Assembly (NCBI GenBank): GCA_031280825.1
Contig: JAITGE010000052.1
Location: 1-49,245 of the forward strand
Reading direction: 5' to 3'
DNA: 49,245 bases
Source of the DNA: Oscillospiraceae bacterium
GTDB lineage: Bacteria; Bacillota; Clostridia; Oscillospirales; Acutalibacteraceae
The notes under the pieces are model-generated. The model ran no database searches, was not told the DNA's origin, and saw nothing but the letters and a program-made list of their open reading frames with translations. The translations under genes were made by a program, and so were the position numbers. Positions within the stretch are counted from its first letter, which is position 1; each line of letters opens with the position of its first letter. Of the stretch, positions 1-49,245 are shown in pieces.

Positions 1-1722
1 TGCGGAATTCGAGCTGCTCCAGATAATATTTTGGTTATCAGCATCGTTTGGCGAAATTGTTGCGGTGAGAGTGGTTGTCGCGCCGCGCTGCACTGTCGCG
101 CTGCCGGGCGAAACCGCGATGCTTTCGACGGCAATCGGGGCGGCTGTTACCGTGACACAAAACCGCTGCGCAAACGCGCCGTTTTCTGTGGACGCCAGCA
201 CATAGGCTTGACCGGGCGCAACGCCTGTAAGCAAGCCGTTTTGATCTACCGTCACGGTGCTTGTGTCCAGTGAATTCCACTGAACACCCGTATCAGAGGC
301 ATTGCTTGGGGTGACGGCGACGCCGCTGATCTGCAGGGTTGCTGTTGCCGCCAGGGTTAAATCGCGCGTGATCGGAGCACTCAAGCCTGTGACGGCAATT
401 GCGCCGGGTTCCAGCAACGGGACAAAGATATCCTGGTAGGGATCGTTATTTGGTGTGGTCGCCAAGCGAATATGCGCATAATCGCCCTCAACGCGCATTT
501 CATAAACGCTTTGCACGCCGCTTAAGCCGGATTGCGTGTAAAAAGCATTATCGGTCATGGTGGAAAGCGCGACATAGCGCAGCCCGGTGGGGGTGTTGTA
601 AAAGAGCTTGTTTCCGTATCGCGCGATATATGGCGCAAGCGTCCACGTGCCGCCGCCCTCCGCATTCCAGCCGCCGCTGTAATTGAGCGTCGCGGTCGTG
701 CTGAGCGCCGCGCCGGGAATCCCTGCCGCGCGGAGCTGCTTGTTGTTTGTGCTGTAAGTGTGCAGCCAATTGCCGTTGTAATTCACTGTTGCGGAGCTAT
801 AAGCGCTGCTCGTCCAGAAGTAGCTGTCGTATGTCGTGCCGGTCGCGCTTGGCAAGCCGGCGTCCCATCCGCTGTGCCCGGTGGCGGTGATGCCTGTGGC
901 GCTGCGCAGAAGGTTGTTGTGTCGCACGCGACCCAGCACATCGCGCCCGCCGCTGTGCGCCGCGCTTTGCGAGAGCGGGTCATTCCAGGTAATATCCAAA
1001 TGATACCACGTGCCGTTCACCTGCACCAGATTCCAGCCGTGGTTCATGCTGCTGCTGCTGCAATAAAGTGCGTTGATGTTTAAGTACTTAAACAGATACA
1101 GCGCCGCCAAGGAATAGCCCTGGCAGACCGCATCGCCCAAGCCCAGCGCGCCATACGCGGTGTAAACCTCCTCCGTACCCGCGCCGCCATCGGCAACCGC
1201 TTGGTTATAGGCCACGTGCAGTGCAAGAAAATCATTGACCGCCAGCACCCTTTCAAGCTCCGTCGCGCCCGCCGGAATGGTTGCGAGCATGCGGTTGGCG
1301 GTCGCCTCTATCGCCGCCTGCACGGTCGCGCGCGGGGTTGCGAGATACTTTGGCTTTAGGAGCGCGATGGTACCGCCGCTGTAGGAATAGCTGAACGCGG
1401 TGCGTACGTCGTAGGCGATGTCCTGATTTTCATAGATTGCCCTATAATACATATCAAATGTGGTTTGCGAAACAGGCAGACCCAAGGACGATATATTGAT
1501 ATTTTCCGCGCGTGTAGCCCAGCCGGCGCGGAGCAGAGCCGCCAAATCCGCGCTTACATCCTGCGATTGCAGCGCCTGCGTGCTTGCGTAAACCGGGCGA
1601 AAATCGTCGCCCTCCACATAGATCCATGTTTCTTCGCTTGCCGCGGCAAATGTGGCAAGCACCAATGTGGAAGGCAGCAGGAGCATCGCTGCCAGCAGCA
1701 GGGACAAGAAGCGCTTTTTCAT
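1..1722 (-). CDS. Secreted transglutaminase-like protein with bacterial Ig-like (Big_2) domain, 3' end missing
   Basis: The reading frame is open from ATG at 1722 to the left edge (574 codons, no stop), so the C-terminus is outside the window. It begins with a signal peptide (MKKRFLSLLLAAMLLLPSTL, then Ala-rich to about residue 28). A transglutaminase-like core follows, with GDAVCQGYS holding the Cys nucleophile, MNHGWNLVQV the His and WYHLDITWNDP the Asp, so the catalytic triad looks intact. Near the edge are two Ig-like repeats with the Big_2 pattern (VESIAVSPGSATVQRGATT; IIWSSSNS). Such proteins are exported and either cross-link or cleave surface peptides, or act as binding modules; the substrate cannot be read. 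A promoter lies just upstream. The gene is divergent from the TtcA-like gene. Confidence 0.85.
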   Translation of the reverse strand, partial: MKKRFLSLLLAAMLLLPSTLVLATFAAASEETWIYVEGDDFRPVYASTQALQSQDVSADLAALLRAGWATRAENINISSLGLPVSQTTFDMYYRAIYENQDIAYDVRTAFSYSYSGGTIALLKPKYLATPRATVQAAIEATANRMLATIPAGATELERVLAVNDFLALHVAYNQAVADGGAGTEEVYTAYGALGLGDAVCQGYSLAALYLFKYLNINALYCSSSSMNHGWNLVQVNGTWYHLDITWNDPLSQSAAHSGGRDVLGRVRHNNLLRSATGITATGHSGWDAGLPSATGTTYDSYFWTSSAYSSATVNYNGNWLHTYSTNNKQLRAAGIPGAALSTTATLNYSGGWNAEGGGTWTLAPYIARYGNKLFYNTPTGLRYVALSTMTDNAFYTQSGLSGVQSVYEMRVEGDYAHIRLATTPNNDPYQDIFVPLLEPGAIAVTGLSAPITRDLTLAATATLQISGVAVTPSNASDTGVQWNSLDTSTVTVDQNGLLTGVAPGQAYVLASTENGAFAQRFCVTVTAAPIAVESIAVSPGSATVQRGATTTLTATISPNDADNQNIIWSSSNSA

Positions 1723-1762
1723 AAAACATACCCAACCTTTCGTTTTGCGTTCATGTGGGAGC

Positions 1763-1791
1763 ATTGTAGCGCATTTTTTAGCTGTTTACAA
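1763..1791 (-). promoter_or_regulatory. Promoter of the transglutaminase-like gene
   Basis: Read on the minus strand, TTGTAA (1791-1786) and TACAAT (1768-1763) are separated by 17 bp. The -10 lies about 40 nt before the ATG at 1722. Confidence 0.55.
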
Positions 1792-1862
1792 GAGCAATAT
1801 CAAAAAAATGGTAAATTATTTCATATTCGGACATGCGAAAAACGCACATTTCCAACTGTTGG

Positions 1863-1891
1863 TTGCAATGCACCGTGTTTTCTGTTATAGT
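1863..1891 (+). promoter_or_regulatory. Promoter of the TtcA-like gene
   Basis: TTGCAA (1863-1868) and TATAGT (1886-1891) are separated by 17 bp, about 60 nt before the ATG at 1954. Confidence 0.55.
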
Positions 1892-1953
1892 GTGGATACT
1901 GCGCTTTTGCCTCGGTTGCGGGCGCGAATAAGCTCGGATGGGGGAAGCTTTGT

Positions 1954-2802
1954 ATGTCTACGCCCGTGCCAAACACGGAATTCCCTTGTGCCCGCGTGGA
2001 GCGCAGCTTGCAAAAAACCTATTGTAAGCGCATCTGGAACCCTTTCACTAAGGCGCTGAAGCAATATGAATTGCTTGCGCCCGGGGATCAAGCCGCCGTG
2101 TGCGTTTCCGGCGGCAAGGATTCCTTTTTGCTTGCCAAGCTGATGCAAATGCTGCAGCGGCATTCGGATTTTTCGTTTTCGCTGCGTTTTTTGTGCATGG
2201 ATCCCGGCTACAGCGCGGTGCACCGCGCGTGCATTGAAGCCAACGCCGCGCGGCTTGAAATCCCGCTGGAGGTTTTTGAAAGCGATATCTTTGCCGCCGT
2301 GGAGCAGGTGGGCGGCTCACCCTGCTATCTTTGTGCGCGGATGCGGCGGGGTCACCTGTATAAGGAAGCGCAGGCACGGGGCTGCAACAAAATCGCGCTG
2401 GGGCATCATTTTAACGATGTGGTGGAAACCACGCTGATGGGGATGCTCTACGGAGCGCAAATACAGGCGATGCCGCCCAAGCTAAAAAGCAAAAATTATT
2501 GTGGGATGCAGTTAATTCGCCCGCTGTACTGCGTACACGAGGAAGATATCCTGGCTTGGCAGCGCTTGCATGGGCTGGAATTTTTGCGCTGCGCCTGCCG
2601 TTTTACGGAGCAAAACGCAAAAAGTGCCGACAGGATCGGCGCTTCGAAGCGGCAAGAGATGAAACAACTGCTGCGGCACCTGAAGCAAGCCCATCCGGAT
2701 GTGGAAAAGTGTATCTTTCAAAGCATCCATAACGTTCGGCTTGACACCCTTGTCCAGTACACGCATCACGGGGTGGAGCACAGCTTTCTGGAGGAATTTT
2801 AG
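1954..2802 (+). CDS. TtcA-like PP-loop ATPase, probable tRNA thiolation enzyme
   Basis: This 282-residue protein belongs to the PP-loop ATP pyrophosphatase superfamily. The nucleotide-binding loop is VSGGKDS (residues 51-57). Downstream are CYLC (C124, C127) and CAC (C213, C215), matching the CxxC plus extra Cys that ligate the Fe-S cluster in TtcA-type 2-thiocytidine synthases. GHHFNDVVETTLM is the conserved His-Asp block of that family. TtcA adenylates a tRNA cytidine and inserts sulfur; related clostridial paralogues have no confirmed substrate, so the exact tRNA position is inferred. The start is ATG 1954 with GGGGGAAG about 8 nt upstream. It is transcribed alone and converges on the CDF gene 21 bp away. 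Confidence 0.8.
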   Translation: MSTPVPNTEFPCARVERSLQKTYCKRIWNPFTKALKQYELLAPGDQAAVCVSGGKDSFLLAKLMQMLQRHSDFSFSLRFLCMDPGYSAVHRACIEANAARLEIPLEVFESDIFAAVEQVGGSPCYLCARMRRGHLYKEAQARGCNKIALGHHFNDVVETTLMGMLYGAQIQAMPPKLKSKNYCGMQLIRPLYCVHEEDILAWQRLHGLEFLRCACRFTEQNAKSADRIGASKRQEMKQLLRHLKQAHPDVEKCIFQSIHNVRLDTLVQYTHHGVEHSFLEEF

Positions 2803-2823
2803 CGGGCGCGGGTAACAGCCGCG

Positions 2824-3738
2824 CTATTGCCCGCCGGTCTCGGAAAGCCCGAAGGGTTCGCTGTGCGCATCCCCTTGCGGCTCAACGTGCACCATGATGT
2901 CAAACACATCCTCCAGCCGCCGTTTGATTTCCTGTTCCACCTGCGTGGCGATGGTATGCGCCTGCGCGACGGTCAATCGTCCGTCCACTTGAATATCCAG
3001 GTCAATATCCCAAAACCCGCCGATGCGCCGCATTCTTGCGCGGTGGGGCTTTTCCGCGCCCTCCACGGCGGCCACGGCGTCAAACAGAGTCCGGTAGTGC
3101 GATTTGTCGGCGCAGCCGTCCATCAGCTCCAGGCTTGCTTCGCGGAAAATGCCGACGGCTGTTTTTACGACCCACGCGCCAACCACTGCCGCAAGAATGC
3201 GGTCGGCAAGCCCGGAGCCTGTAAGTAGCGAAATGCCCACGCCCAGCAGCACGCCGATTGATATCAGCACGTCAGCAGCCATGTTCTTGGCGTTGGCGCG
3301 GAGCATTGCCGAGCCGGATTTTCTTGCCAGGCGGAACTGTATCCACGCCAGCAGCAGCTTGCCCACAATGGAAATCCCGGTGGCGAGCAGCGCGATCGGG
3401 GCGGGAGCGTCATGCCGCGCGCCGGTCAAAAGATCCCCGCAAGCGCGCAGGAGCAGCTGCGCTCCGGCAAAAAAAAGCACAAACGAAAGCACGGTCGCCG
3501 CCATTGTTTCGGCGCGGGTATGCCCCCATGGGTGATTATCATCCGCCGGGCGCTGCATGACGCCGGCGACAAGCAGCGCGACCAGTGCAATGAACACATC
3601 CGCCGCCGAATCCATACCGTCGCCAACCAGCGCGGCGCTGCCCGCCAGCAAGCCGATGGCGATTTTCAGTCCGCTCAGGGCGGCGTTGCCCGCAAAGGCA
3701 ATTGCGGCGGCCGTGCGGATTATTTTCGCTTTATGCAT
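2824..3738 (-). CDS. Cation diffusion facilitator (CDF) family metal efflux transporter
   Basis: A 304-residue protein with about six membrane segments and a cytoplasmic C-terminal domain. It has the CDF signature after TM1 (GDGMDSAADVF, residues 40-49), HPWGH (69-73) before TM3, and RANAKNMAADVLIS (147-160) in TM5. The predicted transport site is D43/D47 in TM2 and N152/D156 in TM5; the TM5 His typical of Zn and Fe/Zn members is replaced by Asn. The substrate could be Mn2+ or another divalent metal and is not fixed by sequence. I start at the ATG at 3738 because the GNAT gene upstream ends in the same 8 bases (ATGCATAA), indicating translational coupling. A longer start at 3780 would lie inside the GNAT gene. 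Confidence 0.85.
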   Translation of the reverse strand: MHKAKIIRTAAAIAFAGNAALSGLKIAIGLLAGSAALVGDGMDSAADVFIALVALLVAGVMQRPADDNHPWGHTRAETMAATVLSFVLFFAGAQLLLRACGDLLTGARHDAPAPIALLATGISIVGKLLLAWIQFRLARKSGSAMLRANAKNMAADVLISIGVLLGVGISLLTGSGLADRILAAVVGAWVVKTAVGIFREASLELMDGCADKSHYRTLFDAVAAVEGAEKPHRARMRRIGGFWDIDLDIQVDGRLTVAQAHTIATQVEQEIKRRLEDVFDIMVHVEPQGDAHSEPFGLSETGGQ

Positions 3739-4276
3739 CAAATTCGCTCTCCAGGATATCCATCGAAATTTTATCGGCATAGCTGCCGTTCATAAAGATC
3801 GCTTCGCGCTGTCGCCCGCATTGCTGAAAGCCGCATTTTTCGTAGCAGCGGATGGCGCGGGCGTTGGTGCTGTTAACGTGCAGCAGCACGCAGTGCATGT
3901 TCAGCGTGCGGAAGGCGTAGCGTAGCAGCAAGCGGATCGCCTCCGCGCCGTAGCCTTGACTCCGGTCCGCTGCTTCGCCGATGAACAGCTCCAGCTCACA
4001 GCTACGGTAGTTGCGTTTGATGCAGTGAAGACCGATGCTGCCAAGCAACCGGTCGCCGTCTTTTTCCACGATGCAGAATTCATATCGGCTATCATCGCTT
4101 TTCGCGTGGCGCTCCAGCAGCTCGTGTTCAGCGGGTAAGCTGAGCAGCGAGCCGTGCAAGCCAAGATATGCGGAAACCTCGGGGTCATTGATCCATTTGG
4201 TGAAAATTTCAGCGTCGTCCAGATTTTTGGGCGAAAGGTATATCCTTTCGCCAACCAGCTTCGGGAAATAACGCAT
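3731..4276 (-). CDS. GNAT-family N-acetyltransferase (RimJ/RimL-like)
   Basis: A 181-residue protein with the RimJ/L-type layout: ERIYLSPKNLDDAEIFTKW at the N-terminus, a central beta sheet (LLGSIGLHCI), the acetyl-CoA loop region (RSQGYGAEAIRLLLRYAF) and a C-terminal NARAIRCYEKCGFQQCGR block. It would transfer acetyl from acetyl-CoA to an amine; the substrate (protein N-terminus, antibiotic or metabolite) is unknown. The start at 4276 is chosen because GGAGT lies 7 nt upstream; an in-frame ATG at 4360 lacks a ribosome site. It is the first gene of a two-gene operon with the CDF transporter and overlaps it by 8 nt. Confidence 0.82.
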   Translation of the reverse strand: MRYFPKLVGERIYLSPKNLDDAEIFTKWINDPEVSAYLGLHGSLLSLPAEHELLERHAKSDDSRYEFCIVEKDGDRLLGSIGLHCIKRNYRSCELELFIGEAADRSQGYGAEAIRLLLRYAFRTLNMHCVLLHVNSTNARAIRCYEKCGFQQCGRQREAIFMNGSYADKISMDILESEFDA

Positions 4277-4306
4277 GACAGTCACTCCTTCGCGTGTGAT
4301 AAGAGC

Positions 4307-4335
4307 AGTATACTCCCGGGATAACAGCTTGTCAA
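4307..4335 (-). promoter_or_regulatory. Promoter of the GNAT-CDF operon
   Basis: On the minus strand TTGACA (4335-4330) and TATACT (4312-4307) are 17 bp apart. This is one of the closest consensus promoters in the window and lies about 30 nt before the GNAT start. Confidence 0.75.
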
Positions 4336-4412
4336 CAAGAACACGCCCAAGTCCGTTCACATATGATAAACCAGGGCAAGAACCGCACCCCGAAAACGAG
4401 GAGTGTTTACAT

Positions 4413-5729
4413 ATGGAGCAGCAGAATTATCCCTGGGAATATCCGGATACCTTGGCACAGGCATACTTTGCGCAGCAACAGGAAGCTCCCGCAGAAGCGC
4501 CTGCGGAAGCGCCTGCGGTGCGGGAGCAAGACGCGTCCCTACCCGTGCCGCTTGTAAGGAGCGACGCGCCGGCGCCTGTACAAGAGCGTTTGCCATCCGC
4601 GCCGGAATACCTTTCGGCGCATTCGGTGGGCAGTGAGCGCGTGATGCTGTTTTGGCCCGCCTGCCACGACGCGGAGGGTTATCTTGTGCTGCGCAGCGAA
4701 GGCGGCGGCACGATGCATCCCGTCGCCGCAACGGAGGACAACACTTATATGGATATGGCGCTGCCCGCCGGGGCGACGTATTATTACGGCGTGCGCAGCT
4801 ACAACGCGCATGGGCAGAGCAAGGGTGCGGCGGTTGCCAGTGTGATACTGGAGGAGGGCGCGGAGGATATGCGCGAAGTCCGCAGCTTTGGGAAGCGTAC
4901 GCGCGAGCGTTCGGCGAAGCAGGAAGCTCCAAAAGCCGTATCCGCGCAAAAAAAAGAGAACGAACCCGCGCCGGTTCATCAACCGAAGGAACTGCTTTGC
5001 CCTGTGAAGGAAATCCGCGCGATCCCCTATGGCGCAAGGCAAATTCTGTTGGATTGGACGCCTGCGGAGGGCGCGGAGCGCTATCGGCTTTTTCGAAGTC
5101 AAAGCCCGTGGAGCGGCTATACCCTTTGCGCTGAAATTGCCGAAACCCGCTATCTGGATACGGTGGAAACGGCGCAGACGCAGTACTATTATTTTGCCCA
5201 GGCGGTTGCCGGGGAGGAGGGCGCCGCGCCCAGCCCCATGGCGGAAGCGACCTCCCTGCCGCCCTTGCCCGAGCCGCAGCAGCCGCAGAAGCTGCGTATC
5301 ACTATGCCCGCGCGTGACACCGCGGAGCTGCGCTGGGAGCGTTCCGTCGGCGCGGCAGCGTATCTTGTGAGTGCCAGAAGCAGCCCAAACGAGAATTTTC
5401 AGCCCATCGGGCACACGGCCGAGCTGACGTATTTGCACCGCGGGCTGGCCGCGGATCAGTGGATGGAATATTGCGTGCAGGCGTATCATGACAGCGGCAT
5501 CAGCGCGCCCTCGCAAATTGCAAGCGTGCGCACGCCAAAGCCGCAAGCACGCCCGCCGCGCCCCATGACCGCAAGCGGGCAGCGGAGCGGCTATCGGTTC
5601 AATCTGCAGCCCGGCTTCCGTTCGCAGCAGAGCGCGCCGCAGTTTCCTGCGTTTTCGCTGCAAGCGCTGCAGCAAGAGCTTGGCGAAGCGTTTCGGGATC
5701 CCCGCTATGGCGGCACAGCAGGTCGCTGA
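4413..5729 (+). CDS. Fibronectin type III-repeat protein without export signal
   Basis: A 438-residue protein. The start at 4413 has GAGGAG 9 nt upstream; a longer in-frame start at 4275 has none. Residues 24-35 are an Ala-Pro-Glu repeat (EAPAEAPAEAPA). Three fibronectin-III-like domains lie at about 61-146, 195-281 and 288-373, each with the Trp and the Tyr-x-Tyr/Tyr-x-Val strand pattern. A basic, Lys/Arg-rich linker (about 153-190) separates the first two. I see no signal peptide, membrane segment or sorting motif, so a cytosolic scaffold role is inferred, although FN3 domains are more usual in exported proteins. The last 131 bp overlap the convergent lyase gene. No specific function can be named. 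Confidence 0.75.
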   Translation: MEQQNYPWEYPDTLAQAYFAQQQEAPAEAPAEAPAVREQDASLPVPLVRSDAPAPVQERLPSAPEYLSAHSVGSERVMLFWPACHDAEGYLVLRSEGGGTMHPVAATEDNTYMDMALPAGATYYYGVRSYNAHGQSKGAAVASVILEEGAEDMREVRSFGKRTRERSAKQEAPKAVSAQKKENEPAPVHQPKELLCPVKEIRAIPYGARQILLDWTPAEGAERYRLFRSQSPWSGYTLCAEIAETRYLDTVETAQTQYYYFAQAVAGEEGAAPSPMAEATSLPPLPEPQQPQKLRITMPARDTAELRWERSVGAAAYLVSARSSPNENFQPIGHTAELTYLHRGLAADQWMEYCVQAYHDSGISAPSQIASVRTPKPQARPPRPMTASGQRSGYRFNLQPGFRSQQSAPQFPAFSLQALQQELGEAFRDPRYGGTAGR

Positions 5730-6999
5730 CGGTTTCGTGCCCGAGCGTGCCCACATGCGCGCGGGCAAACACGTCCGAACGCGCCAGCCATTCCGCGCAG
5801 CGTGCGGGGTCTGCTTCCAGCGGCTCAATGCACTTTTCGCGGAACAGCGCCGCCGCGCGGGTCATCAGATGTAAGCTTTCCAGCAGGCAGTGCGCGATCA
5901 GCGGCAGGAAAGCGTTCAATTCGAATTCGCCCTGCGATGCTGCCAACGTGATGGCGGCGTCGTTGCCGATCACGCGCATTGCCACCTGCTGCAGCATTTC
6001 CGGCAACACGGGGTTGAACTTGCCGGGCATGGCCGTGCTGCCCGTTTGCAAGGGCGCCAGGCGAATTTCCGCTAAACCGCCTGCAGGTCCCGCATTCATG
6101 CGGCGCAGATCCCCGGCAATTTTTATCCAGCTGACGGCGGCAGCCTTGAGCAGCCCTGAAACCTCCACAAATACATCCTGGTTCTGCGTGATATCCATGG
6201 GGTATTCGGCGGCGGCAAGCCCTAACCCTGTCGTTTCGCGAAGCTTTTCAACGATGCGGCGCCGGCAGCGGCGCGTTTGCGCGTCCGTGCCGCCCTGCCC
6301 GACCGCCGCGCCGCCCAGATTGATTTGCCGCAGCCGCTCTTCGACTTTATAAAGTCGCCAGCGGTCTCTCGCAATGGCTTGGGCGAATGCGCCGAATTCG
6401 CTTCCTAACGTTGTGGGCAGTGCGTCCATGCATTCCGTGCGCCCGAGCTTGGGGATTGCGGCGAAGGCATTTTCTTTTTGCTGCAAGGCTTCCTGCAGCG
6501 CCGCGCAGGTCTCACTCATGGCGCGCAGCTGGCGAATGGCCGCTATGCGCAGCGCCGTAGGGTAAACGTCGTTGGTTGATTGCCCGCGGTTGACGTCGTC
6601 CAAAGGATGCACGGCGTCATACAGCCCGCAGGGCAGACCCAATTCCCGCAGCGCAAGGTTGGCGAGCACCTCGCAAACATTCATGTGGGCGCTTGTACCC
6701 GCGCCGCCTTGCAGTGCTTGGGTTTGGAACGCCGTATCCGCTTCGCCCGCCAAGGCGCGCCTGCAGGCGGCGGCAATTGCGGCATAAACCCCGGGTTTGC
6801 CAACGTCCGCTTCCATATAGGTCAGCGCTGCCGCCTGCTTGATTTCCACCATGGCGTAGACAAGCTCCAGGGGCGTCGCTTGCCAGTCTAAATTGAAATT
6901 TTCCGCCGCACGCGCTGTTTGCAGCCCGTGCAGCGTGTCCGCCGCCAGCTCCAGCGAACCAATGAAATCCGTTTCTCTGCGCGTTTTCATCCCAGTCAT
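5599..6999 (-). CDS. Aspartase/fumarase-superfamily lyase, probable aspartate ammonia-lyase
   Basis: About 466 residues, the usual length of aspartase and class II fumarase. The three conserved blocks are present: GGAGTSAHMNVCEVLAN, HPLDDVNRGQSTNDVYPT and the signature loop GSTAMPGKFNPVLPE carrying the catalytic Ser. At the substrate-discriminating site the sequence is GRTECMDALP; fumarases have GRTHLQDA and aspartases GRTQLQDA, so the absence of His favours an amino-acid substrate, but Glu is unusual. Likely reaction: L-aspartate to fumarate plus ammonia. The start at 6999 follows an AAAGGCGGGG ribosome site; ATGs at 7014 and 6990 are alternatives. The 3' end overlaps the convergent FN3 gene. 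It is monocistronic with its own promoter. Confidence 0.78.
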   Translation of the reverse strand: MTGMKTRRETDFIGSLELAADTLHGLQTARAAENFNLDWQATPLELVYAMVEIKQAAALTYMEADVGKPGVYAAIAAACRRALAGEADTAFQTQALQGGAGTSAHMNVCEVLANLALRELGLPCGLYDAVHPLDDVNRGQSTNDVYPTALRIAAIRQLRAMSETCAALQEALQQKENAFAAIPKLGRTECMDALPTTLGSEFGAFAQAIARDRWRLYKVEERLRQINLGGAAVGQGGTDAQTRRCRRRIVEKLRETTGLGLAAAEYPMDITQNQDVFVEVSGLLKAAAVSWIKIAGDLRRMNAGPAGGLAEIRLAPLQTGSTAMPGKFNPVLPEMLQQVAMRVIGNDAAITLAASQGEFELNAFLPLIAHCLLESLHLMTRAAALFREKCIEPLEADPARCAEWLARSDVFARAHVGTLGHETVSDLLCRHSGDPETLRQALAAALAAKTQETAARSAANGSRAAD

Positions 7000-7026
7000 C
7001 GCCCCGCCTTTCATTTCATCGCCGCA

Positions 7027-7055
7027 ATTGTAGCATACCCTGTTTTGTAATGCAA
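7027..7055 (-). promoter_or_regulatory. Promoter of the aspartase-like gene
   Basis: On the minus strand TTGCAT (7055-7050) and TACAAT (7032-7027) have 17-bp spacing, about 28 nt before the coding start. It is back-to-back with the rplJ promoter. Confidence 0.55.
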
Positions 7056-7091
7056 GATCGGCAAAAAATCATTTTTAACTGCAAAAAGCGC

Positions 7092-7120
7092 TTGACATGC
7101 TGCGGACGATGTGCTATAAT
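7092..7120 (+). promoter_or_regulatory. Promoter of the rplJ-rplL operon
   Basis: A consensus sigma-A promoter: TTGACA at 7092-7097 and TATAAT at 7115-7120 with 17-bp spacing. It directly precedes the L10 leader. Confidence 0.9.
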
Positions 7121-7129
7121 ACCCGTGTT

Positions 7130-7278
7130 CTGCCAAAGATAGCTGGTACCGGCTCGCCCGGTTTAAGCGGATTGTACGCAATCCCGCCCGCCGAGGGGGA
7201 ACGCACAGGGCAGGAGCTTCCTGCCGTCCGGTTGTGGAACATGTGCGTCCCTTGCCTTGTTGGCAGGGGGCGCTTTTT
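7130..7278 (+). ncRNA. Ribosomal protein L10 leader (rplJ-rplL autoregulatory RNA)
   Basis: The untranslated leader between the promoter and rplJ opens with a CCAAAGATAGCTGGTACCGG segment, matching the L10-binding kink-turn region of Bacillota L10 leaders, then contains further paired segments and ends in an intrinsic terminator. In characterised cases the L10(L12)4 complex binds the leader and promotes termination, reducing expression of its own operon. The position (promoter, leader, terminator, rplJ) fits exactly. Confidence 0.85.
7245..7278 (+). terminator. Conditional terminator at the end of the L10 leader
   Basis: A 12-bp stem (7245-7256 with 7262-7273, two G-T pairs), a 5-nt loop and then TTTTT (7274-7278). 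It lies 44 nt before rplJ, so it must be read through for L10/L12 synthesis. Confidence 0.85.
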
Positions 7279-7322
7279 GATCGCCCTACATCTGAAATAC
7301 CGAAACGAGGTGAACCGAAGCA

Positions 7323-7823
7323 ATGCCAAGTGCAAAAATCCTGGAGCAAAAGCAGCAGGCGCTTGCGGAGCTGACCGCAACGCTGCAAAACGCCGTAACG
7401 GGGGTGCTGGTGGAATACAAGGGCATCAGTGTGGCGGAAGACACACAGTTGCGCAATGAGCTGCGCGCGGCGGGTGTGCGGTATGCCGTGGTAAAAAACA
7501 CCTTGCTCAAGCGCGCGGTCGAGAACGTGGGCATGGGCGAGCTGGAAGCCTGCCTACACGGCACAACCGCGCTGGCAACGAGTGAAAGTGATTATGCCGC
7601 CGCGGCACGTATCCTTTCCAAGTACGCCTCTGCGAGCAAGACCTTCCAGATCAAATCCGGCTTTCTGGATGGCAAGGTCATCAGCGAAGCGAAGTTGGAC
7701 GCGCTGGCGAAGCTGCCCTCCCGCGAGGTGCTGCTTGCCACTGTGTGCAATGCGTTCCAAGCCCCCATCGCGGCATTTGCCCGCGCAGTGCAGGCGGTTG
7801 CGGAGCAAAAGCAGGCGGCATAA
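7323..7823 (+). CDS. rplJ: 50S ribosomal protein L10
   Basis: A 166-residue protein of normal L10 length. It begins MPSAKILEQKQQALAELTATL and contains the family block GVLVEYKGISVAEDTQLRNE followed by VRYAVVKNTLLKRA. L10 forms the base of the ribosomal stalk: its N-terminal domain binds 23S rRNA and its C-terminal helix (about residues 140-166) holds L7/L12 dimers. The ribosome site is GAGGTG, 10 nt before ATG 7323. It sits in the standard rplJ-rplL order downstream of the L10 leader; rplA/rplK are not adjacent here. Confidence 0.97.
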   Translation: MPSAKILEQKQQALAELTATLQNAVTGVLVEYKGISVAEDTQLRNELRAAGVRYAVVKNTLLKRAVENVGMGELEACLHGTTALATSESDYAAAARILSKYASASKTFQIKSGFLDGKVISEAKLDALAKLPSREVLLATVCNAFQAPIAAFARAVQAVAEQKQAA

Positions 7824-7876
7824 CCCGGCAGGCTTATTCTGTAATACTTTGTAGAACATGAATTGGAGGAATCATT

Positions 7877-8254
7877 ATGGCGTCCGAGACAATTGCAAAC
7901 ATTATTGAGCAGGTAAAAGGACTGACGGTTCTGGAGCTTTCCGAGTTGGTTCACGCGGTGGAAGAAGAGTTTGGCGTTTCCGCCGCCGCCGCCGTTGCCG
8001 TCGCCGCCCCGGCGGGCGACGCTGCCGCGCCTGCCGAAGAGCAAACGGAATTCGACGTAGTGCTGGCGGAGGTCGGTCCGAATAAGATCCCCGTTATCAA
8101 GGTCGTGCGCGAGTTGACCGGCTTGGGCTTGGCGGATGCGAAAGCCCTTGTGGACGGCGCGCCGAAGGCTGTGAAGGAAAAGATCGGCAAGGACGATGCC
8201 GAAGCTGCGAAGGCGAAGCTGGAAGAGGCCGGCGCAAAGGTAGAAATCAAATAA
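7877..8254 (+). CDS. rplL: 50S ribosomal protein L7/L12
   Basis: A 125-residue stalk protein. It has an N-terminal dimerisation helix ([20 protein letters not shown]), an Ala/Val-rich hinge (about residues 35-55) and the conserved C-terminal domain with [20 protein letters not shown], which contacts elongation factors. The ribosome site GGAGG lies 9 nt before ATG 7877. It is 53 bp after rplJ and belongs to the same operon. Confidence 0.98.
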
Positions 8255-8315
8255 TGCGGCGTGCGGAATGCATACGCAGGGCTTCGGGCTACGAGGGGTG
8301 GCGTTTTGCCGCCCG

Positions 8316-8437
8316 GCGCTTTCAGCGCGAAGCGGATATGTTCTTTTGCTTTTTTTCTTGTCCAAGAAAGAAAGTGCAAAAGGGGAGTAGCTGCACTTGG
8401 ATGTCAACAACACTGCCGTTTTCGGCTGGCATCCAAG
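8316..8437 (+). other. Array of small inverted repeats in the rplL-ATPase spacer
   Basis: The 267-bp spacer after rplL has no convincing gene but carries a chain of hairpins. These are GCGCT/AGCGC (8316-8328), a longer imperfect stem around TTTTTTTCTTG/CAAGAAAGAAA (8343-8360 with 8363-8382), and CTTGGATG/CATCCAAG (8396-8403 with 8430-8437) enclosing GCCGTTTTCGGC (8415-8426). A terminator-like hairpin follows. It could be an intergenic repeat element or a structured 3' UTR. Confidence 0.45.
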
Positions 8438-8456
8438 CCCCATATGAGGGAAGCAA

Positions 8457-8490
8457 GACCTTTTGGCGGGGTGTTCTCCGCCAAAAGGTC
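8457..8490 (+). terminator. Strong hairpin, probable terminator of rplJ-rplL
   Basis: A perfect 13-bp stem (8457-8469 with 8478-8490) with an 8-nt loop, followed by a T-rich run (GTTTCATTTTATTT) rather than a pure T tract. It ends 31 nt before the ATPase start, so it could alternatively attenuate that gene. Confidence 0.6.
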
Positions 8491-8521
8491 GTTTCATTTT
8501 ATTTGAAGAAGGGGTATTGAA

Positions 8522-11203
8522 ATGCGCCATTATCTTTCGGATATTGCCGATGTTTTTGAGCAGGCAAAGAGCGGCTTTGACGGCTTAAGCCAAGCTGAAG
8601 CCGCTGCAAGGCTGGAGCAAAACGGCAAAAACAAGCTGAAGCAGGGCAAAAAGGATTCTACACTCAAGCGGTTTTTGAAGCAAATTGCCGATCCCATGAT
8701 CATCATTTTGATTGCCGCGGCGGCGATTTCCGCTGTGACGGGCATTTTGCAGGGCGAGGGCATGGTGGATACGATTATCATCCTGGCGGTGGTGATCATC
8801 AACGCCGTGCTGGGCGTTTATCAAGAGAGCAAGGCGGAGGCGGCGATTGAAGCTCTGCAGGAAATGAGCGCCGCCACCAGCCGCGTGTTGCGCGGCGGGC
8901 AGGTGGAAGCCGTTAAGAGCGAGGATTTGGTGGTTGGCGACGTGATTTTGCTCGAAGCCGGCGATGCGATCCCGGCGGACGCGCGGATTTTTGAGTGTGC
9001 CAGCATGAAGATTGAGGAAGCCGCGCTAACGGGCGAATCCGTGCCGGTGGGGAAGCAGACGGACACGCTGCAGGCAGCGAGTGGCGGTGACGTGACCTTG
9101 GGCGACCGCAAAAATATGGTGTATATGGGTTCTTCCGTTGCCTATGGGCGCGGCAAGGCAGTCGTCGTAGCCACGGGGATGGACACGGAAATGGGCAAAA
9201 TTGCCGATGCCATCGCTAAGGCGGAGGAGGGGCAAACCCCGCTGCAGATCAAGCTCACCCAACTGAGTAAAATCTTGACGTGGCTGGTTTTGGGCATCTG
9301 TATTTTCATGTTTGGGTTCAACATTGTGCGCAACCTGCTGCAGAGTGGCAGTGTAGGGACATTCGAAAAGCTGCTGGAGTGGTTTATGGTTGCTGTCGGG
9401 CTGGCGGTTGCGGCGATTCCGGAGGGCTTGGCGGCGGTTGTGACGATCGTGCTTTCTATCGGCGTGACGAACATGAGCAAGAAGCGGGCGATTATCCGCA
9501 AGCTCACAGCCGTGGAAACCCTTGGTTGCGCACAGATCATATGTTCTGACAAGACCGGCACGCTCACGCAGAACAAAATGACCGTGGTGGACCATTATGC
9601 GGCGGAGGAAAACGCGTTGGCGAGCGCCATGGCGCTTTGCACAGACGCGGAACTGACGGAAACGGGTGAGACCATCGGCGAACCGACGGAGGTTGCGCTG
9701 GTCAATTATGCCGCCGTGTTGCAATTGCCCAAGGGTGCGCTGAAGGAGAAGTATCCGCGCGTGGGGGAAGCGCCGTTTGATTCTGTGCGCAAAATGATGA
9801 GCACGGTGCACGAAGTGCCGGAGGGCGGCTTTGTGCAGTATACCAAGGGTGCGCCGGATGAAATCTTAAAAAACTGCGTTTGTGCCATGACGGCGCAGGG
9901 GTGTTTGCCGCTGGACGACGCGATGCGGGCGCAGATCCTTGCCGAAAACAAACGCATGGCTTCGAAGGCTCTGCGCGTTCTGGCGGCAGCGCAGCGGCAA
10001 TATGACGTCGCGCCTGCTTCCTTTGAGCCGGGGGAGCTGGAGCGCGAGCTTTGCTTTGTCGGCTTAACAGGTATGATCGATCCCGTGCGTCCGGAGGTCA
10101 AGGACGCGATTGCGGAATGTCGAACGGCAGGCGTCCGCGCGATTATGATTACGGGCGACCACAAGGATACTGCCGTGGCAATCGCAACGGAGCTGGGCAT
10201 CTTGGAGGACGGGTGCCGTGCTATCACCGGCGCGGAGCTGAACGATATCAGCGACGAGGCGTTTTTTGAAACCGTGGGCGATTATGCCGTATATGCCCGC
10301 GTGCAGCCGGAGCACAAGGTGCGCATCGTGAACGCTTGGCGAAAGCGCGGCATGGTTACCGCCATGACGGGCGATGGCGTGAACGACGCGCCGTCTATTA
10401 AGAGCGCGGATATTGGCGTGGGTATGGGCATCACCGGCACGGACGTGACCAAAAATGTGGCGGATATGGTGCTGGCGGACGACAACTTTGCCACGATCGT
10501 ATCCGCCGTGGGCGAAGGGCGGCGGATTTATACCAATATCCGCAAGGCGATTCAGTTCCTGCTTGGCTCCAATTTGAGCGAGGTGCTTTGCATGTTCAGC
10601 GCGGGTTTGCTGGGCAACACCCTGCTCACGCCCGTGCATCTCTTGTGGATCAACCTTGTGACGGATTGCTTCCCCGCGCTTGCGCTGGGCATGGAAAAGC
10701 CGGAGCACGACATCATGCGCCAGCGCCCCCGCAGGGCACGGGAGGGCATTTTCAGCGGCGGCGTTGGCGTTGACATCGTTTATCAGGGCGCCTTGGTTGC
10801 GGTGCTGACAACAGTCGCGTATTTCATCGGTGAATTTTTGCAAACCGGGCATTGGGTATTCACCGGGCTGACCGAGAAAGCCGCCGCCGAGGGCATGACC
10901 ATGGCGTTCCTGACGATGAGCATGTGCGAGATTTTCCATTCCTTTAACATGCGTTCGCAGCGCGGTTCGATTTTCACTATGAGCCGCAAGGTCGGTACGA
11001 ATGTTTGGCTTTGGGGTTCGATGGGGCTGTCGCTGCTGCTGACCAGCGCTGTGGTGTTTATCCCCCCCGCTCGCGACGCCTTCCGTTTTGCGCCCGTGAA
11101 TTTGATGGAATACGGTATTTCGATGGCGCTTGCGCTCTCTGTCATCCCGATTGTGGAGCTGGTGAAGCTGACGCAGCGCGGTCTTGCGCGAAAGCGGGGG
11201 TAA
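8522..11203 (+). CDS. P-type calcium-translocating ATPase (P2A, SERCA/PMCA-like)
   Basis: An 893-residue P-type ATPase. It has an N-terminal actuator segment with LTGESVPVGKQ, the TM4 ion-site motif IPEGLAAVVTIVLS, the phosphorylation motif ICSDKTGTLT (Asp343), the nucleotide-domain block YTKGAPDEIL and the hinge MTGDGVNDAPSIKSADIG. The TM6 motif NLVTDCFPALALGME matches the Ca2+ site of SERCA-like pumps and differs from heavy-metal CPx-ATPases. It would export Ca2+ at the cost of ATP. ATG 8522 is preceded by GAAGAAGGGG. The glycosyltransferase gene begins 3 nt after its stop, so the two are probably co-transcribed. Confidence 0.93.
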   Translation: MRHYLSDIADVFEQAKSGFDGLSQAEAAARLEQNGKNKLKQGKKDSTLKRFLKQIADPMIIILIAAAAISAVTGILQGEGMVDTIIILAVVIINAVLGVYQESKAEAAIEALQEMSAATSRVLRGGQVEAVKSEDLVVGDVILLEAGDAIPADARIFECASMKIEEAALTGESVPVGKQTDTLQAASGGDVTLGDRKNMVYMGSSVAYGRGKAVVVATGMDTEMGKIADAIAKAEEGQTPLQIKLTQLSKILTWLVLGICIFMFGFNIVRNLLQSGSVGTFEKLLEWFMVAVGLAVAAIPEGLAAVVTIVLSIGVTNMSKKRAIIRKLTAVETLGCAQIICSDKTGTLTQNKMTVVDHYAAEENALASAMALCTDAELTETGETIGEPTEVALVNYAAVLQLPKGALKEKYPRVGEAPFDSVRKMMSTVHEVPEGGFVQYTKGAPDEILKNCVCAMTAQGCLPLDDAMRAQILAENKRMASKALRVLAAAQRQYDVAPASFEPGELERELCFVGLTGMIDPVRPEVKDAIAECRTAGVRAIMITGDHKDTAVAIATELGILEDGCRAITGAELNDISDEAFFETVGDYAVYARVQPEHKVRIVNAWRKRGMVTAMTGDGVNDAPSIKSADIGVGMGITGTDVTKNVADMVLADDNFATIVSAVGEGRRIYTNIRKAIQFLLGSNLSEVLCMFSAGLLGNTLLTPVHLLWINLVTDCFPALALGMEKPEHDIMRQRPRRAREGIFSGGVGVDIVYQGALVAVLTTVAYFIGEFLQTGHWVFTGLTEKAAAEGMTMAFLTMSMCEIFHSFNMRSQRGSIFTMSRKVGTNVWLWGSMGLSLLLTSAVVFIPPARDAFRFAPVNLMEYGISMALALSVIPIVELVKLTQRGLARKRG

Positions 11204-11206
11204 CGG

Positions 11207-12328
11207 ATGCGTGTGCTGCATGTTTTGCCCGGTCTGGGCGCGGCGGGGGCGGAAACGGTCGTTCGCAACCTTTGCTTAGGGCTGCCGCGGGAGCAAATCA
11301 CGCAAGAGATTGCGTTGTCCACGCTGCCGGAGCAGTTTTATGAGCCGGAGCTGCGGGCTGCGGGGGTCGCGATTCACCGCACGGCGGAGATGACGGGCGC
11401 GCGGAGTCTGGTGGCGCACCTGCGCGCGCTGTACCGTTTGCTGCGCAGCGCGAAAAAAGCCAGGGATCCCTATGATGTTGTGCATTGCCACATGGATTAT
11501 CTCAATGGCACGAATGCGTTGATTGCGTGGCTGGCGGGTGTTCCGCGGCGTGTTGTGCACAGCCATATAGCGGTGAGCCGGGCGCAGCAGCCCTCCCGCG
11601 CGGTGCGACTCTATCGCGCGGGAATGCGTTGCCTGCTGCGTCGGTTTGCCACAGATTATTTTGCCTGCAGCGCGGAAGCCTCGCGGTCAATGTTTCCGTG
11701 GCTGGCGGAGGGAAAGCGTGTTGTGCTGTTAAACGGAATCCATCTTGATCGCTTTGCTGCCGCGCGGCATACGCCGGAGGCGATTGTAAAAACGCGGGAG
11801 GCTCTGGGCTTACCGACGGACGCGCGGGTGCTTATAATCGTTGCGCGGATAACCGAGCCAAAAAATCCACTATTTGCGGTTGAGGTGCTGGCAGAAACGG
11901 TGCACCGCTGCCCGGAGGCTGTTTTGCTATGGTGCGGCGGCGGCGACGCCGCACAGCTGCGCGAACGCGCTGCCGCATGTGGCGTGGCGGATAAAATTCT
12001 CTTTTTGGGCAGCCGGCGGGATATTCCGGAGCTGATGGCGGCATCAGATTGCTTCCTGCTCCCTTCAAAATGGGAGGGCTTTGGGATTGTGCTGGTGGAA
12101 GCGCAGGCGGCGGGCTTGCCGTGCATAGCCTCCGATCAAGTTCCGATGCTCGCGGACGCGGGCGGCTGCCGTTTTTTGCCGCTGGAGCTGGGCGCGGCGG
12201 GCTGGGCGGAGCAGATCGCTGCCGGGCTGCAAAACGGGTTCCCCGAAAGAGCCGACCCCGCGCGCTTGCGCAAATTCGATGTGGCGGAAATGTGCCGCAG
12301 CTATGCTTCGTTGCTATTGGATACATAG
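11207..12328 (+). CDS. Glycosyltransferase family 4 (GT-B fold)
   Basis: A 373-residue retaining-type glycosyltransferase. The N-terminal Rossmann domain opens MRVLHVLPGLGAAGAETVVRNL, where the GxGGAE-type loop binds the acceptor side. The C-terminal domain carries ILIIVARITEPKNPLFAVEV and the nucleotide-sugar motif PSKWEGFGIVLVEAQAAGLP (EX7E). It probably transfers a hexose onto a lipid or cell-surface polysaccharide; donor and acceptor are unknown. There is no signal peptide. The start lies 3 nt after the Ca2+ ATPase stop, so translation is coupled even though the functions look unrelated. Confidence 0.88.
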   Translation: MRVLHVLPGLGAAGAETVVRNLCLGLPREQITQEIALSTLPEQFYEPELRAAGVAIHRTAEMTGARSLVAHLRALYRLLRSAKKARDPYDVVHCHMDYLNGTNALIAWLAGVPRRVVHSHIAVSRAQQPSRAVRLYRAGMRCLLRRFATDYFACSAEASRSMFPWLAEGKRVVLLNGIHLDRFAAARHTPEAIVKTREALGLPTDARVLIIVARITEPKNPLFAVEVLAETVHRCPEAVLLWCGGGDAAQLRERAAACGVADKILFLGSRRDIPELMAASDCFLLPSKWEGFGIVLVEAQAAGLPCIASDQVPMLADAGGCRFLPLELGAAGWAEQIAAGLQNGFPERADPARLRKFDVAEMCRSYASLLLDT

Positions 12329-12398
12329 CAAAAATCCGGAAGTCATAGCGCAGGTTTTGGCGAAAATGCATAAACTGCAAAAAAACCAAAAAAAGGGC

Positions 12399-12427
12399 TT
12401 GACTTTATTGCCAAGCGGTGCTATACT
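12399..12427 (+). promoter_or_regulatory. Promoter of the solitary 5S rRNA gene
   Basis: TTGACT (12399-12404) and TATACT (12422-12427) with 17-bp spacing. The predicted start is near 12434, about 40 nt before mature 5S. Confidence 0.8.
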
Positions 12428-12473
12428 ACGTATACAACAGGGGCGGCGCAACGGCGACGCGAAGCCGCCCCCA

Positions 12474-12589
12474 GTCGGTGCTTATGACGGTGAGGCTCCA
12501 CCCGTTCCCATCCCGAACACGGTAGTTAAGCTCACTCGTGCTGACAATACTTGGCGGGTGACCGCCCGGGAAGATAAGTCAGTGCCGAC
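12474..12589 (+). rRNA. rrf: 5S ribosomal RNA, unlinked to 16S/23S
   Basis: About 116 nt with the 5S hallmarks: terminal helix I pairing GTCGGTGCT (12474-12482) with AGTGCCGAC (12581-12589), the conserved CCCATCCCGAACACGG loop B/C block, and GGGAAGATAAGTC near the 3' end. A precursor stem lies just upstream (GGGGCGGC 12440-12447 with GCCGCCCC 12464-12471). The gene has its own promoter and intrinsic terminator, and neither 16S nor 23S flanks it: the neighbours are a glycosyltransferase and purE. Exact ends are inferred from the helix and may be off by a few bases. Confidence 0.95.
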
Positions 12590-12595
12590 ACTTGA

Positions 12596-12624
12596 GCCGT
12601 CAGCTTACAGTTGGCGGCTTTTTT
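12596..12624 (+). terminator. Intrinsic terminator of 5S rRNA
   Basis: A stem of about 8 bp (GCCGTCAG with TTGGCGGC, two wobble pairs) around the loop CTTACA, followed by TTTTTT at 12619-12624, 7 nt after the mature 5S end. Confidence 0.85.
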
Positions 12625-12747
12625 ATCCTTTACAGGGGTGAAAGGGGTGGCTGCTGTGGTGCTTCGATGCAGGTTGGCAGGCGAGCAAACGGGCACAAAA
12701 ACGCGCCGGGCGCAGTCTATCCAAAAACGGAACGCAAAATAACGGGG

Positions 12748-12779
12748 CGCGGTGTGACTTTGGGTCGAGCCGCGTTTTT
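12748..12779 (+). promoter_or_regulatory. Terminator-like hairpin in the purE leader, possible attenuator
   Basis: CGCGG (12748-12752) pairs with CCGCG (12770-12774), with a small inner GAC/GTC stem, and is followed by TTTTT (12775-12779). It lies 29 nt before purE ATG, downstream of any purE promoter that could fit in the 184-bp leader. It could therefore be an attenuation site controlling the purine operon. No recognised riboswitch core was identified upstream. Confidence 0.45.
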
Positions 12780-12808
12780 CATTTTTATTTACGATGGGGA
12801 GTGTGCGT

Positions 12809-13324
12809 ATGCCAAAGAAGGTTGGCGTTGTCATGGGCAGCTTTAGCGATTGGGAAACCGTGCGCCCTGCGGCAAAGCTGCTGCACAGCATGGGGATTCC
12901 GTTTGAAGCGCATGTGTATTCCGCGCACCGCACGCCGGAGCAGGCGGCGGTGTTTTCCGCGGGGGCGCGGGCGGCGGGCTTTGGCGTGTTGATTGCGGCG
13001 GCGGGCAAGGCGGCGCATTTGGCGGGCGCGCTGGCGGCGCATACCACGCTGCCGGTGATCGGCATTCCTGTCAAGTCCGACGCGCTTGACGGTATGGACG
13101 CGCTGCTTTCCACCGTGCAGATGCCGCCGGGCATCCCGGTGGCGACGGTCGCCATCAACGGTGCGCATAACGCCGCGATGCTGGCGGCGCAAATCCTGGC
13201 AGTGGAGGACGCTGCGCTGGCGCAAAGATTGACGGAAAACCGCGCCGAAATGCGCGAAGCGGCGTTGGAAAAGGATCGTGACCTGCAGGGGATGCTTTTT
13301 GCCACGCCCCTGCAGAAGCAATGA
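12809..13324 (+). CDS. purE: N5-carboxyaminoimidazole ribonucleotide mutase (PurE class I)
   Basis: A 171-residue enzyme that converts N5-CAIR to CAIR in purine synthesis. The family motifs are visible: GSFSDWE (phosphate loop), SAHRTPEQ (catalytic His), AAAGKAAHLAGALAAHT and PVATVAINGAHNAA. The start at 12809 is chosen because GGGGAG lies 7 nt upstream; an in-frame ATG at 12794 has no ribosome site. It is the first gene of the pur operon. The next reading frame overlaps its stop, although the likely purC start is 23 nt further on. No purK is adjacent. Confidence 0.95.
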   Translation: MPKKVGVVMGSFSDWETVRPAAKLLHSMGIPFEAHVYSAHRTPEQAAVFSAGARAAGFGVLIAAAGKAAHLAGALAAHTTLPVIGIPVKSDALDGMDALLSTVQMPPGIPVATVAINGAHNAAMLAAQILAVEDAALAQRLTENRAEMREAALEKDRDLQGMLFATPLQKQ

Positions 13325-13347
13325 TAAGAGCGAAGGGTGGGTGCAGT

Positions 13348-14196
13348 ATGAACAAAATGATTTCCGGCAAGGTGCGTGACGTCTTCGAGACCGAAGGAGG
13401 CTTGGTGATTGTCACAACCGATCGTATTTCTGCTTTTGATGTGATTCTGCCGACGGAAATCCCCGGCAAGGGGGCGGCGCTCAACGGTATCTCGAATTTT
13501 TGGTTTGCGCTCACGCGGGCGCTTGTCCCGAACCATCTAATAACAACGGAAACCGAAGAGATGCCCGGCAATTTTAAGCTGGATAAGCCTGCCTACGAGG
13601 GTCGCACGGTCTATGTTAAGCGCCTGCAGATGCTGCCCTTTGAGTTTATTATCCGGGGCTATATTTTTGGGAACATGTGGAAGGCGTATCAAGACGGTGA
13701 GGCTTTTTGCGGGCAGAAAATTGTGGGCGATTATCAGCAGGCCGAAAAGCTGCGGACGCCCATCATCACGCCCTCCACCAAAGCGAGCGAGGGGCATGAT
13801 GTTTATATTTCACTGCGTGAGCTGGAAGCTGCGCTGGGCAAGGCGTTGGCGGATAAAATCTGCAAAATCTGCCTGGAGCTATACGATCGCTGCTATAATT
13901 ACGCCTTGCAAAAGGGAATTATTATTGCCGATACCAAGCTGGAATTTGGCTTGGATGAAAACGGGCAGCTGGTGCTGGCGGATGAAATTTTTACGCCGGA
14001 TTCCAGTCGCTTTTGGGATGCGGGCACTTATAAGGTCGGCGAATCACCGCAGTCGTATGACAAGCAGTTCGTGCGGGATTGGCTGATACAAAACAAGCTG
14101 GACGGCGTGGAGCCTGCGCCGGAGCTGCCTGCGGATATTGTGAAGGAAACGGCGCGGCTTTATGCCGAGTGCCTGGCAAAAATCACAGGCGAATAA
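13348..14196 (+). CDS. purC: Phosphoribosylaminoimidazole-succinocarboxamide synthase
   Basis: A 282-residue SAICAR synthase that joins aspartate to CAIR using ATP. The N-terminus (SGKVRDVFETEGGLVIVTTD) is the ATP-binding strand pair; RISAFDVILPTEIPGKG is the DRISAFD signature, and KLEFGLDENGQLVLADEIFTPDSSRFW the C-terminal substrate block. It is the longer Ade1-like form rather than the short E. coli form. I start at the ATG at 13348 (MNKMISGK); an upstream ATG at 13321 overlaps the purE stop and would add nine residues. Second gene of the operon. Confidence 0.94.
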   Translation: MNKMISGKVRDVFETEGGLVIVTTDRISAFDVILPTEIPGKGAALNGISNFWFALTRALVPNHLITTETEEMPGNFKLDKPAYEGRTVYVKRLQMLPFEFIIRGYIFGNMWKAYQDGEAFCGQKIVGDYQQAEKLRTPIITPSTKASEGHDVYISLRELEAALGKALADKICKICLELYDRCYNYALQKGIIIADTKLEFGLDENGQLVLADEIFTPDSSRFWDAGTYKVGESPQSYDKQFVRDWLIQNKLDGVEPAPELPADIVKETARLYAECLAKITGE

Positions 14197-14215
14197 GAGC
14201 GCGATGGGGGAGCAT

Positions 14216-15661
14216 ATGCGGGAATCTTGGGGTTCGGACAAGCTGCATGAGGAATGCGGCGTATTCGGCGTCTATTCCAACGATGAAAAAATCGACGTGG
14301 CGGCGGCGACGTATTTTGGACTTTTTGCGCTCCAGCACAGGGGACAGGAGAGCTGTGGTATTTACGTCAGCGACCGCGGCGTGCCGGTAGGGCACAAGAA
14401 CGTCGGGCTGGTCAACGATGTTTTCACCAAAGAGATCCTTGCCCGCCTGGGCGAGGGTAAGATGGCGGTGGGGCATTGCCGCTACGGTACGACGGGTGCG
14501 ACGACCAGCCGCAATGCCCAGCCTATTCATGTCAACCATTCCAACGGATCGCTGGTGGTGGCGCACAATGGCAACATCACAAACGCAGGGGAGCTGCGCG
14601 CGCAATTTGAGGCGGACGGCTGCATTTTTCACACCACAAGCGACACAGAGGTGATCGCTTACGCGATTACGCGGGAGCGTATTCGGTGCGGTTCGATTGA
14701 AGAAGCGGTGCAGCGGGCAGTTGCGCATTTGGAGGGCGCTTTTTGTTTGGTGCTGATGAGTTCGCAAAAGCTGATTATCTGCCGTGACCCCATCGGCTTT
14801 CGTCCGCTGTGCATCGGGCGCGTGGGCGAGGGATCCTATGTGGTCGCTTCTGAAAGCTGCGCCTTAGATGCCGTTGGCGCCCAGTTTGAACGGGATGTTT
14901 TACCCGGCGAAATCGTTGTGTTCGACCAAGACGGAATGCGTGCGCTGACGGAAAATTGCGACCCCGCCCGCAAAAAGCACGGCTGCATTTTTGAATATAT
15001 CTATTTTGCCCGCCCGGATTCTGTGATTGACGGCAATTCGGTGCACATCTCCCGCGAAAATGCGGGCAAGATTCTGGCGATGGAATACCGCGTTGCGGCC
15101 GACGTGGTCATCGGCGTGCCGGATAGCGGGCTGGACGCCGCTATTGGCTACGCGAAGTTTTCCGGCATCCCTTATGCGATCGGGTTAATTAAGAATAAAT
15201 ATATTGCCCGCACGTTTATCCAGCCGGATCAAAAGGACCGTTCCAACGGGGTGCGCATCAAGCTCAACCCCGTGCCGGCGGTGATCGGCGGCAAGCGGGT
15301 GATCATGGTGGATGATTCGATTGTGCGCGGCACGACGACGGCGCGGACGGTGCGCCTGCTGCGCGAGGCGGGCGCGGCGGAGGTGCATGTTATGAGCGCG
15401 TCGCCGCCTTTTAAGCATCCGTGTTATTTCGGCACGGATGTGGATAGCCGCGAGCATCTGCTGGCGAATCTGCACGAGAGCTACGAAGAGATCGCGGCGG
15501 CGCTGGGCGCGGATTCGGTGGGGTACCTTCCTGTGGAGGAACTGCGTAAGCTGGTGCGCCCCAAGCAGGGGATTTGCACATCCTGCTTTACGGGCGAATA
15601 TCCCGTGCGCATCCCCGAGCAGCCGTTGAAAAGTAAATTTGAGGAGAGACTGGCGGAATAG
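14216..15661 (+). CDS. purF: Amidophosphoribosyltransferase (glutamine PRPP amidotransferase)
   Basis: Commits PRPP and glutamine to purine synthesis. From ATG 14216 (GGGGGAG just upstream; ATG 14204 is an alternative) a short propeptide precedes the N-terminal nucleophile Cys14 in HEECGVFGVY. The class II glutaminase domain includes GHCRYGTTGATTSRNAQP. The phosphoribosyltransferase domain has VIMVDDSIVRGTTTART. HGCIFEYIYFARPDS, KHPCYFGTD and GICTSCFTGEYP supply the four Cys that bind the [4Fe-4S] cluster in the B. subtilis-type enzyme, which is oxygen-sensitive. About 481 residues. The next gene is the ATPase, not purM. Confidence 0.95.
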   Translation: MRESWGSDKLHEECGVFGVYSNDEKIDVAAATYFGLFALQHRGQESCGIYVSDRGVPVGHKNVGLVNDVFTKEILARLGEGKMAVGHCRYGTTGATTSRNAQPIHVNHSNGSLVVAHNGNITNAGELRAQFEADGCIFHTTSDTEVIAYAITRERIRCGSIEEAVQRAVAHLEGAFCLVLMSSQKLIICRDPIGFRPLCIGRVGEGSYVVASESCALDAVGAQFERDVLPGEIVVFDQDGMRALTENCDPARKKHGCIFEYIYFARPDSVIDGNSVHISRENAGKILAMEYRVAADVVIGVPDSGLDAAIGYAKFSGIPYAIGLIKNKYIARTFIQPDQKDRSNGVRIKLNPVPAVIGGKRVIMVDDSIVRGTTTARTVRLLREAGAAEVHVMSASPPFKHPCYFGTDVDSREHLLANLHESYEEIAAALGADSVGYLPVEELRKLVRPKQGICTSCFTGEYPVRIPEQPLKSKFEERLAE

Positions 15662-15674
15662 GAGGAGTTGAGGG

Positions 15675-17183
15675 ATGGCAAGCTTAAGCACCAGCGAAAA
15701 GCAGGCTTTGGCGCAGAAACACAAAAGGGTGCGGTTTGGGGATATTGCTGGAGAAGGCGACCCCGACTTGTTCAGTTATTTTTTGGATGAGGACTATTGG
15801 GATACGATTATTCAGAGCGATAAATATTTTGTCATCGGGCGCAAAGGAACGGGGAAGTCGGCGATTTATCGCTTTTTGGAGCATGAAGCGCGTTCAAAGG
15901 GCTATTTTGTTTCGAACCAGGATTTTGGGAATTTCCCTTTTGAAAAGCTTTTGCAGTTAACGGATGATACGTTCGGGAAACCAAATCAATACCAGAGCAT
16001 TTGGCTGAATATTATTTTGAATTCTTTTGTCGCGCAAGTCGCTGCTTTGGATGAGGAGGGTGAAAACGACCATTGGAAGGCGCTGAAGCAGTATCACAGC
16101 CAATTCGGAACAACCTTAGAAAACGCGCACAAGGAGGTCGTCACAAGAACGGATAAAAAGACGCGTGGTTTACGGTTGGGCGCCGAAAGCCTTTCGGGTG
16201 GCTTTTCGCGCGAAAGCGCGTGCGAAACGAAAAACGTCTGCAGCCCGGAGGACAATATAACGCAAGTGAACGCGAAGCTGCAGGAGGGTCTGCTGCAGTA
16301 CCTGCTGACCGCTTCCACGGAAGCAAGGTTCATTGTGCAGTTCGACCGGTTAGACGATAACTACAACACGTATCAGCAAAAGACGAGTTACTATCAGTTG
16401 ATCATAAGCCTTTGCAAGGTTGTGTATATGCTGAACCAATCGTTTCGGCAACGGAGGCTTGTCTCGGCGAGGGTGATTGTCTACTTGCGTTCGGATATTT
16501 ACGGAGCGCTGCAAAAATATGATGCGGAAAGCTCGCGCTGGGGAGATTTTGTATACAAGCTGAACTGGGTTGTCCGGAACCAGACGGATTGGGAGTGGTG
16601 CGCTTTGCGCAGGATGATCGACAAGCGGATTGAAGCGTCGGGCATAGCGGATAAAAAGACGTTTGACGCTATTTTTCCGCCGGAATTGATGGAGCGCCGA
16701 AGCGAGAAAGAAGACGTTTTTAAGTATATTGTAAACCGTACGTTTCACCGGCCGCGCGACGTTATCAAATTTTGCAAATGCTTGCAGGAGGAAGTCAAGC
16801 AATCCGGCATGGGGATGCTGGATTATGCCTCGATACGGAATGCGGAGAAGGCATACGCGCATTGGTTCATGCATGAGGAATTGAAGAATGAGTTGAATCC
16901 CGTGCTGAATGAAAAGCTTGACGCGGTATATCGGTTGCTGAAAAAAATTGGCAAGGGCACGTTCCTTTTCGGGGAATTTGAAAAAACATACCGCGAGGTT
17001 GCCGGCGGGGTGATGAAGAGCGCGGATGATTTGCTTCGTTACCTTTACAGCGTGGGAATTGTTCAAAACTATGACCGTTCGACCAATTCCCCAAAAGCGA
17101 GCCACCGGAACGAAGAGGATTGTGACCCTAATTTGCCCTTCCAGCTCTTCATAACGGTCATTGTGGGGCTGGAGCTTCGTTAG
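15675..17183 (+). CDS. P-loop ATPase resembling the Sll1717 family, embedded in the pur operon
   Basis: A 502-residue P-loop NTPase. Walker A is GRKGTGKS (residues 55-62), preceded by FVI; a Walker B-like strand FIVQFDRLDD has Asp224 and Asp227/228, and ARVIVYLRSDIY resembles a sensor strand. The C-terminal half (about 340-502) is helical with a winged-helix-like tail. The layout resembles the poorly characterised Sll1717-type ATPases, a family call made from memory of motifs. There is no membrane segment. GGAGGAG at 15661-15667 serves the start, 13 nt after purF, and purM follows 53 nt later. The codon mix is visibly more A+T-rich than the flanking pur genes, suggesting acquisition. Its role is unknown; an NTP-driven defence or signalling switch is one inference. 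Confidence 0.75.
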   Translation: MASLSTSEKQALAQKHKRVRFGDIAGEGDPDLFSYFLDEDYWDTIIQSDKYFVIGRKGTGKSAIYRFLEHEARSKGYFVSNQDFGNFPFEKLLQLTDDTFGKPNQYQSIWLNIILNSFVAQVAALDEEGENDHWKALKQYHSQFGTTLENAHKEVVTRTDKKTRGLRLGAESLSGGFSRESACETKNVCSPEDNITQVNAKLQEGLLQYLLTASTEARFIVQFDRLDDNYNTYQQKTSYYQLIISLCKVVYMLNQSFRQRRLVSARVIVYLRSDIYGALQKYDAESSRWGDFVYKLNWVVRNQTDWEWCALRRMIDKRIEASGIADKKTFDAIFPPELMERRSEKEDVFKYIVNRTFHRPRDVIKFCKCLQEEVKQSGMGMLDYASIRNAEKAYAHWFMHEELKNELNPVLNEKLDAVYRLLKKIGKGTFLFGEFEKTYREVAGGVMKSADDLLRYLYSVGIVQNYDRSTNSPKASHRNEEDCDPNLPFQLFITVIVGLELR

Positions 17184-17236
17184 GGCAAGCCGAAGCGGGC
17201 GCGCAGGCTACAACGATTAATATGCAGGAGGAACAT

Positions 17237-18274
17237 ATGCAAAACAGCTACAGTGCGAGCTACAAGGCCGCGGGGGTGGATATTACAGCCGGCTATCAGG
17301 CGGTGGAATTGATGAAGGGACATATTGCCCGCACAATGACGGCGGGCGTGGTTTCCGGCATCGGCGGGTTTGGCGGGCTTTTTGAACTGGATTTGGAAGG
17401 TATGCCGCACCCGGTGCTGGTCAGCGGCACGGACGGTGTGGGCACGAAGCTGAAGCTGGCGTTTTTGATGAATAAACATGACACCGTGGGCATCGATTGC
17501 GTTGCTATGTGCGCCAACGATGTGATTTGCTGCGGCGCAAAGCCGCTGTTTTTCTTGGATTATATTGCTATGGGAAAGAACGTCCCGGAGCGTGTGGCGG
17601 CGATTGTGGGCGGCATTGCGGAGGGCTGTGTGCAGGCGGGCTGCGCCCTTGTGGGCGGTGAAAGCGCCGAAATGCCGGGCTTTTATCCGGCGGATGAATA
17701 TGATTTGGCGGGATTTTGCGTTGGTGCGGTTGAAAAGACGCGCATTTTGGATCACGCAAAAACGGCAGCCGGCGATGTGATGATCGCGTTGCCCTCCTCC
17801 GGTGTGCATTCCAACGGATTTTCGCTGGTGCGCAAGATTTTTCAGCTGCGCGAAGAGAAGCTTCGCCTATCCATTGCGGAACTGGGTGGGACGCTGGGCG
17901 AAGCTCTGCTCACGCCGACAAAAATATACGTTAAGCCCATCCTTGCGCTCCTTGCGCAGGTGGAGGTCAAGGGCATTTCACACATCACCGGCGGAGGCTT
18001 TTATGAAAATATTCCGCGCTGCCTGCCGAAGGGACTTTGCGCCAGGATTGAGGAGGCTGCGCTGCGAACGCCGCATATTTTTCACTTGATTGCCGAAACG
18101 GGGAACATCCCCAAGCGCGATATGTTTAACACTTATAATATGGGCGTCGGGATGTGTTTGACGGTCGCCCCGGCGGATGCGGACAAAGCCCTGGCTATCC
18201 TGCGTGAAAGCGGCGAGGACGCGTATATTATGGGCGAGGTCGCGCAAGGCGACGGCGGAGTCATTCTTGCTTAA
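17237..18274 (+). CDS. purM: Phosphoribosylformylglycinamidine cyclo-ligase (AIR synthase)
   Basis: A 345-residue enzyme that closes FGAM to AIR with ATP. It has the PurM family features: YKAAGVDITAGYQAV at the N-terminus, LVSGTDGVGTKLKLAF (nucleotide/phosphate loop), DCVAMCANDVICCGAKPLFF and SHITGGGFYENIPRCLP. The start at 17237 is set by GGAGGA 5 nt upstream; an ATG at 17222 is part of the leader. It sits 53 nt after the ATPase gene and 12 nt before purN. Confidence 0.96.
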   Translation: MQNSYSASYKAAGVDITAGYQAVELMKGHIARTMTAGVVSGIGGFGGLFELDLEGMPHPVLVSGTDGVGTKLKLAFLMNKHDTVGIDCVAMCANDVICCGAKPLFFLDYIAMGKNVPERVAAIVGGIAEGCVQAGCALVGGESAEMPGFYPADEYDLAGFCVGAVEKTRILDHAKTAAGDVMIALPSSGVHSNGFSLVRKIFQLREEKLRLSIAELGGTLGEALLTPTKIYVKPILALLAQVEVKGISHITGGGFYENIPRCLPKGLCARIEEAALRTPHIFHLIAETGNIPKRDMFNTYNMGVGMCLTVAPADADKALAILRESGEDAYIMGEVAQGDGGVILA

Positions 18275-18286
18275 GGAGTATTTTGC

Positions 18287-18913
18287 GTGAAAGCGACTAA
18301 AAAACGGATAGCCGTTTTTGTTTCCGGCGGCGGTACGAACCTGCAGGCTCTGTTGGACGCTGAAGTGGTGGGCGTTTTGCATAGCGGCACGGTTGCGTTG
18401 GTGCTTGCCAGCAAGCCGGGCGTTTTTGCGTTGAAGCGGGCGGAAAAAGCGGGCGTCCCGGCAGTTGCCCTGCCCCGAAAGGCGCTGGGCGCAGAGGCGT
18501 TTGAAGAGTGCGCGCTTGCGTTGCTGGCGGAGCATCAAATTGATGTGATTGTGCTGGCCGGCTTTTTAACGATCTTAAGCGAGAATTTCATCCGGCGGTA
18601 TCCGCGGCGTATATTGAACACGCATCCGGCGCTGCTTCCGTCCTTTTGCGGCAAGGGCTTTTATGGCTTGCGGGTGCACGAAGCCGCGTTGCGGCGCGGT
18701 GTGAAGCTGACAGGTGCGACGGTGCATTTTGTGAACGAGGTCTGTGACGGCGGTGAGATCCTGCTGCAAAAGGCGGTGGAGGTTTTGCCGGGGGACACGC
18801 CCGAAGTGCTGCAGCGCCGCGTGATGGAGCGGGCGGAGTGGCAGCTCCTGCCGCAGGCGGCGGAGCTTGTCTGCGCACAGCTGCTGCGCGGCGAAGAGGA
18901 GAGCGCAATATGA
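18287..18913 (+). CDS. purN: Phosphoribosylglycinamide formyltransferase (GART)
   Basis: A 208-residue enzyme that formylates GAR using 10-formyl-tetrahydrofolate. The N-terminal loop FVSGGGTNLQALLDA binds GAR phosphate. The catalytic Asn-His-Asp set is seen in RILNTHPALLPSF and in VNEVCDGGEILLQ. It starts at GTG 18287; the ribosome site AAGGAG overlaps the purM stop codon, so translation is coupled. Its TGA stop overlaps the ATG of the lipoprotein-like gene (ATGA). Last recognisable pur gene of the operon. Confidence 0.95.
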   Translation: MKATKKRIAVFVSGGGTNLQALLDAEVVGVLHSGTVALVLASKPGVFALKRAEKAGVPAVALPRKALGAEAFEECALALLAEHQIDVIVLAGFLTILSENFIRRYPRRILNTHPALLPSFCGKGFYGLRVHEAALRRGVKLTGATVHFVNEVCDGGEILLQKAVEVLPGDTPEVLQRRVMERAEWQLLPQAAELVCAQLLRGEEESAI

Positions 18914-19494
18914 AGCCGGTAAAATGGATGGCGTGCTTTGGCTTGGCTGGGATGGTTGCCCTGCTTAGCTTCGGCTGCGGCAGGGGCGGCGGAGCGCGGG
19001 AAAGCACTTTGAGCACGACGCGCCCTGCCTCACTGGTGGATGCGCAGGTGCCGCTGACGGATGATTATGGTGCGTATGTTACCAATTACGGCGGCGCTAC
19101 AGTGATGATTGACGCGCCAAAGGTGTCTTTAACGCAAACGGGCGAAACGAAATCCGCGCAGCTGCCTTGGCCGCAGGATATATTGCCTGCGGGGCTTCCG
19201 GTGGCTGTGCGGGCGGTGGACCGTGTGGATGAGCGCACGAATGCGCGGGGGCATGTGGTGACCGTTTTTGTGACGGAAATGCCCTATGAGGCGTTTTTGG
19301 AATATACGGAGATGCTGCTACAGGCCGGCGCGGAGCGGATAAACGCTGATTTGCCGGAACAGGCTCCAACGCGGCGGAACCAAGCTGTGCTGGCGGCGAA
19401 GCTGGGCGCGGCGGAGCTTGCGGTGCTGTGGAGTCCTGCCACAATGAACGGCTTCGTTGCCAATTTTCAGCTGAGCGTCAGCGGCGCATTTTAG
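18910..19494 (+). CDS. Lipoprotein-like exported protein of unknown function
   Basis: A 194-residue protein. Residues 1-23 (KPVKWMACF then a hydrophobic stretch ending SFGC) look like a lipoprotein signal with Cys23, although -3 Ser and -2 Phe depart from the usual lipobox. After a Gly/Ser-rich linker comes a compact domain of about 150 residues with alternating strands (AYVTNYGGATVMIDAPKV; VVTVFVTEMPYEAFLEY) and no recognised catalytic motif. It overlaps the purN stop by 4 nt and so is translated as part of the pur operon, but nothing ties it to purine metabolism. I do not recognise a family. Confidence 0.65.
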   Translation: MKPVKWMACFGLAGMVALLSFGCGRGGGARESTLSTTRPASLVDAQVPLTDDYGAYVTNYGGATVMIDAPKVSLTQTGETKSAQLPWPQDILPAGLPVAVRAVDRVDERTNARGHVVTVFVTEMPYEAFLEYTEMLLQAGAERINADLPEQAPTRRNQAVLAAKLGAAELAVLWSPATMNGFVANFQLSVSGAF

Positions 19495-19537
19495 GGCGCT
19501 TCAGCACATCTCGGAAAGGTGAGGGTCGAAGGGGAAT

Positions 19538-20104
19538 TTGAACGTTTACGATTTTGATAACACGCTCTACAGCGGTGAGAGCGGTGTAGATTTGTTCTTT
19601 TTCTATCTTAAGAAACGTCCTTCCCTTGTGCGTTTTGCACCCTGGGTGGGCGTTGGTATTTTGCGCTATAAGCTCCATATGATTGACATGGATACCTTCA
19701 CCAGGCGATACGCCTGGGTGGTGGAAAGGTTTTTGAGCGGGATTCAGAATTACGCGGCGGACGCAAGGGAGTTTTGGGATTTGCACGAAAGCGGCATCCG
19801 GGATTTTTATAAGCCTCTGCACCGGGAGGACGATTTGGTGATCTCCGCCAGCCCTGAGCAATCCTTGCGGGAAATTTGCGGACGTATGGGCATTCAGCGG
19901 TGGATCGGCACGCGCATCAATGAGGAAACGAATGCGCTGGAGTTTATCTGCTTCCGCGAAAATAAGGTCAAGGCATTCCGGGCGCAGTATCCGGGTGAGC
20001 GGATTGAGAATTTTTATACCGATTCCATGAACGATAAGCCCTTGATGGATTTGGCGGAGCATGTGTTTTTTTTGAAAAAGGGTAAACTGGAGCAGATCAA
20101 ATAG
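19538..20104 (+). CDS. HAD-superfamily phosphatase, subfamily IB-like
   Basis: A 188-residue HAD phosphatase. Motif I is DFDNTL (residues 5-10, nucleophile and acid-base Asp), motif II ISAS, motif III the Lys of RENKVKAF, and motif IV TDSMNDKPLMD. The helical cap inserted between motifs I and II (about residues 20-95) is typical of phosphoserine-phosphatase-like IB members. The substrate is unknown. The only in-frame start is TTG 19538, because motif I begins at residue 5. No ribosome site at ideal spacing is visible: AAGGGGA is very close and AAGGTGAGGG rather far. It lies between the pur operon tail and the two-component genes. Confidence 0.8.
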   Translation: MNVYDFDNTLYSGESGVDLFFFYLKKRPSLVRFAPWVGVGILRYKLHMIDMDTFTRRYAWVVERFLSGIQNYAADAREFWDLHESGIRDFYKPLHREDDLVISASPEQSLREICGRMGIQRWIGTRINEETNALEFICFRENKVKAFRAQYPGERIENFYTDSMNDKPLMDLAEHVFFLKKGKLEQIK

Positions 20105-20135
20105 CATGTTAAAATGAACAAATGAGGTGCGTGCG

Positions 20136-20828
20136 ATGGCGAAGATTCTGATTGTGGATGACGATGCAAATATTTGCGAGCTTTTACGGCTTTATCTGGA
20201 AAAGGAAGGGCTTGCCACGGTGATCGCCGGGGATGGCGAGCTTGCCATCAAGGCGTTTCGCGAGGAAGCGCCTGATCTGATCCTGCTGGATATTATGCTG
20301 CCCCTGCTGGATGGCTGGCAGGTCTGCCGTGAAATCCGCAAAACCGCACGCACGCCTATCATTATGCTTACCGCCAAGGGCGAGGTGTTTGATAAGGTTT
20401 TGGGGTTGGAGTTGGGCGCGGACGATTACGTCACCAAGCCCTTTGATGCCAAGGAGGTTGTGGCGCGCATCAAGGCGGTGCTGCGCCGCGCGGGTGCCGT
20501 CGGGCAGGAAGCCCCGGTGGTGAAGGAAGTGCATTTTGACAGGCTCAGCGTGAATCTGACCAACTATGAGCTGCGCTTGGGCGGCAAGAAGGTGGACGCG
20601 CCCCCAAAGGAACTGGAACTGCTGTATCATTTGGCGAGCAATCCCAACCGGGTCTATACGCGCAACCAGCTGCTGGATGAGGTCTGGGGCTTTGATTATT
20701 ATGGCGACAGCCGCACCATTGACGTGCACGTCAAGCGCTTGCGCGAGAAGCTGGAGGGCGTCAGCGACAAGTGGAGCCTGCAAACCGTTTGGAGTGTTGG
20801 CTATAAGTTCGCCACAACGGAAGGGTAA
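20136..20828 (+). CDS. OmpR/PhoB-family response regulator
   Basis: A 230-residue two-domain regulator. The receiver domain (1-120) has the acidic pocket DDD (8-10), phosphoacceptor Asp52 in LLDIMLP, Thr79 and Lys101 in TKPFDAKE. A winged-helix DNA-binding domain (about 130-230) ends with the typical VWGFDYYGDSRTIDVHVKRL and WSVGYKF blocks. It is phosphorylated by the histidine kinase encoded 27 nt downstream and would then bind target promoters; the targets are unknown. ATG 20136 is preferred over GTG 20127 because it gives the canonical MAKILIVDDD start. Confidence 0.93.
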   Translation: MAKILIVDDDANICELLRLYLEKEGLATVIAGDGELAIKAFREEAPDLILLDIMLPLLDGWQVCREIRKTARTPIIMLTAKGEVFDKVLGLELGADDYVTKPFDAKEVVARIKAVLRRAGAVGQEAPVVKEVHFDRLSVNLTNYELRLGGKKVDAPPKELELLYHLASNPNRVYTRNQLLDEVWGFDYYGDSRTIDVHVKRLREKLEGVSDKWSLQTVWSVGYKFATTEG

Positions 20829-22335
20829 GGGCGGATCTGCCGGGAGAGGACTCGTATGAAGATGCAATCGCGCGCCTGCCGCCGCACGAATATGTTCCGC
20901 GAGTTTTTTTCGGCGACGGTGGGCATCGTGCTTTCCAGCTTTTTTTTTCTGGGGTCGGCGTTTCTGATTTTTTCTATGCGCTATTGGACACAGGAGAAGA
21001 TGGATCTGCTGAAGGAAAATGTCGCCCGCGTCGCCCAGAGCGCGGAGGAAATCTACGACATGGGCGCGGGCGCGCGGGTGCTGCGCCCTGTGCTGGCGTC
21101 CAACGCGAAAACGCTTGACGCTACGTTTTTGTTGTTTGATGCGCAGGGGCGCGTGCTGGCTTGCGGAGATTTTTTTGCCGATGCGATGGTATGCCCTGCG
21201 CACCAAAACGCGCAGCTGAGCCAAAGCGCAACGGAACGTTCTTTGGGCGGCAGCTACCAGGCGACAGGTACGCTGGACGGCTATTTTGCGCACGCGATGC
21301 TTGTTTCGACGCATCCTTTTCAGTTCGATGGGCAAGCGGCGGGCTTTGTGCTGGCGGCGCAAAACACCGGCGAGGGGCTAAAGCGGTATTTGGGCGGTGT
21401 GATGCGCCTGTTTATTATATCGGCGCTGCTCGTGCTTGCGCTGACGTTTGTCGTGGTGTATTATATTTCCTTTCGCATGGTACGCCCGGTGCGTGATATG
21501 GTGCGTGCTACGCGGCAATATGCCAAGGGGGATTTCAGTTACCGTGTGGCGGCAAAAGAAAATGTGGAGTTAAGCCAGCTTGCGGAGTCTTTTAATAGCA
21601 TGGCGGTGAGCCTGGCGACGCTGGAAAGCTCCCGCCGCAGCTTTGTGGCGAATGTGTCTCATGAATTGAAAACGCCCATGACGACCATCGGCGGGTTTAT
21701 CGACGGCATTTTGGATGGCACGATTGAGCGGGGGAAGCAACGGCATTATTTGCAGCTTGTTTCAGCGGAGGTGGGGCGGCTTTCCCGCCTGGTGACGGGG
21801 ATGCTCAATCTTTCGAAAATGGAGGCGGGTGAGTTCAAGCTCAACCGCGAGAAATTCGATATAAACGATTCACTCTTTCACGCCGCGCTTTCGTTTGAAC
21901 AGATGATTGCCGAGAAGAAGCTCATCCTAATTGGTTTGGAAAATCTGGAGCCGATCTTCCTGCACGGGGATAAAGACCTGTTGTTTCAGGTATTCTATAA
22001 TTTGATAGACAACGCTGTGAAATTCACGCCGCCGGGCGGGCGCATAGAATTTTATGCGCAGCTGCACAATCCGAAAGCACCGGAAGCGGGGCGGATTTTT
22101 TGCTTTGGTTTGCGCAATACGGGTATTGGGATTGCATCCGAAGAGCTTGACCGCATTTTTGAGCGGTTCTATAAAGCGGATAAATCTCGTTCATATGACG
22201 TTAAGGGCGCGGGGCTGGGGTTATATCTGGCAAAAACGATTGTTGAAATGCACGGCGGGCAGATGAAAGCGGACAGCGACGGCGAGAGCTATACCGAATT
22301 TGCCGTCTTGATCCCGATGGAGGAGGAAAAGGGGC

Positions 22336-23736
<1,401 letters not shown>

Positions 23737-23752
23737 GTGAAGTTCCGGAATG

Positions 23753-23786
23753 CCCAACGCGCCGGAATTTCTTCCGGCGCGTTGGG
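23753..23786 (+). terminator. Hairpin terminator after asnS
   Basis: A perfect 15-bp stem (23753-23767 with 23772-23786) with a TTTC loop, 16 nt after the asnS stop. There is no immediate T run (TTGAAGGGTTTG follows), so termination strength is uncertain. Confidence 0.65.
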
Positions 23787-24006
23787 TTGAAGGGTTTGTA
23801 TGAAGCAAAATGGAGAAAGCAAAATTTTTTTTTGGGTTTGCGCAAAAAGATGGAACGTTTTATGCGCTTCCCTTGTCTACATATATAACACACCGTTTGG
23901 CTTCTGTCAAGAGGAATTTGCAAAAAAAAGTATTTTGCCGCTGCAAACGTGGCTGATTTTTGTGAAAAGAGATTTTTGAGCTAAAAATTATCCTAATGCG
24001 ACCGTG

Positions 24007-24020
24007 ATTTTAATTAAAAT
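24007..24020. promoter_or_regulatory. 14-bp palindrome upstream of the giant surface protein promoter
   Basis: ATTTTAATTAAAAT is a perfect palindrome ending 16 bp before the -35 element, a position typical of an activator or repressor operator. It could also be chance in A+T-rich DNA. Confidence 0.4.
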
Positions 24021-24036
24021 ACCGACGATGTATGGC

Positions 24037-24065
24037 TTGCAATTTTTCCGTCACTGTGGTATGAT
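24037..24065 (+). promoter_or_regulatory. Promoter of the giant surface protein
   Basis: TTGCAA (24037-24042) and TATGAT (24060-24065) with 17-bp spacing, 35 nt before the ATG. Confidence 0.65.
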
Positions 24066-24099
24066 GAGAACAGGAAGCGGCGAAACGGAGGGCTGAAAT

Positions 24100-27000
24100 A
24101 TGTTGGATATATTACATAAAATAATTGCGCAATTTTTGGCGGCAATCATGGCGCTGTTTGGCTTGGGCGTGGGGCAGGGGAGCGCAATACTGCCGCAGCG
24201 CCCGGCACAGACGGCGCTTTGGGCGGGCGAAGAGCTTGCAACGCGCGCGGTGGATTGGGGCGGAGCTCCGCTCGCGCGCGCACCGGCGTTGGCGGCGCAG
24301 AGCCTTGCGGAGCCGACCGCAAACTATGGCGCGCAGCTGAGCGGGCGGGCGGCGGCGGTTTACGCCGCGCTGCAAATGGTGACGCCATCCGGCTTCGACG
24401 CTGCGTCCGCGCCGGGGGCGGTGCGGGATTATGTGACTTACACCGCGGTGCTTGCACCGGCGGATTATCTGGTATACAACCGCGCCATCGGCGGTGCGAA
24501 CGGGAGCCAGCCGAACGGCGGCGATTTGGCGGCGATTGGGCAGCTGCTGCAGGCGCAGGTGCAAGCGGGGTTGGAGGCGCACGGGCGGGACTATCCCGAG
24601 ATTTTTTGGATCGCTTACGGCGAGGGCGGAACGGGCTTCACGCCCGACGGGATTTATGCCGAGGACGGCGTAACGCTCACGATCACAATCCAAGCGATTG
24701 ATTTGCGCGTGCGGGTGAAAAGCGTTTATGCTGAAAAGGTGAGCGGTACCGCCGATCTGTTGGCGCAGACGGTTGCGGCGCTCATTCCGCCGCCGGTTTT
24801 GGGCTATTCCCGGCGTGAAACGGTGAAGGCGTTCCACGATGCGATTATCCAGCGCGTTGGCACGCGCATGGAATATTTCAGCGACCGCGCGGATGAAGCG
24901 ACAGGACCGCTGCTGCAATCGTTTGGCGGCGTGGATACCGCGCCTTTCGGTTCGCCGACCGGCTTTGCTAAGGCGTTTAAGCTGCTGTGCGACGGTGCGG
25001 GTATCCCTTGCGTGGTTGTTTCCGGGCAGCGAAATTATCCGAACGCGATGCCGCACAGCTGGAACGCCGTCCAGATGGAGGATGGGCAGTGGTACGCGGT
25101 GGATGTGCTGCTGGATAATGGCTATACTGTTGCGGATGAGGCGATCTATAGCGAATATTTGCTGGCGGGCAGTGAAACGGTGGATTTCTCGTTCGGGCGG
25201 CAGGCATTTTCGGCTTCACACAGTGAAAATGGCTATTTCACACCGAACCAGTATTTTCTCTTTACATATCCCACGCTTTCGGCGGTGCGCTACACTGATG
25301 GCTTGGAATTGGAGCAGCTGCAAGCTCTGTTGGGGATGGCGCTGCCATACCCGGCTTATTGCTACACGGAAGCGAGTCTGCAGAGCTACACCGATGCTAT
25401 CGCGGCGGGGCAGCTCTTGCTCAGCGATCCGGCGCTGGAGCAATCCCGACAGGGGGATGTGGATAACGCCGCCGCGGCGATTGCGCTGGCGCTGGCGGAT
25501 CTGCAGCCGCTGCCGATCTTGCGGGCGCGTTCGGGCGCGCAGGCGACCGTCAGCTTCCCTTACCATCAGATAACACTTTCACGCGCGGGCGTAGCAGCGG
25601 GCGCGCTGCTTGCCGAGCAGGTGGAATCCGGCGTTGCGGGCGCACAGCTGCAGGTGACGTTGGCCGTGCCCGGCAGCGGGTATGTTGGCACGGGCAGCAC
25701 TGTGACGGTCACGTGGAATGACGGAGCCTGTGCGCAAGCATATCAGGTGCTGCTGCTGGGCGACACAAACGGCGACGGGTTGATCAATGGGCAGGACAGC
25801 CAATCCAGCAGCGGCATTTTTACATTTGCCGAAGCAAATGGGCAGGCGGTTTTGGTGGATGTGGATGAAACCCTTGCCGCGGGAACGGTCGTGATCCCCA
25901 CGCAAACACCTTCGGGTGCGGCGGTAACGGGTATAGGCTCGCAGGCATTTTTGTTCTGCAATAATATCAGGGAGTTGTCTGTGCCGGACAGCGTCACGAG
26001 CCTGGGCACGCGCAGCTTTTATTTCATGGATGGGCTGGAGCTGCTGCGCATCGGCGCGGGCGTAACGGAGCTGCCGGAGGAGATGAGCTTCATGTGCGGC
26101 AAGCTGCGCGTGGTGGAGCTGGGCAGCGCGGTGACGTCTATTGGCACGCGGGCGTTTGCCGAATGCCCGCTTTTGGAGCAAATCAATTTGCCGGCAGGTC
26201 TGCGCACTATCGGGCGCGAAGCCTTTATGGGCTGCCGGGCGCTGACCGACGTCACGCTGCCGGACGGTTTGCAGCGTATTGGCGTGAACGCTTTCCAGCG
26301 CTGCGCGCTGGGTGAAATCAATATGCCGCGTTCGCTTACGGAAATCGGGCGCGGCGCGTTTGCCAATTGCCCGAACGTCGTGCTGGTTTGCGGGTATCAT
26401 TCCGCCGCGCATCTGTTTGCGCTGCAATACGGCGTGAACTACCGGCTGGTGCTGGTTTTGCAGGAGCTTCGCATCACGGCGCAGCCCCGCAAGCTGGTCT
26501 ACTTTACAGGCGACGCCTTCAATCCGCAAGGCATGGAGGTGCGCGCCATCTATGATAACGGCGGCGAACTGGTGCTTTCGGCGGCGAACTATCAAATTGA
26601 GGGCTTTTCGACCGATGTGCCGGGCGTTCTGCATATTACAATCCGCTACCAAACCGAAACTGCAGCGCTGCAGGTGCGGGTGTATGATTTTCAATACAGC
26701 GACATTGACGGCGAAAGCGTTATGGTGACGCGTTATGTTGGTTTGGCGCAGGACGCTTGTATCCCGCAAGTGATAGAAGGGAAGCCCGTGACAGCGATCG
26801 GGGCGAACACCTTTGCCGGGCGGGCGGATGTGCGGACGCTGGCTATCCCGCCGAGCGTTACGAGTGTTCAACCGGGCGCATTTGACGGTGCAACAGGGTT
26901 GCTGGCGTTTACGGTTGCGCAGGGCAGCACAAGCTTCACCGCGCCGGACGGTGTGCTGCTGTACGCGGGCGGCACGCGGCTGGTGGCGTATCCGGCGGGG

Positions 27001-30000
27001 CGCGCGGCGGCGGAATATATACTGCCCGCGCAGATCACGAACGTTGCCTCGCATGCCTTCGTGGGCGTTGCTGCGCTGGAGCGGGTGTATGGCGGGCTGA
27101 ACGCTGTTGCCTGGGCGGCGGGGGCGGTGCAGAGCTGCCCGCAGCTGCGGATGCAGGTGTATGAATTCACAACCGCGCATCTTTATGCCGAGGCGGACGG
27201 CGTGCCCTTTGATTTGGTCAGCGCGGCGGAGGACATGCTGATAACCTCGCCCCTGAAGGATCGTTATGTGGTGTTTGAGACGTTGAACACGGCGGGCTTG
27301 GAGCTGCGGCTGCGTTATGCGGACGGTACGTTTTACGTCGTACCCTCCGGCTATACGCTGGGTGCTTTTAACAGCAATACCTCCGGCACGAAGCGTATTA
27401 CGGTGGACTTTAAACGGTTTAGCGGCGGCTTTGATGTGAATGTTGCGGAAACGGATACGCTGGTGTACCGTTACACGGTTCTGGAGGACAACAGCGCGGT
27501 TTTGACGCGCTATCTCGGCACGGGCGGGGATCTGTTTGTGCCGGCAATGATCGACGGGCATCCCGTCCGTGTCTTGGGCGCGAGCCTTTACAGCGGTATG
27601 GCGAGCATCACCGGTCTGACGGTTCCCGGCAGTGTGACGATGATTGAAAGCCGTGCCTTTGCGGGCTGCACAGGGCTGACGGGCGTGGAGCTTCCCGAGA
27701 GCCTGCTGCATATTGGCGACGAGGTCTTTACGCGCTGCACAGCGCTTTTGCAGATCACCTTGCCGGATTCCCTGCAAACCATCGGCGCGTATTGCTTTGC
27801 GGATAGCACAGCTTTGCAGAGCATTGCTTTGCCGGATAGCGTGCAGAGCGTTGGCGCCTACGCGTTTTCCGGCTGTGCGTCGTTGGCGCAGGTCGCTGTC
27901 GGCGCGGGTGTAGCAAGCTTGGGCGGCTACGTGTTCCATGCCTGCGCCGCGCTGGAAAGCATCACCGTTTCGCCTGCCAACACGGCATACAGCGACGCCG
28001 ACGGCATTTTGTTTAATAAAGCCGGTGATGTGCTTTTGCGTTACCCTGCCGGGCGGACGGATACAAGCTATACCGTCCCGCCGCAGGTGGCAAGCATTGG
28101 CGCCGGCGCGTTTGCCGGGGTGCGGCTGCACACGTTGACGGTGTATCGCACGGTAACTTCCATTGCCTCCACCGTTCTCAACGGCGCGAGCGATACGCTG
28201 CTGGTGCTGTGTTACCGCAACAGTGTCGCGCACCAGTTCGCGCAGCAATATAATATCCTTTATGATTTTCTGCCGGATCCGCAGCCGAGCGCCATTACCG
28301 TCGAGGCGCTGCCGGCAAAAACGGAATACTACGTCGGCGACACGCAGGATTGGAGCGGGCTGAGCGTCCGCGTGCATTATCCGGACGGAACGTCGGCTTT
28401 GCTGCGTACGGTGGATTACACGACCGGTGGCTTGGACACATCCCCTTTGCCTGCTGAACAGCCGAGCCGCAGCTGCGTGATCACAATTACACACAAGGGA
28501 TTGACCGCGGTCTTCACGGTGGCGGTGTGGGATGTGGCGGGCGGCGAATTCACTTACAGCGTCGCCGGCAACGGCGATTTAACGATCACGGGCTACACAG
28601 GCGGCGGCGGTGTTTTGCGCATCCCTGCCATGGCCAAGGCGCAGGGGCAAAGCAGCCCGCATCCGGTGGTCGCCATCGGCACGGGCGCGGGCACGGGCGG
28701 CGCGGGTGTGTTTGCCGGCAATGCGGGTATCACGGAGGTTATCATTCCCTCCAGCGTTCAAAGCATTGGCGCAAAGGCGTTCCGCGATTGCGCGAATCTC
28801 GCAAAGGTGACGCTCCCGGATGCGTTGACGAGCCTGCCGAACGAGTGCTTTAAGGATTGCGCGGCACTGGAGAGCATCCGATTGCCCGCAGCGCTGGCGC
28901 AGCTGGGCGAGGAGGTCTTTGCGGGCAGCGGAATCAAATATCTGCCTTTGCCCGGAACGCTGCAAACCGTTGCTGCGCGCGCGTTTTACGGCATGCAGAG
29001 CTTGCGGCATCTCAGCATTCCCGATAGTGTTACAAGCATCGGAGCGAGTGCGTTTGATCAGTGCCCGGCGCTGGAGACGGTATTTTTTAGGCAGGGGAAC
29101 CCGGTGATTACATCCAACGCGTTCGCCGCAAGCGGGGCGACCATCGCGCTGGCGCCGGTCGGTTCCGCCGCGGAAGGTGCGCTGGGCGGCACGGACGCAA
29201 CCGTAGCGGCTTACACGGTGGATGGGGATTGGGGTTATTGCAATTGGTTGGGCAGCAACCGCATCGCCGCTTACTTTGGCGCGGATGCAAGCGTGACTTT
29301 GCCGGAAACGTTGGGCGGCGTGAGTATAACGGGCACGATGCCGCACGCGTTTTTCGGCAGCCAAACACTGCGCGAGGCAACGATCCCTGAGCGCTGCACG
29401 GGGTTGGGGGCGGGCGCGTTTGCAATGTGCGGCGCGTTGGAGGGTGTAACGATCCTGAACGGAAAGCCTGCCTTTGTTTTCGGCAACGCGCAGGGTGATG
29501 CGGATATATTCTACCGCTGCCCTTACGTCACGCTTGCGGGCTTTGAGAATTCGCGTGCGCAAGCCTATGCCGCGCAGAACGGCGTCCCGTTCACCATGTT
29601 GTTTATCGAGAGCTTCCGTTATGTGAATGATTACGATCCCTTTTCGCCGGAGGGAAAAACAGGGGAGGGCTATCGCATGATTTCCGGCTTCACCGCCGCT
29701 TATGATACACCGGCGGAGGCACGGAGCGTCTTTTCGCCGAAGGACGGCGAGATGTTGATTTTTACCGCGCCTGACGGGGAAACCGAGCTGGCTGAAAACG
29801 CAAGACTGGGCAGCGGTGCGCAGATTCAGCTGCTGGACGCGCAAGGCAGAGTGATAGATCGTTTGATTGCGGTGTATTTTGGCGACGTTTCCGGCGATGG
29901 ACGGGTGGACGGCTTTGATGCGCTGCTGACGGATAGCTACCTGAAGGGTATGCTTTCGCAAGCCGCGTTTTTACCCGCGCAGTTCCTTGCTATGGACGTG

Positions 30001-30090
30001 AATCGGGATGGGGTGCGCAACGGAACGGATTTTAAATGGATGTCTGAAAGCGGCGTTGGGCTGCGCGCGATTTCGCAGGAAGCGGCGTGA
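24100..30090 (+). CDS. Giant surface protein: transglutaminase-like, BspA leucine-rich repeats, Ig-like domains, C-terminal dockerin
   Basis: A 1996-residue protein with a short hydrophobic N-terminus (about 4-27) that may act as an export signal. Residues about 270-345 form a transglutaminase-like core. His319 and Asp335 are present, but the nucleophile position is Pro286 (FGSPTGFAKAF), so it is probably inactive. LGDTNGDGLINGQD (about 554-567) looks like half a dockerin. Four or more blocks of BspA-type leucine-rich repeats (ITEVIIPSSVQSIGAKAF pattern) fall at about 600-770, 870-1000, 1130-1360 and 1545-1700. They alternate with Big_3-like Ig domains starting near 790, 1047 and 1399. Residues 1927-1985 form a type I dockerin with two Ca-loop repeats (GDVSGDGRVDGFD; MDVNRDGVRNGTD). 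The likely role is adhesion or docking at the cell surface. Confidence 0.88.
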   Translation: MLDILHKIIAQFLAAIMALFGLGVGQGSAILPQRPAQTALWAGEELATRAVDWGGAPLARAPALAAQSLAEPTANYGAQLSGRAAAVYAALQMVTPSGFDAASAPGAVRDYVTYTAVLAPADYLVYNRAIGGANGSQPNGGDLAAIGQLLQAQVQAGLEAHGRDYPEIFWIAYGEGGTGFTPDGIYAEDGVTLTITIQAIDLRVRVKSVYAEKVSGTADLLAQTVAALIPPPVLGYSRRETVKAFHDAIIQRVGTRMEYFSDRADEATGPLLQSFGGVDTAPFGSPTGFAKAFKLLCDGAGIPCVVVSGQRNYPNAMPHSWNAVQMEDGQWYAVDVLLDNGYTVADEAIYSEYLLAGSETVDFSFGRQAFSASHSENGYFTPNQYFLFTYPTLSAVRYTDGLELEQLQALLGMALPYPAYCYTEASLQSYTDAIAAGQLLLSDPALEQSRQGDVDNAAAAIALALADLQPLPILRARSGAQATVSFPYHQITLSRAGVAAGALLAEQVESGVAGAQLQVTLAVPGSGYVGTGSTVTVTWNDGACAQAYQVLLLGDTNGDGLINGQDSQSSSGIFTFAEANGQAVLVDVDETLAAGTVVIPTQTPSGAAVTGIGSQAFLFCNNIRELSVPDSVTSLGTRSFYFMDGLELLRIGAGVTELPEEMSFMCGKLRVVELGSAVTSIGTRAFAECPLLEQINLPAGLRTIGREAFMGCRALTDVTLPDGLQRIGVNAFQRCALGEINMPRSLTEIGRGAFANCPNVVLVCGYHSAAHLFALQYGVNYRLVLVLQELRITAQPRKLVYFTGDAFNPQGMEVRAIYDNGGELVLSAANYQIEGFSTDVPGVLHITIRYQTETAALQVRVYDFQYSDIDGESVMVTRYVGLAQDACIPQVIEGKPVTAIGANTFAGRADVRTLAIPPSVTSVQPGAFDGATGLLAFTVAQGSTSFTAPDGVLLYAGGTRLVAYPAGRAAAEYILPAQITNVASHAFVGVAALERVYGGLNAVAWAAGAVQSCPQLRMQVYEFTTAHLYAEADGVPFDLVSAAEDMLITSPLKDRYVVFETLNTAGLELRLRYADGTFYVVPSGYTLGAFNSNTSGTKRITVDFKRFSGGFDVNVAETDTLVYRYTVLEDNSAVLTRYLGTGGDLFVPAMIDGHPVRVLGASLYSGMASITGLTVPGSVTMIESRAFAGCTGLTGVELPESLLHIGDEVFTRCTALLQITLPDSLQTIGAYCFADSTALQSIALPDSVQSVGAYAFSGCASLAQVAVGAGVASLGGYVFHACAALESITVSPANTAYSDADGILFNKAGDVLLRYPAGRTDTSYTVPPQVASIGAGAFAGVRLHTLTVYRTVTSIASTVLNGASDTLLVLCYRNSVAHQFAQQYNILYDFLPDPQPSAITVEALPAKTEYYVGDTQDWSGLSVRVHYPDGTSALLRTVDYTTGGLDTSPLPAEQPSRSCVITITHKGLTAVFTVAVWDVAGGEFTYSVAGNGDLTITGYTGGGGVLRIPAMAKAQGQSSPHPVVAIGTGAGTGGAGVFAGNAGITEVIIPSSVQSIGAKAFRDCANLAKVTLPDALTSLPNECFKDCAALESIRLPAALAQLGEEVFAGSGIKYLPLPGTLQTVAARAFYGMQSLRHLSIPDSVTSIGASAFDQCPALETVFFRQGNPVITSNAFAASGATIALAPVGSAAEGALGGTDATVAAYTVDGDWGYCNWLGSNRIAAYFGADASVTLPETLGGVSITGTMPHAFFGSQTLREATIPERCTGLGAGAFAMCGALEGVTILNGKPAFVFGNAQGDADIFYRCPYVTLAGFENSRAQAYAAQNGVPFTMLFIESFRYVNDYDPFSPEGKTGEGYRMISGFTAAYDTPAEARSVFSPKDGEMLIFTAPDGETELAENARLGSGAQIQLLDAQGRVIDRLIAVYFGDVSGDGRVDGFDALLTDSYLKGMLSQAAFLPAQFLAMDVNRDGVRNGTDFKWMSESGVGLRAISQEAA

Positions 30091-30121
30091 CCGGCTTTAT
30101 GCGTTTTTGCGTGTCCGTGCC

Positions 30122-30150
30122 TTGACAATCTCCGGCTTTGGTGTTAGAAT
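30122..30150 (+). promoter_or_regulatory. Promoter of leuD
   Basis: TTGACA (30122-30127) and TAGAAT (30145-30150) with 17-bp spacing, 44 nt before leuD ATG. Confidence 0.75.
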
Positions 30151-30194
30151 GACACACAGTTGTTTTGTGTGAAAACACCGAAAAGGAGACAGCG

Positions 30195-30674
30195 ATGACC
30201 ATCCAAGGCAAAACGCATAAATATCTGGACAATGTGGATACTGACGTGATCATTCCCGCGCGCTATTTGAACACCGCCGACCCGGCGGAGCTTGCCAAGC
30301 ACTGCATGGAAGACATCGATGCGGATTTTGTGCGCAGTGTGCGCGCTGGTGATATTATTGTGGCGCGGCAAAATTTCGGCTGCGGTTCCAGCCGTGAGCA
30401 CGCGCCCTTGGCGATCAAGGCTTCGGGGATTGCTCTGGTAATCGCGCGGAGCTTTGCGCGGATTTTTTACCGCAACGCGCTGAATATCGGCTTGCCGATT
30501 TTGGAGTGCCCGCAGGCGGATGAAATTCAGGCGGGCGACGCGTTGCGTGTGGATTTGGACGCCGGGCGGATTGAGAACCTGACGCAAGGCATCAGCTATG
30601 CTGCCGAGCCTTTCCCGCCGTTTTTGCGCGGTATCATCGAAAAAGGCGGTCTGATGGCCAGCATTGCGAAGTAG
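30195..30674 (+). CDS. leuD: 3-isopropylmalate dehydratase small subunit (LeuD/HacB type)
   Basis: A 159-residue swivel-domain subunit of the aconitase superfamily. It has [14 protein letters not shown] at the N-terminus and the substrate loop [18 protein letters not shown], the short form found in Clostridia and archaea. With the LeuC large subunit, which carries the [4Fe-4S] cluster, it isomerises 2- to 3-isopropylmalate in leucine synthesis; a homoaconitase or citraconate role is also possible. The start at 30195 is set by AAGGAG 7 nt upstream. No leuC is in the window. The next gene begins 26 nt downstream. Confidence 0.9.
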
Positions 30675-30700
30675 GAATTCGGGATTGGGGTGCGGAGCGC

Positions 30701-31951
30701 GTGGGCAAGCAGAAGGATGCCTCCGGCGGGCGGTTTCGGAAGATGCGCACATTGGCGGAGGAGCAGGCGGAGATTGCCGCGGCGCGGGAACAGAAACGCG
30801 TTGCGCGGCGCAAGCGTCGTCTTCGCCGATTGTTGACCTGGGCGGTTGCGGCTTCGGTCGCGATTTCCGCTGCGGTTCTTACGGTTATCGGTTTGGGCGA
30901 GGTGCGCTGCTCTGCCGTGTGGGACGCCGTTCGCTTGCTGGGGCGCGTCGGGGACGATTTCCCGGTCAGTGGCGGCGCGGGCGCGATGCGGCAGGCGGAT
31001 ATGCTCGGCGGCGCTTTGGTGCTGCTTGGCGCAAAAACGTTGGATATTTACAGCAAAGAAGCTTATCACAGTCTGTCTTTTCCGCAGAATTATGCTGCGC
31101 CCGCCTTTCGCGCGGCGCAGGGGCGCGTGTTGCTGTTTGACCGGGGTGCGGGTAGGCTGGCGCTGCTCAGCCGCACGGCGGTGCTTTACGAAAAGAACCT
31201 GACCCAGCGCCTACTTGGCGGCGATTTGAATGCCCGCGGCGATGTCGCCGTTGCAACGATTGCCGAAGCCGGGACAAGCGAGGCGCATGTGTGGAATGCC
31301 CGCGGACGTGAATGTTTTGCTTGGCGATGCGACAAGGAATATATCACCGCCCTGCGTCTTGCAAAGAACGGGCGCGGGCTTGCTATGTGCCTGACCGGTA
31401 CGGCACAGGCGGCGGTGTATGCCCGATTTGTGTTTTTTCCCTTCGGCGCGGAGCAGCCGCAGATTGATCTGCGATTTGAGGGTGCTTGGCTTAGCGGAAT
31501 GGAACGCTGTAAAGATGGCTGGCTTCTGTTTGGCGATCAGGCGGTTTACCTTGTGCGCGACGACGGGAGCAGCGAAGCTTATAGCTTTGAAGGGCGCCCG
31601 CTACAGGCTTTTGCCGCGCAGGAGGGCGGGCTTTCCGCTGTTTTGTTGCAGGCTTTGGGAAGCAGCAGCTCTTTGCTGCGCGTTTTTGATGAAGAAGGCG
31701 CCCTGCTTTCGGAAGAAACCTTCTCCATGCGTTCTGCGGATTTGCGCTGCGCTGCCGGGCGGATTTATCTGCGGTTTGGCGACAGGCTTTATTGCCGCGA
31801 AGAGGATGGGTCATACAAGCGCAGCCGCGTTCTCCCTGTGGGGCTGGAGGCGGTGTTTGCCGATGGCAAGCGCTTGGTGGTTATCAGCGTGGCGGGCATA
31901 GAAGTTATGCAGGCAGGGTGGGAAGAAACGGATATTACGGAGTTGGCATGA
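30701..31951 (+). CDS. Single-pass membrane protein with beta-propeller-like domain (DUF5711-like)
   Basis: A 416-residue protein starting at GTG 30701. It has a basic cytoplasmic N-terminus (about 1-45, rich in Arg/Lys/Glu, possibly coiled), one membrane segment (about 47-66) and a large exported domain built of repeated short strands ending in hydrophobic-x-x-Gly turns (DMLGGALVLLGAKTLDIYS; DGWLLFGDQAVYLVRDDGS). This looks like a seven- or eight-bladed propeller. The domain order fits the DUF5711 family of Clostridia, recalled from memory. No catalytic motif is visible. It is probably co-transcribed with leuD upstream and the glycyl radical enzyme downstream, though the functions seem unrelated. 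Confidence 0.65.
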   Translation: MGKQKDASGGRFRKMRTLAEEQAEIAAAREQKRVARRKRRLRRLLTWAVAASVAISAAVLTVIGLGEVRCSAVWDAVRLLGRVGDDFPVSGGAGAMRQADMLGGALVLLGAKTLDIYSKEAYHSLSFPQNYAAPAFRAAQGRVLLFDRGAGRLALLSRTAVLYEKNLTQRLLGGDLNARGDVAVATIAEAGTSEAHVWNARGRECFAWRCDKEYITALRLAKNGRGLAMCLTGTAQAAVYARFVFFPFGAEQPQIDLRFEGAWLSGMERCKDGWLLFGDQAVYLVRDDGSSEAYSFEGRPLQAFAAQEGGLSAVLLQALGSSSSLLRVFDEEGALLSEETFSMRSADLRCAAGRIYLRFGDRLYCREEDGSYKRSRVLPVGLEAVFADGKRLVVISVAGIEVMQAGWEETDITELA

Positions 31952-31972
31952 TTATCATTTGGGAGGTGTACC

Positions 31973-34174
31973 ATGCATTTTTCAACCGCCGGCAGCGAAG
32001 AGCTAGCTGCTTATTACAGTCAGCAGGAAAAAACGCCCGCCGTCCAGGCGCTACTTGCCGAGCTTGCGACCTTGTGCGCGGCAACGCAGGGGCAGCCCGC
32101 TTGCTTGCGTAAGGCGCAGTTGCATGAACGAATCGCCCGGGTGTGCGATGTGAAGGTGTTTGCGCACTTTCCGTTTTTTTGGGCAATCAGCGATGGGCGT
32201 TCGCGCACCAATTGGGGCGTGCGTTCTCCCGTCTCGCAGCTGTGGCAGGCAACGGAAGAGAGCTTGACGCAGCCCTATCAGGAAGAAATTGCGCCCTATA
32301 TTGACGCGGCGCTCTTTCACGGTTGGCGCCCTATTGGCTATGATCACCATTGCCCCAGCTATGACAGGCTGCTAAGCGAAGGTCTTTCCGGCATTATCGC
32401 CCGCGCGCGCGCACAGCTGGAGATCACAAAATCACAGGACGGGCGCGTTTTTTTGGAAGCCTGCATACGTTCCAACGAGGCGGTTATCTTGCTGGCGGAA
32501 CGCTTTGCGCAGCAGGCGGAAGCACTGTTCGCAAACGCTCCGGATGAAGCTGCCGCGCGGAACCTGCGGCGTATTGCCGCAACCGCTCGCCGTATTCCTG
32601 CGCAGCCCGCCGCCACATTTTATGAGGCGATTTGCTGCATTCTGTTTATGCGAGAAATCATTGGATCGCTTGAAGGCTTTGGCGTGAGCACCTTTGGGCA
32701 TTTGGATCGGCTGCTTTACCCCTATTACGCCGATGATCTTGCGGCGGGGCGCATCAACCGTGCGGAAGCAAAGGATCTGTTGGCTGCGCTTTTCATTTTT
32801 ACGGATGCAAAATTTGGTTTGACGGATAGCTTTGCCGCTGAAACATCTACCACCATCGTGCTGGGCGGCTGCGACGCGGCGGGCGCGCCTGTTTGCAACG
32901 ATATTACACATATGCTGTTGGAAGCGGCGGCGGAAGGCGGTTACACCGGCACAAAGCTGATCGCGCGGATTTCTTCGGTGCATCCTGCGGAATATTTCAA
33001 TTTGCTGGGGCAGTTTATATCCGAAGGGCACAATGTGCTGGTCATGCCCAACGACGATACCCTCATCCCCGCAAGCTGCCGCTGGAACAAGCGCTTGGAG
33101 GATGCGCGGCTCTATGTCGGCGGCGGCTGCCATGAAGTGGTTCTGGGCGGAACAGAAGTCTGCACCCGTGCGGACAGTTGGATCAGCTTGCCGGGCTTGC
33201 TGCTGCAAACCTTATTCCCGAGCAGCGCGTTGCCGGCGTTTTTTTCCTGCACGCAAGCGGATTGCTATGAGGCGTTCTACCGTGCTTGCATGGCAAATGT
33301 TCATCTGCTGCATAACCGCATTGCTGCCGCCAAGGAGCGCTATGAACGTATTTGGCGGGATTTCGACGCCACGCCGCTCTATTCCGCTACGCTGGCTGGC
33401 TGCATTGAAAATGCGCGCGATGTAACAGCAGGCGGCGCACGCTACAACACGGTTTCCCTTTCGATGTTCGGTGCGGCGACTTTTTTGGATTCCCTTTTTG
33501 CCATCAAAACGTTGGTGTTTGAGGAGAAGCAATGCAGTTTTGCTGATTTTCGTGCCATTGTTTCGCAGAATTTCGCGGAACACGAGGAGCTGCGGCAATA
33601 CATTTTGCACCGCTTGCCGCGCCACGGGCAAGGGGATGCTGCCTATAATGCCTTCGCGGCGGATGTATTGCGGGATTTGTCCTGCGTGGCAGGGCAGCCG
33701 AACGGGCGTGGTGGCATTGTGACGCCCGCGTTTTATCCGCACGATATTTTCCTTTCCTGCGGCTGTAAAACGCAGGCTACGCCGGACGGGCGCTTGGCGT
33801 TTACGCCGTTTTCGCGCGGATTTTCGCCGAGTGAGAACACTCCAATCGCGAGCGTGACGGATATTATCCGCAACCTGCAGGCGTTTGATCTGACACTTTT
33901 CCCCGAGTCCTTCGCCACGGAGCTAACACTGCCTGCGGCACCCGATAAAAATGACGCGACTGCCATTGCGGCGCTGATTCAAACCTTTGCGGAATATGGC
34001 GGTTCCACGCTGCAGCTGAATGTGCTGGATTATGCCGTGCTGCGGGACGCCCTTGAGCACCCGGAAGCGCATCCAAACCTGACTGTACGCGTATGCGGCT
34101 ATAGCCAAAGCTTTAACTCGCTTTCCGCGCAGCAGAAAAACGAGGTTATCGGGCGCATGATGGAAAAGGGATAG
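31973..34174 (+). CDS. Glycyl radical enzyme of the pyruvate formate-lyase/dehydratase superfamily, substrate unknown
   Basis: A 733-residue protein with the two hallmarks of the superfamily: an active-site Cys386 in VGGGCHEVVLGG, followed two residues later by Glu388 (the Cys-x-Glu pattern of dehydratase and C-N/C-O lyase members), and the C-terminal radical loop RVCGYSQSF with Gly709. Pyruvate formate-lyase itself has adjacent cysteines, so that activity is unlikely. It differs enough from glycerol dehydratase, CutC and HypD in what I can see that I do not name a substrate. A radical-SAM activase is required but none is encoded nearby. The ribosome site GGGAGGTG precedes ATG 31973, 21 nt after the DUF5711-like gene. 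Confidence 0.82.
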   Translation: MHFSTAGSEELAAYYSQQEKTPAVQALLAELATLCAATQGQPACLRKAQLHERIARVCDVKVFAHFPFFWAISDGRSRTNWGVRSPVSQLWQATEESLTQPYQEEIAPYIDAALFHGWRPIGYDHHCPSYDRLLSEGLSGIIARARAQLEITKSQDGRVFLEACIRSNEAVILLAERFAQQAEALFANAPDEAAARNLRRIAATARRIPAQPAATFYEAICCILFMREIIGSLEGFGVSTFGHLDRLLYPYYADDLAAGRINRAEAKDLLAALFIFTDAKFGLTDSFAAETSTTIVLGGCDAAGAPVCNDITHMLLEAAAEGGYTGTKLIARISSVHPAEYFNLLGQFISEGHNVLVMPNDDTLIPASCRWNKRLEDARLYVGGGCHEVVLGGTEVCTRADSWISLPGLLLQTLFPSSALPAFFSCTQADCYEAFYRACMANVHLLHNRIAAAKERYERIWRDFDATPLYSATLAGCIENARDVTAGGARYNTVSLSMFGAATFLDSLFAIKTLVFEEKQCSFADFRAIVSQNFAEHEELRQYILHRLPRHGQGDAAYNAFAADVLRDLSCVAGQPNGRGGIVTPAFYPHDIFLSCGCKTQATPDGRLAFTPFSRGFSPSENTPIASVTDIIRNLQAFDLTLFPESFATELTLPAAPDKNDATAIAALIQTFAEYGGSTLQLNVLDYAVLRDALEHPEAHPNLTVRVCGYSQSFNSLSAQQKNEVIGRMMEKG

Positions 34175-34216
34175 CTGCGCATCTGAACTTTGAATATGCG
34201 TTTGCGTTATTTTTTC

Positions 34217-34245
34217 TTGCTATATTTGCGTGTTTTTGCTATACT
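34217..34245 (+). promoter_or_regulatory. Promoter of the flavoprotein operon
   Basis: TTGCTA (34217-34222) and TATACT (34240-34245) with 17-bp spacing, 37 nt before the TTG start at 34283. Confidence 0.6.
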
Positions 34246-34282
34246 GTCAAATTGAGAAAGCCGCTAAGGGGGAAGCTGTTCA

Positions 34283-35734
34283 TTGGATAACGAAAGCATG
34301 CCGCAATACGATGTTGCGATCATTGGCGCAGGGGTGATTGGCGCTTTGACGGCGCGGGAGCTGAGCCGCTACGCGCTGCGCGTGGCGCTGTTGGAGCGTT
34401 GCAGCGATGTGGCGCAGGGCACAACCAAAGCTAACAGCGCCATCGTTCACGCAGGATTCGATGCAAAGCCGGGCAGCCTGAAGGCAAAAATGAATGTGGC
34501 GGGTAACCGAAAAATGGAAGGGCTGTGCGAAGTGTTGCATGTGCCGTTCCACCGCAACGGTTCGTTGGTGGTTGCGTTTGCGCCTGAGGAGATGGACACG
34601 CTCAAGGAGCTGCTGGCGCGGGGCGAAGCCAACGGCGTGCCGGGTCTGCGCTTGCTGAACGCGCAGGAACTGCGTGAAATGGAGCCGAACGTCAATCTCG
34701 ACGCTACGGGTGCGCTGTTTGCTCCCACGGGCGGCATCGTCAGCCCCTATGAGCTGGGCATTGCCGCCGCCGAATGCGCGGTGCGTAACGGCGTTGAGCT
34801 GCTGCGCGGCTTTCGCGTGGATGCCATTGCGCAGACGGGCGGCGGGTTCACCGTTACATCCAAAAGCGGAAGCATTTGCGCGGATTGGATCATCAATGCC
34901 GCGGGTGTGCATTCGGATGAAATTGCCCGCATGATCGGCGATGCATCCTTTACGATCCTGCCGCGGCGGGGGGAGTACCTCTTGCTTGATACCGCGCAGG
35001 GCGGTTATGTTTCAAAAACGGTGTTCCAATGTCCCGGCAAGATGGGCAAGGGCGTTCTCATTACGCCGACGGTGCACGGTAATGTGCTGATCGGACCTTC
35101 GGCGGAGGATATTGAGGAGCGCGAGGACTTTTCAACGACGGAGAAGGGACTGCGCGGCATTCAGGATGCTGTGCGGCGCAGTGTGCCGCACTTTTTGGTG
35201 CGGGATGTGATTACATCCTTCACCGGGTTGCGCGCGCATTGCGACAAGGACGAATTTATCATAGCGCCCAGCGCGACGAACCCCAAAATGCTGCTGGCCG
35301 CCGGAATTGAATCCCCGGGGCTGACGGCAGCGCCCGCCATTGCTGAGGCATTGGCAATGATGGTCTACAATGGCTATGACGATTTGGGCGGCAAGGCGAA
35401 GTGGGAAGCCGGGCGGTCTGAACCCGTGCGCCTGCGCGAGCTTTCGACGGAGCGGCGCCGCGCGGCGGTGGAAAAGAACCCCGCTTATGGGCGCATTATT
35501 TGCCGCTGTGAAACCGTGAGCGAGGGTGAGATTGTGGATGCGATTCGTGCGCCCGCCGGCGCCCGGGATGTGGACGGCGTGAAGCGCCGCACGCGCGCGG
35601 GCATGGGGCGTTGCCAGGGCGGCTTTTGCGGCACGAAGGTGCTGGAAATTTTGGCGCGGGAGCTGAATTTGTCTCCGGAGGAAGTTACGAAATTCGGCGG
35701 GGAGTCAAAAATCCTGCTGCAAAAAACGAAGTGA
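34283..35734 (+). CDS. FAD-dependent oxidoreductase, GlpA-like (anaerobic glycerol-3-phosphate dehydrogenase family)
   Basis: A 483-residue protein. It has an N-terminal FAD Rossmann motif (VAIIGAGVIGALTARELS), the DAO-family block GTTKANSAIVHAGFDA, and a C-terminal BFD-like [2Fe-2S] domain with CRC (after GRII) and MGRCQGGFCG. This matches the GlpA-type subunit used by anaerobes to oxidise glycerol-3-phosphate to dihydroxyacetone phosphate; an L-2-hydroxyglutarate-oxidase-like role is the main alternative. It starts at TTG 34283, with AAGGGGGAA 8 nt upstream; ATG 34298 is an alternative. The GlpB-like flavoprotein follows 11 nt later. Confidence 0.85.
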   Translation: MDNESMPQYDVAIIGAGVIGALTARELSRYALRVALLERCSDVAQGTTKANSAIVHAGFDAKPGSLKAKMNVAGNRKMEGLCEVLHVPFHRNGSLVVAFAPEEMDTLKELLARGEANGVPGLRLLNAQELREMEPNVNLDATGALFAPTGGIVSPYELGIAAAECAVRNGVELLRGFRVDAIAQTGGGFTVTSKSGSICADWIINAAGVHSDEIARMIGDASFTILPRRGEYLLLDTAQGGYVSKTVFQCPGKMGKGVLITPTVHGNVLIGPSAEDIEEREDFSTTEKGLRGIQDAVRRSVPHFLVRDVITSFTGLRAHCDKDEFIIAPSATNPKMLLAAGIESPGLTAAPAIAEALAMMVYNGYDDLGGKAKWEAGRSEPVRLRELSTERRRAAVEKNPAYGRIICRCETVSEGEIVDAIRAPAGARDVDGVKRRTRAGMGRCQGGFCGTKVLEILARELNLSPEEVTKFGGESKILLQKTK

Positions 35735-35745
35735 GGAGGGTGCGC

Positions 35746-37026
35746 GTGGAAGATTACTATGATTTGATTGTCGTCGGCGGCGGACCTGCCGGTTTAGCGG
35801 CGGCGCTGGAAGCTGAAAAACGCGGTGTGGAGCGCATCCTTGTGTTGGAGCGGGCGGAAACGCTGGGCGGCATTTTGGAGCAGTGCATTCACACAGGCTT
35901 TGGTCTGCACTATTTTGGCGAAGAGCTTTCGGGTCCGGAATACGCCGACCGCTTTATCCAACCCGTTTTGCGGAGTGAACGCATCGCGGTCAAACTGGAT
36001 ACAATGGTGCTGGAGGTTACGCCCGGCAAGCCCGGGGAGCGTCATAGCGTGATATCCGTCAGCAAGGAGGATGGGCTGCGGGTGATTGCCTGCAAGGCGG
36101 TTATTTTGGCGATGGGCTGCCGCGAACGCCCGCGTGGTGCGCTCAATATCGCGGGGACACGCCCGGCGGGGATATTAAGTGCGGGGACGGCACAAAAATA
36201 TGTGAATCTGGACGGCTATATGCCGGGCAAAACTGTGGTGATTCTTGGTTCGGGCGATATCGGCTTGATCATGGCGCGGCGCATGACGCTTGAGGGCGCA
36301 CAGGTGAAGCTCGTCGCCGAGCTGATGCCGTATTCCAGCGGGTTAACGCGCAATATCGTGCAATGCTTGGAGGATTTTGATATTCCTCTGCGTTTGAGTT
36401 GCACGGTCGTTGGCGTGCATGGCAAGGAACGGCTTGAAGCGGTGACCGTCGCCAATGTGGATGAAAACCGTCGCCCGATCCCCGGTACGGAGGAAACGAT
36501 TTCCTGCGACCTGCTGTTGCTTTCGGTGGGGCTGATCCCGGAAAATGAGTTGACCCGGGCAGCGGGCGTGGCGATGGATCCTGTTACCGGCGGCGCGAAG
36601 GTGAATCAGGACCGCGAAACGGGAATTCCCGGTATTTTCGCCTGCGGCAACGTGCTCCATGTGCACGACTTGGTGGATTATGTGACGGTGGAAAGCCAGC
36701 AGGCGGGTGCGGGCGCCGCAAATTATATTCAGGGCAAGGGTGCCCCCGCGCCGGAATATATTTCCGCAAAGGGGATTCGCGGCGTGCGCTATGTTGTGCC
36801 ACAGCTGGTGAACCGCAAAACCGCCGAACCCGTGAAGCTCTATTTTCGGGTGGGGCAGGTTTATAAGAATGCTTTTGTGCAATGCAGCGCAAGCGGCACG
36901 GTGCTGGCAAAAAAGAAACGTCCCCGTTTGGCGCCCGGCGAGATGGAGGACATTGTTCTGAAGCCGGAGCAGCTTGCCGCCTTGCCGCAGGATGTGGAGC
37001 TGGTGGTTGAGGTGCTGGAAGTATAG
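35746..37026 (+). CDS. FAD/NAD(P)-dependent oxidoreductase, GlpB-like partner subunit
   Basis: A 426-residue pyridine nucleotide-disulfide-type flavoprotein without redox cysteines. It has an N-terminal FAD motif (LIVVGGGPAGLAAALEAEK), a second Rossmann fold for NAD(P) (VVILGSGDIGLIMARRM) and a C-terminal FAD block (GIPGIFACGNVLHVHDLVDYV). In Clostridia such proteins sit between the GlpA-like oxidoreductase and a DUF1667 protein and are thought to pass electrons from glycerol-3-phosphate. GTG 35746 is the start, with GAGGAGGG 5 nt upstream. A bidirectional hairpin follows the stop, shared with the convergent mannosidase gene. Confidence 0.85.
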   Translation: MEDYYDLIVVGGGPAGLAAALEAEKRGVERILVLERAETLGGILEQCIHTGFGLHYFGEELSGPEYADRFIQPVLRSERIAVKLDTMVLEVTPGKPGERHSVISVSKEDGLRVIACKAVILAMGCRERPRGALNIAGTRPAGILSAGTAQKYVNLDGYMPGKTVVILGSGDIGLIMARRMTLEGAQVKLVAELMPYSSGLTRNIVQCLEDFDIPLRLSCTVVGVHGKERLEAVTVANVDENRRPIPGTEETISCDLLLLSVGLIPENELTRAAGVAMDPVTGGAKVNQDRETGIPGIFACGNVLHVHDLVDYVTVESQQAGAGAANYIQGKGAPAPEYISAKGIRGVRYVVPQLVNRKTAEPVKLYFRVGQVYKNAFVQCSASGTVLAKKKRPRLAPGEMEDIVLKPEQLAALPQDVELVVEVLEV

Positions 37027-37049
37027 ACGCAAGCAATGCAACGAACAAA

Positions 37050-37074
37050 GGCGGGAGAGCAACGCTCTCCCGCC
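37050..37074. terminator. Bidirectional terminator between flavoprotein and mannosidase operons
   Basis: A perfect 11-bp stem (37050-37060 with 37064-37074) around AAC, 24 nt after the plus-strand stop and 20 nt after the minus-strand stop. Short T-rich flanks lie on each side (CTGTTTT on plus; CTTTGTT on minus). Confidence 0.7.
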
Positions 37075-37093
37075 CGCGCTGTTTTGCGGGGGA

Positions 37094-39577
37094 TTACACG
37101 ATACCTTCCAAAAAGTTCACTTGCGCGGCGGCACCCTCGCCGCCGATGCGGAAGGTTTTTATTTCGAAGGGCGTGAAATCCGCCCAGAAGGCGGCGTCCG
37201 CCTGGGGCAGCGTGATCGCCGCGCGGGTGAAAGCTTTGCCTTGTGTTTCATAGCAGCGCAAAATCAAATCGCCCGAGCCGTCCTCGCAGCGTTTGTATGC
37301 CGTGACCAAGACGTTCGGCGCGTCAACCGAAAGAAAGCTGCCCGTGGGCGGCAATGTGCCGGGATGGTAGCTTTCCTGCACCACGTGCGGTTGACTGTTG
37401 AGACTTGCGGCTTCGCGCGTCACGTCGCTTTGCTCCGCTTCGCCTTCGTGCAAATAAATCGCATAGGTGAAGCGTTGCACGCCCTCGTCTGTGAAATCAA
37501 ATTCCCGCGCCGGGCGTTTGGCGCAGTGATCGGCGAAGATCACGTTGCGCAGGCAGGTCAGGCGCAACTGCGCGCCTTTTACATCCGCCGGGCAATCGTA
37601 GCTGTATTTGGAATCACTCATAACTGCGACGCCGTGCCGCAACCCTTCGGTGTCGGTCAGGGTGCAATCCGCCCAGCTTAGCCCCGGCTCTTCCTCGCCG
37701 TTGCAGGGACGTTTGAGGTAGCCGTTGGGTATCTCATAGGTTGAAATGGGGTCGCTGCCTTCGATGGGCAAAGCGATTTTGAGCATGGTGTATGGCTCGC
37801 TCCAGAGCGCCTTGCATTCCACCTCAAGCGTTTTTTGCCCGGCGGCAAGGCGGAAGGTTTGCACCAAGGTGCTTTCGCCATACTTGTATTTGATTTGCAG
37901 CGCGGCGCGGCAGGGACCGTTTTCGAGTGCCGTTGTGTGGACGGGGCGCATTGTGCCTTTGATGTCATGAAATTTGAAAATACCGTGCGCCCAGGTATCG
38001 GCGGTGATGTCATTGATAACGGTCGGGAGGGCAAGCTGCCCGGCGCCTGTGACGGTGCGCTCCGCCGTTTTGTCAATCAGCTTTGTGATGCCGCCGGTGT
38101 GCGCGTCAAATTCCGCGCGCAAATATTCGTTTTCGAGAAACCAATCGCTGCCTTGCACGGCGGTGCATACCGACTCTTCGGGGGTGCGTCCCATCCAGAG
38201 CCAATAGAGCGCGTAACCCATGGGCGGCACCTTTGCTATGAAGAGGGTATCCAGCGCGTCCGGTCCGTCAAAGCGCGAAGCACGGATGCTTTGGTGCGGA
38301 ACGCGGGTATGCCCGCTGTCTTCCACGCGGCGGGACGCTTCCAGCACACGCACCGGGATCTCACGTTCAAAGCTCAGGGCGTTGAAAACAACCACGGGGC
38401 GCGGATATTCTGTTGGGATGCCGCGGTGGCGAACTTCCTTTGTTGGCGCGTCCACGCCCTCCACCCAGGTTTCGATTTTGCGGCTGAAGCGAAGGATTGC
38501 GCTGTTGGCGGCGCGGGCGGCAATCGTGCGGGCGTGCCCCATGCTGTCGCGCACATCGTCATACGCCTCGCGGATGGAGCAGCCACAGAAAATATCATGG
38601 AACTGGTTGAACGCGGTATCGCGCCACGCTTCGGCAAGCGCTTTGGTTTGCGCGGGGAAGCCAAACGCCTGCGCGGCGGCGGTATCCCACGCTTCGGCAA
38701 AATACAGTTCTTGCTCCGCTTGGCGGTTGAGCTGCTTGACCATGGAGACCGCGCTGTAGCAGCCGCTGGCGTGGTGCTGTAAATCATCCTTCCAAACGGG
38801 CAGATCCAGCGGCGCTGCGCTCATCGCCGCAAAATACGCATCGGGGGAGGAGAATTGCAGCGCTGTGAAGCCTTCCTTCTTCATCTTTTCCTGCAAAAAA
38901 GCAATGTCTGCCTTGGTGGGACCGCCGCCATGGTTCCCCACGCCGTAAAAGAGCATCATGCCGTGCCCCGCATCCTCGCCGCGTTTGCGTAAAAAGTTCA
39001 CAGCGTTGTCGACGTTTTCCACGCCGTCGCAAACATAGCCCTGCGGCAGGCGATAGGTCATTACGCGCGAGCCGTCCGGAGCTTCCCACCAAAAGGCGTT
39101 TTGCGGTGCGTGAGGGTTTTCGTCGTTGCTTGGGCGCATCATGACATAAGCGTGCATGCCGCCCTGGCGCAGCAGCTGCGGGAGCATCGCGTTGTGCCCG
39201 AAGGAATCCACGTTGTAGCCTACCTTGCAGGTTCGCCCGAATTTTTCCTGATAATACAGCTGGCTGTAGAGCGCCTGGCGGGCAAAGCTCTCTCCGGAGG
39301 GCATATTGCAATCCGGCTGCACCCACCAGCCGTTGACGGGAACCCAGCGCCCTTCCCGCACCCGTTTTTGGATTTGTGCGAACATCTCCGAATCAATCTC
39401 TTCAACCCAGCGGTAATAGTTGGCCGAAGAGCAGGTGAACACGAAGCCGGGGGTTTCTTCCATGCGATCCAACGCAGCCCGGAAGGTTTGCAGCGCTTCG
39501 TTGCAGCCTTCCTGCCAGCGCCAGAGCCAAATGGGATCCAAGTGTGCGTTGCCGATGGCGTGAATGGGAACAGGCAT
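37094..39577 (-). CDS. Alpha-mannosidase, glycoside hydrolase family 38
   Basis: An 827-residue enzyme with the GH38 layout. The catalytic N-terminal domain has GNAHLDPIWLWRWQEG (zinc ligands His12 and Asp14) and KVGYNVDSFGHNAML (nucleophile Asp124); LFYGVGNHGGGPTKAD is the conserved block that supplies further substrate contacts. The helical bundle and large beta-sandwich tail (about 400-827) are typical. There is no signal peptide, so it acts inside the cell, probably on imported mannosyl oligosaccharides such as trimmed N-glycans. The start has AGAAGG upstream. Last gene of the three-gene minus-strand operon. Confidence 0.92.
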   Translation of the reverse strand: MPVPIHAIGNAHLDPIWLWRWQEGCNEALQTFRAALDRMEETPGFVFTCSSANYYRWVEEIDSEMFAQIQKRVREGRWVPVNGWWVQPDCNMPSGESFARQALYSQLYYQEKFGRTCKVGYNVDSFGHNAMLPQLLRQGGMHAYVMMRPSNDENPHAPQNAFWWEAPDGSRVMTYRLPQGYVCDGVENVDNAVNFLRKRGEDAGHGMMLFYGVGNHGGGPTKADIAFLQEKMKKEGFTALQFSSPDAYFAAMSAAPLDLPVWKDDLQHHASGCYSAVSMVKQLNRQAEQELYFAEAWDTAAAQAFGFPAQTKALAEAWRDTAFNQFHDIFCGCSIREAYDDVRDSMGHARTIAARAANSAILRFSRKIETWVEGVDAPTKEVRHRGIPTEYPRPVVVFNALSFEREIPVRVLEASRRVEDSGHTRVPHQSIRASRFDGPDALDTLFIAKVPPMGYALYWLWMGRTPEESVCTAVQGSDWFLENEYLRAEFDAHTGGITKLIDKTAERTVTGAGQLALPTVINDITADTWAHGIFKFHDIKGTMRPVHTTALENGPCRAALQIKYKYGESTLVQTFRLAAGQKTLEVECKALWSEPYTMLKIALPIEGSDPISTYEIPNGYLKRPCNGEEEPGLSWADCTLTDTEGLRHGVAVMSDSKYSYDCPADVKGAQLRLTCLRNVIFADHCAKRPAREFDFTDEGVQRFTYAIYLHEGEAEQSDVTREAASLNSQPHVVQESYHPGTLPPTGSFLSVDAPNVLVTAYKRCEDGSGDLILRCYETQGKAFTRAAITLPQADAAFWADFTPFEIKTFRIGGEGAAAQVNFLEGIV

Positions 39578-39628
39578 GGGAACGACCTTCTTTCTGTTCG
39601 TGTTTTTTTTCTAAAGAAAAAGCATTGC

Positions 39629-41443
39629 TCACGCGTCCCGCAAAAAGCCGTAATACCGACCGATCCAATAGGCAAAGGTATAAACGTAACCGCTTTCAAC
39701 GCAGCTTGCGCTGCCGCGCTCGCCGGGGTAATCGTTTGGGTTGCGGTCGTATTTTGCGATGAAGCGCTCGTCATCCGGCAAGAGCCAGCCCGTTTCGGCG
39801 CTCCCGCCTCGGCACGTGCGTTTTGGCATGTCGTGCCGCCCGGCAACGTTCACGCCCGCCGCCAGGCGGCTTGCCGGGCTGCGATAGAACCAGCGCTCCA
39901 GCCTTGAAAAATCCAGCGCGGCGCCGGGGCAAGCCAGCGCGTAGGGGAAATCGTAGCCCGGATTCCATTCCCGCCCGATGCTGGATCTCCAGGAAGCAAA
40001 GCCCGCGCGCAGCTTCGCTTTGACCGCGTCCTCGGGCGTAAGCAGCAGAAGCAGCCAAAACGCCATGGTGGCAAGCATATGGTCGCCATACATGATGTCC
40101 TCGCATTCCTCCAGCCCGGCTGCCATGACACATTGGCAGAGGCGTTCGCGGTGCTTGGCGGGCAGATCCCCATAGCCCTGCGCCAACAGGGAATCGTAGA
40201 CGCCCTGCCAAGGCTCGGTTTCGCCCGAAATTTTTATCATCACGCGCAGATACATCAGCAGCTCGGCGGCGTTGAGCGGCGCGTCACACCAGCCGGAGCC
40301 GCCGCCGTTAAAATAACGCAGGCTCCATTTTGCCCAGGTCGTCGGTCCGCCAAAGCAGTCTTGTAGCTCCATGCCGTGGTCGATGATGTGCCGCAGCAGC
40401 GCCTTACCTGCTTGAATCGCCAGCGCGTCAAGCTCCGCGTCAAGCTTCCCCAAGGTGATGTGTAAAAAATATAAGTGCGCAAAGTGCAGGGTGATTTCAT
40501 CGCTGCTTGTGTCGCCTTTGTAGACGATGCCTGTGCCCGCGCTGCCTTCCGCCTGGCAGAGCTTTGCGAGCCGCGCCGGGATTGCCGCCGAAGCCTTCAC
40601 TGTCACACCCGCCCGTCCGCTGTGGACGGCTGAGGCGGTTGGCAGACATTCGGCAAGCCCGTCGGCGCGTTTGCGAAAGTAATAACCGCCGTCCGGCACA
40701 GGCTCACGGGGCGTGAGATAGGTGCGCGCCACAAAGCCGTCTCCCCGTCCGGGGATATACATCAGCAGCAGCATCGCTTCGGCAGCGCGGGTGGCGATGG
40801 CGCGGACGCGCTGTGTTTCGGGATGCGTTTCCCCCAGCTCCCGCGCAAGGGTGGCGTAGTGCAGCTCTTCGGCAATGGCGAAGCCGCAGCCGAAGCAGCC
40901 ATCGTTGTCACTTTCGTTGTAGGGCAGCGGCATATCCTTGCGGTAGGGAACGCTCAGCTGCCGCTGGCTGAACATGCCTCGGCGGTCAACGACGTCCAGG
41001 CTTTCCCTGAGCAGCAGATTCGCCTTTTCTTCACCGCTTAAAAAGCGCAGCGTGAGCTTTGCGGCGCCCGTTTCCGTTAAAATCCAAACAATTTCCGTGC
41101 CATCCGAGGCTGCCTCCAGCGGAAGGATTGCTTTGACTGCGTTATCCGGTAAATCACGCGGCGCGCTGAAAAACCATATACGCTCTTCTTTGCAGGGAGC
41201 GCCGCCGTTCCAGCGCGTCAATCCGTTTGCCGCGCCCAGCCAGACCGTGCCGTTCGCTCCGGGAGCGGCGCAGGAATACGAACTCCGCCGCGAAGGCAGC
41301 GGGAGGGGAATCCGCGCCAGGTAAGGCACGGGAGATTCATTTTTGACACTCAAAAGCGCCGCCGGGATACCCGGCGTGTCTTTGGAATATATTTCAGCAA
41401 ATCGGTTTAGGCTGCGCCGTAAAATGATCGGGCATTCCGGCAT
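39629..41443 (-). CDS. Uncharacterised 604-residue protein, propeller-like strand plus helical-barrel-like domain
   Basis: I do not recognise the family. The N-terminal 60-110 residues include NGTVWLGAANGLTRWNG and WILTETGAAKL, resembling two-component-regulator propeller blades, but there are too few for a full propeller. The rest (about 170-604) is rich in paired helices and aromatic residues (GDGFVARTYLTPREP; GGPTTWAKWSLRYFNGGGSGW; GYVYTFAYWIGRYYGF), reminiscent of (alpha/alpha)6-barrel glycoside-active proteins. There is no signal peptide. GGAGG lies 7 nt before ATG 41443. It sits between the DUF1667-like gene (18 nt) and the mannosidase gene (51 nt), so a role in intracellular glycan breakdown is inferred. 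Confidence 0.6.
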   Translation of the reverse strand: MPECPIILRRSLNRFAEIYSKDTPGIPAALLSVKNESPVPYLARIPLPLPSRRSSYSCAAPGANGTVWLGAANGLTRWNGGAPCKEERIWFFSAPRDLPDNAVKAILPLEAASDGTEIVWILTETGAAKLTLRFLSGEEKANLLLRESLDVVDRRGMFSQRQLSVPYRKDMPLPYNESDNDGCFGCGFAIAEELHYATLARELGETHPETQRVRAIATRAAEAMLLLMYIPGRGDGFVARTYLTPREPVPDGGYYFRKRADGLAECLPTASAVHSGRAGVTVKASAAIPARLAKLCQAEGSAGTGIVYKGDTSSDEITLHFAHLYFLHITLGKLDAELDALAIQAGKALLRHIIDHGMELQDCFGGPTTWAKWSLRYFNGGGSGWCDAPLNAAELLMYLRVMIKISGETEPWQGVYDSLLAQGYGDLPAKHRERLCQCVMAAGLEECEDIMYGDHMLATMAFWLLLLLTPEDAVKAKLRAGFASWRSSIGREWNPGYDFPYALACPGAALDFSRLERWFYRSPASRLAAGVNVAGRHDMPKRTCRGGSAETGWLLPDDERFIAKYDRNPNDYPGERGSASCVESGYVYTFAYWIGRYYGFLRDA

Positions 41444-41461
41444 ACAAACGCCTCCTTGCGC

Positions 41462-41827
41462 TTAAGCGGCGTCCACGTGGTTTGTGGCAATGAGATCCAC
41501 GCCTGTGCCGGCGGCATCTTCCAGCACGACCGTGCCGATTGCTACGGGTGCGGCGATGTTTATACTTTTGGTCGCCGCGGCGCAGGCAATCATAGCCGCT
41601 TTCGGGATTGGCTGCGCGCTCTTGACGCTTACCAGCGGCGCTGTGCCGCCCGCCACCCGCATGGTGGAGGTAAAGGAACGCGTCGGGTTGGTACATTCGG
41701 TTTGCGCATAGACCTCGCCTCGCTTGCAGGTGTTGCCAGTGACGGAAAGCACTGCGCCGTTTTCATCCAGCTCTGCGCGCATGGCGCAGCCCAACGGGCA
41801 GGCGATACAAATCAGATCCTTGACCAT
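41462..41827 (-). CDS. DUF1667-family small Cys-rich protein, third component of GlpA/GlpB-like systems
   Basis: A 121-residue protein with the DUF1667 signature: ICIACPLGCAM at the N-terminus (Cys7, Cys10 and Cys14), TGNTCKRGEVYAQTEC with two more Cys, PTRSFTST, and SVKSAQPIPKAAM. The cysteines suggest an Fe-S or zinc site. In related genomes it is normally the third gene after the two flavoproteins that here occupy 34283-37026. In this window it is on the opposite strand at the head of the mannosidase operon. The start at 41827 is preferred because GGAGG lies 9 nt upstream; ATG 41836 has no room for a ribosome site. Confidence 0.85.
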   Translation of the reverse strand: MVKDLICIACPLGCAMRAELDENGAVLSVTGNTCKRGEVYAQTECTNPTRSFTSTMRVAGGTAPLVSVKSAQPIPKAAMIACAAATKSINIAAPVAIGTVVLEDAAGTGVDLIATNHVDAA

Positions 41828-41863
41828 TGCGTGCATCCTCCGAGTCGTTTTATATTTGAAGTC

Positions 41864-41892
41864 ATTATATAGCAGTCAAGCGGAAATTGCAA
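41864..41892 (-). promoter_or_regulatory. Promoter of the DUF1667-mannosidase operon
   Basis: On the minus strand TTGCAA (41892-41887) and TATAAT (41869-41864) with 17-bp spacing, 36 nt before ATG 41827. Confidence 0.75.
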
Positions 41893-41931
41893 GCTGAAAA
41901 TGACGCAGGGCGGAAATTTACAGTTTAGCCA

Positions 41932-41960
41932 TTGCTCTTTGCAGGCGTATGTGTTATAAT
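41932..41960 (+). promoter_or_regulatory. Promoter of the CvpA-like/pgsA/clp operon
   Basis: TTGCTC (41932-41937) and TATAAT (41955-41960) with 17-bp spacing, divergent from the mannosidase operon promoter. Confidence 0.7.
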
Positions 41961-42013
41961 AAATAAAATTTGGGCTGCTTTTTAGGATGCGCCCGAAGGG
42001 ATGGTGAAATACC

Positions 42014-42727
42014 GTGCACAGTTCCACGCTTGCCTTGCTTTTGGACGGCGCACTGTTGTTGGCGTTTGTTATTGTTCTGGCGCGGACGGTGAAGCGAGGC
42101 TTTTTGGCTTCCCTGTTGTCGATTGCTTGCTGGGTGCTGAGCCTGGTTTGCGCGGGCGCGATGAGCGCGGCGCTGGCGCAGCCAATGTATGAGGGCTTTG
42201 TTGCCAGACCCGCGCAAAGCGCTATTGAAGCCAAGATGACCGAAACGGTTTCCGGCGCGGAAATTGCCGTTTTTGCTGAAAAGACATTGGCGGAGCTGCC
42301 TGCTGCGTTGCGGGAGCTGGCGGATTTCAGCGGTGTTTCGCTGGATTCCCTTTCAGCGAATCTGGATGCCGCAAAAAGCAGCAAGGCGCAAAACGCGGCG
42401 GAGCTGCTGCAAAGAGAAATCGTCGCGCCCGTCGCTACGGCGGCTATCCGCTGGGGCTTGAGTATCATTCTGTTTTGCTTGCTGCTTGCGCTGAGCCGTT
42501 TGGTCGCCCGCAGGCTTGAAAAGGTGGGTAAGCTGCCTGTTCTCAAGCAGGTGAACTGGCTGCTGGGCGTTGCCCTAGGTCTTTTGAAGGGTCTGTTGGT
42601 CGTGTTTGTTCTAGCGCTGCTGCTGCGTGTGGCAGGGGAGCTGGGCGGCGGCGTTTTGGGCGAAGCAACGGAGCAGGCGCGGCTTCCGCAGCTTGCAGAA
42701 GCCCTGCCCATCCGGAAGGGCTTGTAA
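42014..42727 (+). CDS. CvpA-family membrane protein
   Basis: A 237-residue protein with four predicted membrane segments: about 6-25 and 33-55 at the N-terminus, then about 147-167 and 190-213. A central hydrophilic loop of about 90 residues lies between the pairs. The N-terminal pattern DGALLLAFVIVLARTVKRGF followed by a Gly/Ala-rich helix matches the CvpA/colicin V production family, whose molecular role is uncertain (envelope and stress-related phenotypes). It starts at GTG 42014, with AAGGGATGG about 9 nt upstream. It is first in an operon with pgsA (30 nt downstream). Confidence 0.75.
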   Translation: MHSSTLALLLDGALLLAFVIVLARTVKRGFLASLLSIACWVLSLVCAGAMSAALAQPMYEGFVARPAQSAIEAKMTETVSGAEIAVFAEKTLAELPAALRELADFSGVSLDSLSANLDAAKSSKAQNAAELLQREIVAPVATAAIRWGLSIILFCLLLALSRLVARRLEKVGKLPVLKQVNWLLGVALGLLKGLLVVFVLALLLRVAGELGGGVLGEATEQARLPQLAEALPIRKGL

Positions 42728-42757
42728 TCAACACATAATGAATCAGGAGGAGAAGCG

Positions 42758-43384
42758 ATGGCTGCCAACGATGACAATAAGGTTTTCACCATACCTAACA
42801 TGATCACGATGCTGCGGGTTGCGTTGATCCCGGTGTTTGCGCTACTGTTTTTGAAGGGCGAGTTGCTTGCAATGCTGATCGTGCTGGTGCTTTCGGGGCT
42901 TAGTGATGCGGTGGATGGCAAAATCGCGCGGCGCTTTCATATGGTGAGCAACATCGGCAAATGGCTTGACCCGGCGGCGGATAAGCTCACGCAGATTACG
43001 CTTGCCGTGCTGCTTTTTTGGAAGTTCAGCCAAAGTGTGAACCATTGGATCAAAGCCTTCAGCTGGGTGTTTTTGCTCTTTTTGGGCAAGGAGCTGTTGA
43101 TGCTGGTCGTTGCGCTGGTGATGCTGCTGCTCAAAAAGCGCCCGGCAGCGGCGGAAATCTATGGAAAGCTGGCGACGTTTGCTTTTTATGTTGTGATGGC
43201 GCTGCTCTTTTTGGCGGGACCGGAGGTCAGCCTTTTCGCGTCCTGGGAGGGCTTCCCTGTGCTGCCAAACGGCGCTGTGTTCGCGCTGGTGATCTTTTCG
43301 CTGGCACTGACCTTTGTGGCGTTTTTCAGCTATATTCCGGATACCTTCCGAAAGCTGTTTAATAAGGAGAAGGCAAGCAAATGA
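42758..43384 (+). CDS. pgsA: CDP-diacylglycerol-glycerol-3-phosphate 3-phosphatidyltransferase
   Basis: A 208-residue integral membrane enzyme of the CDP-alcohol phosphatidyltransferase family. It makes phosphatidylglycerophosphate, the precursor of phosphatidylglycerol. The catalytic signature is complete: SDAVDGKIARRF then GKWLDPAADK (D-x2-DG-x2-AR-x8-G-x3-D-x3-D). The N-terminal IPNMITMLRVALIPVFALL is typical of PgsA. A cardiolipin-synthase-like variant cannot be excluded. The ribosome site is AGGAGG before ATG 42758. Its TGA overlaps the start of the ClpE-like gene (ATGA), so translation is coupled. Confidence 0.88.
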   Translation: MAANDDNKVFTIPNMITMLRVALIPVFALLFLKGELLAMLIVLVLSGLSDAVDGKIARRFHMVSNIGKWLDPAADKLTQITLAVLLFWKFSQSVNHWIKAFSWVFLLFLGKELLMLVVALVMLLLKKRPAAAEIYGKLATFAFYVVMALLFLAGPEVSLFASWEGFPVLPNGAVFALVIFSLALTFVAFFSYIPDTFRKLFNKEKASK

Positions 43385-45702
43385 CGACCATGTGCTGCAA
43401 ATGCAAGCAGCGCCCCGCCGTTTTGTTCGTGGGGCGCATTGTGGACCAACATGAAACCGCGCGGGAGGGATATTGCATTCCCTGTGCAATGCAAATGAAC
43501 ATCGGTCCCATTAAACAGATGATGCAGAATATGGGCTATTCTGCTGACGACGTCGCCAACGCGGGGCAAGAAATGGACGCCTTCTTCCAAGATGGGGGTG
43601 ACGCGATCCTTACGCCGCTGACAGAAAGCTTCCGCGAAGCGTTCGGGGATATCCCGGAGGCGTACCGCCCCGCCGACCCGGAAGCGGACGAAGAGGAAGA
43701 CGAGGAGGACGAAGAAGCAACCCGCCCGGAGCCTATCCCCGTCATGGCGCCCAGGCGCGGCGATCGCAAGGCGAAAAAAAAAGAGAAGAGCCGCAAGCAT
43801 CTTTCGCTTTATTGCACGGATTTGACGGAACGCGCGCGAAGCGGGCAGTTGGATAAGATCATTGGGCGTGCGGATGAAATTTATCGCACAATGCAGATTC
43901 TGTGCCGCCGCACAAAGAACAACCCTTGCCTGATTGGCGAGCCTGGCGTGGGCAAAACCGCGATTGCAGAAGGGCTTGCCCAGCGCATTGCTGCGGGCGA
44001 CGTGCCCAGCCGTTTGATGGATAAGGAAATCCACTTGCTGGATATGACCGCAATGGTCGCCGGGACGCAGTTCCGCGGGCAATTCGAGGGGCGCATTAAG
44101 GGCTTGATCGAGGAGGTCAAGACCCTGGGGAATATTATTCTCTTCATTGATGAAGTGCATTCTCTCGTTGGCGCGGGCGATGCGGAGGGTTCTATGAACG
44201 CCGCGAATATTCTTAAGCCGGCGCTTTCACGCGGGGAAGTGCAGATCATCGGTGCAACAACGTTCACGGAATATCGCAAATATATTGAGAAGGACGCTGC
44301 GCTGGAGCGCCGTTTGCAGCCGGTGAAGGTGGAAGAGCCGTCTATCGGTGACTGCTGCCGGATGCTTGAGGGTGTCAAAGAGTATTACGAGGCTTTTCAC
44401 AAGGTGAAGGTGAGCGACGTGCTGGTGCGCCGCGCCGTGATCTTGAGCGAGCGTTATATCAGTGACCGTTTTTTGCCGGATAAAGCGATCGATTTGCTTG
44501 ACGAGGCTTGCACCTGCGCCAATTTGCGCAACGGCTCCATTGACGCGCTGGAAAAGACGAAGCGTAAAATCCAGCAGCTCATGGAGCAGCAGCAAGCCTT
44601 GATGGAGCAGCCGGATGTGGATTATGAAAGACTTTCCACCATCCGCACGGAAATGTTCCAGCTTGAAAGCAACGCCAAAACACTGCAATTGCAGGCGGCG
44701 GATAACCTTGTGACAGAGGACGATCTGGCAAAGGTCATCCAGCTGTGGACGGGTGTCCCGGCGCAAAAGGTGATCAACAGTGATTTGGAGCGCTTGCGCA
44801 ACATGGAAAATGCGCTCAAAAAGCATATCGTCGGGCAGGATGAAGCGGTTTCGCAGCTTTCTGCGGCGGTGCGCCGCAGCCGTGTGCAGATTAGTCCGCA
44901 GCGCAGACCGGCGTCGTTTATCTTTGTCGGTCCCACAGGCGTGGGGAAAACGGAGTTGGTTAAGCGCTTGGCGGCGGAGCTGTTTGATAAGCCGGAAACG
45001 CTGATACGTCTGGATATGTCTGAATTTATGGAAAAGCACGCAGTTTCGCGCATTATCGGCTCGCCGCCGGGCTATGTCGGTTACGACGAAGCGGGTCAGC
45101 TGACGGAAAAAGTGCGCCGCAAGCCGTATTCCGTTGTTTTATTTGATGAAATCGAAAAGGCGCACCCGGATGTGATGAACATCCTGTTGCAAATTTTGGA
45201 TGAAGGGCGCATCCACGACGCCCAGGGGCGCGAGGTCGGCTTTGAAAACACCGTGATCATTATGACCTCCAACGCCGGGAGTGATCGCAGGGAGGGTGCA
45301 ATCGGCTTTGCAAAAACCAAGGGCGAGGCTACAAAGGAGCGCAGCATGAAAGCGCTCAAGGAGTTTCTGCGCCCGGAATTTTTGGGGCGCGTGGATGAAA
45401 TTATTGTGTTTCGTGACTTGGACGCGGCGGATTTTGCCGCCATCGCGCGGCTGCATTTGGCGGAGCTGCGCGAGGCGTTGCTTGAAAAAAACATCCGCTT
45501 CAGTTGGAGCGAGGAGGCTTTAGAACTGCTTGCCGTGCAGGCGGTAGGCGGGCAGCGCGGAGCAAGGGATCTGCGCAATCTGTTGCGCCGCCAAGTGGAG
45601 GATCCTGTCACCACACAGTTGGTTGAAGCTCCGCCGGAGCAGCCTGTAAGCGCGTTTGCTTTGGCGGCGCAGGAAGGCGGCGTTGTTTTGGCGGCGATGT
45701 AG
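43381..45702 (+). CDS. ClpE-like AAA+ unfoldase with N-terminal zinc finger
   Basis: A 773-residue two-AAA+ Hsp100 protein. In place of the Clp N-domain it begins with a four-Cys zinc-finger-like module (MCCKCKQRP then YCIPCAMQM), as in ClpE and McsA. An acidic linker (about 102-115) and basic tract follow. AAA-1 has Walker A GEPGVGKT (Lys192) and IILFIDEVHSL; a short coiled middle segment is at about 390-430; AAA-2 has GPTGVGKT (Lys523) and VVLFDEIEKAHPDV. The loop AIGFAKTK (IGF at 641-643) matches the ClpP-binding tripeptide, so it probably feeds substrates to ClpP. Overlaps the pgsA stop by 4 nt. Converges with the Lgt-like gene 8 nt away. Confidence 0.88.
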   Translation: MTTMCCKCKQRPAVLFVGRIVDQHETAREGYCIPCAMQMNIGPIKQMMQNMGYSADDVANAGQEMDAFFQDGGDAILTPLTESFREAFGDIPEAYRPADPEADEEEDEEDEEATRPEPIPVMAPRRGDRKAKKKEKSRKHLSLYCTDLTERARSGQLDKIIGRADEIYRTMQILCRRTKNNPCLIGEPGVGKTAIAEGLAQRIAAGDVPSRLMDKEIHLLDMTAMVAGTQFRGQFEGRIKGLIEEVKTLGNIILFIDEVHSLVGAGDAEGSMNAANILKPALSRGEVQIIGATTFTEYRKYIEKDAALERRLQPVKVEEPSIGDCCRMLEGVKEYYEAFHKVKVSDVLVRRAVILSERYISDRFLPDKAIDLLDEACTCANLRNGSIDALEKTKRKIQQLMEQQQALMEQPDVDYERLSTIRTEMFQLESNAKTLQLQAADNLVTEDDLAKVIQLWTGVPAQKVINSDLERLRNMENALKKHIVGQDEAVSQLSAAVRRSRVQISPQRRPASFIFVGPTGVGKTELVKRLAAELFDKPETLIRLDMSEFMEKHAVSRIIGSPPGYVGYDEAGQLTEKVRRKPYSVVLFDEIEKAHPDVMNILLQILDEGRIHDAQGREVGFENTVIIMTSNAGSDRREGAIGFAKTKGEATKERSMKALKEFLRPEFLGRVDEIIVFRDLDAADFAAIARLHLAELREALLEKNIRFSWSEEALELLAVQAVGGQRGARDLRNLLRRQVEDPVTTQLVEAPPEQPVSAFALAAQEGGVVLAAM

Positions 45703-45710
45703 GGGCGCAG

Positions 45711-46481
45711 TTATTTTATCGCGATGAAGCCCTTCTTTTTTCGTTGCTTCCAACAGAGGAAGCCGATAACGGCAACAATAACCAGCAGCGCAATCCACTG
45801 TGATGTGGAGAAAATCCAAAAGGCTCCGCGGTTTGCATCACCGCGAAAAAATTCCAGCACGAAGCGCCCTGCGGAATAGAGCAGCAAATATGCAGGAAAG
45901 AGGATGCCGGGACGGGTTCTTTCCCATCTTCCCAGCAAGAAAAGCAGCAGAATTGCCAGATTCAGCGCACTTTCCAGCAACGGGGAGGGGACACGCGGCG
46001 TTGCATAAACTGTGCCCGGAACAGAAAGCATATGCCGAACTTGTATGCCATAACAACAGCCTGCAAACAGGCAGCCAAAACGAGCGACTGCTCCAAAGGC
46101 AGGTGTTGCGTAGGCCATCAAATCGGCGACATGCTTGCGCGGGATTTTTGCCAGCGTTGCATAGAGCACGACCAGCGCTGTCCCTGCTATTAGCCCGCCG
46201 TACAGCACGCCGCCGTTGTTTAAAATACCCCGCCAGTTTTCAAAAGTCCAAAAGCCTGGGTTGCTGCTAAATCGGACGATCTGATAACAGGCGTACATTC
46301 CCCGCGCGCCTACCATGCCGCCGATCACACAAAGCGCCAATATTCGCAACAAATGTTCGCTGGAAATCTTAAAGCTTTTTCGTTTGGTATAAGCAACGCC
46401 GGAACCGACACAAATTGCCGCTATATAGCACAGCCAGTACATGTTAACGGCGTGACCGAAGAGATTGATGGTTGGCAGCAT
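45711..46481 (-). CDS. Prolipoprotein diacylglyceryl transferase family protein
   Basis: A 256-residue protein with about seven membrane segments. Lgt-family blocks are visible: NNGGVLYGGLIAG in the periplasmic-facing loop, FGAVARFGCLFAGCCYGI in place of the classical GNFxNxE signature, VPSPLLESALNL and GRFVLEFFRGD. Lgt transfers diacylglycerol from phosphatidylglycerol to the lipobox Cys of prolipoproteins. The GC-x3-GCCYG form is a divergent subgroup, so an alternative lipid-transfer activity is possible. The start at 46481 (GAGG 5 nt upstream) is preferred over GTG 46487. It begins only 34 nt after partner protein A and may be the last gene of that transcription unit. Confidence 0.82.
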   Translation of the reverse strand: MLPTINLFGHAVNMYWLCYIAAICVGSGVAYTKRKSFKISSEHLLRILALCVIGGMVGARGMYACYQIVRFSSNPGFWTFENWRGILNNGGVLYGGLIAGTALVVLYATLAKIPRKHVADLMAYATPAFGAVARFGCLFAGCCYGIQVRHMLSVPGTVYATPRVPSPLLESALNLAILLLFLLGRWERTRPGILFPAYLLLYSAGRFVLEFFRGDANRGAFWIFSTSQWIALLVIVAVIGFLCWKQRKKKGFIAIK

Positions 46482-46515
46482 ACGCACCTCGTTTGCGGCA
46501 GGATAAAATACACGC

Positions 46516-47208
46516 TTAGGGCATCAGCATTTCTGCAGGCGCGGCATACCGCGTGCGTTCAAAAGGTGTTTCGTTTTTGCAAGCATCAACCAATTTTTGG
46601 TAAATAGATGAATCTTTGATCGTTTTTTCTTCATCCTGCGCGAGTTTTTGTATTTGCGCCGCGCTCTTGTTTTTTGCCTTTTTTTCGGTTAAGCTTGATT
46701 CTGTAATTTTTACATTAAAATTTTTGCCGGGAAGCAAGAGCGTTCCGTTCTTTTGCGCGGAAACAAAGAACACGCAGATATCCCCCTCTTCTGGCAAGAA
46801 ATCTCCTTCGCCCAGAACCAGTGCCTTGTTGCCGATAGAAACCCCGCCTTCTTTCAGAACCGGAACCTTTTCATTGAGCTTCAGATTGCCTTTTAAGTTC
46901 TCAAGAACGGTAATATCGTAGTTGGTGTAAGGGAATCCAACCGTTTCGGTGCCATCTTCGGTTTCGCGCTCAAAAACATTTTCATATATTGTTTTGTTTT
47001 GCAATTCGACTCTGCCGACAAATACATAATCGACGTGCCCTGCAACTGCGCTCGGATCATTGATATCAATAATGTAATCATACAGTATCGGAGCAAGCGG
47101 CAACTTATTTGCAAGCTCAAGATAAAGACCGAAAGCTGTCATTGACACAACAAGGCAGGCGGCGGTGACGATCGCTATCTTTTTCGAACGGGACAATTTG
47201 GTTTTCAT
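46516..47208 (-). CDS. Membrane-anchored partner protein, copy A (unknown; NTR/TIMP-like fold suspected)
   Basis: A 230-residue protein. A basic start and one membrane segment (about 10-32) anchor an external domain. Residues about 55-165 carry VDYVFVGRVE, then YTNYDITVLENLKGNLKL, GDFLPEEGDICVFFVSAQ and a final strand. This strand order recalls bacterial OB-fold/NTR-like domains (the fold of tissue inhibitors of metalloproteinases); that is inference from pattern only, and the domain lacks the Cys bridges of TIMPs. A Lys/Glu-rich helical tail (about 166-230) follows. GGAGAG precedes ATG 47208, which starts 14 nt after protease A. A paralogue (copy B) is at 47920-48636, and the last 70 residues of the two are nearly identical. 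Confidence 0.75.
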   Translation of the reverse strand: MKTKLSRSKKIAIVTAACLVVSMTAFGLYLELANKLPLAPILYDYIIDINDPSAVAGHVDYVFVGRVELQNKTIYENVFERETEDGTETVGFPYTNYDITVLENLKGNLKLNEKVPVLKEGGVSIGNKALVLGEGDFLPEEGDICVFFVSAQKNGTLLLPGKNFNVKITESSLTEKKAKNKSAAQIQKLAQDEEKTIKDSSIYQKLVDACKNETPFERTRYAAPAEMLMP

Positions 47209-47222
47209 AATAGACTCTCTCC

Positions 47223-47798
47223 TTAATATCTCGCATAAGCTGCGTCGTAGGAAGCTTTGTCGTCGGTTGAGAGCGAAATGTTCTCGCGTTTTCCTTGTCG
47301 CATAACGTTCGTAGGCAAGCCGTCATTGTTTTCATCCAGCCCGAGGGCGTGCCCCAATTCATGCGTCACGGTGTGAAGTATGTTGTTGTAATTGAAATTG
47401 TAAGAAGGATCATCCAGATACGCCTTGTTCAAATGAATATAGGCAAAGGCAAGGTTCGTTATGCCAGTCCAACCATTACCTTCGTTATTCACGTCGGAAA
47501 TGCGCACGTCCTGCAGAACCTTTCCGTCATCCGGTCTAAAAACGCCTGGTTTGTATGCGTTCCATGTGGCGACAGCAGTTTTGACATAGCTGTCATATTT
47601 TGATTGGTTGGAATCGTAGTCGCAGTGTTTCCCTGAATCCACAAGATCATGCGGAATGCTCGTTATGATAGAAATGGTTGTTGTGCCGTTTGTGCTGGTA
47701 CCGCAATCCGCGCCCCCGAATGCTGCGGCGACACCCAAAAGTGCGACCGAAAGCAGGGAAGCGCTCAACGCTCGCTTGAGAAAAACTTTCACTTGCAT
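47223..47798 (-). CDS. Secreted metzincin-type (matrixin-like) zinc protease, copy A
   Basis: A 191-residue protein. A signal peptide (FLKRALSASLLSVALLGVAAA, about 6-26) is followed directly by the catalytic domain with no propeptide. AVATWNAYKPGVF and VRISDV are typical early strands of bacterial M10-like peptidases. The active site is HELGHALGLDEN (His146, Glu147, His150). The third metal ligand position, normally His or Asp, is Glu156, with Asp155 beside it. NVM (Met166) is the Met-turn. Cys32 and Cys59 could form a disulfide. ATG 47798 is used rather than GTG 47801. A promoter lies just upstream and partner A follows 14 nt later. Confidence 0.85.
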   Translation of the reverse strand: MQVKVFLKRALSASLLSVALLGVAAAFGGADCGTSTNGTTTISIITSIPHDLVDSGKHCDYDSNQSKYDSYVKTAVATWNAYKPGVFRPDDGKVLQDVRISDVNNEGNGWTGITNLAFAYIHLNKAYLDDPSYNFNYNNILHTVTHELGHALGLDENNDGLPTNVMRQGKRENISLSTDDKASYDAAYARY

Positions 47799-47826
47799 CA
47801 CTTTCTTTCTTGTTTAGGCTATGCAT

Positions 47827-47855
47827 ATTATATCATAAAAAGACAGTTTTTGCAA
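47827..47855 (-). promoter_or_regulatory. Promoter of cassette A
   Basis: On the minus strand TTGCAA (47855-47850) and TATAAT (47832-47827) with 17-bp spacing, 28 nt before the protease A start. Cassette A can therefore be transcribed independently of cassette B. Confidence 0.75.
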
Positions 47856-47919
47856 GCGATTTCGTTATAATCTGCTATGATATATATAGTGGATTATCAT
47901 GTACAAAATAACCAAAATT

Positions 47920-48636
47920 TTAAGGCGTCAGCAACTCTGCAGGCGCGGCATGGCGCGTGCGTTCAAAAGGTATTTCGTTTTTGCAAGCTTCAACCAATTT
48001 TTGGTAAATGGATGAATCTTTGATCGTTTTTTCTTCATCCTGCGCGAGCTTTTGTATTTGCGCCGCGCTCTTGTTTTTTGCCTTTTTTTCAGTTAAGCTT
48101 GATTCTGTAATTTTTGTGTTACAGTTTTTTCCTGCAATCAGCAGACTTCCGTCTTTTTGCGCGGAAACAAAGAACACGCAGATATCCCCCTCTTCCGGAA
48201 GATAATCTCCTTCGTCTAAGACAAGAAATTGACCGTCCATAGTGGCTCCGCTGTCTTTTCTTACTTGGATTGTGTTGTCGGTTTTGAGGTTGCCCTTCAT
48301 GCTACCCAGGATGGTTACGTCGTAGATGGTATAGGGGCTGCCGATCGTTTTTTCGCCGTCCTCGGTTTCGCGTGTAAAGATGTTGTCGTACTGTACTTTG
48401 TGTTGTTTTTCAACTCTGCCGGTGAACACATAATCCACAAGCCCTGCCAGTGCGTTCGCGTCATCGGGGTCAACGACGTAATCGCTGAATTGCGGCGCGA
48501 GCTTCAAAGGGGATTTGTGCTTCAAGATGCCCAAAAACGGACCGAACAAATAAAGCGCAAGCGCTGTGAGCAGAACAAACATGAAGGCGGATGATAGAAC
48601 GATAAGCTTCTTTTTTGTGCTTGTCTTGGCGGTCAT
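47920..48636 (-). CDS. Membrane-anchored partner protein, copy B
   Basis: A paralogue of the protein at 46516-47208, about 238 residues from ATG 48636 (GAGG 8 nt upstream; ATG 48642 is an alternative). It has a basic N-terminus, a membrane segment (about 10-33), then the external domain with VDYVFTGRVE, YTIYDVTILGSMKGNLKT and GDYLPEEGDICVFFVSAQ. The N-terminal two thirds differ clearly from copy A, while from about residue 170 (KITESSLTEKKAKNKSAAQ) the two are nearly identical in DNA as well. It is encoded 18 nt after protease B. Function is unknown; an inhibitor or anchor of the protease is the leading guess. Confidence 0.75.
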   Translation of the reverse strand: MTAKTSTKKKLIVLSSAFMFVLLTALALYLFGPFLGILKHKSPLKLAPQFSDYVVDPDDANALAGLVDYVFTGRVEKQHKVQYDNIFTRETEDGEKTIGSPYTIYDVTILGSMKGNLKTDNTIQVRKDSGATMDGQFLVLDEGDYLPEEGDICVFFVSAQKDGSLLIAGKNCNTKITESSLTEKKAKNKSAAQIQKLAQDEEKTIKDSSIYQKLVEACKNEIPFERTRHAAPAELLTP

Positions 48637-48654
48637 TGTCATCACCTCTTTCTG

Positions 48655-49224
48655 TCAATATCTCGCATAAGCTGCGTCGTAGGAAGCCTTGTCATCAGTT
48701 GAGAGCGAAATGTTCTCAAGTTGCCCTTGCCGCATAACGTTCGTGGGTAAGCCGTCGTTATTTTCATCCAACCCGAGGGCGTGTCCCAGTTCATGCGTTA
48801 TTGTTTTGAGTCTGTTGTTGTAGTTCCATGAGCTTTTGTCTAGATGCGCCTTGTTCAGATGGATCGTACCAAGTTGCAGGTTGGTTGATGCAAACGCATT
48901 GTCGCCCGCTTTATCCACGTCGGAAATGCGCACGTCCTGCAGAACCTTTCCGTCATCCGGTCTAAAAACGCCTGATTTGTATGCGTTCCATGTGGCGACA
49001 GCAGTTTTGACATAGCTGTCATATTTCGATTGGTTGGAATCGTAGTCGCAGTGTTTCCCTGAATCCACAAGATCATGCGGAATGCCCGTTATGATAGAAA
49101 TGGTTGTTGTTCCGTCTGTGCTGGTACCGCAATCCGCGCCCCCGAATGCTGCGGCGACACCCAAAAGTGCGGCCGAAAGCAGGGAAGCGGTCAACGCTCG
49201 CTTGAGAAAAACTTTCACTTGCAT
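48655..49224 (-). CDS. Secreted metzincin-type (matrixin-like) zinc protease, copy B
   Basis: A 189-residue paralogue of protease A with the same signal peptide and active site (HELGHALGLDEN at 144-155, again with Glu at the third ligand position). The first 103 residues and everything from the zinc motif onward are almost identical to copy A. Residues about 104-142 differ strongly (for example GDNAFASTNLQLGTIHLN against NGWTGITNLAFAYIHLN). ATG 49224 is preferred over GTG 49227. Its promoter would lie beyond the right edge. It is complete within the window. Confidence 0.85.
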   Translation of the reverse strand: MQVKVFLKRALTASLLSAALLGVAAAFGGADCGTSTDGTTTISIITGIPHDLVDSGKHCDYDSNQSKYDSYVKTAVATWNAYKSGVFRPDDGKVLQDVRISDVDKAGDNAFASTNLQLGTIHLNKAHLDKSSWNYNNRLKTITHELGHALGLDENNDGLPTNVMRQGQLENISLSTDDKASYDAAYARY

Positions 49225-49245
49225 CACGTTCTTTCTTGTTTAGGC

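What the first reader, a model, noticed from the sequence alone, without database searches (positions are those of the whole stretch)
46516..49245. Tandemly duplicated two-gene cassette: secreted metzincin protease plus membrane-anchored partner
Two head-to-tail copies each encode a small propeptide-less secreted zinc protease and, 14-18 nt downstream, a single-pass membrane protein with a conserved external domain. Fixed gene order, tight coupling and joint duplication indicate that the two products work together. The pairing of a self-exported protease without a prodomain and a tethered partner suggests a protease-control or surface-processing system I cannot match to a described one.
Basis: partly seen in the sequence, partly recalled or inferred. 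Interest (0 to 1): 0.75.

Follow-up and report, generated by a model that had tools for sequence, protein, structure and literature searches.

The report
Tandem protease and TIMP-like partner genes
A bacterium carries two side-by-side copies of a gene pair encoding an exported zinc protease and a membrane-tethered partner predicted to fold like animal protease inhibitors (TIMPs); it is a relative of a pair already described in Listeria, with unusual extras.

Summary
Two head-to-tail units (46516-47801 and 47920-49227, minus strand) each encode a small exported metzincin-like protease and, 14 and about 18 nt downstream, a single-pass membrane protein. It can be matched to a described system: the Mtz-Tim pair of Listeria (PMC8235301, 2021). 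Window proteins resemble Listeria proteins at 41% (protease) and 32-38% (partner) identity. The partner's AlphaFold2 model (pLDDT 82) retrieves TIMP and netrin-like chains from the PDB. In a 391-genome class survey, 18 of 19 intact protease loci examined have a TIMP-like gene alongside; outside the class pairing is less regular (6 of 12 loci), two of these being natural fusions in Levilactobacillus. TIMP-like genes often lack a neighbouring protease (15 of 21 places). Differences from Listeria: transmembrane anchor instead of lipobox; glutamate at the third zinc-ligand position; tandem duplication with a diverged core between near-identical arms. Both such loci in this genome end in an extra lgt (lipoprotein-lipidating enzyme) gene. 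Most likely mechanism: the protease binds and trims its tethered partner at the cell surface, as shown in Listeria. This is inferred here; no activity was tested.

The parts
48655..49227 (-). Protease (Mtz-like) copy 2, 190 aa; signal peptide with Cys33; HELGHALGLDE...NVM zinc site
   Evidence: Pfam M10 24.4 bits (cut-off 24)
47920..48645 (-). Partner (Tim-like) copy 2, 241 aa from GTG 48645; probable ATG start at 48636; N-terminal TM anchor and TIMP-like ectodomain
   Evidence: fold by homology to copy 1, not modelled itself
47223..47801 (-). Protease (Mtz-like) copy 1, 192 aa; signal peptide with Cys33; HELGHALGLDE...NVM zinc site
   Evidence: Pfam M10 26.3 bits
46516..47208 (-). Partner (Tim-like) copy 1, 230 aa: helix 7-33 (TM), conserved juxtamembrane motif 44-57, TIMP/NTR-like domain about 58-165, helical C-tail
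   Evidence: AF2 pLDDT 82.1; Foldseek PDB
45711..46487 (-). lgt paralogue (prolipoprotein diacylglyceryl transferase family), 28 nt after partner 1, same strand
   Evidence: PF01790, 4.4e-36
47827..47855 (-). Promoter-like TTGCAA-17-TATAAT with TG before the -10, upstream of protease copy 1; the same box lies in the C13 tail upstream of copy 2
   Evidence: 3 such sites found against 4.2 in shuffles, so not above chance by number
47490..47801 (-). Near-identical arm of copy 1 (protease codons 1 to about 104; 7 of 312 sites differ from copy 2)
46711..47489 (-). Diverged core of copy 1 (protease codon about 105 to partner codon about 166; 257 of 772 sites differ)
46516..46710 (-). Near-identical arm of copy 1 (partner C-tail; 11 of 196 sites differ)

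Best explanation
Each unit is a homologue of the Listeria Mtz-Tim pair. The protease (Mtz) is exported without a prodomain. The partner (Tim) sits in the membrane by one helix and holds a TIMP-like (OB/NTR) domain outside. Tim is the cognate ligand of Mtz: it holds or restrains the protease at the cell surface and is cut in the conserved segment between membrane and TIMP-like domain, which releases that domain. Shown here by computation: gene anatomy, homology to Listeria proteins, TIMP-like fold prediction, near-constant pairing within the class, natural fusion elsewhere. Shown in Listeria only: Mtz-dependent cleavage of Tim near residue 50 and cell-wall phenotypes. Inferred: that binding and cleavage happen here, and that they restrain as well as release.
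For: Homology: protease to a Listeria phage protein, 41.3% identity over 73%, E 5e-17; partner to L. monocytogenes, 37.7% and 32.4%, E 2e-18 and 2e-15. The Listeria pair at NZ_LR134401 has the same order and a 14-nt gap. The protease profile matches solved matrixins (best MMP-16, E 9.9e-8). Fold: of the 50 PDB matches shown, the first 24 are chains of TIMPs, agrin NtA or complement C3/C4/C5. Pairing in the class: 18 of 19 intact loci. Fusion: a profile built without Levilactobacillus finds the domain in the C-terminal part of both 333-aa proteins, E 3.8e-9 and 1.7e-8. A mycobacterial prophage carries the same gene order, annotated by its depositors as metallopeptidase and metalloproteinase inhibitor. 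Listeria Mtz cuts Tim at about residues 49-55 (PMC8235301 section 4.3); residues 49-55 of the NZ_LR134401 homologue lie in a juxtamembrane motif conserved to the window proteins (that homologue was not shown to be the published gene, so the numbering may differ). The diverged core joins the zinc-site half of the protease to the partner's membrane and TIMP-like part.
Against: No interaction or activity was tested. Foldseek TM-scores by query are low for the 13 best matches (0.27-0.34), since the TM helix and tail were included. The third zinc-ligand position is Glu, not His or Asp, in both window copies, so activity is uncertain. TIMP-like genes lie without a neighbouring protease at 15 of 21 places outside this genome. 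Outside the class, 6 of 12 genome loci and 6 of 7 viral loci with a protease match showed no TIMP-like ORF; one of these 6 genome loci is cut by a contig end, and in some the matched frame is not a clear protease gene. Tim lacks the N-terminal Cys by which animal TIMPs chelate zinc (recalled). The published Listeria Tim is a lipoprotein and phage-linked; the window Tim has a TM helix and no phage gene was recognised among the neighbours looked at.
Confidence: 0.72

Rival explanations
1. Toxin-immunity reading: Mtz is an aggressive surface protease, and Tim is a tethered inhibitor that protects the producer; lone Tims protect cells from others' Mtz. Cleavage is incidental.
For: Asymmetry in the class: Mtz with Tim in 18 of 19 intact loci, while Tim-like genes stand alone at 15 of 21 places. 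The C22 locus kept an intact Tim beside a truncated Mtz. TIMP-like fold. Each tandem unit could be a private pair.
Against: In Listeria, co-expression with active Mtz sensitised cells to lysis rather than protecting them (PMC8235301). Lone TIMP-like domains also occur in a dockerin protein and a histidine kinase, which are not immunity-like. No killing was tested.
Confidence: 0.3
2. The window proteases are no longer active (Glu at the third zinc position); the pair is a surface binding or scaffold module.
For: HELGHALGLDE instead of HExxHxxGxxH/D in both copies; Glu also in G048, G096 and G141.
Against: The glutamate form recurs in four genomes, with the HExxH and Met-turn kept. The diverged protease stretch shows dN below dS (0.27 against 1.07), so it is under constraint. 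Glu can bind zinc in other enzyme families (recalled).
Confidence: 0.15
3. The genes are neighbours by chance or operon inertia, without physical interaction.
For: TIMP-like genes are often found without the protease, and half of the protease loci outside the class lack a TIMP-like ORF.
Against: Pairs seen in Clostridia-type genomes, Listeria, Rhodococcus, a mycobacterial prophage and a deltaproteobacterial MAG, plus natural fusion. Same order in these except in the deltaproteobacterial MAG, where the TIMP-like gene is upstream.
Confidence: 0.04

Closest known systems
Mtz-Tim pair of Listeria monocytogenes (LMRG_00713/00714; PMC8235301)
   Same: Exported metzincin followed closely by a membrane-anchored TIMP-like protein without its own promoter; homologous sequences (32-41% identity to Listeria proteins of this kind); conserved juxtamembrane segment.
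   Different: Listeria as published: Tim lipobox, phage context, cI/cro control, HExxHxxGxxH/D motif. Here: TM anchor, no phage gene recognised nearby, tandem duplication with a diverged core, Glu at the third ligand position, lgt paralogue downstream.
Metallopeptidase / metalloproteinase inhibitor genes 80/79 of Mycobacterium phage prophiGD12-2 (MW584207)
   Same: Same order; genes overlap by 4 nt; partner found by the TIMP-like profile it helped to build.
   Different: Larger protease, lipoprotein-like partner, close to the phage lysis genes (opposite strand).
Animal MMP-TIMP (matrixins M10 and TIMPs)
   Same: Matrixin-type catalytic domain; TIMP/NTR fold of the partner.
   Different: No prodomain, no TIMP cysteine pattern or N-terminal Cys, membrane tether, no detectable sequence similarity to TIMPs.
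Pseudomonas alkaline protease and its inhibitor AprI
   Same: Bacterial metzincin with an endogenous inhibitor (discussed in PMC8235301).
   Different: The inhibitor is not TIMP-like according to that paper; the protease is serralysin-type (recalled).

Membership tests
Mtz-Tim pair (Listeria) | Sequence homology of both proteins to Listeria counterparts | tested here: met
Mtz-Tim pair (Listeria) | Protease gene directly followed by the TIMP-like gene, no separate promoter | tested here: met
   14 nt and about 18 nt; no promoter-like hit in the gaps
Mtz-Tim pair (Listeria) | Extended motif HExxHxxGxxH/D and Met-turn | tested here: not met
   third position is Glu in both window copies, Met present; the intact C22 copy of the same genome has His. 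Hence filed as a variant, not a canonical member
Mtz-Tim pair (Listeria) | TIMP-like fold of the partner | tested here: met
   (predicted model of partner 1)
Mtz-Tim pair (Listeria) | Tim is a lipoprotein (lipobox) | tested here: not met
   helix 7-33, Cys17 of partner 1 followed by hydrophobic residues, none in partner 2. The paper reports relatives in other Firmicutes without a lipobox
Mtz-Tim pair (Listeria) | Association with phage or mobile elements | tested here: inconclusive
   the neighbours looked at are a Clp-type ATPase, a CDP-alcohol transferase, a CvpA-type protein and Lgt (Pfam), and housekeeping-like genes on C22 and C13 (by eye); no systematic phage search was made
Mtz-Tim pair (Listeria) | Mtz cleaves Tim | not testable with these tools
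   needs proteins; motif position only
Metzincins / matrixins (M10) | Profile match over the curated cut-off | tested here: met
   26.3 and 24.4 bits against 24
Metzincins / matrixins (M10) | N-terminal prodomain with cysteine switch | tested here: not met
   192 and 190 aa, no room for an MMP-size prodomain after the signal peptide
TIMP (animal) | NTR/OB fold | tested here: met
TIMP (animal) | N-terminal Cys that chelates zinc, and conserved disulfides (recalled) | tested here: not met
   no such cysteines; no sequence match to TIMP
Toxin-immunity pair | Partner neutralises the harm of the first protein | not testable with these tools
   only lone-partner counts

The most novel reading that the evidence does not exclude
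The tandem is a specificity-cassette array. Constant outer arms (promoter, signal peptide and protease N-half; partner C-tail) frame an old, diverged core that couples the zinc-site half of the protease to the partner's membrane and TIMP-like part, so each unit encodes a private protease-partner couple that recombination moves as one block. In addition the protease is itself a lipoprotein with an unusual Gly at -3 of the lipobox, lipidated by the lgt paralogue of the same operon, so both partners are tethered to the same membrane face.
Probability: 0.15. Interest if true: 0.7.

Novelty: new variant of a known kind. Interest (0 to 1): 0.45.

Why it matters
It extends a little-known bacterial counterpart of the MMP-TIMP theme from Listeria across a whole class of bacteria, and shows a natural protease/TIMP-like fusion. 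The tandem units, with constant arms and a diverged core, give a ready experiment on whether each protease has its own partner. If the lgt link holds, it would also be a case of a lipoprotein-lipidating enzyme devoted to one operon.

Tried and rejected
Pfam and NCBIfam on the partners: no match over a cut-off. PHROGs: nothing for P0001, P0003 and P0004; weak matches to families of unknown function for some relatives. A PDB sequence search with the partner profile found only an E 0.5 match to PARP4, taken as chance; the TIMP link rests on predicted structure. The fusion protein L048 was folded with 8 rows: pLDDT 41, pTM 0.44, unusable. Profile comparison of A4 with the fusion C-terminus alone was not significant; the larger profile was. 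Alignments A5 and A6 put Tim rows partly or wholly onto the protease and were discarded.

A viral-contig scan with partner P0003 found no relative; a scan with the protease profile found 7 loci, of which only L053 has a TIMP-like ORF; its three near relatives L051, L052 and L054 show none of at least 120 aa at that place. Of those 12, L037, L038, L040, L043, L044 and L048 have the TIMP-like domain (L043 and L048 fused); L039 ends shortly after the protease; L041, L042, L045, L046 and L047 show none (the first, second, third and fifth named were rows of the profile used, so their own scores prove nothing). MMP-type cysteine switch at Cys33: rejected, since nothing comparable stands in the mature part of L037.

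A dedicated lgt for the protease is not proven. Three of the closest lgt relatives (G008, G044, G163) sit by a small lipoprotein-like gene with Gly at -3, not by Mtz-Tim. The genus-mate G592 has a Gly(-3) protease with no lgt next to its partner. No lgt relative at E 1e-20 was found in G048, though its contig ends inside what looks like the partner. Two of the seven Gly(-3) cases are neither Mtz nor such small genes: a Tim (L095) and a gene in L140.

Weak points of the pairing count: it uses 28 loci out of 45 places in 33 genomes (the own locus L001 and G020's L075 were also fetched and are not among the 28). Tim-like hits at E < 1e-3 occur in 18 of 28 and at E < 0.01 in 21 of 28. The figure 18 of 19 leaves out 9 loci by my reading: two aminopeptidase-like false hits (L098, L099), one contig end (L097), five broken, partial or fragmentary protease matches (L078, L081, L085, L087, L103; three of them have a Tim), and one doubtful protease (L101). 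Three of the 18 have E 0.0035-0.0081, where signal peptides alone can give weak hits. Some seed rows of the profile had been chosen by eye because they lie beside a protease. For the lone-partner count, class loci show 1.5 kb on each side, one place (G060) lies about 0.5 kb from a contig end, and some matches are weak or fragments.
Full report
What is there. On the minus strand the window reads protease 2, partner 2, protease 1, partner 1, lgt. The two units are direct repeats. Both proteases match Pfam Peptidase_M10 over its cut-off; the partners match no Pfam or NCBIfam model over its cut-off. A profile of the proteases matches solved matrixins, best MMP-16 at E 9.9e-8. A promoter-like box with an extended -10 lies upstream of unit 1 (such boxes are not more frequent in the stretch than in shuffles), and the same box lies in the C13 tail that overlaps the window's right end by exactly 119 bases. 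The same genome has a second locus on C22, with an intact pair, a protease that has lost its first half, an intact partner and then an lgt gene. A partner remnant lies on C1.

What the partner is. The AlphaFold2 model of partner 1 (9 rows, mean pLDDT 82.1, pTM 0.72) has a helix at 7-33, then long strands, then a helical tail. Foldseek against the PDB returns 13 matches at E <= 0.001, all TIMP-2, agrin NtA or complement C3/C5 chains (that the complement chains match through their C345C/NTR domain is partly recalled, partly in entry titles). Identity is 11-15% for those 13 and TM-score by query 0.27-0.34, low because the helix and tail are included. By sequence no TIMP match exists. So it is TIMP-like in predicted fold, not a TIMP by sequence or cysteines.

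The described relative. PMC8235301 (abstract, outline, search passages and sections 4.1, 4.3 and 5 read) describes mtz-tim in Listeria: a secreted metzincin and a TIMP-like lipoprotein, with Tim cut by Mtz near residue 50 and released, and co-expression raising lysis sensitivity. It states that such pairs occur in other Gram-positives. In the searched library it is the only paper found with those names, and the other searches listed no second bacterial TIMP-like system that I recognised from titles and abstracts. A paper on bacterial MMPs (PMC12587646, searched by term only) does not contain the word TIMP in its main text. Window proteins match Listeria sequences directly: partner 37.7% and 32.4% identity, protease 41.3% to a Listeria phage record. 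The annotated NZ_LR134401 pair shows the same order and a 14-nt gap. I did not verify that this is the published gene pair; its partner lacks the published LTAC lipobox by eye.

How general the pairing is. In the family survey (200 genomes, own included) partner relatives occur in 7 and protease relatives in 6. In the class survey (391 genomes, own included), 14 and 33. A partner profile built without the class-survey loci was run on 100 ORFs from 28 protease loci: 20 ORFs in 18 loci score E < 1e-3, and 23 ORFs in 21 loci E < 0.01, all next or next but one to the protease match; none of the other 77 does. Of 19 loci with an intact protease and sequence on both sides, 18 have the partner; L089 is the clear exception. 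Outside the class the picture is mixed. Of 12 genome-contig loci, 6 have the domain: Lachnospiraceae L037 and L038, Rhodococcus L040, deltaproteobacterial MAG L044 and, fused to the protease in one 333-aa protein, Levilactobacillus L043 and L048 (whether the Lachnospiraceae belong to the window's class was not checked). One is cut by a contig end and five show no TIMP-like ORF. Of 7 viral loci one, L053 / MW584207, has it. The converse is weaker still: of 21 partner-like places outside this genome (7, 14), 6 have a protease beside them; some of the others are weak or fragmentary matches. In the genus (14 genomes, own included), protease matches occur in 4 and partner matches in 2; the protease match in G587 is marginal (E 7e-4). 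G592 has the pair across a contig break, with 73 shared bases at the two contig ends and the partner starting 12 nt after the protease. G048 has the protease and what looks like the start of a partner at a contig end.

Mosaic tandem. Comparing the units, protease codons 1-98 have dS 0.03; protease 99-160 dS 1.07; partner 1-60 and 61-155 dS about 2 (near saturation); partner 170-215 dS 0.12. The best three-segment fit puts 7 of 312, 257 of 772 and 11 of 196 differences in left arm, core and right arm; log-likelihood gain 99 against at most 10 in 20 shuffles. The simplest reading is an old duplication whose outer arms were homogenised by gene conversion while the core stayed distinct. That the core couples the zinc-site half of the protease to the partner's membrane and TIMP-like part fits two private couples but does not prove it. 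The two C22 partners show no such conserved tail.

Zinc site. Of 38 sites tallied from loci examined, the residue at the third ligand position is His in 25, Asp in 6, Glu in 5 (both window copies, G048, G096, G141) and Gly in 2, probably one-residue shifts. The window copies therefore miss one letter of the strict metzincin motif, which is why I file this as a variant. Whether Glu supports catalysis is open.

lgt and the lipobox-like Cys. Both loci in this genome end with an lgt paralogue (37% identical to each other); a third lgt-family gene, the best-scoring one, lies on C1. The proteases of the genus carry Cys after Gly-x-x at the end of the signal peptide, then a polar stretch. Among 55 lipobox-like N-termini found by a crude filter, 7 have Gly at -3: three are proteases of this genus, two are small lipoprotein-like genes beside near lgt relatives, and two are neither; a further small gene of that kind, with GVAC, was seen in G044. 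This is a lead with few independent families, and the G592 case speaks against a strict link.

Verdict. A real pair, strongly linked within its class, homologous to a described one, with variant features. The most likely mechanism is inferred from Listeria, not shown here.

Noticed in passing
L030 6394-8454 (G174:C160): A 686-aa ORF joins a histidine kinase (HATPase_c over its Pfam cut-off; HisKA just below its own) to a TM helix and a Tim-like ectodomain, next to a response-regulator-like gene; possibly a TIMP-like sensor, or a run-on frame.
   Followed up: partly
L027 8163-9788 (G162:C214): A 541-aa protein with a signal-like N-terminus and a type I dockerin carries a Tim-like domain at its C-terminus.
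   Followed up: partly
45711-46487, and L135 968-1333, L139 2858-3217, L105 2379-2738: lgt paralogues of the GCCYG type lie by genes whose lipobox-like Cys has Gly at -3: proteases in this genome, small lipoprotein-like genes in G008, G163 and G044.
   Followed up: partly
L023 9768-9998 (C22): 5'-truncated protease remnant with an intact Tim downstream: the partner was kept where the protease was lost.
   Followed up: yes
L025 6666-6905 (C1): 79-aa ORF resembling the partner's N-terminus; probably a degraded Tim remnant.
   Followed up: no
L026 7334-8296 (G056): Protease with an extra N-terminal region that looks like a ricin-type lectin (by eye only), followed by a Tim 16 nt downstream.
   Followed up: no
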